From: Erysipelotrichaceae bacterium
GTDB lineage: Bacteria; Bacillota_I; Bacilli_A; Erysipelotrichales; Erysipelotrichaceae
DNA length: 64,000 bases
Reading direction: 5' to 3'
Assembly: GCA_031272515.1 (NCBI GenBank)
Contig: JAISTR010000012.1
Span: 1 to 64,000, forward strand
The notes beneath the pieces were generated by a model. It saw nothing but the letters and a program-made list of their open reading frames with translations, ran no database searches and was not told where the DNA came from. Shown piece by piece: positions 1 to 64,000 of the stretch. How positions within the stretch are numbered: the stretch's first letter is position 1; every line of letters starts with the position of its first letter. A program made the position numbers and the translations under genes.

Positions 1-963
1 GGCATTATTTACATTTTTAATCCAAGCGTGGAAATCGTCTATTTCTTCCTTCTCAGTATAAGTATGTAATTCTTCACCATTGCTGCGATTTAATATCATA
101 GTAGAAAAATGATAATTAGTTTTACTCGCATTAGAAATAGCTTTATATTGTTTTCCAACAATACAAATTGTATCCTCAAATAGTTCGAAATCAGTCGCAT
201 AGGTAATCTTTGAAGAATCTATCTGTTTAATGATAATTTGATCATCTTCTTTATTTTGAATAATAAATACTGGGAAAGGTTTCGAATCGAGTGTTATATT
301 AACCAAGGTATATACTCTTTCATCCTCAGCATTGATTTGTTTAACAATTGAAATAGTGTCTGTTTTTTTATAGAAATAATACATCTCTTCAAGCTTATCT
401 TTAAGGGATTTACCATATTTATCGTTGAATAACGTATCATCAACGATGCTCTTTTGTTGTAAAGTCAAACTTTCTTCTTTCGATACCCATTTTACATTGC
501 CGTTGTAATCAAGAAAAACATATGATGGAACCATGCAATCATAACCTTCTCCACCTGGTTGCCATACACATTCATAGGTAATATCGCTTTCAAACAATAA
601 TCCAGCACCTGTATCAATCACTTTTTTCAATTCAATCAGCAGATAAGGATTTACCTTCGTTTTCCAGTTTATTGCACCATTATCAGAATTGATGCTGTAT
701 ATGGTGCCGTATGTATATTCGATCTCTTCACCAGTTTCAGACCTGCCCCAGGCATTACAAAAGAGGATAATATCTCCTTTATGAGTTCGAATCATTTCGT
801 CAACTTCAAAACATGGATCATCCTGAATTTCTGTTGTCCATTCCGTTTTGACTGAGACCTCATTGATTCGCACATTAATGGAAGCGTTGATTTTGATTAA
901 ACCGAAAAGCAGACAAAAAGAAACACTAAACAAAAGAATTTTGAACAATGTCCGATTTCTCAT
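1..963 (-). CDS. Secreted beta-propeller-like protein, C-terminus cut by the window edge
   Basis: An open frame of 321 codons runs from an ATG at 961-963 to the window edge, so the C-terminus is missing. The start has a good ribosome site (AAAGGAG, about 7 bases upstream). The first 25 residues are a basic start followed by one hydrophobic segment with no clear lipobox, so a signal peptide or membrane anchor is likely. Two stretches of the type xxGxIxW (GAINWKTKV near residue 90, GNVKWVSKE near residue 145) resemble PQQ-like beta-propeller blades. I do not recognise a specific family and assign no function. The DNA is clearly more AT-rich than the next genes, which may mean later acquisition. 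Confidence 0.75.
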   Translation of the reverse strand, partial: MRNRTLFKILLFSVSFCLLFGLIKINASINVRINEVSVKTEWTTEIQDDPCFEVDEMIRTHKGDIILFCNAWGRSETGEEIEYTYGTIYSINSDNGAINWKTKVNPYLLIELKKVIDTGAGLLFESDITYECVWQPGGEGYDCMVPSYVFLDYNGNVKWVSKEESLTLQQKSIVDDTLFNDKYGKSLKDKLEEMYYFYKKTDTISIVKQINAEDERVYTLVNITLDSKPFPVFIIQNKEDDQIIIKQIDSSKITYATDFELFEDTICIVGKQYKAISNASKTNYHFSTMILNRSNGEELHTYTEKEEIDDFHAWIKNVNNA

Positions 964-1170
964 AACAACTCTCCTTTATATACAAAGAATTTTGTAATAG
1001 TTTCAAGTTCAAAGAAGCCATGTTTAGGAAAGTAACCATTAACCGAATTAAATTTTCTCTTTTTCCCATAATATGCTCCATCGAAATATAGTATTATCTA
1101 TCCTAGGGTTCATATAATGTCATTTATTATTTATTTGTAATCTGTTTAATTACCATTATTTACCAGTGTA

Positions 1171-1207
1171 AAAACAGTTACTGGTTTACGCAGCCAGTAA
1201 CTGTTTT
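1171..1207 (-). terminator. Intrinsic terminator after the CoA-disulfide reductase gene
   Basis: A perfect 14-bp inverted repeat (aaaacagttactgg and its complement, arms 1171-1184 and 1194-1207) with a short loop. On the minus strand it starts with an A-run and ends in TTTTT, 40 bases past the stop of the gene that begins at 2874. It is nearly symmetric, so it could also work on the plus strand, where no gene is seen. Confidence 0.8.
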
Positions 1208-1245
1208 CTTTGTTGTTTACGGATTTAGAAATTCATATGGAGTGA

Positions 1246-2874
1246 CTATTGTGTGAATTCCAAGCTGCTGTACGCTCCAATTTCAAACAGCAGCTTATAG
1301 CCACCGGCCAGGTTGTAGCAATCAAAGCCATGCTGCATTAAAATACGGCAGGCCAGATAACCGCGCATGCCCACGGCGCAGGTGATATACACAGGTTTGT
1401 TAATATCCAGTTCGCCATAGCGCTGATGAAGCTCCTGTAAAGGCAGATTGACAAAACCCTTGATATGTCCGGCTGCGTATTCTTGCGGGCTGCGGGTATC
1501 CAAAAGCGTAACAGAGCCATCACGAGGCAGGCTGTCTACATCATGCCAGTGAAACTGCTTCACTTTGCCGGTAATCAGGTTTTCCATCACATAGCCCGCC
1601 ATGTTGATTGGGTCCTTGGCGGAACCATAGGGCGGCGCATAGCAGAGGTCAATGTCTGCCAGTTCTGCGGCTTTCATGCCTGCCCGCTGTGCTGTCGCAA
1701 ACACGTCACAGCGCTTGTCTGCCCCCTCTTTGCCCAATACCTGTGCGCCTAATAGCAGCTGGGAATCCCGGTCATAGAGCACCTTGATGATCAGCTGGCA
1801 GAAATCCGGGAAATAGGAGGCGTGATTGTTGGGCAGCAGGTAGATCTTGTCGTAGTTGAGACCATTGGCTTTTGCCTGCTTTTCATTAATGCCGGTGGTT
1901 GCCACAGTCAAATCAAAGACCCTGACCACCGCCGAGGTCTGGGAGGCTTTGTAGTGGCTCTTGTTCCCGGTGATGTTGTCGGCCGCAATCCGGCCCTGCT
2001 TGTTTGCCGGCCCTGCTAAGCCGCCTGTCATTGGTGAATGCAGTACAAAGTGTTCAATCTGTACCGCATCACCCACCGCATAGATATCCGGGTCGCTGGT
2101 TCTCATGGTGTCATCCACCACGATTGCACCGCTGTTACTCAGATCTAGCCCGGCTGCTTTGGCCAGGGCTGTATCCGGAGTGGTACCGGCGCTTAGAATC
2201 ACCATATCAATCTTGTGTTTGTCAATCTGATCAACACTAGCACCCAGATGGATTTTTACCTGGTTGCGCTCAAGCTCCCTGGTAGCCACCGCTGCCAGTT
2301 CTGGGTCGAGCTGTGGCAGAATCTGCGGGCTGCTCTCCGTTAATGTGACCTCTACCCCGGCTTTACTGAGGTTCTCTGTCATCTCAATGCCAATCGAACC
2401 GCCGCCAATCACAAGCGCCCGCAGCCCTTGTTTGTTTTCGATAAATGCTTTAATCCGTTTGGCATCCGCGACATTGCGCAAAGTAAAGACAGACTCTCTG
2501 TCTATTCCCGCAAGTTGTAACTCACGCGGAGCAGCCCCGGTTGCCAGCAGCAGCTTGTCATAGGACAAGGCAAACTCTGACTCTTCTTTCAGGTTCTTCA
2601 CGGTAAGCTGTTTTAATTTGCGATCAATGGCAGTCACTTCATGCAGGATGCGCACATCCACCTGATAGCGCTCACCAAAGCCCTTTGGTGTCTGCAGCAA
2701 CAGCTTCGCCTCTTCCTTGATTTCCCCGCCGATAAAATAGGGGAGCCCGCAGTTCGCAAAGGAGATATGCTCCCCCCGCTCCAAGAGGACAATTTCGGCT
2801 TTTTCATCCAGTCTGCGCAACCGCGCGGCAGCCGTCGCTCCCCCTGCTACTCCCCCAATGATCACGATTTTCAT
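1246..2874 (-). CDS. CoA-disulfide reductase / NADH oxidase-type flavoprotein with C-terminal rhodanese domain
   Basis: A 542-residue flavin-dependent pyridine nucleotide-disulfide oxidoreductase. It shows an N-terminal FAD-binding motif (GGVAGGATAAARLRR, residues 7-21), the family's single redox-active cysteine in SFANCGLPYFIGG near residue 43, an NAD(P)H-binding motif (VIGGGSIGIE near 155), a second FAD motif (YAVGDAVQ near 280), the dimerisation domain, and a rhodanese domain over the last 90 residues with the loop cysteine in CAVGMR. This is the architecture of CoADR-RHD proteins, which reduce CoA disulfide, CoA persulfide or oxygen; the substrate cannot be told from sequence. I chose the ATG at 2874 because AAGGAG lies 7 bases upstream and the FAD fold begins at once; an upstream in-frame start would add 33 unrelated residues. 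Probably a single-gene unit. Confidence 0.9.
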   Translation of the reverse strand: MKIVIIGGVAGGATAAARLRRLDEKAEIVLLERGEHISFANCGLPYFIGGEIKEEAKLLLQTPKGFGERYQVDVRILHEVTAIDRKLKQLTVKNLKEESEFALSYDKLLLATGAAPRELQLAGIDRESVFTLRNVADAKRIKAFIENKQGLRALVIGGGSIGIEMTENLSKAGVEVTLTESSPQILPQLDPELAAVATRELERNQVKIHLGASVDQIDKHKIDMVILSAGTTPDTALAKAAGLDLSNSGAIVVDDTMRTSDPDIYAVGDAVQIEHFVLHSPMTGGLAGPANKQGRIAADNITGNKSHYKASQTSAVVRVFDLTVATTGINEKQAKANGLNYDKIYLLPNNHASYFPDFCQLIIKVLYDRDSQLLLGAQVLGKEGADKRCDVFATAQRAGMKAAELADIDLCYAPPYGSAKDPINMAGYVMENLITGKVKQFHWHDVDSLPRDGSVTLLDTRSPQEYAAGHIKGFVNLPLQELHQRYGELDINKPVYITCAVGMRGYLACRILMQHGFDCYNLAGGYKLLFEIGAYSSLEFTQ

Positions 2875-2974
2875 AGCGTTTCTCCTTGGTATTGATTGGT
2901 TTATTTCTGTCTTCATTCTACCAAAACCCGATGCAAAGGGAAACCGGAATACTTCAGGCAGGCACAAAACCAAA

Positions 2975-2998
2975 AGAAAACCCGGAAATTCCGGGTTT
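2975..2998 (-). terminator. Terminator at the end of the opp-peptidase operon
   Basis: On the minus strand the hairpin AACCCGG-AATTT-CCGGGTT is followed by TTCTTTT. It begins within the stop codon of the last M24 peptidase gene (stop 2997-2999), so it closes the long peptide-use operon. Confidence 0.8.
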
Positions 2999-4241
2999 AG
3001 CGATCACTGGAAACAAAGATGATTTTTTCCCTTCCGGGCATCAGATACTCGACCCCGGAAGCGGTGACTTGAATCGTCTCTTCCGTCATCATCCGCACAT
3101 CAAAGCCGAAGGACGGCACATAGTGGATGGTGGTCAGTTCCAGGGCATAGTTGGTATCGTAATACAAAGGCCAGTCCCCTCGCCCTTCAATCGGCGCCTG
3201 CTGGTTCCATAAACCGATAATCGGTCCCGGACCATGGCCATAGGTACCGATGGGATGGGTGTAAAGGATCGGCCGCATGCCGGCTGCCTTCCCCTTCTCT
3301 AAAGCCTCCATCAAAAGGTCATTGCCGGTCTTGCCCGTGGCATAGTTTTCCGTCACGATATCTTGGAAGCGGTCGTTCTCCGCCATCGCCTCCAATAAGT
3401 CAGAAGGTGCACAGACCTCACCCGGCTTGCCAACATAACAAAGGCGCTGGGTATCGGTGCATAAGCCCAGATAGACCAAACCATAATCGCAGTGCAGCAG
3501 GTCACCGGGCAGTATGATTTCATTGCCATCGATCATGCCGATGCCGGGACGCTGAATGTCCACGGTCGGCGGGAACCAGAACGGGCAGCCCAGGTCGTTG
3601 GTCGCCTGCATCATAAACCATTCCAGATCACCGGTCGTCGTCAGACCCGGGGTAATCTGTTTGGCTGAGAAGGCTTCCTCGATGATATCCTGGGCAATCG
3701 CCGCTACCGTGCGGTATCGCGCCTGCTCAACCGGCAGTCTGGTCTCCAGATAACGGATGACCAGTTTCTCGGCACTTACTACCTTGCGCATGATTGCCGG
3801 GGTCATAGCTGCTTTAAACTCATCATACAGGCTCTTGGTCAAGCCATCGCCAAAGGCGAAGTCGCTGGAATAATTCAAACCGATGACTTTCGGCGCCAGT
3901 TTAGTCAACACCCTTTTGATGCCTTCATACTGCTCTTCCTCATCCAGCTTCCAGGTGTTTTCAAACAAGCCCGCCAAACCATGGTCCGGACGTCCGGCAT
4001 TGTAGCGTTTGACGGTTTTGCCATCATCATAGAAAATCAGGCAGGTCAGCCTTCTGGCTGTGGGAAAAGAGGTCGGGGTGATAAAGGGCAGGCAGGGATC
4101 TTCGTTGTACTCCTTGCATAACACCACCCAGCAGTCAATGCCGGTTTCCCGCATCATCTTCGGCAGCAGCTCATCCAGTCTCTTCTTGAGGACTTCGTCC
4201 ATCAGGGCGTATTGATCCTTCAGCGGTAATACGTTTCGCAT
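2997..4241 (-). CDS. M24-family metallopeptidase (Xaa-Pro peptidase-like)
   Basis: A 414-residue protein with a creatinase-type N-terminal domain and a C-terminal pita-bread M24 domain. The five metal ligands of the family can be placed: D252 (HCDYGL), D263 (CTDTQR), a histidine in THPIGTYGHGPGP (329-336), E368 (ALELT) and E388 (TEETI). M24 enzymes of this type cleave the bond before proline or act on dipeptides with proline in the second position; substrate choice is unknown. It is the most diverged of the three M24 proteins in this operon. The start ATG at 4241 has AAAGGTTGGA upstream and lies one base after the PepD stop. Last gene of the opp-peptidase operon, followed directly by a terminator. 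Confidence 0.85.
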   Translation of the reverse strand: MRNVLPLKDQYALMDEVLKKRLDELLPKMMRETGIDCWVVLCKEYNEDPCLPFITPTSFPTARRLTCLIFYDDGKTVKRYNAGRPDHGLAGLFENTWKLDEEEQYEGIKRVLTKLAPKVIGLNYSSDFAFGDGLTKSLYDEFKAAMTPAIMRKVVSAEKLVIRYLETRLPVEQARYRTVAAIAQDIIEEAFSAKQITPGLTTTGDLEWFMMQATNDLGCPFWFPPTVDIQRPGIGMIDGNEIILPGDLLHCDYGLVYLGLCTDTQRLCYVGKPGEVCAPSDLLEAMAENDRFQDIVTENYATGKTGNDLLMEALEKGKAAGMRPILYTHPIGTYGHGPGPIIGLWNQQAPIEGRGDWPLYYDTNYALELTTIHYVPSFGFDVRMMTEETIQVTASGVEYLMPGREKIIFVSSDR

Positions 4242-4242
4242 T

Positions 4243-5694
4243 TCAGTCCAACCTTTCCAACATGATTGTCAGCACTTCATAGGCACGATCGAAAGACTCC
4301 AGGTCGAGCCGTTCGTCAGGGGTGTGTACGTGTTCGGAAACCGGTCCGTAGGTGATGATGTCCATATCCGGGAAGAAACCCTTGAAGACGGAGCATTCCA
4401 CGCCGCCATGGGTCGCTTCCATCGTCGGTTCACCACCCCGGATTTCCCTGTAGATATTAAAGAAATGGTCGCGCAGCTTGTTATCCTCAGAGTACTTCCA
4501 GCCCGGATAGCGGGCATGGAAATGGGTTTTGGCTTTGGCCAGCTTGCCGCAGTCCTCTATCGCTGTAGCCATTTCCTCCAGCCACGAATCGATTGCGGAG
4601 CGCATCGAATAGCAGACATCAATCGCGTCTTTTGTGGTATTGATGACACCGCAGTTGCAGGAAGCCAGGGTCAAATCCTTCATGGCCTCCACCACCGATT
4701 TGTGCTGGAAACCGTTGGGCATCAGATAGATTGCCTGCACTATTTTTTTGGTATCGCTTGCGGAAATTGCCTGTTTTACTTTCTTGGCTTGCGGGTACAC
4801 GATTTTGAAGCCGGGATCGGAGAATTCGTATTCCCCCGCAATATCCTTTTCCACCAAAGCCACAATGTCTTGGGCTTTCTTTAAATCCGCTTTATCCAAG
4901 GCGATGATGACATCGCATTCACGGGGAATCGCGTTTTCCTTCAAGCCGCCGTCAATCGAAACCAGCTGATACTTGATCCCCTCTTTCAAAAGGCGCCGCA
5001 GAATGCGGATGGCCAAACGGTTGGAGTTGCCGTGTTCCTTGTCAATATACATGCCCGAGTGTCCGCCCAAAAGGCCGCGGATCGCAAAGCTGAAAGTGGT
5101 ATTGTAAGCTTCCTCCAATTTATAGGGGAAAGAGGTCTTGGCGCGAAGGCCGCCGGCGGAACTGATGGCCGTCGTCGACTCCCCACCGCCATCCATCGAA
5201 ATTAGCCTTCTCGCCTTGAAATGGTTGGGATCCAGCTTTAAGGCCCCTACCAGACCGATTTCCTCCTCGGTGGTAAAGACGCACTCCAAAGCCGGATGCT
5301 TGAGGCTTTTATCAGCCAAGACCGCAAGCATATAGGCAACCGCTACCCCATCATCCGCCCCCAGGGTCGTGCCCCGGGCCTTCAGCCAGCCATCGTCAAT
5401 GTATAAATCCAGCGGATCGGTATCGAAATTGTGGTCGGAATCCTTGTTCTTCTCGCAGACCATATCCATATGGCCCTGCAGCATCACCGGGGCTTTGTCT
5501 TCATAACCCGGTGAAGCCGGTTTATAGATGATGACATTGAGGGCATCGTCCTGAATGTAGTCATAACCGTGCTCCTTGGCAAAGGACACCAGCCAGTCGC
5601 TGGCTTTCTTCTCATTGGAAGAGCCATGCGGAATCGCCGCCAGCTCACAGAAATAGTACAGATACGGTTTTTTTTCGGTGTTGATTTTACTCAT
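4243..5694 (-). CDS. pepD: Xaa-His dipeptidase PepD (aminoacyl-histidine dipeptidase, M20C)
   Basis: A 483-residue zinc dipeptidase of the M20C family, cytosolic, hydrolysing a broad range of dipeptides including those with C-terminal histidine. Visible motifs: the metal ligand loop MLQGHMDMV near residue 82, the bridging aspartate in LGADDGVAVAYM near 117, and the catalytic Glu pair in FTTEEEIGLVGA near 146. Family length and full domain order (catalytic, lid, catalytic) are kept. The ATG at 5694 follows AAAGGAGACTGAACA and is 3 bases after the stop of the upstream M24 gene. It sits in the opp-peptidase operon, which fits a role in finishing degradation of imported oligopeptides. Confidence 0.92.
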   Translation of the reverse strand: MSKINTEKKPYLYYFCELAAIPHGSSNEKKASDWLVSFAKEHGYDYIQDDALNVIIYKPASPGYEDKAPVMLQGHMDMVCEKNKDSDHNFDTDPLDLYIDDGWLKARGTTLGADDGVAVAYMLAVLADKSLKHPALECVFTTEEEIGLVGALKLDPNHFKARRLISMDGGGESTTAISSAGGLRAKTSFPYKLEEAYNTTFSFAIRGLLGGHSGMYIDKEHGNSNRLAIRILRRLLKEGIKYQLVSIDGGLKENAIPRECDVIIALDKADLKKAQDIVALVEKDIAGEYEFSDPGFKIVYPQAKKVKQAISASDTKKIVQAIYLMPNGFQHKSVVEAMKDLTLASCNCGVINTTKDAIDVCYSMRSAIDSWLEEMATAIEDCGKLAKAKTHFHARYPGWKYSEDNKLRDHFFNIYREIRGGEPTMEATHGGVECSVFKGFFPDMDIITYGPVSEHVHTPDERLDLESFDRAYEVLTIMLERLD

Positions 5695-5697
5695 TGT

Positions 5698-6903
5698 TCA
5701 GTCTCCTTTTTTTAAACGTACGCAGATGATTTCCTGCTGCGGCGGCACCAAAAATTCAGCGCCATCGCTGGTAATCACCGCCATCTCTTCAATCCCGACC
5801 CGGCCCTGTGGTATTTCCACACCCGGCTCCAGGGTGAAGACATTGCCTTCATCCAGCGGCACATCAATCAGCTCCGGGCGGTTGTAGCGGGGCCGGCGGT
5901 TGGCTAGGATCGTGCCGCCGTCATGGGTGACATGGCCGACCTGGTGTCCCAGGGCCGCATTCCAGGAATCGTAGCCTTCGCTGACGATATGGGAACGCGC
6001 GACCTTGTCGACATCATAACCGGTTACCCCTGGCCGCAGGGCTTCTTTGGCCATTAGGATCGCATCGCGCACGGTATTGAAAGCCCGCACGACTTCTGCC
6101 GGGGCTTCGCTTTCATCGTCCTTGAGCACATAATACATCCGCTGCAAATCCGAGCAGTAGCCGTCTTTGGAAACCCCGTAGTCGATATTGATGACGCATC
6201 CCTTCACCACCGGCGTGTCAATCAAACCCATATGGCCCTGGGGCACATTGGGGTCAACCGAAACCCCCGGGCACTGGGATGGGGCCCAGGACATGCCATA
6301 GCCGTCCTTAAAGGCGGTTTCATCCTGCAGAAAGCGGAAGATATCGCCGGAGGTGCTGCCCTCCTTGAGGATTGAGGGCATTCTTAAAAGATAATCCAGT
6401 GCGACCTCGGCACAGTGCTTGATTTTCGCAATCTGGGTAGCGGTCTTGATGCCGCGGACTTTCTTGATGATGTCATGGGCACTGATGACTTCCCCCTGGT
6501 AGTTGATTTCCTTGAAAATCTTGTCCAGCATCATCTTATTACCCACACTCAAGCCATCCCCAGCCGCGTCATTGCGCGAATAATTGAGCGCTAAGCGCGG
6601 CGGATTGAGTTTCGCAATCACCTCTTTTAGGGTATCTTGGAAGGATCCCGGATATTCGATCACCTCATCAATGCCGGCAATCATCTTGTAGCCCTCTACA
6701 TCCAGCGGGCTGACGACGGCAATGCACCTGCCCTCTTTGGTAAAGATCAGGGCAGTGGCGATAATGAAATCAAGGTCCCCTAAAACAGGCAGAATCGGTT
6801 CTGAGCGCATCGCGGTCTCCCGTCCGACGATCAGCCAGGCGTCAACATTATATTCTTTGAGGCAATCATAGATAATCGGCAGTTTTTCCCGATTCAATTC
6901 CAT
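5698..6903 (-). CDS. M24-family metallopeptidase (Xaa-Pro dipeptidase/aminopeptidase-like)
   Basis: A 401-residue M24 protein. The ligand set is complete: D241 (NIDYGV), D252 (CSDLQR), H320 with H327 (GHQVGHVTHDGG), E359 (TLEPGVE) and E372/373 (GIEEM). It is a close paralog of the protein at 12492-13694: both share SEPILPV near the N-terminus, the block LQRMYYxLKD, and the run HDGG...RPRYxRP...FTLEPGV. So the operon carries two copies of one peptidase type at its first and seventh positions. The start ATG at 6903 follows AAAGGAGAAACCACT. The gene is separated from oppA by a strong hairpin and may be expressed less than oppA. Confidence 0.87.
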   Translation of the reverse strand: MELNREKLPIIYDCLKEYNVDAWLIVGRETAMRSEPILPVLGDLDFIIATALIFTKEGRCIAVVSPLDVEGYKMIAGIDEVIEYPGSFQDTLKEVIAKLNPPRLALNYSRNDAAGDGLSVGNKMMLDKIFKEINYQGEVISAHDIIKKVRGIKTATQIAKIKHCAEVALDYLLRMPSILKEGSTSGDIFRFLQDETAFKDGYGMSWAPSQCPGVSVDPNVPQGHMGLIDTPVVKGCVINIDYGVSKDGYCSDLQRMYYVLKDDESEAPAEVVRAFNTVRDAILMAKEALRPGVTGYDVDKVARSHIVSEGYDSWNAALGHQVGHVTHDGGTILANRRPRYNRPELIDVPLDEGNVFTLEPGVEIPQGRVGIEEMAVITSDGAEFLVPPQQEIICVRLKKGD

Positions 6904-6929
6904 AGTGGTTTCTCCTTTACTTTGCGGTC

Positions 6930-6964
6930 AAAAGGTGCCCGGGGAATTTCCCCGGACACCTTTG
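6930..6964 (-). terminator. Strong hairpin between oppA and the downstream peptidase genes
   Basis: On the minus strand AAAGGTG-t-CCGGGG-AAATT-CCCCGG-g-CACCTTTT: two stacked stems of 6 and 7 bp, 11 bases after the oppA stop, with only a four-T tail. Such hairpins after solute-binding-protein genes are known to stop part of the transcripts or protect the upstream mRNA from decay; either would raise OppA above the downstream peptidases. Confidence 0.7.
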
Positions 6965-6974
6965 AGTTCACTTC

Positions 6975-8636
6975 TTACGGCAGGCGGACGTAGGCAAAGT
7001 CTACAGCGCCATCCGGGCCGGTCCCGATACCAGTGATACCGGCACGCAGCAATTCAGGGTTCGAATAGCCAATCAGCGGAATGATGTAAACCATTTCCTT
7101 GACCAGATATTCCTCAGCTGCATGCAGCTGTTCCATCCGGGCAACCGGATCAAGCATCGATTCGGCTTCCTTGATCATCGAATCATAAATCGGGTCATTG
7201 ACAACCTTCGCATCGAGGTTGGCAGAATAGTACATGTTCAGATAGATCATCGGATCCATGTAGTCGGCGGAGTTCGCATGGCGGGCCAGGTCGAAGTTGC
7301 CTTGGCTTCTGGCATCGAAGAAGACGCGCAGTTCCGTCATTTGGATATCCAGGTCGACATAGATTTCCTTCCATTGCGCCTGCAGTACTTGGGCGACAGT
7401 GGAGTGGAAGGTGGAGTCATTGGTCTTGTAGGTCAGCTTCAGCATGTTGTTGGGGCCATAGCCTTTGGCCTCCATAATTGCTTTCGCGGCTTCCAAATCG
7501 TAGTCAATCAGGTGTTCCACAGCATCTGCTTCCTCACGGAAGTCGCCGGTGGCACCCGGAATTCCCTTGGGCACGATGCCATACAGGGCGTATTGGAGCC
7601 GTCCGGCATCCAATACCGTCAACAGTTCCTCGCGGTTGACCGCAAAGGCTAGCGCACGGCGGATTTCCACATCCTGCAGTACCGGGTTTGGTACGCCGGC
7701 TTGTTCGCCGGTTGTGCCGGTGACATCCCCGGTCGCGTTGATGGTGACGAAGTAGTCGATCACATAGGGATCGATGATAAACAGTTCCGGCTTGCCGTCA
7801 TAGGTCTTGACGGTGTCTTGGGGAACGCTCATCGCGAAATCGATTTCGCCGTTTTCAAAGGCCATCAATTGCGCTTGTTGGTCCGGCATGACCAGGTAGA
7901 TGATACGGTCGAGTTCGACGTTGTCAGCATCACGCCAGGCATCGTTTTTGACCAGTACCACTTCTGAGGAAGGATTGTAACTTTCAATTTTGAAAGCGCC
8001 GGAGAACGGCAGATCCTTCGAGTTGGCCCAGGTGCTCTCCGCTAAGGGAGCCACATCCGCACGCAGCGGGAAGTAGGTCTTTTGGGTCAGTAAGCTCAGG
8101 AAGTAGGCGCAGGGCGCCGCCAGGGTGATTTCCAGGGTCTTGTCATCCAGGGCAACGACCATCACATCATCCATGTCTTCCAGCGGGGCCATATCGGCAT
8201 CCTTCGCACCGGCAACATAGTCGGAAATCAAGCTGGAGTAATAGGTTTCGGCAGCTCCGTAGTTCAGGGAGCGCTTGACCCCGTAGACGAAGTCCGCGGC
8301 GGTGATTTCCACACCGTCACTCCAGACGGCCGGTTTAATCTTGAAGGTGTAAACCAGCCCGTCGTCAGATACCGTCCAGGATTCCGCAAGCTTGGGAACC
8401 GGGTTACCGACGGTGTCATAGGCAAACAGTCCTTCGTAAATGTTCGCTACGATATAGTTGGTAACGGCATCATTGCCGGTTGCAGGGTCCAGATTCAAGG
8501 GTTCCCCGCCAATCGCGACAGTCAAAACTTTTTCGCCGGAACCGGCTGACGATCCGCTGCTTTTGCTGTCACCGCAACCGGCCAACAAAACCGCTAGAAT
8601 CACCAGTACCGACAGTAGAGTCCATACTTTTTTCAT
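6975..8636 (-). CDS. oppA: Oligopeptide ABC transporter substrate-binding lipoprotein (OppA-like)
   Basis: A 553-residue family 5 extracellular solute-binding protein. The N-terminus is a lipoprotein signal: MKK, a hydrophobic stretch, and the lipobox LLAGC with the lipidated cysteine at 21, followed by a Ser/Gly/Lys linker. Family hallmarks are visible, such as LTVAIGGEPLNLDPATGND at the start of the mature domain and FTFKIKPAVWSDGVEITAADFVYGVKRS-type sequence near residue 100. It binds oligopeptides outside the membrane and hands them to OppBC. It lies fifth among the transporter genes, after oppF, 12 bases downstream. The peptide length range cannot be judged from sequence; a dipeptide or nickel-binding role is possible but unlikely next to four peptidases. 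Confidence 0.92.
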   Translation of the reverse strand: MKKVWTLLSVLVILAVLLAGCGDSKSSGSSAGSGEKVLTVAIGGEPLNLDPATGNDAVTNYIVANIYEGLFAYDTVGNPVPKLAESWTVSDDGLVYTFKIKPAVWSDGVEITAADFVYGVKRSLNYGAAETYYSSLISDYVAGAKDADMAPLEDMDDVMVVALDDKTLEITLAAPCAYFLSLLTQKTYFPLRADVAPLAESTWANSKDLPFSGAFKIESYNPSSEVVLVKNDAWRDADNVELDRIIYLVMPDQQAQLMAFENGEIDFAMSVPQDTVKTYDGKPELFIIDPYVIDYFVTINATGDVTGTTGEQAGVPNPVLQDVEIRRALAFAVNREELLTVLDAGRLQYALYGIVPKGIPGATGDFREEADAVEHLIDYDLEAAKAIMEAKGYGPNNMLKLTYKTNDSTFHSTVAQVLQAQWKEIYVDLDIQMTELRVFFDARSQGNFDLARHANSADYMDPMIYLNMYYSANLDAKVVNDPIYDSMIKEAESMLDPVARMEQLHAAEEYLVKEMVYIIPLIGYSNPELLRAGITGIGTGPDGAVDFAYVRLP

Positions 8637-8648
8637 TTTCTCTCTCCT

Positions 8649-9623
8649 TTACTTTTCGTACAAGAAACAGGATACATCCCGAGTACCCACCTGAGTCAAT
8701 GGCGGTTCGCTTTCGCCGCAGCGTTCTGTCGCGTAAGGACACCTTGTGCGGAAACGGCAGCCACTGGGCAGGTTGATCGGGCTTGGCAATTCCCCTTCCA
8801 GGATAATGCGCTTTTTGCTTTTGGCAATATCCGGATCAGGAATTGGCACCGAAGACAACAATGCCTTCGTATATGGGTGCAGCGGATTGCGATACAAATC
8901 CTCGCTCTCTCCGCACTCCACCAATTTGCCTAAATACATGACACCGATACGGTGGGAAATATGCTTGACCATCGAAATGTCGTGGGCGATAAACAGGTAG
9001 GAAACCCCGGTATCCCGCTGAATCTTCTCGAGCAGGTTTATAATCTGGGCCTGGATGCTCACATCCAGGGCACTGACCGGTTCATCGCAGACCACAAAGT
9101 CGGGATCCAGAGCCAGGGTTCGGGCGATGCCGATGCGCTGGCGCTGGCCGCCGGAGAATTCATTGGGATAGCGGCGGATGTGGTCGGGCTTCAAGCCGAC
9201 GATTTCCAAGAGCTCCTGGACCTTCTGGTTTCTTTCTGCGGGGGTGTAGAGGTTGTGGATTTCCATCGGTTCCTTGATGATTTCCCCGACCGTCATGCGC
9301 GGATTGAGGGAGGCATAGGGATCCTGGAAGACCATCTGCACCTGCTTGCGGTAGCTCTTGAGGTCCTTGTTTTTCTTGTTGGCGATATCGACCCCGTCAA
9401 AGATGATGTTGCCAGACGTCGGATTGTAGATGCGCACAATCGCCTTGCCCAGGGTGGTCTTGCCGCAGCCGGATTCCCCGACCAAGCCGAAGGTCTCCCC
9501 TTTGCCAATTTCAAAGCTGACGCCATCCACCGCCTTCACGATCGCTTTTTTCGCAAACATCGAAGGCGTGATGTCGAAGTAGACCTGCAGCTGGTTGACG
9601 GCCAGCAGTTTGTTTTCACTCAT
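8649..9623 (-). CDS. oppF: Oligopeptide ABC transporter ATP-binding protein (OppF-like)
   Basis: A 324-residue ABC ATPase. Walker A GESGCGKTT (49-57), ABC signature SGGQRQR, Walker B VVCDEPVSALD and the switch histidine AHDISM are all intact. The C-terminal oligopeptide/dipeptide domain carries the family cysteine cluster (SGCRFRTRCPYATERC), which in Opp ATPases can hold an iron-sulfur cluster. Forms the ATPase heterodimer with OppD. Its ATG overlaps the oppD stop (ATGA, 4 bases), a sign of coupled translation. Confidence 0.93.
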   Translation of the reverse strand: MSENKLLAVNQLQVYFDITPSMFAKKAIVKAVDGVSFEIGKGETFGLVGESGCGKTTLGKAIVRIYNPTSGNIIFDGVDIANKKNKDLKSYRKQVQMVFQDPYASLNPRMTVGEIIKEPMEIHNLYTPAERNQKVQELLEIVGLKPDHIRRYPNEFSGGQRQRIGIARTLALDPDFVVCDEPVSALDVSIQAQIINLLEKIQRDTGVSYLFIAHDISMVKHISHRIGVMYLGKLVECGESEDLYRNPLHPYTKALLSSVPIPDPDIAKSKKRIILEGELPSPINLPSGCRFRTRCPYATERCGESEPPLTQVGTRDVSCFLYEK

Positions 9624-10633
9624 ACTTTGGCCTCCTTCGCAAACTTATGGTTGAGCCAGCAACGGCAAAGATGGGTGTCGGAGAAACGGGTCTCGTCCGG
9701 CATCATCTGCTTGCAGACCAGCATCGCATGCTCACAGCGGTCCACAAACGGACAGCCGACCGGTGGATTCAACAGATCCGGCGGACTGCCGGGAATCGGC
9801 ACCAGCGCCTCCTTGGAGGTGGAGTCGGGATTATGCACACAGGCCAATAGGCCAATGGTATAGGGATGCTTGGGTTTGTAGAAAATCTCGCGGTCGGTCC
9901 CCTCCTCGACAATCTTGCCCCCATACATAATCAGAATACGGTCGCACATCGAGGCGACGACACCCAGGTCGTGGGTAATCATGATGACGGAGGAGCCGCG
10001 ATCGGCCTGAATCTTTTGGATCAGTTCCAATACCTGTGCCTGGATGGTCACATCCAGCGCCGTGGTCGGTTCGTCGGCGATGATCAGCTTGGGATTGCAA
10101 GCCAGGGCAATCGCAATGATGATGCGCTGGCGCATACCGCCGGAGAACTGGTGCGGGTATTGATTGAAACGGCTTTGCGGCGAGGGAATCCCCACCAGGT
10201 TCATCAGGTTCAAAGCCCTTTCCTTCGCTTCTTTTTTCGAACACTTGTCATGGATCAGAATCGGTTCCATCAGCTGCTTGCCAATCTTCAAAACCGGATT
10301 CAAAAAGGTCATGGGATCCTGGAAAATCATGGCGATATCGTTGCCGCGCAGCTTCTGCATCTGCTTTTCATAGGTTTTGCGGGCTGCCTTGTCCAGGTGG
10401 GACGGGGAAATATCCTGCTCTTCAAAATAGATCTTGCCGTCATCGACCCGGCCGTTGTCGGCCAAAAGCCCCATCACCGAAAACATCGTAACGCTTTTGC
10501 CGGACCCGGATTCACCGACAATGCCCAGCACTTCCTGCTGTTTCACTTCAAAACTGATGCCGCGGACTGCCTGTACGGTCCCCTGATCGGTGGAGAAATT
10601 GGTAACCAGATTTTCAACTTTCAATATGGACAT
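9620..10633 (-). CDS. oppD: Oligopeptide ABC transporter ATP-binding protein (OppD-like)
   Basis: A 337-residue ABC ATPase with Walker [10 protein letters not shown], signature FSGGMRQRI, Walker [13 protein letters not shown] and switch motif THDLGVV. The C-terminal cysteine region reads [15 protein letters not shown] start it at the ATG 10631-10633: the GTG nine bases upstream is part of the ribosome site AGGTGG and not a good start. The oppC stop lies just upstream and oppF overlaps its end by four bases. Partner of OppF in powering peptide import. Confidence 0.92.
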
Positions 10634-10642
10634 GCCAGCCAC

Positions 10643-11554
10643 CTACTTCTTGTTCGGATCCAGGGAATCCCCCAGACCGTCGCCGATAAAGTTCAGCGAA
10701 AGCATCGTCAGGCAGATACAGGCAATCGGCCAGATGATTTCAATCGGATAGTTCTGATAGAGTTCACGCGCCTCATTGGCCATCGTCCCCCAGGAGGACA
10801 TCGGAATGGAAATGCCGATACCGACCATCGAAAGGAAGGCTTCGGTGAAAATCGCCGAGGGCACCATCATCGTCACGGAAACGATGATCGGACCGATGGA
10901 GTTGACAATCAGGTGCTTGAACAGAATGCGGGTATTGGAGGCTCCCATCACCTGGGCAGCCAGCGAGAATTCCTGCTGCTTGAGTGAGAGTACCTGGGTC
11001 CGTACCAGCCGGGCCATGCCGACCCAGGAGGAGATACAGATGCCTATCAGGATGCTGGTCATATTGGAGCCCAGCACCACCATAATCAAGATCACATACA
11101 GCATTTCCGGCACGGAGTAGAGAATATCAACCACCCGCATCATAAACAGGTCGACGCGTCCGCCGACAAAACCGGAGATGCCGCCGTAGACGATGCCGAT
11201 GCAAAGGTTGATAAATGCGGCAAGAAAGCCGATGGACAGCGATATCCGGGCGCCATAGAAAATCCGCACGAAGATGTCACGGCCGAACTTGTCAGTGCCA
11301 AACCAGTGGGCTGCCGAAGGCAGTGCATGGCGGTTGGCAATGTCCTGGCCCTCATAGGTATAGCGGGAAAGGATCGGTACGAAAATCGCCCCCAGAATCA
11401 TGATGGTGATAAAAACCAGACCGGCCAGGGCCAGCTTGTTGCGGCGGAAGCGAATCCAGGCATCCTGCAGGTAGGTGCGACTTTGGACCGCAATAAATTC
11501 AGAATTCTTTTCATTGTCTTCCAGTTTCCGGAAGAGGTCTTTGCTAAGTTCCAT
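10643..11554 (-). CDS. oppC: Oligopeptide ABC transporter permease (OppC-like)
   Basis: A 303-residue inner membrane permease. It has an N-terminal cytosolic segment, a first membrane helix (LALAGLVFITIMILGAIFV), a long loop, then five further helices, and the BPD-transport EAA-type loop (SLAAQVMGASNTRILFKHLI), which docks on the ATPase. The C-terminus has the typical GDGLGDSLDPN of OppC/DppC. The ATG at 11554 is taken because AGGAGGTGA lies 6 bases upstream; the GTG inside that ribosome site would add three residues. Sits between oppB and oppD. Confidence 0.92.
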   Translation of the reverse strand: MELSKDLFRKLEDNEKNSEFIAVQSRTYLQDAWIRFRRNKLALAGLVFITIMILGAIFVPILSRYTYEGQDIANRHALPSAAHWFGTDKFGRDIFVRIFYGARISLSIGFLAAFINLCIGIVYGGISGFVGGRVDLFMMRVVDILYSVPEMLYVILIMVVLGSNMTSILIGICISSWVGMARLVRTQVLSLKQQEFSLAAQVMGASNTRILFKHLIVNSIGPIIVSVTMMVPSAIFTEAFLSMVGIGISIPMSSWGTMANEARELYQNYPIEIIWPIACICLTMLSLNFIGDGLGDSLDPNKK

Positions 11555-11566
11555 GGGTCTCACCTC

Positions 11567-12487
11567 CTATTTCTTGAATTTCACCCTGGGGTCGACAAAG
11601 GCGACCACCAGGTCGGATATTAAGGTAGCGCTGATGATCAGGATGCCCAAAAAGATGGTCAAACCCATAATCATGCTGTAATCGCGGTTGCCGATGGCGG
11701 AGACCATCTTCGAGCCAATCCCGGGGATCGTAAACAGGTTTTCAATGACGAAGGAACCGGTCATCAAAAAGGCAATCATCGGTCCGGCATAGGTCACTAC
11801 CGGCAAAAGGGCATTCTTCAAGCCGTGCTTGACCACCGTCGATACCCAGGAGAGGCCCTTGGAGCGGGCCAGGGTGATGTAGTCCTTCTTGAGGACTTCA
11901 ATCATCGAGCTTCTGGTCAGACGCGAGGTATAGGAGATTGGATAAAAGGACAGGGCCAATACCGGCAAAACATAGTGTAATGGGGTCTTTAAACCGATCA
12001 GCGGGAAAATCTTGAACTTGACGCCAAACACAATCATCAGCATCAAAGCCAAAAGGAAGCTGGGTACGCTGACCCCCAGCGTTGCCAGTACCATGACCAG
12101 GTTGTTGATCCACTTCTTTTTGGAAAGCGCGGCGACAATGCCCAGGGTAATCCCCACCGTCAAGGCAAAGGCGCCGGCCATTAGGCCCAGCCGGATGGTC
12201 ACCGGGGCGGCTTCCAAAAGCACGTCCTTGACATAGAAGCCCTTGCGGGAATACATCTCCCCGAAATCCAGCTTCACGACATTTTTGAGATAGATAATAT
12301 ATTGTTCAAAGACCGGCTTGTCCAGCCCGTACTTTTCGTTCATGGCAGCCAGGATCGCCGGATCCTTGAAACGCTCGGAAGTAAAGGGGTTGCCGGGAAT
12401 CGACTTCATCAAGAAGAAAGTCACTGTCGTAAGAATAAACAGTGTCAATACCCCGATTAAAACCCGTTTGATAATATATCGAATCAT
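11567..12487 (-). CDS. oppB: Oligopeptide ABC transporter permease (OppB-like)
   Basis: A 306-residue permease with the OppB/DppB N-terminus (IRYIIKRVLIGVLTLF, first helix), the conserved IPGNPF after it, and five more helices. The EAA-type loop is seen as DYITLARSKGLSWVSTVVKHG. The C-terminus ends DPRVKFKK as in the family. The ATG at 12487 lies inside the five-base gap after the upstream peptidase stop (12492) and is preceded by a purine-rich stretch; a TTG 27 bases upstream is less likely. Pairs with OppC in the membrane. Confidence 0.91.
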   Translation of the reverse strand: MIRYIIKRVLIGVLTLFILTTVTFFLMKSIPGNPFTSERFKDPAILAAMNEKYGLDKPVFEQYIIYLKNVVKLDFGEMYSRKGFYVKDVLLEAAPVTIRLGLMAGAFALTVGITLGIVAALSKKKWINNLVMVLATLGVSVPSFLLALMLMIVFGVKFKIFPLIGLKTPLHYVLPVLALSFYPISYTSRLTRSSMIEVLKKDYITLARSKGLSWVSTVVKHGLKNALLPVVTYAGPMIAFLMTGSFVIENLFTIPGIGSKMVSAIGNRDYSMIMGLTIFLGILIISATLISDLVVAFVDPRVKFKK

Positions 12488-12491
12488 TCCC

Positions 12492-13694
12492 TTACTTCCC
12501 CGCTTTCGGATCAATGATATAGAGCTCTTTTTGCGGCGGGGTCAAAAATTCTGCCCCGTTGGGTGTCACCACCACATCCTCCTCCAGGCCGCAGCGGCCA
12601 TAGGGAGTCATCACCCCGGGCTCCAGGGTGAACACCATGCCTTCCAGTACCGGTACCTCAATCAAATCCGGACGGTCGTAGCGCGGCTTGCGCGGTCCCA
12701 GCAATGGTCCGCCGTCATGCGCTTCCCGGCCCATTTCATGGCCGGTCGCGTGGTTGAAGTCGTCGTAGCCGTTTTCCAGAATATAGGAGCGGCAGACGGT
12801 GTCGGTCTCCAACCCGGTTACCCCCGGTTTCAGGAAGGCCGCTGCCTTAAGAATCGAATCGCGGACGACATTGAAAGCCCGCTTCGCTTCTGCCGGGGCA
12901 TCGGTTTCCCCGTCTTTGAGAATATAGTACATGCGCTGCAAATCGCAGCTGTATTCGTTGATTTTCACCCCGAAGTCGATATTGACCATGTTACCCGCTT
13001 CGATGGCGATGGGCGGCGGCGGCATGTGGCCGCCGGGGGAATCCTTGCCCGAGAAGACACCCGGGTCGCAGGACTTGGACCAGCCGTAGCCGGCCTTGCG
13101 CTTGTCCACTTCGCTTTGGAAGAAATTGAAGACATCCAGGGCAGTCTTGCCCGGACGGATGAAATCCTTGGCCGCATCGAAGATTTCCTCCGCGACCTTT
13201 GCACTGTGGCGGATGCGCTTGAGCTCCCAGTCCGACTTCACCCCGCGTACCGTGGAGGTAATCGGATAGGCGGAAATCACCTCGCCGCTAAAACCGGCAA
13301 TCTTCAAAGCATCCAGAATCACGGTATAAAAACCATAGGTCAAGCCATCACTGCCCGGATCGTTTTCACTGTAGTCCAGGGCGATGTTGGCCGGATTTTT
13401 CCTTTTGATCAATTCCCCCAAGGCGGTCTCGAAGTTGACTTTAAAGCCGATCACTTCATCAAAGATTCCGGCATGAATGTAGCCATTGGCATCAATCGGA
13501 GTGCAGACAGTGTAGTTGGTACCATCGCTACAGAATACCAAGGCAGTGGCACCGATGAACTCGCCATCACTGATGACCGGCAGAATCGGTTCACTGGCAG
13601 TGGCGGATTCGCTTCCGGCCACAATCCACATATCAATGCCTTTTTCCTTCATTACGCGCTTTGCCAGCGCAATTTTCTCCTTGTAGAATGCCAT
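12492..13694 (-). CDS. M24-family metallopeptidase, first gene of the opp operon
   Basis: A 400-residue M24 Xaa-Pro peptidase-like protein. Ligands are all present: aspartates in NIDFGV and SCDLQR, histidines in GHEMGREAHDGG, glutamates in TLEPGVM and GLEEDV. It is closely similar to the product of 5698-6903 across the full length. The start is the ATG at 13692-13694, 7 bases after AAAGGAGAA; a TTG further upstream falls inside the operator. It is promoter-proximal and immediately followed by oppB, so its expression is tied to peptide import. The two paralogs may differ in peptide length or residue preference, which the sequence does not show. Confidence 0.88.
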   Translation of the reverse strand: MAFYKEKIALAKRVMKEKGIDMWIVAGSESATASEPILPVISDGEFIGATALVFCSDGTNYTVCTPIDANGYIHAGIFDEVIGFKVNFETALGELIKRKNPANIALDYSENDPGSDGLTYGFYTVILDALKIAGFSGEVISAYPITSTVRGVKSDWELKRIRHSAKVAEEIFDAAKDFIRPGKTALDVFNFFQSEVDKRKAGYGWSKSCDPGVFSGKDSPGGHMPPPPIAIEAGNMVNIDFGVKINEYSCDLQRMYYILKDGETDAPAEAKRAFNVVRDSILKAAAFLKPGVTGLETDTVCRSYILENGYDDFNHATGHEMGREAHDGGPLLGPRKPRYDRPDLIEVPVLEGMVFTLEPGVMTPYGRCGLEEDVVVTPNGAEFLTPPQKELYIIDPKAGK

Positions 13695-13705
13695 GGGGTT
13701 CTCCT

Positions 13706-13721
13706 TTGAAAATGTTTTCAA
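13706..13721. promoter_or_regulatory. cre-like operator (probable CcpA site) in the opp operon leader
   Basis: A perfect 16-bp palindrome ttgaaaatgttttcaa. Its core TGAAAATGTTTTCA matches the cre consensus TGWAANCGNTNWCA at 13 of 14 positions, the only miss being C to T in the central CG. It lies about 27-42 bases after the predicted transcription start, a road-block position, and just upstream of the ribosome site. A CcpA gene is at 28556-29545 in this window. Binding itself is inference. Confidence 0.65.
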
Positions 13722-13738
13722 CGTAATGAAAAAACAAC

Positions 13739-13755
13739 TGAAAATATAATTTTCA
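13739..13755. promoter_or_regulatory. Palindrome overlapping the opp promoter start region
   Basis: tgaaaatataattttca: 7-bp arms with a 3-base centre, touching the -10 box and spanning the expected transcription start. It shares TGAAAA/TTTTCA half-sites with the cre-like site but has wider spacing, so it may bind a different or second repressor. Confidence 0.5.
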
Positions 13756-13782
13756 TTATAGTGTGCAAACAGAAAAAGTCAA
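13755..13782 (-). promoter_or_regulatory. Sigma-A promoter of the opp-peptidase operon
   Basis: On the minus strand TTGACT (13777-13782), 16 bases, TATAAT (13755-13760). Start of transcription is expected near 13748, giving a leader of about 55 bases before the first gene. Confidence 0.85.
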
Positions 13783-13789
13783 GGATTAA

Positions 13790-13826
13790 GGGTAAATTCA
13801 AGATGAAACTTTTGCGGGTAAATTCA
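13790..13826. repeat. Two direct copies of an 11-base element upstream of the opp promoter
   Basis: gggtaaattca occurs at 13790-13800 and 13816-13826, a 26-base period, placed about 10-45 bases upstream of the -35 box. The position would suit an activator or a second regulator. The rest of the stretch to 13972 is AT-rich and shows no gene I would support. Confidence 0.4.
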
Positions 13827-13970
13827 CATGGTTTTTTTGCCTTGTGTTTTTTTATTTTTGATGAAAATTAATAGTGGATATTTGGTTGATTTTCTGCAAT
13901 CATTTCCGGTCCTGCTTTGTGATGTGAAAATGCTTTGTTCTGCTTTCGCCTGGTTTATGGCTTGAATTAA

Positions 13971-13995
13971 GTAAAAAACCCGGAAAATCCGGGAA
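13971..13995 (-). terminator. Terminator of the ezrA-to-zinc-ribbon gene cluster
   Basis: On the minus strand CCCGGA-TTT-TCCGGG followed by TTTTTT, 47 bases past the stop of the gene at 14042-14482. Confidence 0.85.
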
Positions 13996-14041
13996 TTGAA
14001 AACAGGTTTCAGAAGCTGTAAACACCACCGCAAGGCTGGTT

Positions 14042-14482
14042 TTACTTGGTTTTGTCTTTGTACTGATTGATGGCGAAATAGACCCGGGAATGATCCATCC
14101 GCTGATGCAGGGAAGCGGCTATGGTGGATGCGCGATAGCGCAGCGGCACATCCTGCTTCACACCCTGATAGCCCAGATAGAGATAGTAGAGGCTGGCCAG
14201 AAAACCCAGCAGCACCAAACCAAAAAGCCACCAGAGGCTTCCATATCCCTTGAGCACAATCAACAAAAACAATACCGCAAACAAACCCATGGCGATACTG
14301 ATGCGCAAGCGGATATCGAGAATATAGTATTTCAAGCAATGCGAGCAAATCGGCTCGTGATGCGTCTGCAGATCCTTGAAATCCGCCAGCGACTTGGGCC
14401 TTTTTAAAACCTTTCCCGGTTTTTCGGCACTGTAGTAGTCGTAGAGATTATTGGTCTCTTTATTGCAGTAAATGCATTTCAT
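14042..14482 (-). CDS. Zinc-ribbon membrane protein of unknown function
   Basis: A 146-residue protein. It begins with a probable zinc ribbon, CIYC at residues 3-6 and CSHC near residue 47, and continues with two adjacent membrane helices (ISIAMGLFAVLFLLIVL and WWLFGLVLLGFLASLYYLYLG) and a charged cytosolic C-terminus. No specific family is recognised. The ATG at 14482 has AAAGGA about 11 bases upstream. It is 49 bases downstream of corA and followed by a terminator, so it is probably the last gene of that cluster. A longer frame partly overlapping on the same strand (13824-14348) lacks a ribosome site and is not supported. Confidence 0.75.
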   Translation of the reverse strand: MKCIYCNKETNNLYDYYSAEKPGKVLKRPKSLADFKDLQTHHEPICSHCLKYYILDIRLRISIAMGLFAVLFLLIVLKGYGSLWWLFGLVLLGFLASLYYLYLGYQGVKQDVPLRYRASTIAASLHQRMDHSRVYFAINQYKDKTK

Positions 14483-14531
14483 TCTGTCTTCTTTCCTTTA
14501 CAAGCCAATCTTAGCAGGTTTTTCGGCTTTT

Positions 14532-15566
14532 TCAAATCCACTTCATGCGCTTGAAGATCACCAGCATCAGCACTGCCACCGCAATCATGATGATCCAGAC
14601 CATCGGATAGGACCAAAGCCAGTCCAGCTCCGGCATGTGCTTGAAGTTCATGCCGTAGACCCCGGCAATGAAGGTCAGCGGAATAAAGATTGCCGAGAGA
14701 ATCGTGAGATACTTCATAATCTGGTTGAGTTCATTGGAGACTCGCGCCAGGTTGGCTTCCGCCAAACCGGTTAAAAGCTCCCTGGTATTGTCAATGGTTT
14801 CCAGACACTCGGAGATGTGCTCGCGCAAATCCTGCAGATAAGGACGCAGTTCGCTTTGCGCAAACAGCTGCCCTTCCCGATGAAGCGTCGCGACGCTGTC
14901 GCGCAGCGGGGCTATCGCCCGGCGCATCCGCTGCAGTGTGCTCTTGAGCTCCTGGATCGCCGTACTGAAATTCTTGTCCTGCTCATCGACCCGCTCCTCC
15001 AGCTCATCGCTGGCATCCTCCAGGGTTTCCAGCGACTGGACATATTCATCCACCACCGCATCAATCAGGCTGTAGGCCAGATAGTCCTCGCCGCTGGTGC
15101 GGAAGCGGCTGTTGTCATCCATAATCCGCTTGCGGATGGCATCGAAGGGATCGCCGGGGATTTCCTGGATGGTGATGACCAGATGCTTGGCAATGAGGAT
15201 GGATACATGGTCGACGATCAGTTCCCCCAAGAGCTTGTGCGCCTGGTTTAAGGTCGAAAAGCTCAGCGACTTCAAAGACACAAACAGGTAGTCCGCGAAC
15301 TGCTCGGATTTGGGGCGGGAGTTGGGATTTAAAATATCCTCCCGGGTCAGTTCGTGAATGGAAAACTTCTTGCAAATTCCGTTGATGATTTCCGGGTCCT
15401 TGAGGCCGTCGACATTGATCCATAAAACACCGGACTGCGGTTTCTTCAGTTCTTTGAGGGTAACATCCCGCTGATAGCGGGCGACATTGCGATTGTAGGA
15501 AATCGCGGAGATGCCGGTAAACATGATGGCACTGTCACTGGGGAAAATTTCTTTGTTCTGACTCAT
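14532..15566 (-). CDS. corA: CorA-family magnesium/divalent cation transporter
   Basis: A 344-residue CorA-type channel. A long cytosolic funnel domain is followed by a coiled-coil stalk helix (about residues 180-280) and two C-terminal membrane helices. The signature YGMNF lies after the first helix (FIPLTFIAGVYGMNFKHMPE), and the basic end KRMKWI follows the second. Works as a homopentamer carrying Mg2+ (or Co2+/Ni2+). Start ATG 15566 follows GAGGATGATCAATTT. It lies 31 bases after the preceding lipoprotein gene. Confidence 0.9.
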   Translation of the reverse strand: MSQNKEIFPSDSAIMFTGISAISYNRNVARYQRDVTLKELKKPQSGVLWINVDGLKDPEIINGICKKFSIHELTREDILNPNSRPKSEQFADYLFVSLKSLSFSTLNQAHKLLGELIVDHVSILIAKHLVITIQEIPGDPFDAIRKRIMDDNSRFRTSGEDYLAYSLIDAVVDEYVQSLETLEDASDELEERVDEQDKNFSTAIQELKSTLQRMRRAIAPLRDSVATLHREGQLFAQSELRPYLQDLREHISECLETIDNTRELLTGLAEANLARVSNELNQIMKYLTILSAIFIPLTFIAGVYGMNFKHMPELDWLWSYPMVWIIMIAVAVLMLVIFKRMKWI

Positions 15567-15597
15567 AAATTGATCATCCTCTTGACATCTTAGTCAT

Positions 15598-16089
15598 TTA
15601 TTGCGTGCTGCACTTTAAGGAAGCGCTGATTTCTTCCTGAAACAGCTCTTGAAGCGTTTGTAAGCCGTTCTTCTCCAGATTCAATTCAGCAATCCGGCTG
15701 CCAAAGAGATTACTTGCGACCTCCCCGCCAAAGACACTGGCCTTATAGCCGATATAGATAATGACAAATTCCCCATCCAAGCTCAAATCCAGATCACTAA
15801 ACCCGGCGTAGTCGGTTTCAAAATAGGTGCGCAGGGTTTCCAGTTTTGCCACCTCGTCCTCGCCGATCAGATTGAAATCCACCTGGTGCGCGCGCAGCCG
15901 GTAAAACACATAGCTGATTTTACTGGCGGTGCCGATTGCTCCATACTCATAGGTGTTGCCATAGGCGGTTGTAAGCGAGCAGGACAAAGTCTGCTCCCCG
16001 CTGCTCTCTTTTTTAGAGCAGCCGCACAAGCTAAGCAAACATACAAAACAAATCAGGCAGCGTTTGATTCTCTTTTTCTCAACCAACAA
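15598..16089 (-). CDS. Small lipoprotein, paralog of the upstream lipoprotein
   Basis: About 163 residues if started at the TTG 16087-16089, which has GAGGCGGG at good spacing; no ATG gives a proper signal peptide. The N-terminus then reads as a basic segment, hydrophobic core and lipobox LCGC, a lipoprotein signal. The mature part shares its layout with the product of 16103-16570: SC(S/E) near the start, a tyrosine-rich beta segment, then FSDLDLSLDGEF against FSKLDLSIEGDL, and an acidic helix ending in a cysteine motif. It loosely recalls YehR/DUF1307 lipoproteins, but I cannot confirm that. The TTG lies 13 bases after the stop of its paralog, so translation is probably coupled. Confidence 0.7.
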   Translation of the reverse strand: MLVEKKRIKRCLICFVCLLSLCGCSKKESSGEQTLSCSLTTAYGNTYEYGAIGTASKISYVFYRLRAHQVDFNLIGEDEVAKLETLRTYFETDYAGFSDLDLSLDGEFVIIYIGYKASVFGGEVASNLFGSRIAELNLEKNGLQTLQELFQEEISASLKCSTQ

Positions 16090-16102
16090 CTTGTTTCCCG
16101 CC

Positions 16103-16570
16103 TCACTTGATACTGCAGCTGATATCCAAGAGCTGCTTTGCCCCAATCGTCTCCATCGCTTCCTGCATCGCCGTCAAGCCGGTGTGCTCCAAGCCCAGAT
16201 CCATAATCTCCTGCGAATACAGGGCAACCATCAGCTGCTCATCAAATTCGCTTTTCTCGAAAATCATCCCCACCGTCAGCAAATCACCTTCTATTGACAA
16301 ATCCAACTTGCTGAAACCTGGATAGTTTTCATCGAAATACTCCCGCACCATAACCAGCATTTCCGCCTCATTGTCATCGGTAATTTCGAAATCCGCCTTG
16401 GGCCCGGTCATGATAAAGGACGAGCTGGTGATGCCGGATTCATCTCCGTCATAGGTGTAAACATAATGCACCCCACTGGTATCATACTCACAGGACAGCT
16501 GCTGACTTTTCTTTGATTGGCAGCCAATAAACAGCGATACAAACAACAACAGACAAAACATCTTCTTCAT
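16103..16570 (-). CDS. Small lipoprotein of unknown function
   Basis: 155 residues with a clear lipoprotein signal (MKKMFCLLLFVSLFIGC, lipidated cysteine at 17). The mature domain begins with a Ser/Lys/Gln linker and contains SCEYDTSG, YTYDGDESG and the block PGFSKLDLSIEGDLL that is shared with the downstream paralog. Two cysteines (SC near 27 and SC near 152) could pair outside the cell. Starts 17 bases after the ffh stop with AGGGGGGACTT upstream. Function unknown; a tandem duplication is the simplest origin of the pair. Confidence 0.8.
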   Translation of the reverse strand: MKKMFCLLLFVSLFIGCQSKKSQQLSCEYDTSGVHYVYTYDGDESGITSSSFIMTGPKADFEITDDNEAEMLVMVREYFDENYPGFSKLDLSIEGDLLTVGMIFEKSEFDEQLMVALYSQEIMDLGLEHTGLTAMQEAMETIGAKQLLDISCSIK

Positions 16571-16587
16571 AGTAAGTCCCCCCTCTT

Positions 16588-17889
16588 TTATCTCAGCATG
16601 CGCGACATTAACCGCAGCTGTTCTTTCGTCTTTTCAAACTGTGCCAAAAGCCGGTTGACTTCCTCCGGCTTTACGCCTGCTCCCGCCGCGATGCGATATT
16701 TGCGCGAGGAGCGGATGAGTTCGGGATGTCGGCGCTCTTCGATGGTCATGGATTGGATGATGGCGCGCTGGCGCTTCATCGCTGTTTCCGCCTGGGCATC
16801 ACTGATCTGGCTGGTCAGCTGATTGATGCCGGGAATCATGCCCAGAATCGATTTGATGGAGCCCATTTTGGAGACCTGCTGCAATTGCACCAGCATATCC
16901 TCCAGGTTGAACTGGCCATTCATCATGCGGGCAGCGGCTTTTTCCGCAGCTTCCATATCCAGCTTCTGCTGCGCCTGCTCCACCAGAGTAACAATATCCC
17001 CCATGCCCAATATCCGGTTGGCCATGCGGTCGGGATAGAACGGTTCGATATCGTCAATCTTTTCCCCCACCCCGACATACTTCACCGGGACCCCGGTCAC
17101 AGCCCTTGCAGACAACACCGCTCCGCCTCTGGCATCCCCGTCCATTTTCGTGACAATCAAACCGCTTAAGCTCAGGGTTTGATGGAATTCTTTCGCTACC
17201 TGCAGGATATCCTGCCCGGTCATTGCGTCCACCGTCAACAAGATCTCGGTCGGTTTGACCAGATCGCGGATTTCTACCAGTTCCCCCATCAGTTCACTGT
17301 CGACATGCAGCCGTCCGGCGGTATCGATCAACAGGGTGTCATAGGCCTGTTCTTTTGCATGACTGAGGGCTTTTTTAACCACCGTGAGGGCATTGACGCC
17401 GCTTTTGTCAGCGAAGACTTCCACGTCTATTTCCTGACCCAGGGTGATTAACTGATCGATGGCAGCCGGCCGTACCACGTCCGCCGCCACCAGCAGAACC
17501 TTGTGATTCTGCGCTTTGATCACCCGCGCGATTTTCGCGGCACTGGTGGTTTTACCGGTTCCCTGCAAACCCACCATCATCATTGCGCTCAAGCCGCTGT
17601 GGTGAAACTGCAGCGGTTCCTGGCTGGTTCCCAGCAGTTCGACCAGCTGGTCATTGACAATCTTGACAATCATCTGCCCCGGATCCACAGACTGCAGGAC
17701 CTTGGTGCCGATGGCTTCATTTTGGATTTTTGTCAGGAAATCCTTGACAACCTGGTAGTTGACGTCCGCTTCCAATAAGGACTTGCGGATTTCCTCCAGG
17801 GCTGCCTCCATATTGCGCTCGGAGAGCTTGCCCTTGCCGATCAGATTGCGGAAGGTCTGATTCAGTTTTTCGCTTAAACTTTCAAACAT
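16588..17889 (-). CDS. ffh: Signal recognition particle protein Ffh
   Basis: A 433-residue SRP54 GTPase that binds signal sequences of nascent membrane proteins and delivers ribosomes to FtsY. Domains in order: helical N domain (residues 1-85), GTPase G domain with GLQGTGKTTSAAKIA near 102, DTAGRL near 187 and TKMDGDARGG near 245, then the methionine-rich M domain with the RNA-binding part SSRKYRIAAGAGVKPEEVNRLL. The ATG at 17889 follows AAAGGAACCACT; a start further upstream would add 18 unrelated residues. It lies 13 bases downstream of thiI, not next to ylxM as in Bacillus. Confidence 0.96.
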   Translation of the reverse strand: MFESLSEKLNQTFRNLIGKGKLSERNMEAALEEIRKSLLEADVNYQVVKDFLTKIQNEAIGTKVLQSVDPGQMIVKIVNDQLVELLGTSQEPLQFHHSGLSAMMMVGLQGTGKTTSAAKIARVIKAQNHKVLLVAADVVRPAAIDQLITLGQEIDVEVFADKSGVNALTVVKKALSHAKEQAYDTLLIDTAGRLHVDSELMGELVEIRDLVKPTEILLTVDAMTGQDILQVAKEFHQTLSLSGLIVTKMDGDARGGAVLSARAVTGVPVKYVGVGEKIDDIEPFYPDRMANRILGMGDIVTLVEQAQQKLDMEAAEKAAARMMNGQFNLEDMLVQLQQVSKMGSIKSILGMIPGINQLTSQISDAQAETAMKRQRAIIQSMTIEERRHPELIRSSRKYRIAAGAGVKPEEVNRLLAQFEKTKEQLRLMSRMLR

Positions 17890-17902
17890 AGTGGTTCCTT
17901 TC

Positions 17903-19096
17903 TCACAGATAATCCTTGGATTCTTCCTGGGTACTAATGACAAGCGTCGTCATATCCGCCAGCGCCTTTTGTAATAAAGGCTGCCAGTCAAAGCGGTTCT
18001 CCTGATACAGGGCCTTTTTGACAGTAGGCTTGGTGACGGGGTTTTGCGGGGTGAAGATTGTGCAGCAGTCTTGATAAGGCAGGATGCTGGTTTCGTAGGT
18101 ACCGATTTTATAGGACTGCTGAATGATTTCAACCTTGTCCATGGAAATGCAGGGTCTTAGAATCGGAAAATTGGTGACCTCGTTGATGACCTGAATGCTC
18201 TGAATCGTCTGCGAGGCAACCTGTCCCAGCGATTCGCCAGAGACCAGGGCCAAACACTTATGCGAGGTCGCGATCTTCTCGCTGATGCGCACCATCATGC
18301 GCCGCAGGATGGTGATGGTATAGGACGGGTCGCAATGCTGGTTAATCGCCAGCTGCAGCTCTGTCAAATTCACGATATGCAGCCGCACAAAGCCCTGAAA
18401 GCCGCTGAGAATCCCCGCCAGCTTTTTGACTTTGTCCAAAGCCGCTTCTGAAGTATAGGGGGGTGAGGCAAAGTGCACAGCCTCCACCCAGACCCCGCGC
18501 TTCATGGTTAAAACCGCAGCGACCGGGGAGTCTATCCCTCCTGATAATAATAACAGAGCTTTGCCGCCGATGCCTACCGGAAAGCCACCGGCCCCGGCGA
18601 TGCTGCCCGCCATAATGTAGGTAAAGTCCCGCTGCACCTCCACGATGATTTTCAAATCCGGGTGATGGACATCGACCGTCATCTTTGTATTTGCCAGTAT
18701 TAAACCGGCACAATGCCGGTTGATGCCATCGGAATCCGGATAGAACAGCTTGTCATGGCGCCGTGCCATCATCTTGAAGGTTTTGGCACCGGTTTCTTTT
18801 TTGGCCAAAGCCAAAACCGCTTCGGCAATCACTTCCAAAACACTCTCCACCTTGATGGCAACCGAAAAGGAGGAAAGGCCAAAGACCCGCTGCAAGCGCT
18901 CGCTCACCGCTTCGCACTCTTCGCCATTGAGGCGGATGTAGAGGCGGTCATAGGTTTTCTCATAGGTCAGCCTGGGGAATTCTTTGAGCTGGTTTTTGGT
19001 ATTTTCACATAACCGGTTCACAAAATCCTTGCGGTTTTTGCCTTTGGTGGAAAGTTCACCATAACGGACCAGAATGACGGATGCTTCATAAGCCAT
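17903..19096 (-). CDS. thiI: tRNA 4-thiouridine synthase / sulfurtransferase ThiI
   Basis: 397 residues: ferredoxin-like domain and THUMP domain (about 1-165), then a PP-loop ATPase domain with LLLLSGGIDSPVAA near 180. It ends near residue 397 without a rhodanese extension, as in Gram-positive ThiI. It adenylates tRNA U8 and receives sulfur from a partner cysteine desulfurase. That partner is encoded directly upstream and the two genes overlap by 11 bases. SD AAGGAGAT lies inside the upstream gene. Motifs LVSGESLGQVASQT and PYQDCCTIFTP, typical of the family, are present. Confidence 0.95.
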   Translation of the reverse strand: MAYEASVILVRYGELSTKGKNRKDFVNRLCENTKNQLKEFPRLTYEKTYDRLYIRLNGEECEAVSERLQRVFGLSSFSVAIKVESVLEVIAEAVLALAKKETGAKTFKMMARRHDKLFYPDSDGINRHCAGLILANTKMTVDVHHPDLKIIVEVQRDFTYIMAGSIAGAGGFPVGIGGKALLLLSGGIDSPVAAVLTMKRGVWVEAVHFASPPYTSEAALDKVKKLAGILSGFQGFVRLHIVNLTELQLAINQHCDPSYTITILRRMMVRISEKIATSHKCLALVSGESLGQVASQTIQSIQVINEVTNFPILRPCISMDKVEIIQQSYKIGTYETSILPYQDCCTIFTPQNPVTKPTVKKALYQENRFDWQPLLQKALADMTTLVISTQEESKDYL

Positions 19097-20225
19097 AATG
19101 CGCTAAAATCTCCTTGTTTACTGCAATAAAGCGATCGATATCAGCCGGTTCTACCAAATGCGATAGCGAAACCCGGATGACATTTTGCCTCAGCTTTGGT
19201 TTGATTCCCATGGCAACCAGCACATGGGAATCACTGGTTTTTCTGGAGGAACAGGTACTCTTGGCACTGACCAGAAAGCCGGCTTTCTCCAAAGCATTCA
19301 TCCAGACTTCGCTGCTAAGCTTTAGATTTGCGATGCTGAGGATATAGGGACTGGCGTTATCAGGAGACAGGAAGATCACTTCATCCTTGAGCCCCTTTCG
19401 CAGTTTTTGATTCAGAGATGTAACATATTCAAAGTGCTCTGCCTGTTTTTCAAGGGCCAGCCGCAGGGTCTTGGCAAAAACGATGTTGACCAGGGCATTG
19501 CTGGTACCCCCGCGCAACCCCTCTTCCTGCTGTCCGGCACTAATCAGCGGCACCAGCGGCAGGTGCTTTTTTTTCAATAAGACACCGCTGCCTTTGAGCC
19601 CATAGATTTTATGGGCGGAAAGGCTAATCAAATCGGCATCCTTTACCTCACTCAGATCAATCTTGCCCAAAGCCTGCACACAGTCACAATGCAATAAGAC
19701 CCCGGGATACTCTCGTAATAGGGAAAGGATTTCCCGGATGGGCTCTAAGGTCCCGGTTTCATTGTTCACATATTGGATACTGACCAGGATGGTATCGGCT
19801 GTGAGGTTTTTTTTCAAAGCCTCCAGTTTCACGATTCCGTACTCATCCACAGGCAAATAGACGACCTCAAAGCCAAATACCTCCGCCAGCTGTTTGGCAC
19901 TGTTGAGTACCGAAGAGTGCTCAATGGCACTGACCAGAATCCTTCCGGGTTTTATTTGATGTAAAAAAGCAGTGCCCTTGAGTGCCAGGTTGTTGGCTTC
20001 ACTGGCACCGCTGGTAAAGATGACCTGATGCTTGGGCAAGCCCAATAGTTTTAGAATCTGCTGCCGGCTTTCCTCTTGCATCGTTTCAATCTGACGGCCG
20101 TCCTTATACAAAGAATCGCTGTTGGCAAAATATGCCTTCAGCAATCCTTCATAGGTTTGTCGTATTTCTGTATCCAGCGGCGTGGTGCTGGCATAATCCA
20201 AATAGCCCTTCAAGTCATTTGGCAC
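19086..20225 (-). CDS. Cysteine desulfurase (NifS/IscS family, NifZ type)
   Basis: 379-residue PLP enzyme that takes sulfur from cysteine. The PLP lysine is in SAHKIYGLKG near residue 202, the cofactor histidine in SAIEHSS near 100, and the catalytic cysteine in the loop STCSSRKTSDSHV near 323. The GTG start at 20225 has AAGGAGAAT 8 bases upstream. Overlaps ezrA upstream by 11 bases and thiI downstream by 11 bases. By analogy with Bacillus nifZ-thiI it most likely supplies sulfur for 4-thiouridine in tRNA rather than for general Fe-S assembly. Confidence 0.93.
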   Translation of the reverse strand: MPNDLKGYLDYASTTPLDTEIRQTYEGLLKAYFANSDSLYKDGRQIETMQEESRQQILKLLGLPKHQVIFTSGASEANNLALKGTAFLHQIKPGRILVSAIEHSSVLNSAKQLAEVFGFEVVYLPVDEYGIVKLEALKKNLTADTILVSIQYVNNETGTLEPIREILSLLREYPGVLLHCDCVQALGKIDLSEVKDADLISLSAHKIYGLKGSGVLLKKKHLPLVPLISAGQQEEGLRGGTSNALVNIVFAKTLRLALEKQAEHFEYVTSLNQKLRKGLKDEVIFLSPDNASPYILSIANLKLSSEVWMNALEKAGFLVSAKSTCSSRKTSDSHVLVAMGIKPKLRQNVIRVSLSHLVEPADIDRFIAVNKEILAHYGL

Positions 20226-21942
20226 TGCTCTGATTCTCCTTGATTAAATTCTCATAGGGTTCGCTGTGCACCTTCTCGATGGCGGCCACTGAGGTCTTCA
20301 GGGCCTGGGTGTATTCGCCATTGCGGAACGAGAGTTCCGCCCGGGTCAAATCAGAGTCGATGTCGCCGAAGGTTGAGCGGTAGCGGTTGCCAAAGACAAT
20401 CGCATCCTCAATCATGGTCGCCATCTTAATCAAATTATTGACATTTTTATAGAGGGTGTAGATGTAATCAATCGCCTCGTTGAGGGTCGCATTCAGCAGG
20501 GACAGGTTGAGGTCCTTCTCCTTGAGCAGGTCCTCCAGGGTATGCACATGCTTGTAGGCGGTGGCGATATCCCCTTCGCACTGGCGGGAGATATTGGGCA
20601 GGCGGTGGCGTTTGATCTGCACCTTGATTTCATTCAAAATCAAATGCAGTTTCAACAGCTGCTTGTGCGCCCGCTCTTCATCGCTGCGCACGCCGCTGAG
20701 CTTTTGATTGATCTCCGTGATTTCATCCAGCGACAGCTGCAAGGATTGCGACAGCTCCCGCAATTCCATCACGATTTCCGAAGCCGGGTGGTCGTTGCGC
20801 TGCATCTGCAAGCGTGCCAACTGTTCCTTGTATTTGATAATCTGATCGCTTTGCTGGGAGAGCATCTTCTGCTCAACCGAAAAGTCAAAGCGGTCCTTGA
20901 CCTTCTCATAGACCGACATCGATTCCTTGTAGGAAGTCTCAATCTGGGTCAGTTTATTGGCAGCTCCGGAGTAGTTGCGGTCCAGTTCATTGAACGCCTT
21001 CTCTTCCTTTTCCAACTGCTGGGTCAAAAGGGTCAAGCGCTCGCTGTTGTCCTTGAAGTGGCTCTCCACCTCACCGGTGTCGCCGCCCCGCAGGGTCGCC
21101 AGGTCATCCTTGAGCATCTGCCCAATCATTTCGAGGGTCTTGGGGACTTCCAAATGGTCGAGCATGACACCCTTCTGCTTGCAGCGTGAATATAACTGGC
21201 TCACCCGGTCGATTTCCTCGGGGATACCCATCTGCGCCCGTTGCAGTAAGCCGGGCAATTCATCAAAGATTTTGGACAGACTGGTGATGCAGTTGTCGAT
21301 TTGGGTTAGGGAATCTTCGGCATTGCCGAATTCGGAGGCAAACATCCACTCTTCAAAGGCGGAGAACTGCTTCTCGGCAATGGTAATCCGCTCTTCCAGG
21401 GCTTCCTCGGAAAAGCTGAGGGCGGCACGCTGATGATTGAAGCGGTCCTTGACTTCCCGGAAGCTGTCCTTGTATTGGTTTACCTGTTCCCTTAAAAGTG
21501 CTTCCTTCTCCAAAACCTCATCCAGCTGGGCATCGAGTTTTTTCACCGACTCACCCACCCGGTCCAGGGTTCCCTCGATATCAATCAAAAGGTTTTTGGC
21601 AACTTTGTTTTTGCCGGCACTGATGGCATCATCAAGGTCATTGAGAATGCTGGAAGCCTGTGCCAAATCCCCTTGTACGTATTCGAAATCCTCTTTGCAG
21701 AGCTCCACCTTCTCCACCACGGCTTCATTGACCCTGGCCAGGGCTACCGCCTTGTTGAGCTTAAAGGTCAAGGGAACGCTCTTGGCGTCGTTGTAGAGCA
21801 CTTCAAAATCAGCCATTTTTGCTCTGAGTTTCTTCTTCCGGGAATTGCGCGCAAGTAAAATAATAATCAGCAATATCAACAGAATACTCAGGGCGATGAT
21901 GGCGTAATGTATCGGTTGAAGTTGTTTCAGAAAAGCATCCAT
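20215..21942 (-). CDS. ezrA: Septation ring formation regulator EzrA
   Basis: 575 residues: a short outside N-terminus, one membrane helix (about 14-32), a basic stop-transfer segment (RNSRKKKLRAK) and about 530 residues of continuous coiled coil with spectrin-like repeats, as in EzrA. It binds FtsZ and tunes Z-ring assembly and coordinates wall synthesis. Length fits the family. Placement between rpsD (divergent) and nifZ-thiI is the Bacillus arrangement. Ribosome site GGAGGATTTGTA before the ATG at 21942. Confidence 0.95.
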   Translation of the reverse strand: MDAFLKQLQPIHYAIIALSILLILLIIILLARNSRKKKLRAKMADFEVLYNDAKSVPLTFKLNKAVALARVNEAVVEKVELCKEDFEYVQGDLAQASSILNDLDDAISAGKNKVAKNLLIDIEGTLDRVGESVKKLDAQLDEVLEKEALLREQVNQYKDSFREVKDRFNHQRAALSFSEEALEERITIAEKQFSAFEEWMFASEFGNAEDSLTQIDNCITSLSKIFDELPGLLQRAQMGIPEEIDRVSQLYSRCKQKGVMLDHLEVPKTLEMIGQMLKDDLATLRGGDTGEVESHFKDNSERLTLLTQQLEKEEKAFNELDRNYSGAANKLTQIETSYKESMSVYEKVKDRFDFSVEQKMLSQQSDQIIKYKEQLARLQMQRNDHPASEIVMELRELSQSLQLSLDEITEINQKLSGVRSDEERAHKQLLKLHLILNEIKVQIKRHRLPNISRQCEGDIATAYKHVHTLEDLLKEKDLNLSLLNATLNEAIDYIYTLYKNVNNLIKMATMIEDAIVFGNRYRSTFGDIDSDLTRAELSFRNGEYTQALKTSVAAIEKVHSEPYENLIKENQSSAK

Positions 21943-21966
21943 TACAAATCCTCCGTGAACAACGTT

Positions 21967-21975
21967 ATTGTATCA
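21967..21975 (-). promoter_or_regulatory. Extended -10 promoter of the ezrA cluster
   Basis: TGATACAAT on the minus strand, 25 bases upstream of the ezrA start codon. No good -35 box at the normal distance, so the TG extension would have to make up for it. Confidence 0.55.
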
Positions 21976-22027
21976 CAAAGAAGCTGATTTGGATTGTCTG
22001 CCAAAAAACTTCTCACGCAATAAAATG

Positions 22028-22056
22028 AAAAGGCAGAGCCGTTGCGCTCTGCCTTT
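22028..22056 (-). terminator. Terminator after the gene at 22074-22367
   Basis: Inverted repeat AAAGGCAGAGC / GCTCTGCCTTT with a five-base loop. On the minus strand the 3' arm ends in TTTTC; it isolates ezrA from the upstream hypothetical genes. Confidence 0.75.
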
Positions 22057-22073
22057 ACCTTTTTCATTAGAGT

Positions 22074-22367
22074 TTAGACATTTTGGTCCTCTTCGATTAT
22101 AGAGAAACCTTTTTTTATAATTGCATCGTATATCTTCGCAGCATCGCTATCAGGATTGCCATTCTTTTCCTTCAAAAACGCAAATACCTCATAGTGTCTG
22201 TCATTTTCCCAATCCTGACAGCACACAATGAGTTTTTCATTGATTTTCGTAATAAGGTATCCGGCTGAACTAATTGAAAAATTGCCCTTCTTTAGAAGTT
22301 CATATGGTCTAGCGCTATATCGGTACAAAAAATCCAGATCACTTCTTGTTTTGTTCATCATATGCAT
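22074..22367 (-). CDS. Hypothetical protein, about 97 residues
   Basis: A small soluble protein with no signal peptide or membrane helix and no family I recognise. Mixed alpha/beta by eye; two adjacent cysteines (VCCQDW near residue 50). Three ATG codons lie in frame at the start (22367, 22361, 22358); GGAGAAGGA sits just before them, and the exact start cannot be decided. The gene is AT-rich compared with ezrA and rpsD and lies with the next gene between two core loci, which suggests an acquired pair. Terminator downstream at 22028-22056. Confidence 0.7.
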   Translation of the reverse strand: MHMMNKTRSDLDFLYRYSARPYELLKKGNFSISSAGYLITKINEKLIVCCQDWENDRHYEVFAFLKEKNGNPDSDAAKIYDAIIKKGFSIIEEDQNV

Positions 22368-22415
22368 CCTTCTCCAACCTTTGTCTTTACTCAGTATAGC
22401 ATAACAAGCCTTTCT

Positions 22416-23264
22416 TCATTTCTTGTTTGGTTCCTTTTGAAACAATTTTAATTCAATTTCAGATATTGTTTTAGGTTGTTCAGCGGTTCTCATAGCCTCA
22501 ATCCGGTAGGATGAAATCAGGTTATTAAAGGTATTAAAAAAATATCCAAATAAATCAGATACAATACTCTTGCCATCATCATCCGGAAAAAAGAGCTTTG
22601 ACTCTAAAAATCCCATGGCGACTGAATGCAGTTCTGTTTTATTGTTAATATCAACAAACCGATTCAGTAAATCACAAAGTTCAGAAATAGCTTTGTCGCA
22701 TTTTTCCAATATACATTCGGCACCGCTATCTTTATCAGGATGATACTTTGAGAACAGAATCATTCTGCCAAACGATTTCTCAAAAACAGGTTTAATAGCC
22801 TTTTCAAAATCGCTCAGTTTTCCAGGTTTCTTTGGTATAGCAGTTGCGTCTTCAAACATCGGCTTAAGATAATTCATGAATAATTTATGTGTTAATTCAG
22901 TAAACTCCGAAAGATAATCAATAATCTCCTGTATATCTTTAAGGGTAATTTCCCGCTTAAATACATCCCAGGACTGTCTGCGCTGCCTCTCTGCCTGGAT
23001 ATTTGCCTGTTTTCTTGACTCACTGAGCTGATAGGAAACAGTCACTCCTCCAATTAAAAACCCGATAAAGGTCATAAAGCTGCTCAAAAAGGCCAACCAG
23101 ACTGTCCGGTTTTCCAGATCCACAAGACTCTTGTTCGCAAAAACAAACCAAATTGCTATAAAACCCGCAATGAATAGAACAAAGAGAATAAACAAACCAG
23201 CTTTTTTTACATTTTTCTTCCAATTTAAGCAACTTGTAAAGAACTTTTGCGCAGTTTTCGCCAT
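22416..23264 (-). CDS. Hypothetical membrane protein with cytosolic helical domain
   Basis: 282 residues. Two membrane helices (about 22-44 and 55-77) are joined by a short loop, so both ends are in the cytosol. After them comes a charged helix (SESRKQANIQAERQRRQSW) and about 170 residues of helical soluble domain with no motif I know. SD GGAGAGATAA before the ATG. Codon and base use are AT-rich like the neighbouring small gene. Two-helix membrane anchors followed by a cytosolic domain of this kind occur in accessory and defence-associated proteins, but nothing here shows such a role. Confidence 0.75.
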   Translation of the reverse strand: MAKTAQKFFTSCLNWKKNVKKAGLFILFVLFIAGFIAIWFVFANKSLVDLENRTVWLAFLSSFMTFIGFLIGGVTVSYQLSESRKQANIQAERQRRQSWDVFKREITLKDIQEIIDYLSEFTELTHKLFMNYLKPMFEDATAIPKKPGKLSDFEKAIKPVFEKSFGRMILFSKYHPDKDSGAECILEKCDKAISELCDLLNRFVDINNKTELHSVAMGFLESKLFFPDDDGKSIVSDLFGYFFNTFNNLISSYRIEAMRTAEQPKTISEIELKLFQKEPNKK

Positions 23265-23447
23265 TTATCTCTCTCCTTTTATGATATTCTTATTAAAATT
23301 TAATTATATAATTGTATTCTCTTTCATGCAACCGGTAATTTTTTTTAATTTCTTTCGTTACTTATGGACATGCAGTTCACATAAAGTTGGGCATTTTCGT
23401 ATAAGATTAACACAAATCAACTCTGTATGCTTATTTCCCACAGGAAT
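23265..23447. other. AT-rich spacer upstream of rpsD
   Basis: No supported gene or clear structure. It separates the divergent hypothetical gene at 22416-23264 from the rpsD promoter and may hold the minus-strand promoter of that gene, which I could not place with confidence. Confidence 0.4.
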
Positions 23448-23477
23448 TTGACAAAGATACAGCGATTTTGTTATTAT
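23448..23477 (+). promoter_or_regulatory. Sigma-A promoter of rpsD
   Basis: TTGACA (23448-23453), 18 bases, TATTAT (23472-23477). Transcription should start near 23484, leaving a leader of about 140 bases. Confidence 0.8.
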
Positions 23478-23483
23478 TTACAA

Positions 23484-23617
23484 GCGTTATCGGCAGCATA
23501 CCACAGTGTGTTCCCAAGCGCTGATCCCCTACGGGTAGCAAAGTAACCCTGCTGCAAGGGCGAAATCATCGGATCAGCACCGGCCACAGGTGCGGTACTG
23601 TTGGTTGCCAACAAGGA
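23484..23617 (+). promoter_or_regulatory. Structured 5' leader of rpsD (candidate S4 autoregulatory site)
   Basis: The leader is GC-rich against an AT-rich background and can fold: CTGATCC (23521-23527) pairs with GGATCAG (23571-23577) around an inner hairpin, then GCACC/GGTGC and GTTGG/CCAAC hairpins follow up to the ribosome site. In Bacillus, S4 binds its own rpsD leader to repress translation; this is the likely role here, but the exact fold is my reading by eye. Confidence 0.6.
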
Positions 23618-23625
23618 GGAAAACG

Positions 23626-24228
23626 ATGGCACGCTTAAAAGAACCTGTTTGGAAGACCTCCCGGCGCTTGAGCTTCTCTGTGCTCGAAACCGGTCAGGAA
23701 CTTCGCAAACGCAATTACGCCCCGGGCCAACATGGCAATAACCGCCGGGCGAAGTTATCAAACTACGCTTTGCAGTTACGGGAAAAACAAAGAATCAGAT
23801 TTCTCTACGGTGTAACCGAACGTCAGTTCTACAACACCTTCGAGAAAGCCCAGAAGATGAAAGGTGTTACCGGCTACAATTTCCTGGTGTTACTGGAATC
23901 CCGGCTGGACAACATCGTCTACCGTCTCAACCTGTCCCGCACCCGCCGCGGTGCCAGACAATTGGTCAACCATGGCCACATCCTGGTGGATGGCAAGAAG
24001 GTCAATATTCCTTCCTACATTGTCTCCCCGGGTCAAACCATTGAAGTCAAGGAAGGCATGAAGAACAACCCGGCCGTCCTCGACGCCCTACAGGCGACGG
24101 TCAGCACCCTGGCCTTCGTCGAAATCGACCGCGAGAATAAAAAAGGCAAGTATATCCGCCATCCGGAACGGATGGAACTCAATCAGGAAATCAACGAAGC
24201 ACTGGTCGTTGAATTCTACAACCGTTAG
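23626..24228 (+). CDS. rpsD: 30S ribosomal protein S4
   Basis: 200 residues. N-terminal region without the zinc cysteines found in C+ forms, then the S4 RNA-binding domain ([21 protein letters not shown]... [14 protein letters not shown]), as usual for Firmicutes. Primary 16S rRNA binder and, in Bacillus, repressor of its own mRNA. The ATG at 23626 follows AAGGAGGAAAACG; an upstream ATG in frame lies inside the leader structure and is not used. It is the only ribosomal protein gene on the plus strand here and forms its own unit with a promoter and a terminator. Confidence 0.97.
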
Positions 24229-24230
24229 GA

Positions 24231-24260
24231 CACAAAAGCAGGAAAACTCCTGCTTTTGTT
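24231..24260 (+). terminator. Terminator of rpsD
   Basis: ACAAAAGCAGG-AAAACT-CCTGCTTTTGT followed by TTG; 11-bp stem directly after the rpsD stop. Confidence 0.85.
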
Positions 24261-24288
24261 TGACTTTAACGTTCTTCCTTTGTATGAT
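24260..24288 (+). promoter_or_regulatory. Sigma-A promoter of the gene at 24318
   Basis: TTGACT (24260-24265), 17 bases, TATGAT (24283-24288) with TG in front of the -10. The -35 overlaps the tail of the rpsD terminator. Confidence 0.75.
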
Positions 24289-24317
24289 TCTATTAAAGAA
24301 GCGGGGGTAATACAGAA

Positions 24318-24872
24318 ATGAGTGATTTTAATGGTTCACTTCGTAAACGTAAAAATCTGAAACCGAACATCATTCTTCTGAGTGTGCTGTTTTTTATTTT
24401 TTTGGCCTTTCCATTCGGTTTTCTTTTTTATGTCATCTTTCAGGGGCGCAGTGATGTCTGGTACTCACCCAACCTTATCTTTATCATCGGCTTATTCATC
24501 CTGGTACTGATATTCAAGGAAGTGATTCGGGTCGGTATCTGGACCGCACTGGACCGGGAAGTCGACTTCGTGGATTTTAGGGTCTCCCTGCGGCAAACCG
24601 TGACCTTTGTCTACAACACCAAAGTCACACGCATGAGTGCCTACCGGTTGGGAATCCTTTTACCGGGTTTGATTCTGGGAGTCGCGTTAATTCTCTATTC
24701 GTTTCTTTCCGCCAATCTGTATATGCTCGCTGCCGGCATCTTCGCGCTTTCCACATCACTCAAGGATGCCGTGATCTTCATCTCCTTGTTACGTGAAAAA
24801 CCGGATTCCCTGATTGAGGACCCGGTCAATGAACCTTACTGCTATATTCTGGAAGAGGAAATCAGCGCTTAA
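24318..24872 (+). CDS. DUF3267-like membrane protein without the HExxH motif
   Basis: 184 residues with four membrane helices (about 18-41, 52-70, 110-128, 131-150). The C-terminal half has the order seen in DUF3267 putative zincin peptidases: YRLGILLPGLILGVAL, then a helix and ...SLKDAVIFISLLREKPDSLIEDPVNEPYCYIL, against the family's GD...D-H-P...GCYV. At the place of the HExxH zinc motif this protein reads K67-E-V-I-R71, and the usual DHP is DPV. So it keeps the fold layout but lacks metal ligands. Assignment is by eye. Converges with murJ and overlaps it by 11 bases. Confidence 0.7.
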   Translation: MSDFNGSLRKRKNLKPNIILLSVLFFIFLAFPFGFLFYVIFQGRSDVWYSPNLIFIIGLFILVLIFKEVIRVGIWTALDREVDFVDFRVSLRQTVTFVYNTKVTRMSAYRLGILLPGLILGVALILYSFLSANLYMLAAGIFALSTSLKDAVIFISLLREKPDSLIEDPVNEPYCYILEEEISA

Positions 24873-26508
24873 TCAGGCGTTTGAACAAGCGCCAGATACC
24901 GGTATGCAAAATCTGCTGGGGAAGACCCAATAACTGGGTGACCCCCAGATACACCAGCATGCCAACCAGCCCGTACCCGGCCAATACCGCCAGCGATACC
25001 AGGCGGGAGGAAATGGTGGTTATACTAATCAGCATCCGGCAGGCTTGTAAAGCCAGGGCCATGGCGCCAATTCCCAATGACATCTTGGCAATACGCCCGA
25101 GAGTTTCATGAAAGGTAATGCCAAAGCGCTTGCGCATGATGTACAGGTCAATAGTAATGATAAACAGGCTGGCAGTGGAGCTGGAAGTAACCGCCCCGCT
25201 GTAGCCGAAAAGGGTTATAAAAGGAATCGTAATGACAAAGTTGAGGATAAAGCCAGCCGCCAGAATCATCAGGCTGGTTTTTCTTTGGCGCAAGGCCAGC
25301 ATCAGGTTATTGAAGACCGGGGAGATCATCCCGAAAAAGCCCAAAAGCGCACACCAGCGCGTGACCTCACCGCCCAATTGCCAGGAAGACGACTTGCCAA
25401 AGAGCACATAGTAGAGCTCCTGGGGAATTAATACCAGAAAGAAAACCAGGGGCAGGCCGATATAGAGCACGGTTTCCACCGCTTCCCTGGCCAATTGCTG
25501 GATTTTTGTACGGTCCTTCTGTTCAAAGGCGACCGTCACAAAGGGAATGATGGCGGCGCTGAAACCCGGCGCCAGGACTTGCGGAATTGAGGTGATTTTA
25601 TTGGCAGTCAGCGAAAGCATGGAATCCAAAAGCTTGATCTCTTCAATGGTCTCCAGATGGCGGTTGTCCATCGCCTTTTCAAACAGGGCAAAGTTGGTCA
25701 TGGTGGTGGCAGTCCCCAAAAAGGTCACCGCCAGATAAGGCAGGGCGAACATGAAAAGCTCCTTGAGCAACTCCCTGCGCTCGGGTGAACCAACCGTCTG
25801 GCTATTAGCCAGGTCCTTGACCTCCCGCGCCCTTTTGCCCGCAAAGAACACCATGTGGATGATGGCGACCACGGCGGAAAAGGAAGTGGAACCGACTGCA
25901 ACATAAACCCCCCAGATGCGGTCCATATCCAGCACATACACAACAAAAGCCCCCATACCCAGTAAGAAGGCAATGCGGGCAACCTGTTCCAGCACCTGGG
26001 AAAACGCATAGGCCTTGAATTCCTTGAACCCCTGGATAAAGCCCCGGTAGGAACTCAGCAAGGGAACCGCAAAGACCGCCAGGGAGATAATCACAAAGAC
26101 GTTTTGCATCTTCTTGAGGTCTTCCGGACTGATCTGGCTGGACATTACCAGCCTGGAAATCCAGGGTGAACAAAGGATGACCAGCGATGCCATGATGCAG
26201 CCAAAAAAAGCCAGGACCGCTGTTGAGAGCTTGCGGATTAACAAGACGCTTTTATAGTCTTCCCGGGCCAGATACTTGGATACCAAAGCGGCAATTGCCA
26301 TCGGAATCCCGGCTAAGGAGATGGTCAGTACATAGTCGTAGAGGTTGTAGGCTTTCCCATAGTAGACGGTATTTGCCTCCCCGACAATCTGCTGGAACGG
26401 GGACATATAAAAAATCCCCAAAGCCTTGGTCAAAAAGATTCCGGCGGAACTCGTGAGTCCGCCGGCAATCAGGGATTGTTTCTGCGCTTGTGTGACCCTC
26501 TTCTCCAT
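24862..26508 (-). CDS. murJ: MurJ/SpoVB-type lipid II flippase (MOP superfamily)
   Basis: 548 residues with about 14 membrane helices, of the YtgP/SpoVB branch of the MOP superfamily. Typical features: GLTSSAGIFLTKALGIFYMSPF at the N-terminus, GKAYNLYDYVLTISLAGIPMAIAALVSKY near residue 50, and FSAAIIPFVTVAFEQ in the second half. It most likely flips lipid II for peptidoglycan synthesis; a spore-specific SpoVB role is possible but less likely for this gene order. Its start follows the stop of the lipoprotein gene at 26509 without a gap, and the transcript comes from the tyrS T-box promoter. Confidence 0.88.
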   Translation of the reverse strand: MEKRVTQAQKQSLIAGGLTSSAGIFLTKALGIFYMSPFQQIVGEANTVYYGKAYNLYDYVLTISLAGIPMAIAALVSKYLAREDYKSVLLIRKLSTAVLAFFGCIMASLVILCSPWISRLVMSSQISPEDLKKMQNVFVIISLAVFAVPLLSSYRGFIQGFKEFKAYAFSQVLEQVARIAFLLGMGAFVVYVLDMDRIWGVYVAVGSTSFSAVVAIIHMVFFAGKRAREVKDLANSQTVGSPERRELLKELFMFALPYLAVTFLGTATTMTNFALFEKAMDNRHLETIEEIKLLDSMLSLTANKITSIPQVLAPGFSAAIIPFVTVAFEQKDRTKIQQLAREAVETVLYIGLPLVFFLVLIPQELYYVLFGKSSSWQLGGEVTRWCALLGFFGMISPVFNNLMLALRQRKTSLMILAAGFILNFVITIPFITLFGYSGAVTSSSTASLFIITIDLYIMRKRFGITFHETLGRIAKMSLGIGAMALALQACRMLISITTISSRLVSLAVLAGYGLVGMLVYLGVTQLLGLPQQILHTGIWRLFKRLIKR

Positions 26509-27012
26509 CTAATTCACCGATACATTGAGTTCCAGATACTCCTTGGTCTCATTCACTTTGGAATAGTCCTTCCAGGAGACCCGGATTTTTATATTGAGGG
26601 TGGAATTTTCACTGATGCCGGAGATGATGATGCCCTTGACATAGCCCTCTTCGAAATTCACCTGGTAGGGGACCAGGTTGTATTCCTGGTCTTCAAAGAT
26701 GCCGAAGCAGGGAAACATCTTGGTCGCTGCCTCATACTTGGTATTGTTTTCCACCGTCATGATTTCCACATCGTACATGGCAATCTGGGGATTGTCCAGA
26801 ATGATGTCATAGCGGTAGGTGCCGTCATTCAGGCGGTTCATCACCACTTCGAGGTCATAAAAAGCTGAATTCTGCGAGAAATTCAGGTTATCGAGGATGT
26901 TTTCATAGTAGTGCTGGTAACGCAGGTACTTGTCGTTTTCGGCGTCGACAACATTGTTGGTGCAGGAGACCAAAAGCAACAGTACAAACAGGGTAAAAAC
27001 CAATCGCTTCAT
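26509..27012 (-). CDS. Hypothetical lipoprotein between tyrS and murJ
   Basis: 167 residues with a lipoprotein signal (MKRLVFTLFVLLLLVSC, lipidated cysteine at 17). The mature part has an acidic helix (NDKYLRYQHYYENILDNL) and a beta-rich domain ending in a WKDYSKVNETKEYLELNV strand pattern, possibly immunoglobulin-like. No family recognised. 40 bases after tyrS and directly next to murJ, so it is probably co-transcribed with both. A link to envelope assembly is only suggested by the neighbour. Confidence 0.78.
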   Translation of the reverse strand: MKRLVFTLFVLLLLVSCTNNVVDAENDKYLRYQHYYENILDNLNFSQNSAFYDLEVVMNRLNDGTYRYDIILDNPQIAMYDVEIMTVENNTKYEAATKMFPCFGIFEDQEYNLVPYQVNFEEGYVKGIIISGISENSTLNIKIRVSWKDYSKVNETKEYLELNVSVN

Positions 27013-27052
27013 AACTTACCTCAGGGCAATTATAACACGATTCCCCACTGAC

Positions 27053-28300
27053 TCAAGCAAAGTTCAGCAAGAACCAGTAGCGCCTGCCCTTTTTTATAAT
27101 CGCCAGCTTTTGGGAATGGGCATCCTGCTTTTGGATGGTGAAAGCCAGATCCTGTACTTTGGTACCGTTGACACTGATCGAACCGTTTTGAATCAGCTCC
27201 CGCGCTTCGCGCTTGCTGGTGGCGGCTTTTGTCAGTACCAGGGCATCAATCAGCAGGGTTCCATCTTCCACCGTGGTCTTGGGGGCATCCGCCAAAGCCA
27301 AAGAAAGCTCTTCAAAGGATAAAGCCATCACATCCCCGGAAAATAGGGCGCCGGTAATGCGCAGGGCGCTCTCCAGGCCTTCTTTGCCATGCAAAAGTTC
27401 GGTCAGTTCACTGGCCAAGGCTTTCTGGGCTTCGCGCTTGTGGGGCTCATTGTTCAAAGAGACCTCCAGGGCCTCAATTTCCTCTCTGGATTTAAAGGAT
27501 AAGCGTTTCATCAGGGAGATGATGTCCGCATCCGCAACATTCAATATGAACTGATAAAACTCATAGGGGCTGGTCTTTTTTGGGTCCAGCCAGATGTTGC
27601 CGCCTTCCGACTTGCCAAACTTCGTGCCATCGGACTTTTGGATCAGGGGCGAGGTGATGCCATACACCTTCACCTTGTCCCCTTCCAGCTTGCGGATCAG
27701 CTCCATGCCGCTGGTGAGGTTTCCCCATTGGTCGCTGCCGCCAATCTGCACTTCGCAGTGATAGTTGCGATATAAGGTGAGCCAGTCAATGGCCTGCAAA
27801 ATCGTATAAGTGAACTCGGTAAAGGAAATCCCGCTGGAGAGCCTGGAGGCAATCGTGTCCTTGGCAATCATGTAGCTCACATTGAACCACTTGCCATAGT
27901 CCCGCAAAAAGGACAGGATGTCCATTTTGGAGAGCCAGTTGTGGTTGTTCTCCAGAATCACGCGGTCGCTGTTGACATCCAGCAGGCGGGCAAACTGCTT
28001 GGCAATGCCCTTGATGTTTTCTTCAATGGTTTCCAGGCTTTGCAGCTTGCGCTCGCTGGTGGGACGGGGATCGCCGATCATGCCGGTAGCGCCGCCCATC
28101 AAGGCAATGACAGTATGCCCGGCCAGGTAGTAGCGCCGCAAAAGAAACAGCTGCTGCAAATGCCCGATGTGCAGCGAGTCCGCAGTCGGGTCAAAACCGC
28201 AGTACACCGTCACCGGCGTTTTCAGCCGCTCTTTGAGCGCCTGTAAATCCGTAACATCCTTGATTAGTCCCCGCCACTGTAAATCTTCAAACAGTTCCAT
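27053..28300 (-). CDS. tyrS: Tyrosyl-tRNA synthetase
   Basis: 415-residue class I synthetase of the TyrRS-S type. The ATP-binding HIGH motif is intact in DSLHIGHLQQ (44-47) and the KMSKS-type loop reads KFGKSEGG near 228. The tyrosine pocket motif GFDPTADSLH is present. The C-terminal S4 domain ends near LIQNGSISVNGTKV. The ATG at 28300 has GTAAGGAGGAACAAG before it; an upstream start would read into the T-box terminator. Controlled by the T-box leader. First gene of tyrS-lipoprotein-murJ. Confidence 0.97.
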   Translation of the reverse strand: MELFEDLQWRGLIKDVTDLQALKERLKTPVTVYCGFDPTADSLHIGHLQQLFLLRRYYLAGHTVIALMGGATGMIGDPRPTSERKLQSLETIEENIKGIAKQFARLLDVNSDRVILENNHNWLSKMDILSFLRDYGKWFNVSYMIAKDTIASRLSSGISFTEFTYTILQAIDWLTLYRNYHCEVQIGGSDQWGNLTSGMELIRKLEGDKVKVYGITSPLIQKSDGTKFGKSEGGNIWLDPKKTSPYEFYQFILNVADADIISLMKRLSFKSREEIEALEVSLNNEPHKREAQKALASELTELLHGKEGLESALRITGALFSGDVMALSFEELSLALADAPKTTVEDGTLLIDALVLTKAATSKREARELIQNGSISVNGTKVQDLAFTIQKQDAHSQKLAIIKKGRRYWFLLNFA

Positions 28301-28317
28301 CTTGTTCCTCCTTACAT

Positions 28318-28519
28318 AAAAAGAGCTTCCCAAAGGACGCTCTTGCGTGGTACCACCTTACTTTTCATGCTGTGCATGACTCAATGCTGTTAACGCCAGC
28401 TGACGTCTTTTTTTCAAAAGAAGGCTCCGGGGTGTATCATTTGACCTCTGCCGTGATTTTCACCAGCCATCACGTCTCTTTGTTTTGCAGGCGGTCAAAC
28501 CGCTTCCCATCATTGCGCA
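28318..28519 (-). promoter_or_regulatory. Tyrosine T-box riboswitch of tyrS
   Basis: The minus strand has the T-box sequence AAGGTGGTACCACGC (28345-28359) that pairs with the uncharged tRNA end, followed by the terminator AAGAGC...GCTCTTTTT (3' part 28318-28343). Upstream is a long stem I; the specifier codon is UAC (28434-28436) in AATGATACACC, which reads tyrosine. Uncharged tRNA-Tyr is expected to favour the antiterminator and allow expression of tyrS and the genes behind it. Confidence 0.92.
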
Positions 28520-28525
28520 ATCATT

Positions 28526-28554
28526 AATATACCCTAAAGTTTTAACAAGTTCAA
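28526..28554 (-). promoter_or_regulatory. Sigma-A promoter of the tyrS T-box transcript
   Basis: TTGAAC (28549-28554), 17 bases, TATATT (28526-28531) on the minus strand. It lies right at the end of the ccpA gene, so start is expected near 28519. Confidence 0.75.
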
Positions 28555-28555
28555 G

Positions 28556-29545
28556 CTATTTCGTCGTCTGACGCGGGGTGAACAGATAGCTCAGCTCAAT
28601 CTCACGCTCTTCAATCGGCTCATTATTGAGCATCTTGGTAATCAAGCGCATGGCCACCGCCCCCAGGTCATAGGAAGGCAGGGCGAAGGACGACAGCTGC
28701 GGCCGTACCATGGCGTTGTACTTGGTGTTGATGACGCAGACCACTTCCATCTGGTCGGGAATCGAGATGCCCAGCTCCATCGCCGCATTCATGCAAGCCA
28801 GGGCTTGGGAATCGCGGTTGGCGATGACCAGCTGGTGGCGGTTGGTCTTGAAGTACTCCTTGAGATAGGCATAGGAAGTACGGTAGGTCTGCGGAATTTC
28901 AATGAACTTGGTAAAGTCCTGATTCTTGCGCGCAAAGGCCTTCTTGGCCCCGTCCACCATCTGCTGGCTGGCAAACAGGTTCTTGCGGTCCTGGACAATG
29001 GCGATATCGCTCTTGCCTTCGCTGAGGTACTTGTCGCAAAGCTCACAAACCGCTTTTTCAATATCCACAAACACCGAGCAGACATTGTCCCCGGAGATCC
29101 GGTTGCCGATGACCACCATCGGCATCTGGTACTGTTTCAGGGTGCTGATCTGATCCTCCTGCAGCTTGTCATTGTAGAAAACCACACCGTCCACCCTTGA
29201 TTTGATGATGCTCTCAACGATGTCGTTGACATCGGTGATGCCCTCTGTAATCGTGTGCAGCATGATGTTGTATTTCAAAATCCGGGCAGCATCCAATAAA
29301 CCGTTGATGACCTGACCGGTGTAGGTAAAACTGGCTTCGGGAATGACCAGGGCGATGGTTGTGGTCTTCTGCAAGGCCAGACCCTGGGCAATCGCATTGG
29401 GTTTGTAACCCAGTTTTTCAATCGCCTGCTCGACCCGCTCCCTGGTTTCCTGGCGCACAATCTCCGCGCCGTTGATGACGCGGGAAACCGTCGCCAGGGA
29501 CACATTGGCTTCCCTCGCTACTTCGTAAATCGTCACTCGTTTCAT
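28556..29545 (-). CDS. ccpA: Catabolite control protein A (LacI family regulator)
   Basis: 329 residues. LacI-type helix-turn-helix at 5-25 (IYEVAREANVSLATVSRVIN) with the hinge helix ...NAIAQGLALQKTTT, then the periplasmic-binding-like effector core. The C-terminal part MVRPQLSSFALPSYDLGAVAMRLITK closely follows Bacillus CcpA, and the ytxG-ytxH-ccpA order is the Bacillus one, so CcpA is the best call over a local sugar repressor. With HPr-Ser-P it binds cre sites and represses or activates carbon genes. SD AAGGGGTG. A likely target is at 13706-13721. Confidence 0.88.
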   Translation of the reverse strand: MKRVTIYEVAREANVSLATVSRVINGAEIVRQETRERVEQAIEKLGYKPNAIAQGLALQKTTTIALVIPEASFTYTGQVINGLLDAARILKYNIMLHTITEGITDVNDIVESIIKSRVDGVVFYNDKLQEDQISTLKQYQMPMVVIGNRISGDNVCSVFVDIEKAVCELCDKYLSEGKSDIAIVQDRKNLFASQQMVDGAKKAFARKNQDFTKFIEIPQTYRTSYAYLKEYFKTNRHQLVIANRDSQALACMNAAMELGISIPDQMEVVCVINTKYNAMVRPQLSSFALPSYDLGAVAMRLITKMLNNEPIEEREIELSYLFTPRQTTK

Positions 29546-29556
29546 AACTGCACCCC

Positions 29557-30120
29557 TTACTCTTTTTTCTCAAACAGGTTCTTGACGGATTCAACCGCTT
29601 TTTCAGCGGTTTCACTGACTGCCGAAACCGCCTGCTGGACCCCTTCCTTGACCTTGGGGTTGTCAATTAAATCCTTGACGCTCTTGGAAATGGAATCCAC
29701 GGTCTGATTGGTCACATCCGCGACCTTCTGGAAGGCATTGTAGAGATTTTCATTTTTGGCAATCTGCTGTTTCAGGGAATAGGCGGCATCGTTGACAGAC
29801 TTGCCAACCGTGGCCAGCCCTTCCTTGAGCTTGGGGTCCTTGAGGCTTTCCTTGACAAAAGCGACACCGGTTTTGGTGTACTCTGTCAGCTTGCTGCGGA
29901 CTTCACTGGCAGCTTCCTGGACCTTTTGCGAGTCCTTGACATTGTTATATAAATCAGTTATGTGCTTTTTGGCATCTTCATAGACCAACTTGGAAGCATT
30001 CCAGAAATCATCCAGGCTGTCCGACAGGGTCTTGCCAGCCTTGTTTTTGGCATTTTCAATCGCTTCCTTGAGCTCTTCTTCTTTTTCCTTCACTTCTTCA
30101 AACAGTTCTTCTTTATTCAT
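29557..30120 (-). CDS. YtxH-like helical protein
   Basis: 187 residues, almost wholly amphipathic helix with repeated Lys/Glu/Ala/Val segments (for example NAKNKAGKTLSDSLDDFW and AVSAVSETAEKAVESVKNLF), as in YtxH or apolipoprotein-like stress proteins. No catalytic motif and no clear membrane helix. The ATG at 30120 overlaps the ytxG stop by 8 bases and follows TTGGAGGAAAACACGG. Synteny (murC region, ytxG, ytxH, ccpA) supports the call more than the sequence. Function in the cell is not known; a link to envelope stress is likely from Bacillus. Confidence 0.78.
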   Translation of the reverse strand: MNKEELFEEVKEKEEELKEAIENAKNKAGKTLSDSLDDFWNASKLVYEDAKKHITDLYNNVKDSQKVQEAASEVRSKLTEYTKTGVAFVKESLKDPKLKEGLATVGKSVNDAAYSLKQQIAKNENLYNAFQKVADVTNQTVDSISKSVKDLIDNPKVKEGVQQAVSAVSETAEKAVESVKNLFEKKE

Positions 30121-30502
30121 CCGTGTTTTCCTCCAAAATAATCTCTTTTCCGCTTTTGTTTTTCTGAAACTTGGCCAACAGGGAGGCCAGCCAGCTCTTG
30201 ATCGAATCCGCATTGTCCGCCATAAACTTCACCAGGGAAGTGGCAGACTTATAGGTGGACGCAAAAATAAAATCAACCGTACCGGTCAGATGTTCGACCG
30301 TTGTCAGCGGTCCCTGCAGTTTCTTGACCGTATCATCGACGCTGCCGATGGCATCATTGGCCTTGGCTACGGTGGTCTTGAGCCCCTTGGCAAAGTCAAT
30401 CAAATGCCAAAGTATGATGGCCAGAAAAACCAGGACCACAACCCCCAGAATCGGTAACAGCGTTCTGCAGAATTCAGAAAAGGCGTTTAAAAAAGGTTCC
30501 AT
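30113..30502 (-). CDS. YtxG-like DUF948 membrane protein
   Basis: 129 residues. An N-terminal membrane helix (about 15-33, LLPILGVVVLVFLAIILWHLI) is followed by a long helical segment with heptad-like TVAKANDAIGSVDDTVKKLQGPLTTVEHLTG, the DUF948 pattern. Small single-pass protein facing the cytosol. First gene of ytxG-ytxH-ccpA. Ribosome site is weak (GGTGAT) and very close to the expected transcript 5' end. Confidence 0.82.
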   Translation of the reverse strand: MEPFLNAFSEFCRTLLPILGVVVLVFLAIILWHLIDFAKGLKTTVAKANDAIGSVDDTVKKLQGPLTTVEHLTGTVDFIFASTYKSATSLVKFMADNADSIKSWLASLLAKFQKNKSGKEIILEENTDE

Positions 30503-30517
30503 CTTATCACCGCTACT

Positions 30518-30546
30518 ATCATAGCGTAGAATGAAAAAATTTTCAA
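30518..30546 (-). promoter_or_regulatory. Sigma-A promoter of ytxG-ytxH-ccpA
   Basis: TTGAAA (30541-30546), 17 bases, TATGAT (30518-30523). The start would fall near 30511, only about 9 bases before the ytxG ATG, so the leader is nearly absent if this is right. Confidence 0.7.
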
Positions 30547-30607
30547 GAGATTTGTTAGCGGTTACTTTTTGAAATTTACCATAGAAATCCGGAAAATTCC
30601 AAAAAAG

Positions 30608-30662
30608 TCGTGAATGCTGCTGGTTTCTCTATCAAAACCATCAATTGCAGCAGTTTTTATGA
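30608..30662. terminator. Hairpin between dacA and ytxG
   Basis: TGCTGC...GCAGCA closing stem with an inner GGTTT/AAACC helix. The T-run is on the plus-strand side, while both neighbours read on the minus strand, so its direction is unclear. It may still mark the end of the pnp-to-dacA transcript. Confidence 0.4.
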
Positions 30663-30707
30663 AATCCTGTAATGATCAGGAAGCGTTAAAGCGGACAAAA
30701 AGTACCG

Positions 30708-32123
30708 TCAGGACGGCATGGTTTCCTGTCCTGCCTTTTGCTCCAGTTTCCTTTTCAGATACAAGAGCTGCAGCTGCTTCCGCCCGGTCAAAAACAACAC
30801 TGCCAGTACCAAAAGCGGTGAGGCTGCCATAAGATAGTCCCCAACCCGCAGTACATTCATGTCTGACTTCGCATAGTAAGTCACCTTGCAAACGATGGTA
30901 TCCCCGCTTTGATAAGTGCGCACCAGCACCGCATCACCGGTGCTGATATCATCAGCCAAAGTCAAGCCACTGGTTTTGCCATAGTCCCCTGCCAGCGACT
31001 CTTCGCTGACTGCCAGATCCGCCAATAACGCTTTATCAACACTGATATACTGCAAATCCCCACTGACCAGCTGTAAATCCTTGCTTAAAAACACATGGGC
31101 ATTCTGTACCTGAACGATCAGTTCTTTGTCCCCTTCTTGTGGCAGCTCTAAGGTCACATAGTGGTCAAAGGCATAATCAATCAGCTGACTGGCGTAGGCA
31201 AACACCGTGCTGTTGAGTTTTTCCTCCTGGACGTGCAGTAACACCCCGACGATGCTTAAGTCGCTATCCTGGGCAGAAAACACCAGCATACGGCCATCCG
31301 TGCTGCCGCCATTGCCGGTCTTCATCCCGGTGACCCTTTCATCATAGTAGGGACTCTTGATGCTGATACCGCCTTCATTATAGGACTGTATTAAAAGCTT
31401 GTTGGTGGTGCTGTAGGTGTGGGTGGCACTGCTGCTTTTTAGAATCACCTGGGAGGTTGCCGTCACTTTTTCAATCAGCTTGTTTTCCTTGGCGGCCAAG
31501 GCGATCAAAATCATATCGTCCGCCGTGGTCACCATGCCCGGTGCCGGAAACCCGTCAGGGTTGAGAAACAGGGAATTTTGAACACCCAAATCCTTCGCTT
31601 TCAGATTCATTGCCTCTACAAAGGCAGCCAGGGCGGTTTGACTTGCGGCGTCTTTGTCATCCAGCATCACCCGGCCGGCACTGATGGCCAAAACCCGGGC
31701 GGCATCATTGCCGCTGGGAATCAACATCGCATACAGCAGTTTCTCAACGCTCATCACTTCCCCGGCCTTCAGGTAGGCCAAGGAGGAATTCGCCGGTACT
31801 GTATCCAGCATGCCCTTGGTAACGGTAATTTCCTGGGTTGGCTTTAAGACATCCAATACGGTTAAAGCCGTCAAAAGCTTGGTCAAGGAGGCCGGGGCAT
31901 AGGCGCTATCACTGTGGCAGGAAAAAAGCACAGTCTTGCTTTTGGTATCCACTACGCTCAAACCAATGCTGCCATAAGCACTGCAGTCAAAGCCCTGGGC
32001 TTTGACTGGGTTTGGGTGGACAAACAAGCTGTATGCGCAAAGCACCAAAACCAAAAAACAGCGAATCGCCTGATTCGCTATTGAACCTCTCCCTGTCTCT
32101 CTTTCCCTGCGTTTTTTCTTCAT
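30708..32123 (-). CDS. D-alanyl-D-alanine carboxypeptidase (S11, DacA-like PBP)
   Basis: 471 residues. Basic N-terminus, signal-anchor hydrophobic segment (about 20-35), then a penicillin-binding S11 domain with the three active-site motifs: S79-L-T-K82, S137-G-N139 and KTG in VTGMKTGNGG. A second beta-rich domain follows, and a C-terminal membrane helix (YLMAASPLLVLAVLFLTG) holds it to the outside of the membrane. It trims the terminal D-Ala of peptidoglycan stem peptides. The ATG at 32123 is preferred over a GTG two codons upstream; the ribosome site is weak. Follows murC by 18 bases. Confidence 0.9.
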   Translation of the reverse strand: MKKKRRERETGRGSIANQAIRCFLVLVLCAYSLFVHPNPVKAQGFDCSAYGSIGLSVVDTKSKTVLFSCHSDSAYAPASLTKLLTALTVLDVLKPTQEITVTKGMLDTVPANSSLAYLKAGEVMSVEKLLYAMLIPSGNDAARVLAISAGRVMLDDKDAASQTALAAFVEAMNLKAKDLGVQNSLFLNPDGFPAPGMVTTADDMILIALAAKENKLIEKVTATSQVILKSSSATHTYSTTNKLLIQSYNEGGISIKSPYYDERVTGMKTGNGGSTDGRMLVFSAQDSDLSIVGVLLHVQEEKLNSTVFAYASQLIDYAFDHYVTLELPQEGDKELIVQVQNAHVFLSKDLQLVSGDLQYISVDKALLADLAVSEESLAGDYGKTSGLTLADDISTGDAVLVRTYQSGDTIVCKVTYYAKSDMNVLRVGDYLMAASPLLVLAVLFLTGRKQLQLLYLKRKLEQKAGQETMPS

Positions 32124-32141
32124 TCCCACTGCTGCTTCTCT

Positions 32142-33452
32142 TTATTTTCCCAGTATTGCTTTCACTTTCTCAGCCAGCGGATAAATATCCTTGGAGGACA
32201 GAAACAAAAAGACGGCTGGTGCCTGCTTTGCCAATAAGGCGGCATCTTTTGGATTGTCATCCACGATCAAGCTGCCGGGCAGTCGCTCTTGCAAATAGGT
32301 GATATCGATGTCGATGCCCTCAAAGGCGTCGTCGATGGCGGTAAAGGGACACAGGTAAATCTCATCCGCCAAAGCCAAAGCCTTGGCAAAATCATCCGCG
32401 AAGGTATATAAGCGGCTGACCCGGTGCGGTTTGAAGACCACCACAATTTTTTTGTCTGGCCAGCGCAGCCTTGCGGCCTCAATGGTCACCCGCACTTCGG
32501 TTGGATGGTGGGCATAGTCATCCACAAAGATGCTCTCCCCCACCGCTTCCACCACAAAACGCCGCTTGGCGCCATGGTAAGCCAGTAAACCCTCTTGAAT
32601 CTGTGCAGCATCCAGTCCCGCTGCGTAACAGATGGCAATCACCCCCAAAGCATTCCACAAAAGAAAGCGGCCGACCAGGGGGATACGAAAGCAGCCGAAA
32701 AATTCACCATGGATCAAAACACTGAAGCTGGTCTGCTCTGGTGTTTCCTCTATCTCTGTCGCGATGACATCATTGCCTGCCTCGATGCCATAGTAAAGCA
32801 CATTTTTGGGCAGCTTTAACAAACGGTTTTTGGGATCATCGCCAAAGACCGCAAGCGTTTTTTTGACCTGTGCGGCAAATTCCTTATAAGCCAAAAGATA
32901 ATCCGCTTCATCCTTGAAATAGTCCGGATGGTCCCAGTCCGCATTGGTGATAATCGCATAATCGGGATGATAGGCCAGAAAGTGGCGGCGGTATTCATCC
33001 GCCTCCAGCACGAAATAGCGGTCATCCGGATGGATCTCCCCATTGCCGTCTCCAATCAGCCAGCCGGTCGCAAGGTTTTTGGCCAAAGCGGCGGAAAGCA
33101 TCGCGGTGGTTGTGGTCTTGCCATGGGAACCGGCTACCGCAAAGGAGGTGTATTTGCGGGCGAAATCACCCAGAAAGGTATGATAGCGCCAAAAGGTCAC
33201 CGTCGGATTGGCTTTGGCACTTTCGACTTCCGGGAAGTCGTCCAGAAAAGCATTTCCGGCAATGACCGTCATATGATCTTTGATGTTGTCTTTAGAGAAC
33301 GGGACAATTTCGATGCCGCGCTCTTTGAGGGCGCCTTCGGTAAAGAAGTGGTTGTCGAGATCCGAACCGCTCACCTTATAACCCAAGTCATGTAAAATCG
33401 AGGCCAGGGAAGCCATGCCCGCGCCTTTGATACCGATGAAAAAATAGTCCAT
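32142..33452 (-). CDS. murC: UDP-N-acetylmuramate--L-alanine ligase MurC
   Basis: 436 residues, Mur ligase with the three-domain order: UDP-binding Rossmann domain (FFIGIKGAGMASLA), central ATPase domain with GSHGKTTTT (108-116) and EADEYRRHFLAYHPD, and C-terminal domain with FVDDYAHHPTEV. It adds L-Ala to UDP-MurNAc, the first amino acid of the stem peptide. The glycine loop reads GIKGAGM where most MurC have GIGGIGM, a small change. Two bases after the upstream gene. Lies in the Bacillus-type order ytpR-(sftA)-murC. Confidence 0.95.
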   Translation of the reverse strand: MDYFFIGIKGAGMASLASILHDLGYKVSGSDLDNHFFTEGALKERGIEIVPFSKDNIKDHMTVIAGNAFLDDFPEVESAKANPTVTFWRYHTFLGDFARKYTSFAVAGSHGKTTTTAMLSAALAKNLATGWLIGDGNGEIHPDDRYFVLEADEYRRHFLAYHPDYAIITNADWDHPDYFKDEADYLLAYKEFAAQVKKTLAVFGDDPKNRLLKLPKNVLYYGIEAGNDVIATEIEETPEQTSFSVLIHGEFFGCFRIPLVGRFLLWNALGVIAICYAAGLDAAQIQEGLLAYHGAKRRFVVEAVGESIFVDDYAHHPTEVRVTIEAARLRWPDKKIVVVFKPHRVSRLYTFADDFAKALALADEIYLCPFTAIDDAFEGIDIDITYLQERLPGSLIVDDNPKDAALLAKQAPAVFLFLSSKDIYPLAEKVKAILGK

Positions 33453-33454
33453 AC

Positions 33455-34234
33455 TCAGAAATCCAGCTGTTGGAACAGGTTGTATTCCTCAGTCTCGTTA
33501 CTCTCCTCCACCACGATTTTGGGTGCGAGGTTGGCCTGGGGAACGGTATAGTCATCCAGGATATCCTCAATCGCAATATTGGTTTTCAGGTTTTCCGCTT
33601 CCATATTGAGGTCCAACTCCGGGGTGAGCACTTTTTTGGGTGCCGGCGGTTCTGGAGTCAGCATCGTCGGTCCGCTTTCCTCACTGACACCAAAGTAGGG
33701 ACTGATGACCGTACCCAACCGCGAAGCGCTGGCTTTGGGCGGTACATAGCTCTTGGGGACCGCCGGGGTAAAATCCACCTCGTCCACCTTGCCTTCGTTG
33801 CCGTAATAGGGACTGATCACGATGGTCGGCGTATAGGGTTTCTTGGCGGTTGGCATCTCCGCTTTCGAGTGGGTGACGCTGACCGGTTTGGATTCCGTTG
33901 TATTGATAAAGATGCTGCTCGCCTTGTTTTGCGAACGGCTTTGGACCGGCTGCGGGGCAGCTGGCTGGCTGGGGGCAGCCGGTACCGGCTGCGGTTGAAT
34001 CGTCGTTGCCGGTTGCGAAACTGCCGGACGCGGGGCAGTGACCACCACAGGCCGCATCATTACCTCCTCTACGGCATCCTTGATTGCCGGGGTACCCTGC
34101 TGCGGCGGTACAGCCTGGTAAAAGAGGGTTTCATCCACCACCTCGCGGGGTGCGGGGACAACCTCTTCGATGACTTCCACATCTTCGGTTTCATACAGGA
34201 ACCTATCCAGCCATTCTTTGACTTTATTCAACAT
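33455..34234 (-). CDS. Proline-rich disordered protein in the SftA position
   Basis: 259 residues with no folded domain visible. N-terminal MLNKVKEWLDRFLYE may form an amphipathic helix; the middle is Pro/Gln/Ala-rich and almost certainly disordered. A short motif occurs twice: TIVISPYYGNEG near 140 and GTVISPYFGVSE near 178. Similar S-P-x-[YF]-G motifs occur in the linker of FtsK/SftA-type translocases, and this gene sits between ytpR and murC, where Bacillus has sftA. No ATPase motif is present, so it may be a reduced or split remnant. Overlaps ytpR by 11 bases and murC follows after 2 bases. Function unknown. Confidence 0.7.
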   Translation of the reverse strand: MLNKVKEWLDRFLYETEDVEVIEEVVPAPREVVDETLFYQAVPPQQGTPAIKDAVEEVMMRPVVVTAPRPAVSQPATTIQPQPVPAAPSQPAAPQPVQSRSQNKASSIFINTTESKPVSVTHSKAEMPTAKKPYTPTIVISPYYGNEGKVDEVDFTPAVPKSYVPPKASASRLGTVISPYFGVSEESGPTMLTPEPPAPKKVLTPELDLNMEAENLKTNIAIEDILDDYTVPQANLAPKIVVEESNETEEYNLFQQLDF

Positions 34235-34847
34235 GGTACTTCCTCCAATCCAGCCGGCTCATGGTGGTGCCGGTCTTTTCTTCTGCCAGTAAGCGCAGCG
34301 CACCGCTTTGCGGTGTATACCAATCCAGTCCCAGTTCCCTGGCACTGCATATCATTCCATAGGAGTCCACCTGCAGGACCTTGCCGGCTTCAATCAGCCT
34401 GCCCTCCGGCAGCACCGCTCCCGGCAGGGCGACGATGACCTTCATGTCGCTGCGCAGGTTATTGCTGCCGCAGACAATCTGTACGACAGCAGAGCCTGTA
34501 TCGACCTGGACCACCGAGAGATGCTCGCTGGCAGGATGCTCTTGTAAGCTCTTGATCTGCCCGACCACCAGGTATTCCTGCTCATCCATCTTTGAAAATG
34601 GCACCCCGTTTTGCGCAAACAGTGTCATAAGTACCTGCTTGCGCTCTTTATCCCAGGGCAGATAGCCCTGCGGCTCGCCTTTCAGGATATCCCCGGCAAT
34701 GTTGTAGCCGATGATTTCATCCTGGTGATAGAGCACCGTAATCGCGCCATATTGCTTACAGGAGTCCGTACTTTCCGGCTTTCCCGCCAGCAGGTAAAGA
34801 TAGGGCCCAAAGGGCTTATCAGCCTTAAATAACCGCAGCGTACTCAT
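34224..34847 (-). CDS. ytpR: YtpR-family tRNA-binding protein
   Basis: 207 residues. N-terminal DUF4479-like domain (about 1-90), then an EMAP/Arc1p-type OB fold with VGQIKSLQEHPASEHLSVVQVDTG and IVCGSNNLRSDMKVIVALPGAVLPEG, the classic tRNA-binding domain motifs also seen in PheT. Likely binds tRNA; no catalytic domain. Same position relative to murC as in Bacillus. Overlaps the upstream lipoprotein gene by 4 bases and the downstream gene by 11. Confidence 0.88.
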   Translation of the reverse strand: MSTLRLFKADKPFGPYLYLLAGKPESTDSCKQYGAITVLYHQDEIIGYNIAGDILKGEPQGYLPWDKERKQVLMTLFAQNGVPFSKMDEQEYLVVGQIKSLQEHPASEHLSVVQVDTGSAVVQIVCGSNNLRSDMKVIVALPGAVLPEGRLIEAGKVLQVDSYGMICSARELGLDWYTPQSGALRLLAEEKTGTTMSRLDWRKYHVE

Positions 34848-35641
34848 TCGTCCCCCAGCGGTTCTTCCCCTTCTTGGCCGCCTTCATCCAAACCGCCATT
34901 GTCGTCCGGCTGGTTGTTATCCGGATAAACCGGTACATTGGGATTGGAAACATCAGATTCCTCCACGCTCCAGTCGTAATTGTCGTCCTTGCCTTCCAAA
35001 ATTTCAGTCAAAGGCCCGGATTCCGGGACTTTTTTCTTAAACAGGTCCACGGTTTCAACGACGTTGTTGAGGCTCTCCTTATGGGTATAGGTCGCCAGGA
35101 CCGCATTGTGGTTGACCCGGCAGGAGCGCACGATCGCAAAGAGATAATTGATGACATTGGGCAAAGCGGAAATCGGGACGTCGCATTTGAATTCAAAGTA
35201 ATCGGTCCACAAATAGAGCAGGTAGGTGTTGCTGCCGCTCTTGGAGATATACATCGCATATTTTACAATCTGCTTGTTGTAATCGGTAAAGGTCCCTTCC
35301 TTGCGGTAGAGCACATTGCTGCTCACCGGCGAGGGCAAGGTGGTTTCCAGCGGATAGTAGCGGTTGGCCACCACCGCAGAGACATTGAGGGTCATCAAGA
35401 CCATATTGTTTTCCACTTCCAAAACCACCGAGGTCTCGGTGGATTCCTTCTTGCCGACATTCAAAGGCAAATAATAGGAGTAGAAGGACTTGTGCTGATT
35501 CTGGCTGGGGTATGCCGCCACGGCCAAAGCGCTTTGAATCGTTTGATCCAAAACGGTTTTCAGATTATCTTCATTGACGCCGCAGCCGGTCAGTATTGAC
35601 AAAAGCAGCCCGGCGATCAGAATCTTAATCATGCGCTTCAT
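34844..35641 (-). CDS. Hypothetical lipoprotein with acidic tail
   Basis: 265 residues. Lipoprotein signal MKRMIKILIAGLLLSILTGC (cysteine at 20). The mature domain is a mixed alpha/beta fold with YYLPLNVGKKESTETSVVLEVE and a helical end; the last 45 residues are acidic and Gly/Asn/Pro-rich (disordered). No family recognised. It starts inside the trmB gene (17-base overlap) and overlaps ytpR by 4 bases, so it is translated as part of the chain from pnp to dacA. Confidence 0.78.
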   Translation of the reverse strand: MKRMIKILIAGLLLSILTGCGVNEDNLKTVLDQTIQSALAVAAYPSQNQHKSFYSYYLPLNVGKKESTETSVVLEVENNMVLMTLNVSAVVANRYYPLETTLPSPVSSNVLYRKEGTFTDYNKQIVKYAMYISKSGSNTYLLYLWTDYFEFKCDVPISALPNVINYLFAIVRSCRVNHNAVLATYTHKESLNNVVETVDLFKKKVPESGPLTEILEGKDDNYDWSVEESDVSNPNVPVYPDNNQPDDNGGLDEGGQEGEEPLGDE

Positions 35642-36278
35642 GTAGACCCCCGCTGCGATGGCATTTCACCCGGTAGATCGGCTTACCCAGCGAAACGAAT
35701 TTCGCTTCATATTCGCTGATTGCCTCTTCCTGATGCGGCTCTTGGCGATAATCGAGATCAACCTCGCAAAAGCGCCAGCCAGCCTGGGAAAGTTCACACA
35801 GGGAGAATTCAAAATAAGCCTGGTTATCTGTCTTCAGGATGAGAGTGCCATCCTCACCCAATATTTTATCATATCTTTGTAAAAAGCGAAAATGCGCCAG
35901 CCGCCGTTTGGCGTGGTGCTTTTTGGGCCAGGGATCGGTGAAATTCAGATGGATCACATCCACTTCCCCTTTTGCAAACCACTCCTCCAGCTCTGCCGCA
36001 TCGCCCAAAATCCAGCGGCGGTTGGCCTGCAACTGCAGGTCTTTCTTCAGGGCGGTTGCGGAAACGTTTTTATCCTTCTCAATCGCCAGCCAGCCCTCAT
36101 CCGGAACCATCTCTGACATCTTGAGCCACCAGTCCCCTTTCCCGGAGCCGATCTCAATATGCAATACACTAGAGCCCAAGAGCTCTTTCCATTTGCCTTT
36201 GTAGTTTTGCGGATCGCGGATACAGTCCGGGCGTTCGCTTAAATAAGCGAGCGCCCAGGGTTTGTTGCGCATTCTCAT
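35625..36278 (-). CDS. trmB: tRNA (guanine-N7)-methyltransferase TrmB
   Basis: 217 residues. SAM-binding motif HIEIGSGKGDW near 41, the acidic end of strand 2 (AIEKDKN) and the family signature NFTDPWPKKHHAKRRL near 111 are intact. N-terminus MRMRNKPWA is typical. Makes m7G46 in tRNA variable loops. Start overlaps the stop of pepV by 4 bases. Confidence 0.95.
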   Translation of the reverse strand: MRMRNKPWALAYLSERPDCIRDPQNYKGKWKELLGSSVLHIEIGSGKGDWWLKMSEMVPDEGWLAIEKDKNVSATALKKDLQLQANRRWILGDAAELEEWFAKGEVDVIHLNFTDPWPKKHHAKRRLAHFRFLQRYDKILGEDGTLILKTDNQAYFEFSLCELSQAGWRFCEVDLDYRQEPHQEEAISEYEAKFVSLGKPIYRVKCHRSGGLHEAHD

Positions 36279-37651
36279 TTGGACAGCTGCTCGATTGCCT
36301 CTCCATAAATCGCGCAGGCATCCAGCAAATCCTGGATCCTGGCGGCTTCATCGGGTCCATGAATGACACCGACAAATTCCGGAACCGGCCGGTTGGTAAA
36401 CTCCGGTCCGAAGGCAACGAAATTATCAAACACCTTGGCATAGGTTCCCCCACCCATCGTTAATGGCGGTGAGAAGGTATCCCCGGTATGCTTGCGGTAA
36501 ATCTCAATCAGGGTGGACACCAGCGGTCCGCTGGGGTCTACAAACAAAGGCTTGCCTATCCGTTTGGCTTCCACTACAAAGGGCCAGCCGGCTTTTTTCA
36601 CCGCTGCTTGCGCTCTTTTTACCAGCTCTTCGCCCGTCACATCGTTGGGGAAGCGGATGTCCAGAATCGCCTCCTGCTTATTCTTCGCAAAGCGAATGAT
36701 GCCCAGGTTCATGGTCAGAAAGCCCATATGCATGCCATTGACATCGATGTCCAAGCCGCTGCCCCGCCAATCATTCAGGGCAGCCGCATAGCCCTTGGCC
36801 ACTTCATCATCATAGGCAGAACCGACAAAGTTCAAAAGATGCCAGGCGGCATTGACACCCAGGTAGGGCGTGGAGGCATGGGCGGAGCGGCCGGTGATAG
36901 AATAGCAGCTCTTGTCCCCTTTTGCCTCGCTGCTTCCGCTTAAGCGGTTGGCGCTCAGATAAAAATCAAACAGTTGTTTCTTAAGGGGCGCATCCACCAG
37001 GACACTGGCCTGGCCGATTACGACATTGGGGCGCTCGCCGGCATTGAGCTCTTCAATCACACTGGGTTTTTCGCCAGACAACAAGAGCCCCAGTCCGCCC
37101 TTCTCCCCATAGATGACCGGAAAGTCGGAGTCCGGGGTAAAGCCAATGCTGGGAATCGGCGCATGATCGCGGTAATAGCGCATGCAGCGCATGCCGCTCT
37201 CCTCATCGCAGCCGACAATCAGATAGATTTTCTTGCTGGGTTTAAAGCCGTGTTCCTTGAGGATCCGCAGGGCGGTATAAGCCGCCAGGGTCGGTCCCTT
37301 GTCATCCATGGTTCCCCGGCCAAAGAGATAGCCTTCCCGCTCGACAACCTTCCAGGGGTCATAATGCCAGCCGTCTCCCGGCGGCACCACATCCAAGTGG
37401 CCCAGAATCCCGACAATCTCTTCCCCTTCCCCATACTCGATGATGCCGGCATAGCCATCCACATCCGTGACCTTAAAGCCATCCCGGCGGCCTAAATCGA
37501 GCATATAATCCAAAGCTTCGCGCACCTTTGTCCCAAAGGGCGCGCCGGCTTTGGCATCGTCTTCATCCAAGAGCGAAGGGATGGCAATAATCCCCTTCAA
37601 ATCAGAAATCAGTTCTGCTTCTTTGGCTTTCGCCATCTTGTCCCAATCCAT
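36275..37651 (-). CDS. pepV: Dipeptidase PepV (M20 family)
   Basis: 458 residues. M20 zinc dipeptidase with ligands in GILGHLDVVPPGDGW near 83, the bridging Asp in FGRGTMDDKGP near 115 and the Glu pair in GCDEESGM near 150; the long lid domain and C-terminal TMGGGTYAK with the last His/Gly ligands fit PepV/Sapep. Cleaves dipeptides, including beta-Ala-dipeptides. Three ATG codons stand in a row; I take the third (37651), six bases after AAGGAGG. Adds to the five peptidases encoded elsewhere in the window. Confidence 0.92.
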   Translation of the reverse strand: MDWDKMAKAKEAELISDLKGIIAIPSLLDEDDAKAGAPFGTKVREALDYMLDLGRRDGFKVTDVDGYAGIIEYGEGEEIVGILGHLDVVPPGDGWHYDPWKVVEREGYLFGRGTMDDKGPTLAAYTALRILKEHGFKPSKKIYLIVGCDEESGMRCMRYYRDHAPIPSIGFTPDSDFPVIYGEKGGLGLLLSGEKPSVIEELNAGERPNVVIGQASVLVDAPLKKQLFDFYLSANRLSGSSEAKGDKSCYSITGRSAHASTPYLGVNAAWHLLNFVGSAYDDEVAKGYAAALNDWRGSGLDIDVNGMHMGFLTMNLGIIRFAKNKQEAILDIRFPNDVTGEELVKRAQAAVKKAGWPFVVEAKRIGKPLFVDPSGPLVSTLIEIYRKHTGDTFSPPLTMGGGTYAKVFDNFVAFGPEFTNRPVPEFVGVIHGPDEAARIQDLLDACAIYGEAIEQLSK

Positions 37652-37653
37652 CA

Positions 37654-39417
37654 TCATCCTCCTTCGCCCAATAAGGGCAATAACTGCGCAATCATTGCCT
37701 TGACTTCTGCCAGGGAAGCCTGCCAGAACTGTTTGCGGGTGACATCCATCCCCGCCATCATGGCAACATCCTCACAGCTGGCCACGGTCGTGGCTTTGAG
37801 CAGCTTCTTGTATTTGGGGACAAAGTCCGCCCCCTCTTTGCGGTATTGATTGTATAAGCCCAAAGCAAACAGGCCGCCGTAGGCATAGGGAAAATTATAG
37901 AAATTCAATGAGGCACTGTAGTAGTGCGACTTGGCAATCCAGGCAAAGGGATGCAGAAAGTCCGCATCCAAACCCTCGCCATAGGCTTTTTTCTGGGCTT
38001 CCACCATGATTTCTTCTAACATTGGCGCAAACAGGAATTCTTCCTTGCGGCGCGCAAACACCTCTGATTCAAACAGGAAGCGGGAATAGATATCCACCAC
38101 AATCTGGGTCAGATCACAAAGCGTCGCATCCAAGAGCTTCAGCTGCTCCTGTTTCCCGGCTTCTCTCAAGGCCGCATTTTTGACAATTGTCTCACAGAAG
38201 GTTGAAGCGGTTTCCGCGACCGGCATCGTGTAGTCGGTATTGAGAATCGACTGGTCTTGAATCTGCTGGCCATGGAAGGCGTGTCCCAATTCATGGGCCA
38301 GGGTGATGACATCCCCCAGCTCATAGTCGTAGTTGGTTAAAATCCGGCTTTGTTTCACAAAGGGCATATTGGCGCAGAAGGCGCCGCCCACCTTGTTTTT
38401 ACGGGGGAAGAAGTCAATCCAGTTCTCTTCAAAGGCGGTCTTGGCCATGTCCGCCAGCTCAGCGTCAAAAGAGCCGAAATTCGCCACGATAAAGTCTTTG
38501 GCGTCTTGTAGTTCATAGCGCTTTTCCGCCTTGCCAAGGGGCGCAAACAGGTCGTAAAACGGCAAGCCGCCAAAGTGTCCAAGATAGCGGGCTTTCGCCT
38601 TGAGATAGCGCTGAAACGCAGGCAGCGCTTCGCGTATAGCCTCCCACAGGGCATCCAGGGTCTCTTTCTTTAAGCGGGAGCGCTGCAGGGTCATCGCCAG
38701 CGGCGAATCATAGCCGCGGGCACTGCTCATCAGGTTTACTTCCCCTTTGAGGGAATTCAGGCTGAAGGCGACGGCATCCTTGATTTTCTCATACGATGCC
38801 AGCTCCGCTTCGTAGGCCTCCTTGCGCACGGTTGCATCGTCGCTGTAAGCCAGGTTTCTTACCTGGCTCAAAGGCAGCTTTTCACCCCGGTACTCCACTT
38901 GCAGGGTGGAGGTCAGATAGCTCTGCAGGTCCTCCCAGTTGCTGGAGCCGTTGACGCGCAGTTTCGCCGCCAGGATCTCTTCCTTTTCGCTGAGCTTGTA
39001 GCGGTCGTTTTCCTGGATTTCCTTTAGGATGAAAAGATGCTCTTTCACCTGTTCGCTCTGTTCACTCAACTCTTCAAGGTTTTGCTTGCTGATCCAGGCA
39101 TCCACAACTGTCAAAGGCCCGGTCATGCCGGTCAAAAGGGTCTGGTAGCGGCCCAGCCAGTTGACAACTTCGCTGTCCGCGGTATTGACAGACTGGCGCA
39201 GGGAAAGATAAGTTCCCATGCGCCAGATTAAAAGATACAGGTCATTTTCAAAGGTCAAAATGGATTTCAGGGTTTCCAGCGGCGACTTTTGTTCTAAGTT
39301 ATCCGCCAGTACCTGCGCCATCTCAATGCGCGCACCCAGCTTTTTGAAATCACTTTGGAAGGCTTCGCTGTCGATTCCCGGATACAGGACATCCAGGTTC
39401 CATTCACCCTTGTTCAT
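37654..39417 (-). CDS. pepF: Oligoendopeptidase F (M3B)
   Basis: 587-residue cytosolic zinc metallopeptidase of the thimet family. HExxH motif in TLAHELGHAFHG near 380 with the third ligand in VAETASTFCE 26 residues later. The N-terminus NKGEWNLDVLYPGID is typical. Cleaves medium-size peptides. The ATG at 39417 lies one base after the pnp stop codon (TAG-T-ATG) and has almost no ribosome site of its own, so translation is probably coupled to pnp; a longer reading would place 43 residues over the pnp end. Confidence 0.93.
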   Translation of the reverse strand: MNKGEWNLDVLYPGIDSEAFQSDFKKLGARIEMAQVLADNLEQKSPLETLKSILTFENDLYLLIWRMGTYLSLRQSVNTADSEVVNWLGRYQTLLTGMTGPLTVVDAWISKQNLEELSEQSEQVKEHLFILKEIQENDRYKLSEKEEILAAKLRVNGSSNWEDLQSYLTSTLQVEYRGEKLPLSQVRNLAYSDDATVRKEAYEAELASYEKIKDAVAFSLNSLKGEVNLMSSARGYDSPLAMTLQRSRLKKETLDALWEAIREALPAFQRYLKAKARYLGHFGGLPFYDLFAPLGKAEKRYELQDAKDFIVANFGSFDAELADMAKTAFEENWIDFFPRKNKVGGAFCANMPFVKQSRILTNYDYELGDVITLAHELGHAFHGQQIQDQSILNTDYTMPVAETASTFCETIVKNAALREAGKQEQLKLLDATLCDLTQIVVDIYSRFLFESEVFARRKEEFLFAPMLEEIMVEAQKKAYGEGLDADFLHPFAWIAKSHYYSASLNFYNFPYAYGGLFALGLYNQYRKEGADFVPKYKKLLKATTVASCEDVAMMAGMDVTRKQFWQASLAEVKAMIAQLLPLLGEGG

Positions 39418-39418
39418 A

Positions 39419-41596
39419 CTATTTCTTGAAGGAGGAGCGGTGGAATCCCTTCCCTTTGCCGGAATCGCTCTCGCGTGGGCTGCTTTGCCCTTCTTCTTTG
39501 GGCAGTAAAGCCTTGGCCGAAACATTGACCCGGCCCTTCTCATCAATTTCCATTACTTTGACCTTGATGATATCGCCCATCTTCAGGACATCCTCCGGTT
39601 TTTCCACCCGCCGGTTGGCAATTTTGGAGACATGCAAAAGTCCGTCGGTTCCCGGGAACAGTTCCACAAAGGCCCCGAACTTCTCCATGCGCACGACTTT
39701 GGCATCATAGATCTCGCCGACCTTCGCCACGCGCACGATGTTTTCAATCATCGCTTTCGCCTTGTCGATGCTGGACAGATCCATGTGGTAGATCGTCACC
39801 CGGCCGTCGTCTTCAATATCAATTTTCACATTGTCGCAATCGGCGATAATCTGGTTGATAACCTTGCCGCCGGTGCCGATGACATCGCGGATCTTGTCTA
39901 CTTCAATATTCATTTGGGCAATCTTGGGAGCATACTTGGAGACGGTCGGACGCACTGCCGGAATCGCCGCAAGCATGTTTGCCATAATCTCTTTGCGGGC
40001 GCGCTTGGCCTGGGCCAGCGCCTCGCTCAAGATATCCTTGTTGATGCCTTCAATCTTGATATCCATCTGCAAAGCCGTAATCCCAGCATCGGTGCCGGCG
40101 ACCTTAAAGTCCATGTCACCGAAGTGGTCTTCCATCCCCTGGATATCGGTCAAAACGGTATAGTGGTCACCCCAGGTGACCAGGCCCATGGCGATGCCCG
40201 CCACCGGTGCCTTGATCGGTACCCCGGCTGCCATCAAAGACATCGAGCCGGCGCAGATGGAAGCCTGGGAGGAGGAACCGTTGGATTCCAGCACTTCCGC
40301 TACGACGCGGATGGCATAGGGGAATTCCTCTTCACTGGGCAGTACCTGCAACAAGGCCCGCTCGCCCAGCGCCCCATGGCCGATTTCCCGGCGTCCCGGG
40401 GAACCCATGCGTCCGGTTTCCCCGACCGAATACGGCGGGAAGTTGTAGTGGTGCATGAAACGCTTGAATTCCATATCCGAGAGGTCATCGATGATCTGGG
40501 TATCGTTCATCGGCCCCAGGGTTGTAACTGAGAGCACCTGGGTTTCACCTCTGGTAAACATGGCAGAGCCATGCACCCTAGGCAGGATATCCACCTGCGA
40601 GTCCAGCGGTCTGAGTTCTTCTATGCCCCGTCCGTCCGGACGGATCTTTTCCACCGAGATCAAACGTCTGACTTCCGTCGCCACAATCAGGTGACAGACT
40701 TCCTTGACCTGTTTGATCGCTTTTTCTTTTTGTTTTTCAGTATCATATTCACGGTCTTCAAACAGCTTGACCATCTCATCGGTAATCTCGTCAATCTTGC
40801 CATAGCGCTCCAGCTTTTCCTTGATGCGCACCGCTTCTTCCAGGCGCGCCTGGGCGACTACCCGGACTTCCTTGTCCAAATCAGGGTCGACCTGATAGAG
40901 CACGATTTCCATCTTTTCCTTCGCGCACTTGGCGATGATTTCATTCTGGAACACACAGAGCTTTCGGATGTATTCATGCCCCAGCATGAGTGCTTCCAGC
41001 ATCAGCTCTTCACTGACTTCCTTGGCGCCGGCCTCCACCATGTTGATGGCCTTCTCGGTCCCGGCGACCGAAAGATGAATCAGGGATTTCTCCAATTGTT
41101 CCACCGACGGATTGATGACAAATTCGCCATCCACATAGCCGACAATCACGCCGGCAATCGGTCCGTTGAAGGGAATGTCGGAAATGCACAGGGCCAGCGA
41201 ACTTCCCAGCATGCCGCTCATTTCCGGGGTGCAGTCATTGTCCACCGATAAAGCGGTGTTGACCACCTGTACTTCATTGCGGAAGCCTTCCGCAAACAAA
41301 GGCCGCAGTGTGCGGTCAATCAAACGCGACGTCAGGGTCGCATGTTCTGTGGGACGTCCCTCCCGGCGCAGAAAGCCGCCCGGAATCTTTCCTACAGAAT
41401 ACAGTTTTTCCTCAAACGACACCGTCAGAGGAAAGAAGTCGGAGTCTTTTGCGACTTTGGAAGCTGTGGCAGTGGATAAAATTGCGGTTTCACCAAACCG
41501 CACCAATACGGATCCTCCTGCCTGTTTCGCCATCTCGCCGGTCTCTACCACTAGAGTCCGTCCGCAAAGTTCCATCGAAAATACTTGCTTTGCCAT
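39419..41596 (-). CDS. pnp: Polynucleotide phosphorylase
   Basis: 725 residues in the full order: RNase PH domain 1, helical linker, RNase PH domain 2 ([36 protein letters not shown] near 325), KH domain ([13 protein letters not shown] near 567) and S1 domain ([20 protein letters not shown] near 640), then a short basic tail. 3'-5' phosphorolytic exoribonuclease of mRNA decay. First gene of the chain pnp-pepF-pepV-trmB and on to dacA; rpsO, its usual neighbour, is not here. SD GAGGTGAAAA. Confidence 0.97.
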
Positions 41597-41623
41597 TTTT
41601 CACCTCATATTTTTAACCTAATA

Positions 41624-41632
41624 ATCATATCA
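41624..41632 (-). promoter_or_regulatory. Extended -10 promoter of the pnp chain
   Basis: TGATATGAT on the minus strand, 28 bases upstream of the pnp start. No convincing -35 box at 17 bases. Confidence 0.55.
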
Positions 41633-41666
41633 TAAAAGGTGATTCTTGCATAAAAAAACTGAAAAT

Positions 41667-41698
41667 TCCGGGGATTGAAGAAAAAACCCGGAAAACCG
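41667..41698 (-). terminator. GC-rich hairpins between the PASTA gene and pnp
   Basis: The minus strand reads TTCCGGG...CCCGGAA with a 13-base T-rich loop, and a small alternative hairpin CCGG-TTTT-CCGG; a T-run follows soon after. It comes after the main terminator of the PASTA gene and may be a back-up or a mutually exclusive pair. Confidence 0.45.
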
Positions 41699-41737
41699 GT
41701 ACCGCTTGCCTGCTGTCATCGCCTGTTTTATATAAAG

Positions 41738-41766
41738 AAAAAGCCCTGCCAGCGGGCAGAGCTTTT
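41738..41766 (-). terminator. Terminator of the PASTA protein gene
   Basis: On the minus strand AAAGCTCTGCC-CGCT-GGCAGGGCTTTTT, a stem of 10-11 bp with G-U pairing and a five-T tail, 9 bases past the stop. Confidence 0.85.
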
Positions 41767-41774
41767 GTTCTTTG

Positions 41775-43397
41775 TTATTTTCCGATGGTAATCACGATGG
41801 ACTGATCCAGGGGATATTCTAAGCCGGCCTGTAAGGTATTGCCAGCGCTGTCCTTGACGGAAATGATGGTGTAGTACTTGTTGGCACCATTGCCGATGTT
41901 GGTGATGGTGACATTGGTGAAGCCGCGGGCAGCCAAATCGCTGGCAATCGCATCCTTGGGATTGGCGGTGGCATTGGGGTACTGGGCCGGGTAATCCGGC
42001 AGCTTCTGCCCCATCTTGACATAGATAATTACCTTGGAGCCCAAAGCCAAATCGGTTCCGGCTGCCGGGGACTGCTTATAGATGACCCCGCCGTCGCTGC
42101 TGCTGGTGGCGCAGCCGGAATGGTCACTGAGGGTACAGGGACCGCAGATCATCTCCAAAGCATAACCCTGCATCGTTACCGTCTTGGTGGTAAAATCGAC
42201 GTAGTTGGGCACCGGATTGGCCGCCACTGTTGGTGCTCCCTTGCTAACAACCACAGTGATGGTCTTGTTGGTATTGTCGATGGTCTGCATCGCCGGAATC
42301 ACCGATCCAGCTGAAATTTCACTGGAATTGGCCTCCACCGTCTTCAAAGTCCAGCCAGCGCCATGAGCATTGGCATCCTCGATCTTGGCCTTGACGCTCT
42401 CCAGGGTGCCGCTGTAGGTCTCCGGGACAAACAGACCCTTGGATATGGTATAGGTAATCACCCCGTTTTTGTCGAGGGTGCCGCTTTTGGGCTCTTGGGT
42501 CAGGATCGTGTCCTTCGCCACTGACGAGTAGCTGTAGCCGCCTTCTTTTATGCTCAAACCCTGGCTTTGTGCCCAGGCACTCAGCTCACTCAAAGATTTG
42601 TTTTCATAGTTGACCAGCGTGACCTTGGAATCATCCGGTCCGGAGGACACAATGACATTGATGGTCGTGCCAACCTCCAGCGACCCGGTTTTCTCCTGGC
42701 TCATGATCTGCCCGCTGGGGGCTGTCGTGCTGTATTGGTAGGAGATGTTGAGGACCAGTTTGGCCCCTTCCGCATTCAGGGCATTGACTTCGCTGTTGAG
42801 TACGGAAAGCTGCTGTCCGACATGGCTCTTGAGCTCCGGCTTGCCATTGGAGAAGGTCACATCCAGCTGGGTTGCCTGGCTGAGGTCCGGGGCATCCGCC
42901 ACCGCTGTGACCACCTGTCCCTGCGGTATGGAGTCATTATAGATATAGCTCTTTTGAATCAGAACCTTGATTTCATTGTCATTGAGCCAGTTGCGCACCT
43001 CGATTTCGGTTTTCCCTTCGAGTTCCTTGACCGGATAGGTCTCCCCCTCAATGCGGGTGCTGATGCCGCTGGCAGCGGCGGCGGTCTGGCCGCCCTGGGA
43101 AATCACAAAGATGATTTGGGTTTCACTGGTGATGACAGAACCCGGACGCACATTCTGGGATACGACATAGTCCTGATGGATCGTTTCATTGGGAGCGTAC
43201 TGCCATTCGACCGTCAGACTGTTCTGTTTTGCCCACTGTTCCACTTCCACTAAGCTGGTATTGAAAAAGTCCGGCATCAAGAGCTGATTGCGGCGATTAA
43301 CCAAAGGAATCATCAAAAGCGCAACCAAAATGACTTCGGCCATCAAAACGATGAGAAGTTTACGCCAATCCAGTTTCTCGAGGATGGTTAAAATCAT
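41775..43397 (-). CDS. Membrane-anchored PASTA-repeat protein without kinase domain
   Basis: 540 residues. One membrane helix near the N-terminus (about 14-32) with a short cytosolic start, then about seven PASTA-like repeats of 60-75 residues; each has the pattern x-V-P-D/Y... helix ...Y...VxxQ-x-P-x-x-G... ending in VxVxxSxG (for example VISQGG, VSSGPD, ISKG, VVSKGAP). PASTA domains bind muropeptides or peptidoglycan strands. PrkC/Stk kinases and PBP2x carry such repeats, but here no kinase or transpeptidase is present. Repeat six has a cysteine cluster (CGPC, then SGC). Own promoter and terminator. Role likely in cell wall sensing or attachment. Confidence 0.82.
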   Translation of the reverse strand: MILTILEKLDWRKLLIVLMAEVILVALLMIPLVNRRNQLLMPDFFNTSLVEVEQWAKQNSLTVEWQYAPNETIHQDYVVSQNVRPGSVITSETQIIFVISQGGQTAAAASGISTRIEGETYPVKELEGKTEIEVRNWLNDNEIKVLIQKSYIYNDSIPQGQVVTAVADAPDLSQATQLDVTFSNGKPELKSHVGQQLSVLNSEVNALNAEGAKLVLNISYQYSTTAPSGQIMSQEKTGSLEVGTTINVIVSSGPDDSKVTLVNYENKSLSELSAWAQSQGLSIKEGGYSYSSVAKDTILTQEPKSGTLDKNGVITYTISKGLFVPETYSGTLESVKAKIEDANAHGAGWTLKTVEANSSEISAGSVIPAMQTIDNTNKTITVVVSKGAPTVAANPVPNYVDFTTKTVTMQGYALEMICGPCTLSDHSGCATSSSDGGVIYKQSPAAGTDLALGSKVIIYVKMGQKLPDYPAQYPNATANPKDAIASDLAARGFTNVTITNIGNGANKYYTIISVKDSAGNTLQAGLEYPLDQSIVITIGK

Positions 43398-43428
43398 CAG
43401 TTCTACCCCCGCTCCTTGTTCAAGGTTT

Positions 43429-43457
43429 ATTGTAGCGAAAAGCCAAAACCTTGTAAA
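43429..43457 (-). promoter_or_regulatory. Promoter of the PASTA protein gene
   Basis: TTTACA (43452-43457), 17 bases, TACAAT (43429-43434) on the minus strand; start near 43422. Confidence 0.65.
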
Positions 43458-43595
43458 TGAAATATCACGATAAATCCCCCATTATTGCGCATTTCACACA
43501 ATTGTGCGTCATTGTTTTTCAATTGTGGTTTGTTTTTTTGTGAAATTGAAAAGAAATGGTTTCCCCGGTATATTTTTGCGTTTTCCCCTTTCAAA

Positions 43596-43625
43596 CCAAA
43601 AGAAAGCGGGATGTCAAGTCCCGCT
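43596..43625 (-). terminator. Terminator of the guanylate-kinase-like gene
   Basis: AGCGGGA-CTTGACA-TCCCGCT followed by TTCTTTT on the minus strand, about 45 bases after the stop. Confidence 0.8.
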
Positions 43626-43669
43626 GTTGGCTGTCTTATATTACTGGTGCCGTGTTTTTTGCTATTGGC

Positions 43670-44236
43670 TTATTGCGCCAGCGCCTCTTTCACCGTCTTT
43701 AAAATAAAAGCCGCTGCTTCCTTGGGCTGATCCGCCTGTACCGTATAGCGGAATAAGGGGGCAAGCTCCATTTCCATCCGAGCCTTGGCCAGCCGCTCGT
43801 CAATCGAGAAGGCATTGTCCTTGTAGCGCTCGTGCAGCTGCTTTTCCAGCTCATCCAAAGACTTGGGCATCACAAAGAAGGCGATGGCTTCCGGCCGGAT
43901 CAGCTTGATCTGCCCCACCCCCTGCGCTTCCACCTCAATCAGGACATTGGTGCCTTTGTCAATCAGAAAGTCGATCTGCTGAATGGGGGTTCCATAGTAG
44001 TAGCCGTTAACCTGGGTAAATTCCAAGAGTTCCTTCTCCTTGACCGCCTGGGCAAAGCGTTCATAGGAAACAAAGTAATAGTCCTTGCCGTTTGTTTCAT
44101 TGGCTTTTTTGGGCCTTGTGGTCATGGATACGGAATAAAACAGATTCAGCTGTTTGTCTTTGAGTACCAGGTCGCGGATTTTCTGTTTTCCCACCGAGCT
44201 GGCTCCCGATAATACAACAATGAGTCCCTTGGTCAT
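43670..44236 (-). CDS. Guanylate kinase-like protein with altered P-loop
   Basis: 188 residues over the whole guanylate kinase fold. The GMP-binding parts are present (SMTTRPKKANETNGKDYYF, then YYYGTPIQQIDFLIDKGTNVLIEVEAQG), but the P-loop reads G11-ASSV-G-K17-Q-K-I instead of GPSGxGK[GS]T, so the hydroxyl residue that holds Mg-ATP is gone, and one Arg of the GMP site is Lys. It may be a weak enzyme, a GMP-binding paralog, or the only Gmk with relaxed P-loop. It is not next to rpoZ or priA as gmk usually is. SD GGAGGTGTTCT before the ATG at 44236. Confidence 0.8.
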   Translation of the reverse strand: MTKGLIVVLSGASSVGKQKIRDLVLKDKQLNLFYSVSMTTRPKKANETNGKDYYFVSYERFAQAVKEKELLEFTQVNGYYYGTPIQQIDFLIDKGTNVLIEVEAQGVGQIKLIRPEAIAFFVMPKSLDELEKQLHERYKDNAFSIDERLAKARMEMELAPLFRYTVQADQPKEAAAFILKTVKEALAQ

Positions 44237-44322
44237 AGAACACCTCCATTACGGCTTTACAAGCATATTATAGCGCAAAAAACTGCGGTCAAGACTGCCA
44301 TTTTTCTGGCAGCGCTTTCGTT

Positions 44323-44814
44323 TTATTCTGGCGGTTTTCGATTCATCAGCTCCACAGCTTGTTTGCCGGTGATTTGTGCGATGTCAATGGCAATGATGAG
44401 GGCGTTTTCACATCCGGCAACCTTGGCTTGACGTTCTGCTAATGGCATGTCCCCGGCATACTTTGCGCAAAAGGCCAGAAACGCTTCTTCCTTTTCCTTT
44501 TCACCGGTCATGCGGATATTGCCAAAGGCAATCACACTGCGGTAGTAGGTGGTAAATTCACTGCCGACAATCTGGTCCTGGTCCACTACCGTAAAACAGA
44601 CCTTCGGGTTTGTTTCCATCAGCTCCATTTTGTAGCCTACCTTCGCACAGTGGAAGTAGATGATTTGGTTGTAGTAGACATAGCTCATCGGTACCCCATA
44701 AGGATAGCCATCCGCTCCACTCAGGGCTAAAATCCCGTTGGTGCCCCGATTCAGTATTTCGCTGATTTCGCTGTCTGATAAGGTTTGATCGCTGCGAATC
44801 ATGGTTCTGTGCAT
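44323..44814 (-). CDS. Pyridoxamine 5'-phosphate oxidase-like flavoprotein (NimA family)
   Basis: 163 residues, split-barrel FMN-binding fold. Motifs: GILALSGADGYPYGVPMSYVYY near 30, IYFHCAKVGYKMELMETNPKVCFTVVD near 52 (the FMN contacts HxAxxGxK and N-P-x-V). This is the PNPOx-like/5-nitroimidazole reductase family found in many anaerobes. The substrate is unknown. SD GGAGG. Stands between the L20 terminator and the guanylate-kinase-like gene. Confidence 0.85.
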   Translation of the reverse strand: MHRTMIRSDQTLSDSEISEILNRGTNGILALSGADGYPYGVPMSYVYYNQIIYFHCAKVGYKMELMETNPKVCFTVVDQDQIVGSEFTTYYRSVIAFGNIRMTGEKEKEEAFLAFCAKYAGDMPLAERQAKVAGCENALIIAIDIAQITGKQAVELMNRKPPE

Positions 44815-44860
44815 ATTCTGCCTCCTGCCTGCTGCTCTTTTCTATTGTCGCACAGAACCA

Positions 44861-44885
44861 CAAAAAAAGCGCAGATTACTCTGCG
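44861..44885 (-). terminator. Terminator of infC-rpmI-rplT
   Basis: CGCAGA-GTAA-TCTGCG followed by CTTTTTTT on the minus strand; the loop contains the rplT stop codon (TAA). Confidence 0.85.
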
Positions 44886-45616
44886 GCTTTCTTCGCTCTT
44901 GGTTTCTTGACAGCCGGCTTGTCCGCTTCTTTCTTCTCAGCGGGCTTTTTGGCTGCGGGTTCCTTTTTAGCGGCAGGTTTCTTCACTGCTTTCACCTCGG
45001 CTTTCGCCTCATCGACAGCTTTTTCCGCTTTGGCCTTGACACTCTTAGCGGCCTTTACCGGCTTTTCGCTGACACCAGCCGCTTCCGCTTTGACTTCAGC
45101 AACAGCTTCCACCACCGGTTTTTGGGCCTTTTTCGCCTTGACAGCTTCCTTTTCGATTTCCGCCTTCGCACTCTCAGCAGCGCTGGTCACGATTTCCTTG
45201 ATGCTGGCGGCGGTGCTTTTCACAGTATCAACCACAGCTTGGGCCCGGGCAGCAGCCGCCTTTTGGGTGGCGTCCTTGGCTTTGGCGACAATCGCACTGA
45301 AGCCCTTGGGGTCACTGATGGCAATTTCTGAGAGCATCTTGCGGTTCAAAGTAATCCCGGCCGTCTTTAAGCCATACATCAGCTTTGAATAGGAGATATC
45401 GTTGATCCGGGCTGCCGCATTGATGCGGGCAATCCACAGCTTGCGCATATCGCGCTTGAGCTGCTTGCGGTCCCGGTATGCATATTGCAGTGAGGTCATC
45501 ACCTGCTCATGCGCGGTGCGGTAGAGCAGATGCTTGGAGCCAAAGTATCCTTTGGCCAGTTTCAATACTTTCTTTCTTCTGGCGCGGGTGGCCACGCTTC
45601 CTTTTACTCTTGGCAT
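44876..45616 (-). CDS. rplT: 50S ribosomal protein L20 with long histone-H1-like tail
   Basis: 246 residues where L20 is normally about 118. Residues 1-115 are standard L20 ([46 protein letters not shown]), needed for early 50S assembly. Residues 117-246 form an extra tail: first an Ala-rich helix ([19 protein letters not shown]), then a Lys/Ala/Pro segment with repeated [15 protein letters not shown]-type units like histone H1. The frame is intact to the terminator, with no sign of a fused second start. The tail should be basic and disordered on the ribosome surface. L20 is also the likely repressor of its own operon through the infC leader. SD AAGGAGG. Confidence 0.93.
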
Positions 45617-45628
45617 GCTAGAGCCTCC

Positions 45629-45823
45629 TTAACCTTGAATCAGCAGTTTCACGCGTTTGACATCCGACTTGCTGACGAGTGCGGATTTGCGCAGACCCAC
45701 TTTTTGCTTGTGTGTCTTATGGGCAGCCATGTGCCCGGTATAGGCGTGGTTGCGTTTGAGTTTTCCCGAGCCGGTAGCCTTGACGCGTTTCGCCCAGGCC
45801 CGCTTGGTTTTCATCTTTGGCAT
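45629..45823 (-). CDS. rpmI: 50S ribosomal protein L35
   Basis: 64 residues, small basic protein ([20 protein letters not shown], then [18 protein letters not shown]), a standard L35. Lies between infC and rplT in the usual order with SD AAGGAG. Confidence 0.96.
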
Positions 45824-45834
45824 ATCTTTTCTCC

Positions 45835-46368
45835 TTACTTGTTTTTCTTTGGTCCGATAATCAGGGACATGATGTTGCCTTCCAGAGCCGGCTGCTTCTC
45901 CACTGTCCCCAAATCACTGACCTGCTCAATGAACTGGTTGAGAATCTTTTTCCCGACTTCCTGACGGTCCATCATCCGTCCCCGAAAGCGCATGTCGATT
46001 TTGACCTTCATGTTGTCGGCCAGCCACTTCCGGGCATGGCGGACTTTGGTTTCAAAATCATGGGTGTCAATCACCGGGGAGAGCCGCAGGGGCTTGATTT
46101 CCGTCACATGCTGATTGCGCTTTGCCTCCTTGGCTGCCTTCTGCTTTTCAAAGCGGTAGCGCCCGTAGTCCAGGATTTTGCAGACAGGCGGGTTCGCATT
46201 GGCGGCCACACAAAACAAATCCAAATCATAGGAGTATGCCCGCTCCAGGGCATCGCGCTTGGACAGTACGCCCAGCTGTTCACCATTCGGACCGATGACC
46301 AGCACTTCCTTGAAGCGGATGTGCTCGTTCACCATGTCGTCATTCGCCGGTGGTCTTCTGTTGCTGAT
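45835..46368 (-). CDS. infC: Translation initiation factor IF-3, probably started at ATC
   Basis: IF-3 with the N domain ([22 protein letters not shown]), linker helix and C domain ([28 protein letters not shown]). The first ATG in frame (46335) has no ribosome site. Eleven codons upstream an ATC at 46366-46368 stands 7 bases after AGAGGTG and gives the N-terminus (I/M)[14 protein letters not shown], which matches the usual IF-3 start I/M-S...VNE. IF-3 rejects non-standard start codons and thereby limits its own synthesis in other bacteria (AUU in E. coli). Length from ATC is 177 residues. First gene of infC-rpmI-rplT. Confidence 0.88.
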
Positions 46369-46392
46369 AGTGTTTCACCTCTTTCTTTCAGG

Positions 46393-46419
46393 AAATAAAA
46401 AGCGGGCGCAAGCACCCGC
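46393..46419 (-). terminator. Attenuator in the infC leader
   Basis: GCGGGTG-CTTG-CGCCCGC followed by TTTTTATTT on the minus strand, ending 24 bases upstream of the infC start and just before the ribosome site. It should stop transcription early unless an upstream structure prevents its folding. Confidence 0.85.
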
Positions 46420-46521
46420 ACAAACAAACTCTTTTGGTATCAAAGAATGAATGTAGCGTGGACCTACGGCTGTTCGCCATCAGGTGAGAAGTGCTTCTGC
46501 TTTCTACGTTTTTTACTTCGC
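46420..46521 (-). promoter_or_regulatory. L20-type leader of infC-rpmI-rplT
   Basis: The RNA between the predicted start (about 46521) and the attenuator contains AAGCAGAAGCACTTCTCACCTGATGGCG and GCCGTAGGTCCACGC-type sequence as found in Firmicute L20 leaders, where L20 binds a structure that mimics its rRNA site and promotes the terminator. Fold assigned by similarity and position only. Confidence 0.7.
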
Positions 46522-46527
46522 TCTCAC

Positions 46528-46556
46528 AAAATATCACAGTTTATGGCCTCTGTCAA
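46528..46556 (-). promoter_or_regulatory. Sigma-A promoter of infC-rpmI-rplT
   Basis: TTGACA (46551-46556), 17 bases, TATTTT (46528-46533) with TGA directly before it. Confidence 0.8.
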
Positions 46557-46581
46557 ATCGGTTTTGTTCGTCAATGCCGAA

Positions 46582-46613
46582 TTTTCGCGTTTTTTTGCAT
46601 TTTTTTGCATTTT
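46582..46613. repeat. Phased T-tracts between infC promoter and the candidate small RNA
   Basis: T-runs begin at 46590, 46600 and 46610 (two copies of tttttttgcat), with a shorter one near 46582. The 10-base phase is that of bent DNA. They lie upstream of the infC -35 box and of the plus-strand -10, so could aid both. Confidence 0.55.
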
Positions 46614-46637
46614 CCTCTGCGAATTGGCATTTTGAAA

Positions 46638-46646
46638 TGATACAAT
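46638..46646 (+). promoter_or_regulatory. Extended -10 box for a plus-strand RNA
   Basis: TGATACAAT on the plus strand with T-tracts upstream; no strong -35 box. Start expected near 46652. Confidence 0.5.
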
Positions 46647-46651
46647 AGATA

Positions 46652-46807
46652 CGCATTCAGAATGCCAGCCTGGCTTCTCCCCAAATAACCCATCACTGAC
46701 ATTCTGAATGCTTTTACAAGCAGTGCATCTATGCAGTCGTTGTGTAAAAACAGATCTACAAAGTCCAAAATGGCAGGAAGCGAAGCAAGAGCCCGCTTCC
46801 TTTTTTT
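46652..46807 (+). ncRNA. Candidate small RNA, about 155 bases, no family recognised
   Basis: A gene-free stretch with three ordered structures on the plus strand: GCATTCAGAATG (46653-46664) pairs perfectly over 12 bp with 46700-46711; TTTTACAA (46712-46719) pairs with TTGTGTAAAA (46740-46749) around TGCATCTATGCA; and a terminator GGAAGCG/CGCTTCC plus seven T ends it. An extended -10 sits 6 bases upstream of the first stem. It does not look like 6S, SRP RNA, tmRNA or RNase P. It contains a short frame (nine codons from 46662) without a ribosome site. It converges with rplQ, so the terminator may also serve the alpha operon. Confidence 0.5.
46776..46807 (+). terminator. Terminator of the small RNA, perhaps shared with rplQ
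   Basis: GGAAGCG-11 bases-CGCTTCC-TTTTTTT. The T-run is on the plus-strand side; on the minus strand the stem follows rplQ but is trailed by TGCCATTTTG, a poorer terminator. Confidence 0.75.
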
Positions 46808-46812
46808 CTTTC

Positions 46813-47175
46813 TTAAACCAGTTCGATGCGCGCCATCGTAGCGCTGTCGCCGCGGCGCTCGCGGGTCTTGATCACCCGGGTATAACCACCCTTGCGGTCC
46901 GCATACTTCGGACCGAGCTCAGAAAACAGTTTCTGCAGCGCGGTGGTTTTCTTGTCTTTGTCAACGTACACATCGCGGACAAACGAAGCCGCCTGCCGTC
47001 TGGCTGCCAAATCACCCTTTTTCGCCAGGGTAATCAGACCATCCACGACACTGCGCAGCTCCAGCGCTTTCATCTGGGTCGTCTCAATCCGTTCATGAAT
47101 GATCAGATCGGTCGCCAGATTGCGCAAGAGCGCCTTGCGGTGGTCAGCGGTACGTCCTAATTTTCGGTTCCACAT
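46813..47175 (-). CDS. rplQ: 50S ribosomal protein L17
   Basis: 120 residues, standard L17 ([24 protein letters not shown] at the N-terminus, [23 protein letters not shown] at the end). Last gene of the S10-spc-alpha cluster, after rpoA. Confidence 0.97.
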
Positions 47176-47193
47176 AGGCTTTCTTTCTCCTTG

Positions 47194-48153
47194 CTAGTCA
47201 TAGGACTTGAAACTCAAGCCCAGTTCATACACTTTGTCTTTGACTTCCTTCAGTGACTTCTTGCCCAGATTGCGCACCCGCATCAGTTCATCTTCGGTCT
47301 TGGAAATCAAATCATCGACGGTTTGGATAGCCGCCCGCTTCAAACAGTTGTAGGAGCGCACCGACAGATCCAAATCCTCTATCATCATCACCATCCCGCG
47401 GTTGGACGGATCCGCACCGGATTCCTTCATGGCACTGTCCATGCCCTTCACCGAATCCTCAATGTCCGTCAACAGCTCCAAATGGTCAATCAGAATCTTC
47501 GCGCCCAGCGCAATCGAGCGCTGCGGGGTGATGGACCCGTTAGTCCAGATCTCCAGGGTCACCTTGTCAAACTTGGCATCCTGGCCGACCCGGGTGGGTT
47601 CCACCGCATAGGCGACCCGTTCCACCGGTGTATAGATGGAATCGGTATAGATGGTGCCAATGCCCTGGGAAGAACCCTGGTAGTTGGTCTTGTTGATGTC
47701 CGCGGAAACATAACCGCGGCCATTGCGAACCTTGATATCCATATTGAGACTGCCACCGTCTTCCAGATGGCAGAGCACCAGATCACGGTTGATAATGTCC
47801 ACTTCCGAGGGACATTCGATATCACCGGCCTTGATAGCCTGGCGGCCGCTCTTGGCGATGCGCAAGGTATGGGCGTCATCATCATGGATGATCATGACCA
47901 GTTCCTTCAGATTCATGACGATGGTGGTAACATCCTCCAGTACGCCGGGAATCGAGGTGAATTCATGATAGACTCCATCGATTTTAATGGAATAGACAGC
48001 CGCTCCCGGCAGGGACGATAATAAGACTCTGCGCAGGGCGTTGCCGATGGTAGTGCCGAAACCTCTCTCCAGCGGTTCGATCACAAATTTTCCATAGTGA
48101 TCGGACTCGACGAATTGTTCCACTTCAAAACTGGCATGTTCAAATTTTTGCAT
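47194..48153 (-). CDS. rpoA: DNA-directed RNA polymerase alpha subunit
   Basis: 319 residues: N-terminal dimerisation/assembly domain (FVIEPLERGFGTTIGNALRRVLLSSLPG), linker, and C-terminal domain (DLSVRSYNCLKRAAIQTVDDLI...RVRNLGKKSLKEV) that contacts UP elements and regulators. Standard length and place between rpsK and rplQ. Confidence 0.97.
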   Translation of the reverse strand: MQKFEHASFEVEQFVESDHYGKFVIEPLERGFGTTIGNALRRVLLSSLPGAAVYSIKIDGVYHEFTSIPGVLEDVTTIVMNLKELVMIIHDDDAHTLRIAKSGRQAIKAGDIECPSEVDIINRDLVLCHLEDGGSLNMDIKVRNGRGYVSADINKTNYQGSSQGIGTIYTDSIYTPVERVAYAVEPTRVGQDAKFDKVTLEIWTNGSITPQRSIALGAKILIDHLELLTDIEDSVKGMDSAMKESGADPSNRGMVMMIEDLDLSVRSYNCLKRAAIQTVDDLISKTEDELMRVRNLGKKSLKEVKDKVYELGLSFKSYD

Positions 48154-48174
48154 AGTTCCCTCCTTGTCTGTGCA

Positions 48175-48567
48175 TTAACCGCGCGGCCTCTTCGGCGGAC
48201 GGCAGCCGTTGTGCGGAATCGGTGTGACATCATTGATTACACTGATTTCCAGACCGGCACTTTGCAGCGACCGGACGGCAGCTTCCCGCCCGGGTCCGGG
48301 CCCCTTGACATTGACTTCAATGCTCTTCATCCCCTGATCCACCGCTGCCTTGGCAGCTGCCTCACCCGTCAATTGGGCGGCGAAGGGGGTGGACTTCCGG
48401 GAACCTTTGAAACCCAGTGCCCCGGCACTGGACCAGGCAATCGCGTTGCCGGTTTCATCGGTGATGGTCACAATCGTGTTGTTGAATGTGGAATGAATGT
48501 GCGCGACGCCCTTGGTAATATTCTTCTTTACGCGGCGTTTGCGCGAGCTTTTATTTTTGGTTGCCAT
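48175..48567 (-). CDS. rpsK: 30S ribosomal protein S11
   Basis: 130 residues, platform protein of the 30S. Typical [24 protein letters not shown] and the C-terminal [25 protein letters not shown]. Between rpsM and rpoA. Confidence 0.97.
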
Positions 48568-48576
48568 ACGTTCCTC

Positions 48577-48942
48577 CTACTTCTTCTTGTTGGCCACGAC
48601 CCGGCGTGGTCCTTTGCGCGTACGCGCATTCGTGCGGGTTCTTTGGCCGCGCACCGGCAAAGACTTACGGTGGCGGATCCCCCGGTAGGAGCCGATTTCC
48701 ATCAGACGCTTGATGTTGAGGGAAACCTCCCGGCGCAGGTCACCTTCAATGCGGTAGTGGTCGACCTGTGAGCGGATGGCGTTCACCTGTTCATCCGTCA
48801 AATCTTTACTGCGGATCTCTTCCGAGATACCGGCTTTCTTTAAAATGGTTTCTGAAGTCGAGCGTCCGATGCCATAAATATAGGTCAGAGCAACGACGAT
48901 GCGCTTGTCGCGCGGCAGGTCAATCCCTGCAATACGAGCCAT
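48577..48942 (-). CDS. rpsM: 30S ribosomal protein S13
   Basis: 121 residues: helix-two-turn-helix body ([26 protein letters not shown]) and basic tail reaching the decoding site ([24 protein letters not shown]). Its ribosome site GGAGGT overlaps the rpmJ stop codon region. Confidence 0.97.
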
Positions 48943-48956
48943 GTTTCAATTACCTC

Positions 48957-49070
48957 CTATCCTTGTCTCTGCTTGTGCTTGGGATTTTCGCAGATCACCA
49001 TCACGCGTCCTTTGCGTTTGATGATGCGGCACTTGTCGCAGATCGGTTTGACCGATGGTCTTACTTTCAT
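48957..49070 (-). CDS. rpmJ: 50S ribosomal protein L36
   Basis: 37 residues, found by translating the gap between infA and rpsM: begins [20 protein letters not shown] and ends with NPKHKQRQG. The zinc ligands CDKC, the later C and the H of PKHK are present (C+ form). ATG at 49068-49070 with GGAGGTACTCAGTT upstream, TAG stop at 48957-48959. Confidence 0.97.
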
Positions 49071-49090
49071 AACTGAGTACCTCCTGGCAA

Positions 49091-49309
49091 TTACTTATGC
49101 CGAAATGTAATGCGCCCACGTGTTAGGTCATAGGGTGAAATCTCGAGGGTGACACGATCACCCGGTAAAATGCGAATGTAGTGCATGCGGATTTTACCGG
49201 AAACGTGAGCTAGGATAATGTGTCCGTTTTGTAATTTCACCTTGAATTGGGCATTGGGCAGGGTATCTACCACGATGCCGTCGACTTCAATGACGTCTTG
49301 TTTAGCCAA
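49091..49309 (-). CDS. infA: Translation initiation factor IF-1
   Basis: 72 residues, single OB fold ([42 protein letters not shown]), standard. Overlaps the map gene by 8 bases and precedes rpmJ, as in Bacillus. Confidence 0.97.
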
Positions 49310-50069
49310 AATACGAATCCTCCCAGTTTTTTGTCAATATCTCAAATCCTTCCTTTCTGATTACGATGGTGTGTTCATAATGTGCGGTCAGGCTGCCGTC
49401 ACTGGGGGTGACGGTGAAGCCGTTGGCCAGGGTTTTGGTGAAGGGCCGGCCCAGGTGCACCATCGGTTCAATCGCCAGGGTCATGCCTTCCTTCAGTTTG
49501 ATTCCGGTACCCGGAGTACCATAGTTGGGAATGTTGGGGTCCTCATGGACCGCCCTTCCGATTCCGTGTCCGGTATAATCGCTGGGCACCGACATGCCTT
49601 GGGCGTTTACATAAGCGCCGATGGCATGGCAGATATCACCGAGCCGGTTGCCGGCTTTGGCCTGCAGCAGGCCCTGCCTGAGTGCCTCCTTGGTGACATC
49701 CAACAGCCGTCTGACCTCTTCGCTGACCTGTCCTACCGCATAGGACCAGGCACTGTCGCCATGGTAGCCGTTTACACAGGCTCCCAGATCGACACTGACA
49801 ACGTCCCCCTGCTTGAGCACGCGGTGGGACGGAATCCCGTGCACCAGTTCCTCATTGACGCTGACGCAGGCCGCATTGGGGAAATTGTAGAGTCCCTTGA
49901 AAGAGGGTGTTGCTCCCATATCCCGAATCATCTTTTCGGCCAGGGCATCAATCTGTAGGGTCGTAACCCCCGGCTTGATGAAATCCCGCAGTGCGTTATG
50001 GGTGGTACCAATGATGATACCGGCCTGGCGCATCAGATCAATTTCACGTTCTGACTTAACACTAATCAA
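49302..50069 (-). CDS. map: Methionine aminopeptidase type I
   Basis: 255 residues. Removes the first Met of new proteins. M24 metal ligands: aspartates in [17 protein letters not shown], histidine in [17 protein letters not shown], glutamates in TLAIEPMV and YEHTIVI. The start is a TTG (50067-50069) placed 5 bases after GGGAGGAA; the same bases contain the adk stop (TTGA), so translation is coupled. Confidence 0.95.
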
Positions 50070-50716
50070 ACAGTTCCTCCCAGCACATCCTGTACCTGCT
50101 GCCAGACCTCCCCGACACTCGCTCCGGCATCAATCTCAATCACGCTGACCCTTTCCTTCAGCCAGTCAATAACCGGCCGGGTCAGCTCTTCATATTCCTG
50201 CATCCGCACCAGCAAGCGTTCCTCGGTATCGTCGCTTCTCTGTAACAGCGTACCGCCGCAGAGGTCGCAGCGACCTTCAATTTTGCTTGGCTGGTGGGTG
50301 ATGTTGTAGATGGCGCCGCAGTTGGCGCAGATGCGCCGCCCGGTTATCCGGGAGACCAGCTCTGCGGTTTCAATCTCCAGATGCAGCACCACCGCCAGCG
50401 GCTTGTCGAGCTCTTCACATAATGCCAGCAGGTCTTTGGCCTGCGGCAGGGTCCGCGGGTAGCCATCCAGCAGAAATCCTTTTTCACAATCCGGTTCTGT
50501 AATCCGCTCGCGGATCAGGGCGACCGTCAGTTCATCGGGGACCAGACGTCCCTGGTCGATGTACTGCTTGGCAGTCAAACCGAGTTCTGAGCCCGATTGG
50601 ATTGCCGCCCGAAACATATCCCCTGAGGAGATATGGGCAATTTTGTACTTCTCGGCAATTTTCTTCGACAGGGTGCCCTTGCCGCTGCCGGCGGCACCCA
50701 TAATCAAGACGTTCAT
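50066..50716 (-). CDS. adk: Adenylate kinase (zinc-lid form)
   Basis: 216 residues. P-loop GAAGSGKGTLSKK near 8, AMP site (SSGDMFRAAIQSG), DGYPRT, and a lid with four cysteines (CANCGAIYN and CDLCGG) for zinc as in Gram-positive Adk. Balances ATP, ADP and AMP. Between secY and map. Confidence 0.97.
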   Translation of the reverse strand: MNVLIMGAAGSGKGTLSKKIAEKYKIAHISSGDMFRAAIQSGSELGLTAKQYIDQGRLVPDELTVALIRERITEPDCEKGFLLDGYPRTLPQAKDLLALCEELDKPLAVVLHLEIETAELVSRITGRRICANCGAIYNITHQPSKIEGRCDLCGGTLLQRSDDTEERLLVRMQEYEELTRPVIDWLKERVSVIEIDAGASVGEVWQQVQDVLGGTV

Positions 50717-50726
50717 AAGATCCCCC

Positions 50727-52028
50727 TTATTTTTTCACGAAACCTTGATAATGTGAACGCTGCGCGAGTCTCCCTTCAATATCGTTGTTGGTCTCCAGAG
50801 CCACACCGATGACGATGATGATTCCGGTGCCAAAGACGTGGGCGGTTTCCGGCAAAGCCGGGAAGAAGATGGATAACAGCGGCGGGATAGCCGCAATCAG
50901 TGCCAGTCCGAGGGCGCCCAGGGTGGTGATCCGGTTGAGGATCACACTGATGTAGTTCTTGGTGTCAGCTCCCGGCGTAATTCCCAGGACATAACTGCCG
51001 TTTTTCTTCAGGTTGTCCGCCATCTTCTCCGGATCCACCTGCAGGTTGGTATAGAAGTAGGTGAAGGCGAAGATCAAGATGATATAGATGACCAGTCCAA
51101 TCGGTTTGCGGTAGTTGAGCACGGTGCTCAGCATCTCCGTAAACTTGTTTTGGGTGAAGAAGTTGGCAATCGTCGTCGGTGCCGTCATCAGCGCACTGGC
51201 GAAGATGACCGGAATCACGGAAGCCGAATTGATCTTCAAGGGAATGAAGGTCATGTCATTCTTGTTGGCAACCACACTGGAGGAAGTGTACTGAATCGGA
51301 ATCTTGCGGGTTGCCTGATTCATAAACACCACCAGCACGATAATGAGCAGATACGCCAGGACATAGAGCCCGAAAAAGAAGTAGCCCATAGCCGGGTTGG
51401 CGACATTGATGCCCATAATCGCGGTGTAAATCGAATAGAATTGGGCGGGGATGTTGGCAACAATCCCAGCCATGATCAGCATCGAGATACCATTGCCGAT
51501 GCCCTTGAAGCTGATGCGGTCGCCCAGCCAGCACAGAAACAATGAACCGGCTGTCTGCACGACGGCGACATAGATATAGACCTGCCAGGCCTTGAAGTTG
51601 TCGGTGATGACAATTCCATAGGTTTGATCAAAGCCATAGGTGAGCACGAAAGCCTGGATGAAGCAGAGTACCACCGCCATGTAACGGGTAATCTGATCCA
51701 ATTGCTTCTTGCCCTTCTCCCCGGATTTGGACATCTCGGTCAAAGCCGGGATGACATCCATTGCCAGCATCTGCACGACAATGCTGGCGGTGATGTAGGG
51801 TCCCACCCCCAGCGAGAAGATCGAAAACGATTGAATGCTGCCGCCTCCCAGCATATTCACCAAAGCGAATACGCTGTTGCTGGAAACCCCGCCCAAAAGC
51901 TTGACACTGTCGATGTTGGGTGCGGGGATCGCTGCTCCGAAGCGGAAGACAAACATGACTGCCAGAGTAAAGAGAATCCGGTTGCGGATCTCCGGGTTTT
52001 TCATGATGGCGGTCAAGCGCTTGATCAT
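50727..52028 (-). CDS. secY: Protein translocase subunit SecY
   Basis: 433 residues with ten membrane helices, the channel of the Sec system. Plug region and conserved AVQTAGSLFLCWLGDRISFKGIGNGISMLI-type sequence and cytosolic loop MNQATRKIPIQYTSS are recognised. ATG at 52028 lies 1 base past the rplO stop and uses GAGGT inside rplO; a longer frame would add 12 residues over rplO. Confidence 0.96.
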   Translation of the reverse strand: MIKRLTAIMKNPEIRNRILFTLAVMFVFRFGAAIPAPNIDSVKLLGGVSSNSVFALVNMLGGGSIQSFSIFSLGVGPYITASIVVQMLAMDVIPALTEMSKSGEKGKKQLDQITRYMAVVLCFIQAFVLTYGFDQTYGIVITDNFKAWQVYIYVAVVQTAGSLFLCWLGDRISFKGIGNGISMLIMAGIVANIPAQFYSIYTAIMGINVANPAMGYFFFGLYVLAYLLIIVLVVFMNQATRKIPIQYTSSSVVANKNDMTFIPLKINSASVIPVIFASALMTAPTTIANFFTQNKFTEMLSTVLNYRKPIGLVIYIILIFAFTYFYTNLQVDPEKMADNLKKNGSYVLGITPGADTKNYISVILNRITTLGALGLALIAAIPPLLSIFFPALPETAHVFGTGIIIVIGVALETNNDIEGRLAQRSHYQGFVKK

Positions 52029-52029
52029 G

Positions 52030-52473
52030 TTAAAGTACCTCGGCACTGCCGCCGGCATCCGCAATCGCTTGCAGCGCCGACTTGGAGAAGCGGTGCGCTT
52101 TCACACTCAGTTTTTTCTCCAGTTTGCCCCGGCCCAGAATCTTCACGCCGTCGTATTCCTTGCGGACGATACCGGCATCCTTGAGCACCACCGGGGTGAC
52201 TTCGGTGCCATTGTCGAAACGGTTGAGGGTTTCGATGTTGACGGTCGCATATTCCTTGCGGGTAAAGTTGGTGAAGCCGCGTTTCGGCAACCGGCGCCAG
52301 ATGGGGTTTTGGCCCCCTTCAAAGCCCAGCGCCACACCGCCGCCGCTGCGGGCATTCTGTCCTTTGTTGCCCTTGCCGGCGGTCTTGCCCTGTCCAGAGC
52401 CCTGACCGCGGCCCAGACGCTTGCGTCCGGATTTGCGGGCACCTTCTACGTAGTTGAGTTCATGTAATTTCAT
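52030..52473 (-). CDS. rplO: 50S ribosomal protein L15
   Basis: 147 residues, typical Gly/Arg/Lys-rich N-terminal extension ([19 protein letters not shown]) and globular C-terminal part. It follows rpsE after only 9 bases: rpmD (L30), which usually lies between them, is absent. Confidence 0.97.
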
Positions 52474-52482
52474 ACAATCCTC

Positions 52483-52995
52483 CTAGCGCACTTCTTCGCG
52501 CTTGAGTCCGCGCAAGGCCGCGATTTGATCCACGGTCTTCAGCTCGCCAAGCGCGGTGAACGTCGCCCGCACCATGTTGACCGGTGTCCGGCTGCCCAGG
52601 CATTTCGAGAGTACATCGGTTACCCCGGCCAATTCCAGCACGGCCCGTACCGGACCGCCGGCAATGACCCCGGTTCCTTCGCTCGCCGGACGCAACAGCA
52701 CCCGGCCGGCTCCGTACTTCCCGATGATTTCATGGGGAATGGTGCCGCCATTGACGATGGGGACGCGGCGCAGATTCTTCTTCGCATCCTCCACGCCCTT
52801 CTTGATGGCGTCGGGAACTTCATTGGCCTTGCCGGTTCCAAAACCGACGCGGCCCTTCTTATCGCCGATGACCACCAGCGCCGCAAAGCGGAAACGCCGT
52901 CCGCCCTTGACCACCTTGGTCACGCGGTTGATGGTGACAACGCGTTCTTCAAATTCTTTTTCTTCTCGGTTATTTCTTCTTGGTTTTCTGTCCAT
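52483..52995 (-). CDS. rpsE: 30S ribosomal protein S5
   Basis: 170 residues: double-stranded RNA-binding N domain ([28 protein letters not shown]) and the S5 C domain ([25 protein letters not shown]). Standard fidelity protein. SD GGAGG. Confidence 0.97.
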
Positions 52996-53005
52996 GAGTG
53001 CCCTC

Positions 53006-53362
53006 CTAGAACTTCAGTCCGGCTTCTCTGGCAGCCTCTGCCAGGGCCTGGACGCGCCCGTGATACACATAGCCGCCGCGGTCGAAGACCACTTCGGAGA
53101 TCTTCGCCTTGACCGCCTTCTTGGCCAGCTCGCTGCCGACCTTCTTGGCTGCCTCGATGTTGCCGCCCTTTTCCAGTTTCAAGGAAAGGCTGCTGGCAGA
53201 CACCAGGGTCACACCCTTGGTATCATCAATAATTTGGGCACTGATATGCGCATTGGAACGGAATACATTGAGACGCGGGCGGGAAGGTGTGCCACTGATT
53301 TTTTTGCGCACCCGCAGATGCCGGCGCAGTCTCGCTTGATTTTTGGAAACAATTTTTGCCAT
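53006..53362 (-). CDS. rplR: 50S ribosomal protein L18
   Basis: 118 residues, 5S rRNA-binding protein; basic start ([21 protein letters not shown]) and the usual end [26 protein letters not shown]-type sequence. Standard position. Confidence 0.97.
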
Positions 53363-53376
53363 GTGGGTTCTCCTTC

Positions 53377-53922
53377 CTATTTCTTGGCAGCCGTCTTGCC
53401 TTCTTTGCGGCGGACGTGCTCCCCTTTATAACGAATGCCCTTGCCTTTGTAGGGTTCCGGTTTGCGGACCGCGCGGATGTTGCTGGCCCATTCCCCGACC
53501 CGCTGCTTGTCGATGCCGGAGACCTTGATTTCCGTCGGCTGCGGGCACTCCACCGTAATCCCGTTTTCCACGGTGAATTCGACGGGGTGCGAATAGCCGA
53601 TGTTGATCGTCAGTTTCTGGCCGCTGACCGCTGCCCGGTATCCGATACCGACCAGCTCCAGGGTCTTGGCAAAGCCTTCCGAAACCCCAACGATCATGTT
53701 GTTGAGCAGCGCCCGGGTGGTCCCGTGGAGCTGCTTGATGTGTTTTTCCTCACTGGGACGGGCGACGGTGATGACGCCGTCCTTGTTGGTAATGCTCAAA
53801 GCCGGGTGGAAGGTCCGGCTGAGCGAACCTTTGGGTCCTTTGACCGTCACCTCATTGCCGCTTTGGATGTCTACCGACACCCCATCCGGAATGGTAATCG
53901 CTTTATTTCCGATACGTGACAT
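53377..53922 (-). CDS. rplF: 50S ribosomal protein L6
   Basis: 181 residues with two repeated alpha/beta domains ([18 protein letters not shown]; then [19 protein letters not shown]). C-terminal [14 protein letters not shown] is typical. Standard. Confidence 0.97.
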
Positions 53923-53937
53923 GGTTTTTCCTTTCTG

Positions 53938-54333
53938 CTACCACACGTAGGCCAGCACTTCGCCGCCCACATGCTTGGCCCGCGCCTGCTTGTCGGTCAG
54001 TAAGCCCTGCGACGTGGAGATAATCGCCACGCCCAGGCCGTTGAGCACGCGCGGAATGTTGTTGACCGGTGCGTAGACACGCAGACCGGGTTTGGACATG
54101 CGCTTGAGGCCGGAGATGATCTTCTCCTTGTTTTCCCCATAACGCAGAACAATCGTGATGGTTTTCTTGGTATCCCCGGATACGACGTAGTCGGAGATGT
54201 ACCCTTCCTGTTTCAGGATGCGGGCAATTTCAATTTTGATTTTGGAGGAAGGAACTTCCACAAAATCATGTTTTGCCTGCACACCGTTGCGGATTCTCGT
54301 AAGCATATCCGCAATGGGATCTGTCATATTCAT
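53938..54333 (-). CDS. rpsH: 30S ribosomal protein S8
   Basis: 131 residues ([24 protein letters not shown]; end [26 protein letters not shown]). The ATG at 54333 follows AAAGGAGGAACGACAC; a reading from further upstream would cross into rpsN. Confidence 0.97.
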
Positions 54334-54347
54334 GTGTCGTTCCTCCT

Positions 54348-54533
54348 TTACCAGCTGGCCTTCTTGACACCCGGAATCTGACCCTTGTAGGCCAGTTCCC
54401 GGAAGCAGATACGGCACAGTTTATACTTGCGCAATACGGAATGCGGCCGGCCGCAGCGTTCGCAGCGCGTGTATTCGCGCACCTTGAACTTCTGAGGACG
54501 CTGTTGCTTGTTGATCATTGATGTTTTTGCCAC
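54348..54533 (-). CDS. rpsN: 30S ribosomal protein S14, zinc (short) type
   Basis: 61 residues with CERC and CRIC zinc ligands (residues about 24-43), the short Gram-positive form. Standard position between rplE and rpsH. Confidence 0.97.
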
Positions 54534-54544
54534 AATCGCGCCTC

Positions 54545-55087
54545 CTATCTCTTGGTGAAGGGCATACCCATATATTGCAGCAGGGCCCTTCCCTCTTCAT
54601 CGTTTTTGGCTGTAGTCACAATGACGATATCCATGCCCCGGACCTTGTTTACCTTGTCGTAATTCACTTCCGGGAAAATAATCTGCTCGCGCACACCCAG
54701 GGTGTAGTTGCCCCGGCCGTCAAAGGCATTGGAGCTCACGCCCCGGAAGTCTCTGACCCGCGGCAGCGCAATGTTCATCAGTTTATCGAGGAACTGATAC
54801 ATGCGGATACCCCGCAGGGTGACCTTGCAGCCGATGGACATGCCTTCGCGCAGCTTGAAGTTCGCGATGGACTTTTTGGCCTTGGTGATTACCGGCTTCT
54901 GACCCGACAGTACCGTCAGTTCATCGACCGCTTCCTCCAAAGCCTTGGGGTTGGCAATCGCGTCGCCCACACCCATATTCACGACGATTTTCTCGACTTT
55001 CGGTGCCTGCATGACGGAGGTGTAGGAGAATTGCTTCACCAGCGCCGGCAGGACTTCTTTTTGATATTTTTCTACCAGTCTGTTCAT
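54545..55087 (-). CDS. rplE: 50S ribosomal protein L5
   Basis: 180 residues, 5S rRNA-binding ([34 protein letters not shown]; end [20 protein letters not shown]). Standard length and place. Confidence 0.97.
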
Positions 55088-55095
55088 AGACCCTC

Positions 55096-55404
55096 CTATT
55101 TCACCACAGCTCCGGTCTGCTTGTAGATCCGGACCTTCTTGCCTTTCTCTTGCTTGTAACCAATCCTGCTGGCCTTTTTCGCCTTGCTGTCATAAGCCAG
55201 GACGTTGGAGGCGTTGATTGGTGCTTCTTTTTCAGTTTTGCCCCCGTCAGGATTTGCCTGGGTGGGCTTGAGGTGCTTGGTCTGCAGATTGACACCTTCC
55301 ACAACAACCTGGTTCTTCTCCGGGATTACCTTGAGAATTTCCCCGATTGTGCCTCTCTGGCTGCCACTGATGACCTGCACTTTATCTCCTTTTTTCAGTT
55401 TCAC
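55096..55404 (-). CDS. rplX: 50S ribosomal protein L24
   Basis: 102 residues with KOW motif [22 protein letters not shown] at the N-terminus. Assembly initiator of the 50S. Standard. Confidence 0.97.
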
Positions 55405-55413
55405 ACTTGCCTC

Positions 55414-55782
55414 CTATAGAACCTCGGGTGCCAGGGAGACAATCTTCATAAAGTCCCTGTCCCGCAGTTCACGTGCCACCGGCCCGAAAATCCGGGTACC
55501 CCGGGGCGTATTGTCTTCCTTGATCAGTACAACCGCATTGTCATCGAAGCGGATGTAGGAACCGTTGTCTCTGCGGATTCCCTTCTTGGTACGCACGATG
55601 ACGCCTTTGACGACTTCGCCCTTCTTGACGCCGCCGCCCGGTGTTGCCACCTTGACTGTGCAGACTACGATGTCGCCGATGTTGGAGGTCTTGCGCCGGG
55701 AGCCGCCCAAACAGCGGATGACCAGCACTTCCTTGGCACCGGAGTTATCTGCTACACGACATCTGGTTTCATTTTGAATCAT
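55414..55782 (-). CDS. rplN: 50S ribosomal protein L14
   Basis: 122 residues ([40 protein letters not shown]). Standard, intersubunit side of the 50S. Confidence 0.97.
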
Positions 55783-55802
55783 GTTCGTTTTCCTCCTTTG
55801 CC

Positions 55803-56063
55803 TTATACGACGACAGCTTTTTCAATGACCTTGACCAGACGGAAGCGCTTGGTTGCCGACAGCGGTCTGGTTTCCATAATTTCCACCAGATCGTTGATCT
55901 TCGCCTCGTTGCTTTCATCATGGGCGGTCAGTTTCTTGGAATACTTGACTTGCTTGCCATAGAGCGGATGACGGCGGGAAGTGGAGATTTCCACGATGAT
56001 GGTCTTGTCGCTTTTATCGGAGACGACCCGGCCGCGATATACTCTGCGTGCATTTCTTTCCAT
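55803..56063 (-). CDS. rpsQ: 30S ribosomal protein S17
   Basis: 86 residues from the ATG 56063 ([20 protein letters not shown]; end [20 protein letters not shown]). A GTG fifteen bases upstream falls in the ribosome site GTGAGGG and is not used. rpmC ends 11 bases upstream. Confidence 0.96.
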
Positions 56064-56074
56064 AGATCTTACCC

Positions 56075-56275
56075 TCACTTCCCTTGCGCTTTACGCTCTG
56101 ACAATACCGTCAGAATCCGCGCGATGGTCTTGTTGACCTGTTTGATGCGAGCGGTGTTGGTCAATTGGCCGGTTGAGGCTGAGAAGCGCAGATTGAAGCG
56201 TTCCGCCGTCAGTGAACCGATATCCTTTTGTAATTCCTCATCGCTCTTGGCTCTGATTTCGTTGATTTTAATCAT
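56075..56275 (-). CDS. rpmC: 50S ribosomal protein L29
   Basis: 66 residues, two-helix protein at the exit tunnel ([36 protein letters not shown]). Overlaps rplP by 4 bases. Confidence 0.97.
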
Positions 56276-56691
56276 GCGTTTTCCTCCCCTTTGCGGACAA
56301 AGCGGGTGTGTACCGGCAGCTTATGGCCGGCCAGGCGGAACGCTTCCTTGGCGATTTCTTCATCGACACCGCCGATTTCAAAGAGTACCCGGCCCGGTTT
56401 CACAACGGCGACCCAGCCTTCCGGAGCGCCTTTCCCGGATCCCATCCGGACTTCCAAGGGCTTCTTGGTGGTTGCCAGATGGGGGAAGATCTTAATCCAG
56501 ACACTGCCGCCCCGCTTCATGTAACGCGTCATGGCGACCCGTGCTGCTTCGATCTGACGATTGCTGACGTATCCGCCGCTCTCCGCTACCAGTCCGTATT
56601 CGCCAAAGGCGACATCACGGCCGGCCTTGGTCTTGCCTTCATAGGGGACCAAATGCGGACGGCGGTACTTGGTTCTGTTGGGCATCAACAT
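56272..56691 (-). CDS. rplP: 50S ribosomal protein L16
   Basis: 139 residues ([42 protein letters not shown]). GGAGG lies 10 bases upstream of the first ATG (56691); a second ATG is two codons later. Standard. Confidence 0.97.
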
Positions 56692-56693
56692 AA

Positions 56694-57566
56694 CTATTCT
56701 GCCTCCTTGACGACCGGTGCCGGTGCCGGGGCTGCATTGCTGGCGGCACTTGCCGGCGCTGTTGATGCAGCCGGTGCTGCTGATGCAGCCGGTGCCGGGG
56801 CACTGCTTTGTCCCTGGGCATTGCGGTTGTCGCGGTTGCCGCGACGGTCGTCTCTTCTGTTATCCCGGCGATTGCCGCGATCCCGGCGGTCGTTGCGGTT
56901 GGTACCCTTGGGGGCTTCCGGTTCGACCACCATGTTACCCGGCTTCACCTCACCGCGGCAGATCCAGACTTTGACACCCAGTCTGCCATAGGTGGTATGG
57001 GCTTCATATTTGGCATAATCCACATCGGCACGCAGGGTATGAAGCGGGACAACCCCTTCCGCATAGCCTTCGGTACGGGCGATATCATTGCCGCCCAGAC
57101 GTCCGGAGACTGCGGTCTTCACACCTTTGGCACCAGCCCGCATCACGCGCTGAATCGCACGCTTCTGCGCGGTCCGAAAGGACGCCCTCTGTTCCAGTTG
57201 CTCCGCAATGCTGCGGGCAACCAGCAGGGCATCCAAATCCGGGTTCGCCACTTCGACGACCTTGATATGGACCTGCTTGCCGTTGGAGATTTTTTCCAGT
57301 TCCTTTTTGATTTTTTCCACGGTTTCCCCGCTGGTGCCAATGACGACACCCGGCCGGGAGCAGCGGATGATGACTTCCACGCGATTCTTCGAGCGTTCAA
57401 TTTCCACCCGGGCGATGAAGGCATCCTTGAGTGCCTTGTTGAGGTAGTTGCGGATCTTGCCGTCTTCCTGCAACAGTACACCGAAATCCTTTTCCGCAAA
57501 CCAGCGCGATTCCCAATCGCGAATCACACCGATCCGCATTCCGATCGGACTAACTTTTTGACCCAT
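56694..57566 (-). CDS. rpsC: 30S ribosomal protein S3 with Arg/Asn/Asp and Ala/Pro-rich tail
   Basis: 290 residues against about 215-220 usual. Core is standard: [22 protein letters not shown] domain with [17 protein letters not shown] near 75, and [13 protein letters not shown] near 195-205. From residue about 221 a tail follows: [18 protein letters not shown]-type repeats to about 248, then a run of Ala, Pro and Ser and a final VVKEAE. The reading frame is clean, and the tail ends with GGAGG for rplP. S3 forms part of the mRNA entry channel with helicase function, so a basic disordered tail would sit near incoming mRNA. Confidence 0.95.
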
Positions 57567-57579
57567 TGTCTCTCACCTC

Positions 57580-57912
57580 CTAGCGTTCCGCCACGATAAA
57601 TGTTACGTGGCTGGTACGTTTTGCGATCGGATGCGCATTGCCTTTTCCAGCCGGCATATAGCGTTTGAGGACGACGCCCTCATTGGCATAGCAGGCCTTG
57701 ACATACAGCAGTTCCTCATTCAACTGGTGATTTTTCACCGCGTTGGCGATCGCTGAGTTGAGGACTTTGGCGGCTACGGAAGCCGCATAGTTCGGGGTGA
57801 ATTTCAAGATAGCCTTGGCTTCTTCGATGTCCTTGCCGCGCACCAGGTCCAGCACCAGTCTGGCCTTCCGGGGCGAGACCCGGACCGTTTTTGCAGTTGC
57901 TTTAACGTCCAT
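57580..57912 (-). CDS. rplV: 50S ribosomal protein L22
   Basis: 110 residues (DVKATAKTVRVSPRKARLVLDLVRG; KGNAHPIAKRTSHVTFIVAER) with the tunnel loop. ATG 57912 lies 4 bases after the rpsS stop; a start 22 codons upstream would overlap rpsS. Confidence 0.97.
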   Translation of the reverse strand: MDVKATAKTVRVSPRKARLVLDLVRGKDIEEAKAILKFTPNYAASVAAKVLNSAIANAVKNHQLNEELLYVKACYANEGVVLKRYMPAGKGNAHPIAKRTSHVTFIVAER

Positions 57913-57916
57913 GAAA

Positions 57917-58189
57917 TTAACCTGCTTTCTTGTCGTCGGATCCGTGTCCGCCGAACTTTCTGGTCGGTACAAATTCACCCAGTTTGTGTCCTACCATATC
58001 TTCCGTCACATAGACGGGAACATGCTCCTTACCGTTGTACACCGCGAAGGTGTGTTCGACAAACTGGGGAAAGATTGTCGAACGACGGGACCAGGTCTTG
58101 ATGACTTCCTTACGACCCGAAGCCATCGCTTCTACTTTTTTCATCAGGTGCGCATCGCAGAAGGCACCCTTTTTTAAACTACGGCTCAT
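57917..58189 (-). CDS. rpsS: 30S ribosomal protein S19
   Basis: 90 residues ([45 protein letters not shown]). Standard. Confidence 0.97.
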
Positions 58190-58203
58190 CGTTTTCTCCT
58201 TTC

Positions 58204-59037
58204 CTACTTGCTGCCGGCACGCCGCACGATTAAGCGGTTGCTCGCATTTTTCTTCTTGCGGGTCTTGACACCCATTGCTTTCTTGCCCCAGGGTGTCATC
58301 GGGGACTTGCGGCCAATCGGGGTCCGGCCCTCACCACCGCCATGGGGGTGGTCCACCGGGTTCATCGCGGAACCGCGGACGGTCGGACGCTCACCCATCC
58401 AGCGGGTGCGTCCGGCTTTGCCGATGCTGATCAGGCTGTGGTCTTCATTGCCGACCTCGCCGATCGTCGCCCGGCAGTTCGCCAGGATTCTGCGGACTTC
58501 ACCAGACTGTAAGCGCACCGTCACATACTTGCCTTCCTGACCCAGGATCTGGGCACTGACGCCAGCCGCTCTGGCCAGCTGTCCGCCCTTGCCGGGTTTC
58601 AGTTCGACGTTGTGGATGACGGTACCCTCTGGCATGTGTCCCATTTCCAGGGAGTTGCCGACAATGATGTCGGCATCCGGTCCGGAAGCCAGTTTTTGGC
58701 CTACCTTAATGCCTTTGGGCGCCAGGATGTAGCGCTTCTCCCCATCCGCATATACCAGCAAGGCAATGTTGGCGCTGCGGTTGGGATCGTATTCAATCGT
58801 CGCCACCTTCGCGGGGACCCCGTCCTTATCGCGCTTGAAGTCTATGATGCGATACTGACGCTTGTGTCCACCGCCGATATGGCGGGTGGTAATTCTACCA
58901 GTGTTGTTGCGGCCGCCGGTCTTGGACAGGCTGGCCGTCAGGGAGCGTTCGGGCTTGGATGCGGTGATGTCACCGTTGTCCAGGGTCGTCATGCCCCGCC
59001 GGCCGTTGGAGGTCGGCTTGTAATACTTGATCGCCAT
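58204..59037 (-). CDS. rplB: 50S ribosomal protein L2
   Basis: 277 residues. [22 protein letters not shown] at the start and the peptidyl-transferase-near loop [21 protein letters not shown] near 225, with the conserved histidine. A 64-base gap separates it from rplW, the longest gap in this operon half; I see only its ribosome site there. Confidence 0.97.
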
Positions 59038-59101
59038 GGATCGTTCCTCTCTTTCGCAAATTGTCCGGAAATAGCGTGATCTTCCGATAGTTTATCAATG
59101 T

Positions 59102-59392
59102 CTATCTTTCGGCGAAGACATCGATCTCGTAGCCTTCCTTCAGGGTTACCACTGCTTTGCGGATCGCCCTTGTCATTCCTTCATATTTGCCCATTCTCTT
59201 GGGCTTGGAATGTACATTGACTACATTGACTTTGGCGACCTTGACTTTGAACAGTTCCTCGACCGCCTGCCGGATTTCTACCTTGTTGGCTGTTCTTGCC
59301 ACTTCGAAGGTGACCGCTTTGGTCGCCGCGGTAATCCGGGTGGTTTTTTCCGTGATAATCGGACGGATAATTACAGATTCAGCCTTGCTCAT
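59102..59392 (-). CDS. rplW: 50S ribosomal protein L23
   Basis: 96 residues (IIRPIITEKTTRI; VRTANKVEIRQAVEELFKVKV), docking site for trigger factor and SRP. Overlaps rplD by 4 bases. Confidence 0.97.
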   Translation of the reverse strand: MSKAESVIIRPIITEKTTRITAATKAVTFEVARTANKVEIRQAVEELFKVKVAKVNVVNVHSKPKRMGKYEGMTRAIRKAVVTLKEGYEIDVFAER

Positions 59393-60021
59393 GCGAATAC
59401 CTCCCCTGCCAGTTTGGCAGCCGCTTCGGTCATCACCAGATGATCGGCGTTGAGGACATCGTAGACGTTCAGGCCTTCTACTGTCAGAATCAGCGCGTTT
59501 TCAATGTTGCGCAGTGACAGGAAGGCATTCTCCCAGTCCTCGTCACCGCAGACCACAAACAGCGCTTTGTTCTCCAGTTTCAGGTTCTTCATCATTTGTG
59601 CGAAGTCCTTGGTTTTGATGCTCTTGAAGGCGATGCTGTCCAATAACAGCGCAGCCTTGTCCTCGACCTTGGCCGAGAGCGCGGAGCGCAGTGCCAGCCG
59701 GCGAACCTTGCGGTTGAGGTGGTAGGCATAGCTGCGGGGAGTCGGTCCGAAGGGAACGCCGCCGCCGCGCCATTGGGTTGCCCGGGTCGAGCCTTGACGG
59801 GCCCTGCCGGTTCCCTTTTGACGCCAGGGCTTTCTCCCGCCGCCTTTGACTTCCCGGCGGTTTTTGACATCATGGGTCCCCTGCCGCATATTCGCCTGCT
59901 GCATGACTACAGCATCGAAGAGTACCTGCTTGTTGGGGGTGATGCCGAAGACGGCATCTGCGACACTGACGTCTTTGAGCTTTTCGCCGCTTTGGTTATA
60001 CAGAGACAGTTTCGTCGCCAT
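59389..60021 (-). CDS. rplD: 50S ribosomal protein L4
   Basis: 210 residues, with the tunnel loop PWRQKGTGRARQGSTRATQWRGGG-type sequence near 70. ATG 60021 with AAAGGAGG. The start lies inside the end of rplC (26-base overlap). Confidence 0.97.
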   Translation of the reverse strand: MATKLSLYNQSGEKLKDVSVADAVFGITPNKQVLFDAVVMQQANMRQGTHDVKNRREVKGGGRKPWRQKGTGRARQGSTRATQWRGGGVPFGPTPRSYAYHLNRKVRRLALRSALSAKVEDKAALLLDSIAFKSIKTKDFAQMMKNLKLENKALFVVCGDEDWENAFLSLRNIENALILTVEGLNVYDVLNADHLVMTEAAAKLAGEVFA

Positions 60022-60721
60022 TGTCCGCTTCCTCCTTTACTTCGACAACCGCCGGAGCCCGATCAATCAGCACCGCCGGTTTGGTGGTTTTGTTTTTCTT
60101 GACTGTGGTTTTGATGACCACTAAGCCGCGCTTGGGTCCCGGGACGTTTCCTTTTATAAGGATATAGTTGTCCGTGGTATCCACTTTGATGACTTCCAGG
60201 TTCTGGTTGGTGGTGGTGTACACCCCTTCGTGACCGGCCAACAGACGGCCCTTGTTGATGATGCCGTTGTTACGGCCAATGGTCGCCAGTGAACCCGGGC
60301 CCCGGTGGTGTCCGGAACCGTGGGATGCAGGTCCCAGGTGCTGGTTGTTTCTCTTCACCGCACCGCTGAAGCCCTTCCCTTTGGAAATGCCCGTCACATC
60401 TACCAGGTCGCCAGCCGCAAACAGGTCGGCTTTAATCTCTTGACCCGGTTCATAGGAGAACAGCTCATTGCCTCTGATCTCGCGTACGAATTTGCGGGCG
60501 GTGGTGCCAGCCTTTTGGGCATGGCCCTTCTGGGCTTTGTTGGCCCGGCTTTCCTTGATTTCCTCGTATCCCAGCTGAACGGCTTCATAGCCGTCATTTT
60601 CCAGGGTTTTCTTTTGCATGACCACATTGGGGTTGACTTCCACAACGGTGACCGGTATCAGTAAGCCGTCCGTGGAGAAAACCTGGGTCATACCCATCTT
60701 TCTTCCTAATAGTCCTTTCAT
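59996..60721 (-). CDS. rplC: 50S ribosomal protein L3 with short acidic C-terminal extension
   Basis: 241 residues; L3 is usually about 205-215. Core: KGLLGRKMGMTQVFSTDG, FSGAVKRNNQHLGPASHGSGHHRGPGSLATIG. After residue about 212 come 30 extra residues ending VEVKEEADNGDETVSV. The extension reads through the ribosome site and start codon of rplD, so the two genes overlap by 26 bases, with the ribosome site of rplD encoding part of the tail. Confidence 0.95.
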   Translation of the reverse strand: MKGLLGRKMGMTQVFSTDGLLIPVTVVEVNPNVVMQKKTLENDGYEAVQLGYEEIKESRANKAQKGHAQKAGTTARKFVREIRGNELFSYEPGQEIKADLFAAGDLVDVTGISKGKGFSGAVKRNNQHLGPASHGSGHHRGPGSLATIGRNNGIINKGRLLAGHEGVYTTTNQNLEVIKVDTTDNYILIKGNVPGPKRGLVVIKTTVKKNKTTKPAVLIDRAPAVVEVKEEADNGDETVSV

Positions 60722-60734
60722 GGTTCACACCTTC

Positions 60735-61046
60735 CTACAGTTTGATCTCGATGTCGACGCCGCTGGGCAATTCCAGCCGGCTGAGCGCATCGATGGTGTC
60801 CGCATTGGGACCAACGATTTCAATCAGGCGCTTGTGCGTTCTGATTTCGAATTGTTCACGGGAATCCTTGTATTTGTGGACTGCCCTTAATACCGTAATA
60901 ATCTGTTTCTCCGTCGGTAACGGTACCGGTCCGACGACTTTCTTGGCCCCATGCTCATTGGCGGAAGCAACGATTTTTTCCGCGGCGGCATCCAGGGCTC
61001 TGTGCTCATACGCTTTCAAGCGGATACGCACACTGTTTCTTGCCAT
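60735..61046 (-). CDS. rpsJ: 30S ribosomal protein S10
   Basis: 103 residues ([36 protein letters not shown] at the end), which also serves as NusE in antitermination. ATG 61046 follows GTGAGGATCTTC. First gene of the S10-spc-alpha cluster with about 29 genes. Confidence 0.97.
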
Positions 61047-61171
61047 GAAGATCCTCACTTTCTGTTTCTGCTCTTGGCAGACTGCTCCCTGTGAATTCCC
61101 TGACTTCTCACCCCTCATGACAACGCTTATGGGTGTGTCAGCAACCTCACATTTCTACGCAGTGCTTGTAT

Positions 61172-61200
61172 AGGATACAGGAAAATGAAAAGTTTTTCAA
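61172..61200 (-). promoter_or_regulatory. Promoter of the S10-spc-alpha operon
   Basis: TTGAAA (61195-61200), 17 bases with TG at the end, TATCCT (61172-61177). Start near 61165, leader about 120 bases before rpsJ. No clear terminator in the leader. Confidence 0.7.
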
Positions 61201-61327
61201 GTAAAACTTTGTGAAATTTTTATTAGAATTTTGTGTGAAGGTCTGCAACTGTCGCAAACCGACCCTGTTTATTTGGGATTATAAATACTCACAGCGTTAA
61301 AAACTGAAATAAATACCGTAATCTCCC

Positions 61328-61897
61328 CTATTCCTCCACCTCAAATACAACCCGGCATGGCAAGCCGCTGGTATGGATATAAGCCTGGGGAAAGGTATAG
61401 GCCATAAAGGGAATATTGGCAGGCACCTCTTTGAGGTTCACCAGATTCTCCACCACATAGACATCGCGGTCGGCACAGTCCTGGTCAGCCAAAGCGTGTT
61501 CCCCTCCGCGTCTGATTCCCGCAAAATCAATGCCAATCAGGGAAATCCGGTTTTCCAGCAAGCGGTCAATCAGCCATTGGGAAAGCTGGGGGTGCTGTTT
61601 GTGATACTCTTTGGATCGGTAGTCATAGCGTTCGCTGCGGCCGCTGTAAAAGACAATCATCATGTCCGGCTCAATCAGGCCCCAGTCCACATCACCCACA
61701 TCCACCGGCCGCGATTCACAGAATTCGCGCACATCAAAAAGCACGGCACGCCGCTTGACATAGTCCAAGGGAAACTGGCGGTCCATGATATCGAGGTGGG
61801 TTGCGAAGTGGCCGGACAGAACCTTCGGTTCCATTTTGGACACTTCCTCAATCAACTTCGGTGAGAACGGGTAGGTCACATCAATCAGTTTGCTCAT
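61328..61897 (-). CDS. Cyclase-family (PF04199-like) hydrolase
   Basis: 189 residues. The N-terminal region has SGHFATHLDIMDRQFPLDY in the place of the HxGTHxDxPxH metal motif of the cyclase/kynurenine formamidase family, and later RRGGEHALADQD, FAGIRRGG and a final AYTFPQAYIHTSGLPCRVV. The motif is not perfect (Phe-Ala for Gly-Thr), so metal binding may be altered. The substrate is unknown. Starts on the stop of the upstream gene (ATGA, 4-base overlap) and is last in this small cluster. Confidence 0.75.
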   Translation of the reverse strand: MSKLIDVTYPFSPKLIEEVSKMEPKVLSGHFATHLDIMDRQFPLDYVKRRAVLFDVREFCESRPVDVGDVDWGLIEPDMMIVFYSGRSERYDYRSKEYHKQHPQLSQWLIDRLLENRISLIGIDFAGIRRGGEHALADQDCADRDVYVVENLVNLKEVPANIPFMAYTFPQAYIHTSGLPCRVVFEVEE

Positions 61898-62367
61898 AGG
61901 TGTAAAAACTCCTCAATGACCTTTTCAAAGGCTTTGGTATTGGAAACAAAGGGTTTGGGGACAAAGGTCTTGGCTTTTTCTAAAGCTTCCCCCAGGGTTT
62001 CCGGCTCAGCCGCAATCAGATAGCCTTCTTCATCAAAGCGGGCCAGGATCTGTACCTGATGGTCGTTGGTGTGCTCGCCATACTGCTGGCGGCGCGCACA
62101 GGCAATCACTTTCTTGTGCGCCTTCAGACCGCTTAGGATGGAGCCGGCACCGGCGTGGGTTATCAGTAAGTCGGCGCGGTTTAATAAGGCCCCAAATTCA
62201 TCCTTGTCCAACAAATCAAAAATCTCCATCTTTTCATAGCGGTAAGGGGTCAGCCCGGCTTGAACCACGACTTTTTCCTGAATCAAGCCATTTTCGATGC
62301 ACGCCTTCACGCCATCCAACAAGCGCGAAAAAGGCTTGTCCTGGGTGCCCAGGGCGACCAGTATCAA
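61894..62367 (-). CDS. Alg13/EpsF-like catalytic subunit of a split glycosyltransferase
   Basis: 157 residues from a TTG at 62365-62367 that overlaps the TGA of the upstream gene (TTGA) and is preceded by GGGGGGTGGA. Starts ILVALGTQDKPFSRLLDGV and has the donor-site segment LLITHAGAGSILSGLKAHKKVIACARRQQYGEHTNDHQVQ, as in the Alg13/GT28 C-terminal domain. Together with the Alg14-like protein it should add a sugar from UDP donor to a lipid-linked precursor of a surface polysaccharide. A frame continuing upstream would overlap most of the partner gene and lacks sense there. Confidence 0.85.
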   Translation of the reverse strand: MILVALGTQDKPFSRLLDGVKACIENGLIQEKVVVQAGLTPYRYEKMEIFDLLDKDEFGALLNRADLLITHAGAGSILSGLKAHKKVIACARRQQYGEHTNDHQVQILARFDEEGYLIAAEPETLGEALEKAKTFVPKPFVSNTKAFEKVIEEFLHL

Positions 62368-62828
62368 AAGATCCACCCCCCGACCACCGCTTTGGGATAA
62401 AGCTCCTGCATCGAGTGCCACTGCACGATAAACAGGTCCGCTATCGGATAGACCAATCGCCCGGAAAGGGTTTTGGTTGTGATATTGGCGAAGGTTTCGA
62501 TATAGATGATCTTCGCACCCAAAAGCTTGCCCCAGTAACACATCGGCACTGCCGTGTGCGTGCCGGTGGTGATGATCGCATCCGGTTTAATCCTGAGATA
62601 GAGTATCAGGGAGCGGATACAGTTGTACAGAAATTTAAAGGGATAAACCAGCCAGTGGTCCTTGGTGCCAAACACCAGAAAAGATACGGGATGCTTGCCC
62701 GCCTTTAAATGCAGGGTGGATTTGGTCTTTTCCGTCACCACCCAGCTGTCGCTCTTTGCCAATAAATCACTTAGCTGCAACAGCTCTTCCAGATGACCGC
62801 CGGTACTGGCAATAAACAGGATTTTCAT
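62364..62828 (-). CDS. Alg14/EpsE-like membrane anchor subunit of a split glycosyltransferase
   Basis: 154 residues. KILFIASTGGHLEELLQL at the N-terminus is the Alg14 glycine motif, followed by a hydrophobic segment (FKFLYNCIRSLILYLRI) and TTGTHTAVPMCYWGKLLGAKIIYIETFAN. It recruits the Alg13-like subunit to the membrane and forms the acceptor half. SD GGAGGATT before the ATG at 62828. Confidence 0.87.
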   Translation of the reverse strand: MKILFIASTGGHLEELLQLSDLLAKSDSWVVTEKTKSTLHLKAGKHPVSFLVFGTKDHWLVYPFKFLYNCIRSLILYLRIKPDAIITTGTHTAVPMCYWGKLLGAKIIYIETFANITTKTLSGRLVYPIADLFIVQWHSMQELYPKAVVGGWIF

Positions 62829-62842
62829 AATCCTCCGTTCTT

Positions 62843-62867
62843 AAAAAAAAGCGTCTTGGACGCTTTT
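62843..62867 (-). terminator. Terminator of ptsI
   Basis: AAAAGCGTC-CAA-GACGCTTTT followed by TTTT on the minus strand; it begins in the ptsI stop codon. Confidence 0.85.
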
Positions 62868-64000
62868 ATTTTACACTCTTGCTGACCAGTGCCGCAACTT
62901 CTTCAGCGGTAGCGCAGTCCAAGGCTTTTTTCGCCAGTTCCTGCAAATCCGCATATTTGTTGCTGCGTACAATCTTGCGTGCTGAGAGAATGCTGGTGGC
63001 GGACATGGAGAATTCATCCAGGCCCAGACCCAGTAATACCGGCACTGCCGTCGGGTCCCCGGCCATCTCCCCGCACATGCCGCACCACTTGCCCTCCTTA
63101 TGGGCACCATCTATGGCCAGCTTAACCAGGCGCAGGATCGAAGGATTCAAGGGCTGATAGAGATAGGAGACCGGTTCGCTCATGCGGTCAGCCGCCATCG
63201 AGTACTGAATCAGGTCATTGGTGCCGATTGAGAAGAAGTCCACTTCCTTGGCAAACTGGTCTGCCAGAACGGCTGAGGCCGGGATTTCCACCATGATGCC
63301 GACTTGAATCTTATCGCTGTGGGCGATGCCCTCCGCCTTGATCTTATTGAGCTCTTCCAGATAGATGGCCTTCGCCTGCCGGAATTCCTGCAGGGTCGCA
63401 ATCATCGGGAACATGATGCAGAGGTTGCCAAAGGCACTGGCCCGGATCAAAGCCCGCAGCTGGGTGCGGAAGATCTCCGGCCGCTTTAAGCAAATCCGGA
63501 TTGCCCGAAAGCCCAAGAACGGGTTCATCTCCTCTTCCAGCGGCAGATACGGCAGCTTCTTGTCACCGCCGATATCCAGGGTTCTTACCACCACCGGGTG
63601 GGGATTCATATCCTGAAGTACCGCCTTATAGGCTTCAAACTGGTCCTCTTCACTGGGCATTTCCTTGGCATCCATATACAGGAATTCGGTTCGGTACAGG
63701 CCGATGCCCTCACCGCCGTTGGCGATGACCGCTGCGGTATCCTTGGGGGTGCCGATGTTTCCCACCAGCTCCACATGATGCTCATCCAAAGTGACGCTGG
63801 GCGCATCCTTGAGCACCTTCAGGCTTTCACGCAGTTTCGCAAAGTTTTCGATTTTGGTCTTGTATTCTTTCTTGACTGCCTCATCCGGTTTGACAATGAC
63901 GACGCCGTCAATCGCATCCAGGACGATCTCATCGTCATGGTTCACCGCTTCCAACAAGCCGCTCACCCCGACCACTGCCGGAATTTCCAGCGAGCGGGCC
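62866..64000 (-). CDS. ptsI: PTS enzyme I (PtsI), N-terminal part outside the window
   Basis: The C-terminal 378 residues of phosphoenolpyruvate-protein phosphotransferase; the frame is open at the window edge ([14 protein letters not shown] is the first part seen). It includes the PEP-binding barrel: [61 protein letters not shown] and the catalytic cysteine loop [10 protein letters not shown]. The phosphohistidine domain is missing only because of the edge. It passes phosphate from PEP to HPr and on to sugar permeases, and so sets the HPr state read by CcpA. Confidence 0.96.

Follow-up and report, generated by a model that had tools for sequence, protein, structure and literature searches.

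A candidate orphan small RNA between the infC operon and the alpha operon of an Erysipelotrichaceae bacterium

We analyzed a 64,000-nucleotide stretch of DNA (the window) from an Erysipelotrichaceae bacterium and found a segment that probably encodes an independent, untranslated RNA of about 155 nt on the plus strand (approximately positions 46651 to 46807). The segment lies in the intergenic region between the infC-rpmI-rplT operon and the alpha operon, which ends in rplQ, and the genes flanking it are all on the minus strand. On the plus strand, a promoter element is followed, in register, by two hairpins, a linker, and an intrinsic terminator that works in one direction. The best overall reading is that of an independent RNA of this length that would start at the foot of a stem and act in trans through a loop, and we consider that complete reading evenly poised between right and wrong. 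The candidate is best described as an orphan, lineage-specific predicted small RNA (sRNA), so far known from its own genome alone.

The terminator provides the strongest sequence evidence that the RNA is independent. It consists of a hairpin with an 8-bp stem at approximately 46775 to 46801 and a run of seven T residues at 46801 to 46807, the sequence reading T7CTTTC, so that the strong terminator with seven T residues described in a first-pass annotation of this DNA is indeed present (46775 to 46807). It is strong in the plus direction only, with a T-tract score of 5.6 on the plus strand versus 1.3 on the rplQ (minus) strand. The plus-strand score lies above the 10 to 90% range of 2.7 to 4.8 for terminators of the same genome (90th percentile, 4.76). 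Because all of the surrounding genes are on the minus strand, this is a plus-strand terminator with no gene to serve. We counted every intergenic hairpin followed by T6 or longer in a background sample of 415 kb of the same genome (20 stretches plus the window, with 404 called genes). Among the 51 terminators found, 46 followed a gene on the same strand, 2 had no preceding gene in their stretch, and 3 were orphans. Two of the three orphans, lying 25 to 27 nt upstream of a gene on their own strand, resemble leader terminators, which leaves the candidate's as the sole terminator of the 51 with antisense genes on both sides. A bidirectional terminator shared with rplQ, or an rplQ terminator in disguise, a look that an A tract ahead of its hairpin could produce, was rejected, since a T score of 1.3 on the rplQ strand means that the structure is not a functional intrinsic terminator for that gene. 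Of 34 terminators located between tandem genes, none had a comparable T tract on its reverse side (best score, 3.5, versus 5.2 at the candidate).

At the other end of the segment, an exact match to an extended −10 element, TGATACAAT, lies on the plus strand at 46638 to 46646, where the first-pass annotation had placed it. It predicts a transcription start at approximately 46651 to 46653, 0 to 2 nt ahead of the stem of hairpin 1 and thus at its foot. Counting TG followed by at least five of the six bases of TATAAT, we found 22 extended −10 sites of this quality on the two strands of the 64-kb window. The chance that one would fall within the 7-nt register of the stem foot is estimated at about 0.001, or somewhat more where intergenic DNA is AT rich. 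We saw no convincing −35 box for the candidate promoter, and a scan with the sigma-70 consensus gave no plus-strand match here. The predicted infC promoter (TTGACA, a spacer of 17, and TATTTT, with a TG) lies at 46528 to 46556 on the minus strand and is divergent from the candidate promoter. Together with the one-way terminator, the register of start and stem supports the independent plus-strand RNA that had been proposed for this segment.

The plus-strand fold of 46652 to 46810 has an energy of −46.2 kcal/mol (z = −4.2), matched by none of 200 shuffled sequences, and this signal comes mostly from hairpin 1 (46653 to 46711). The arms of hairpin 1, GCATTCAGAATG at 46653 to 46664 and CATTCTGAATGC at 46700 to 46711, form a perfect 12-bp inverted repeat; in 300 shuffles of the segment, no perfect repeat exceeded 11 bp, a length that turned up once. 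Its apical loop of 16 nt is largely unpaired in the ensemble. Hairpin 2 (46712 to 46749) is built around a palindrome, TGCAT at 46724 to 46728 and ATGCA at 46731 to 46735, and is of modest stability (−9.2 kcal/mol, z = −2.0); 19 of 500 shuffled sequences were equally good. Both hairpins had been described before, and both are present, the second as a weak one. They are separated from the terminator by a single-stranded linker of about 25 nt (46750 to 46774), in which pair probabilities are near 0 over the first half and the second half makes one weak 3-bp pairing. As originally described, the plus strand of the segment is free of genes: the one closed reading frame worth mentioning has 8 codons and no Shine-Dalgarno sequence, and a peptide-coding function was rejected on that ground.

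We then considered what such an RNA might do in cis. The candidate converges on rplQ (L17; 46813 to 47175, minus strand), its 3′ end lying 5 nt from the rplQ stop codon, and it is fully complementary to any read-through RNA from the alpha operon. On the rplQ strand, no canonical intrinsic terminator was found in the 400 nt downstream of the gene (46413 to 46812), where the best T score was about 2.3, whereas rplQ is followed by an intrinsic terminator within 120 nt in 30 of 48 other genomes, most of them from the same family. The alpha operon thus seems to lack an intrinsic terminator of its own after rplQ in this genome. The leading rival to our reading is accordingly that the plus-strand RNA acts only in cis, trimming or ending the read-through RNA of the alpha operon by duplex formation and RNase III or by polymerase collision. 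This role rests on presumed read-through, and Rho-dependent termination would fit too. Moreover, an antisense RNA acting in cis has no need of elaborate hairpins, and here the loop is kept unpaired; we consider an exclusively cis-acting RNA unlikely. A more elaborate version, in which a genus-specific RNA opposite an alpha operon deprived of its terminator determines in cis where that operon's mRNA ends, insulating or coupling two ribosomal protein operons brought together by a rearrangement, and in addition uses a C-rich loop in trans, appears distinctly improbable.

The evidence on strand is not one-sided. On the plus strand, hairpin 1 has a folding energy of −20.4 kcal/mol (z = −5.4), and on the minus strand it is more stable still, at −32.2 kcal/mol (z = −7.4), with 0 of 500 shuffles as good in either case. 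Because an A-C mismatch on the plus strand becomes a G-U pair on the minus strand, the stem there runs to 17 unbroken pairs, including that one G-U. The minus-strand fold of the whole segment also scores well (−60.5 kcal/mol, z = −4.4). The structure might therefore be a 3′-untranslated-region element of the alpha operon mRNA, with the plus-strand terminator being incidental. There is a precedent in the L17 downstream element, which is found 3′ of rplQ in Lactobacillales and Listeria and whose G-U pairs led its authors to place it on the rplQ strand (PMC2864571). The candidate resembles that element in being structured, in lying 3′ of rplQ, and in the ambiguity of its transcribed strand (PMC2864571), but it differs in having a terminator and a promoter element that mark the strand opposite rplQ. 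Identity with the L17 downstream element (RF01708) was rejected, as no match was found at the candidate at an E value of 10 or anywhere in its own genome. Hairpin 2 also favors the plus strand, being weaker on the minus strand (−5.4 kcal/mol, z = −0.85), and in most relatives rplQ ends in a simple terminator. With the promoter element and the T tract pointing to the plus strand, we consider a minus-strand element rather improbable.

We searched for relatives of the candidate in a genome collection with no second species of its genus. A nucleotide search of 273 Erysipelotrichaceae genomes returned no homologue; the best foreign match, 34 bp with an E value of 8e-4 per genome, is at chance level, given that 273 genomes were searched. 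A single-sequence covariance model run against the family and 316 genomes of the order likewise returned no homologue. Its best foreign hit had an E value of 0.04 per genome, and the two best foreign sites looked unrelated on inspection. There was no match in phages, plasmids, or viral contigs, and the candidate is single copy in its own genome. Among the loci examined (114 with rplQ and 34 with infC), infC and rplQ lie side by side only in those of this genome, so that the position of the candidate is not conserved either. The lack of conservation in the sequence and structure-model searches, together with this unique adjacency, would suit the view that no transcript is made and that the features came together by chance in an intergenic region of recent rearrangement. 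We consider this very unlikely, since the fold (z = −4.2), the one-way terminator, and the register of start and stem are each improbable by chance and all point in the same direction.

Each arm of hairpin 1 is itself palindromic (CATTCNGAATG; 46653 to 46665 and 46699 to 46711). The two palindromes might function as an operator pair, or they might let the RNA form dimers. On the operator view, GCATTCAGAATGC and ACATTCTGAATGC would be DNA sites through which a repressor controls the divergent promoters, and the RNA hairpin would be a by-product. This view draws on the small chance of a self-palindromic stem arm and on the confinement of the 11-mer CATTCNGAATG to these two sites, 46 bp apart, in the 2.13-Mb genome, but it is scarcely credible, because a regulator would normally also bind at the gene that encodes it, whereas the genome has no third exact site, and because the terminator and hairpin 2 would be left unexplained. 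An operator serving a wider regulon was rejected, there being just two sites in the genome.

The first-pass annotation could assign the RNA to no family that it could name, and a scan against Rfam, both at the gathering score and at an E value of 10, bore this out, giving no plus-strand match above chance. The only match to the L20 leader (RF00558) lies in the same intergenic region at 46388 to 46508 on the minus strand (54.2 bits, E value of 5e-10, just below the Rfam cutoff). It is the leader of the infC-rpmI-rplT operon, a separate element on the opposite strand that does not overlap the candidate, and an L20 leader was therefore rejected as the candidate's identity. Matches to the L20 leader family occur in 52 of 58 genomes of the family and reach the Rfam cutoff in only 3; the form of the leader predicted for the Erysipelotrichaceae clade is divergent.

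The operon under this leader has a further peculiarity. The product of rplT (44876 to 45616, minus strand) is an L20 protein of 246 amino acids in which a normal L20 domain (PF00453, residues 3 to 109) precedes a tail of about 128 residues that is rich in Ala, Lys, and Pro and resembles histone H1. L20 is about 118 to 122 amino acids long in most relatives, with extensions of about 50 amino acids at loci L192 and L194 and of about 105 amino acids at locus L187; the L194 extension is a Rho_N domain (PF07498). L20 controls its own operon via the L20 leader, which makes nucleic acid-binding tails on this protein curious.

6S RNA (RF00013) is similar to the candidate in length and is also intergenic. 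RF00013 matched 38 of 41 genomes and had no match in the candidate's own genome, and so we tested whether the candidate might be a divergent 6S RNA. With a clade model (R2) derived from 19 6S sequences found in the order, the candidate scored 5.2 bits, far below the real 6S RNA of the same genome, which the model found elsewhere (contig C49, 46981 to 47134; locus L242, 1501 to 1654) at 115 bits. As the candidate also had no RF00013 match at an E value of 10, a divergent 6S RNA was rejected. That the genome's own 6S RNA was missed by RF00013 and found by the clade model at 115 bits indicates that RF00013 underdetects 6S RNA in Erysipelotrichaceae.

How might an independent plus-strand RNA act? 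With its 5′ end immediately at the long stem, the RNA would be shielded from 5′ decay. The loop of hairpin 1 contains a UCCC motif, CUUCUCCCC, that is mostly single stranded in the ensemble, making it an unpaired C-rich loop. This loop could pair in trans with Shine-Dalgarno sequences and so block translation initiation, in the manner of the UCCC-loop sRNAs of other Firmicutes. UCCC motifs block Shine-Dalgarno sites in LhrC, RsaE, SprD, RNAIII, and FsrA (PMC4132741), and the C-rich regions of IsrR are used likewise (PMC9410917). The candidate is like the trans-acting RNAs of this kind (LhrC, RsaE/RoxS, FsrA, and IsrR) in its size, in its order of hairpins followed by an intrinsic terminator, in having an unpaired, C-rich loop that could mask Shine-Dalgarno sites, and in its lack of an open reading frame. 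Unlike members of a homology family, it bears no sequence or covariance relation to them in Rfam, and the likeness is one of functional class. It also differs in having one C-rich loop, whereas LhrC or IsrR has three sites, and in having a single copy and a predicted target only.

The 9-mer complementary to the loop occurs 39 times in the genome, versus 19 times for the reversed control, an excess that a G-rich Shine-Dalgarno bias could explain. The best predicted target is a 166-amino-acid membrane protein encoded on contig C31, over whose Shine-Dalgarno sequence the loop would form 13 contiguous pairs (−32 kcal/mol); about 1.5 matches of such quality are expected by chance in 2,000 genes. 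Across start regions, the loop paired no better than shuffled loops, 11 of 30 of which equaled or surpassed it on average, and the targets predicted for it were not significant. Target prediction thus being at chance level, the loop mechanism is a reasoned guess; if the transcript exists, we think it slightly more doubtful than probable that this is its main action.

The location of the segment had also raised the idea of crosstalk with ribosomal protein expression. When the candidate was paired with either the infC leader or the start regions of rplQ, rpoA, rplT, and rpmI, the duplex energies were no better than those of shuffled sequences (z scores from −0.7 to +1.1). With no excess pairing and with the infC-rplQ adjacency confined to this genome, such crosstalk is unsupported, and the lack of any homologue extends this to conserved crosstalk between the two operons.

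sRNAs that are restricted to one lineage and have no homologues are common, and for that reason the general lesson is modest. An intrinsic terminator that works in one direction and has no gene on its own strand is a usable marker of an sRNA when covariation is unavailable. If it is transcribed, the candidate adds an orphan sRNA to the Erysipelotrichaceae and shows how a new intergenic region between two essential operons can gain a regulatory RNA.
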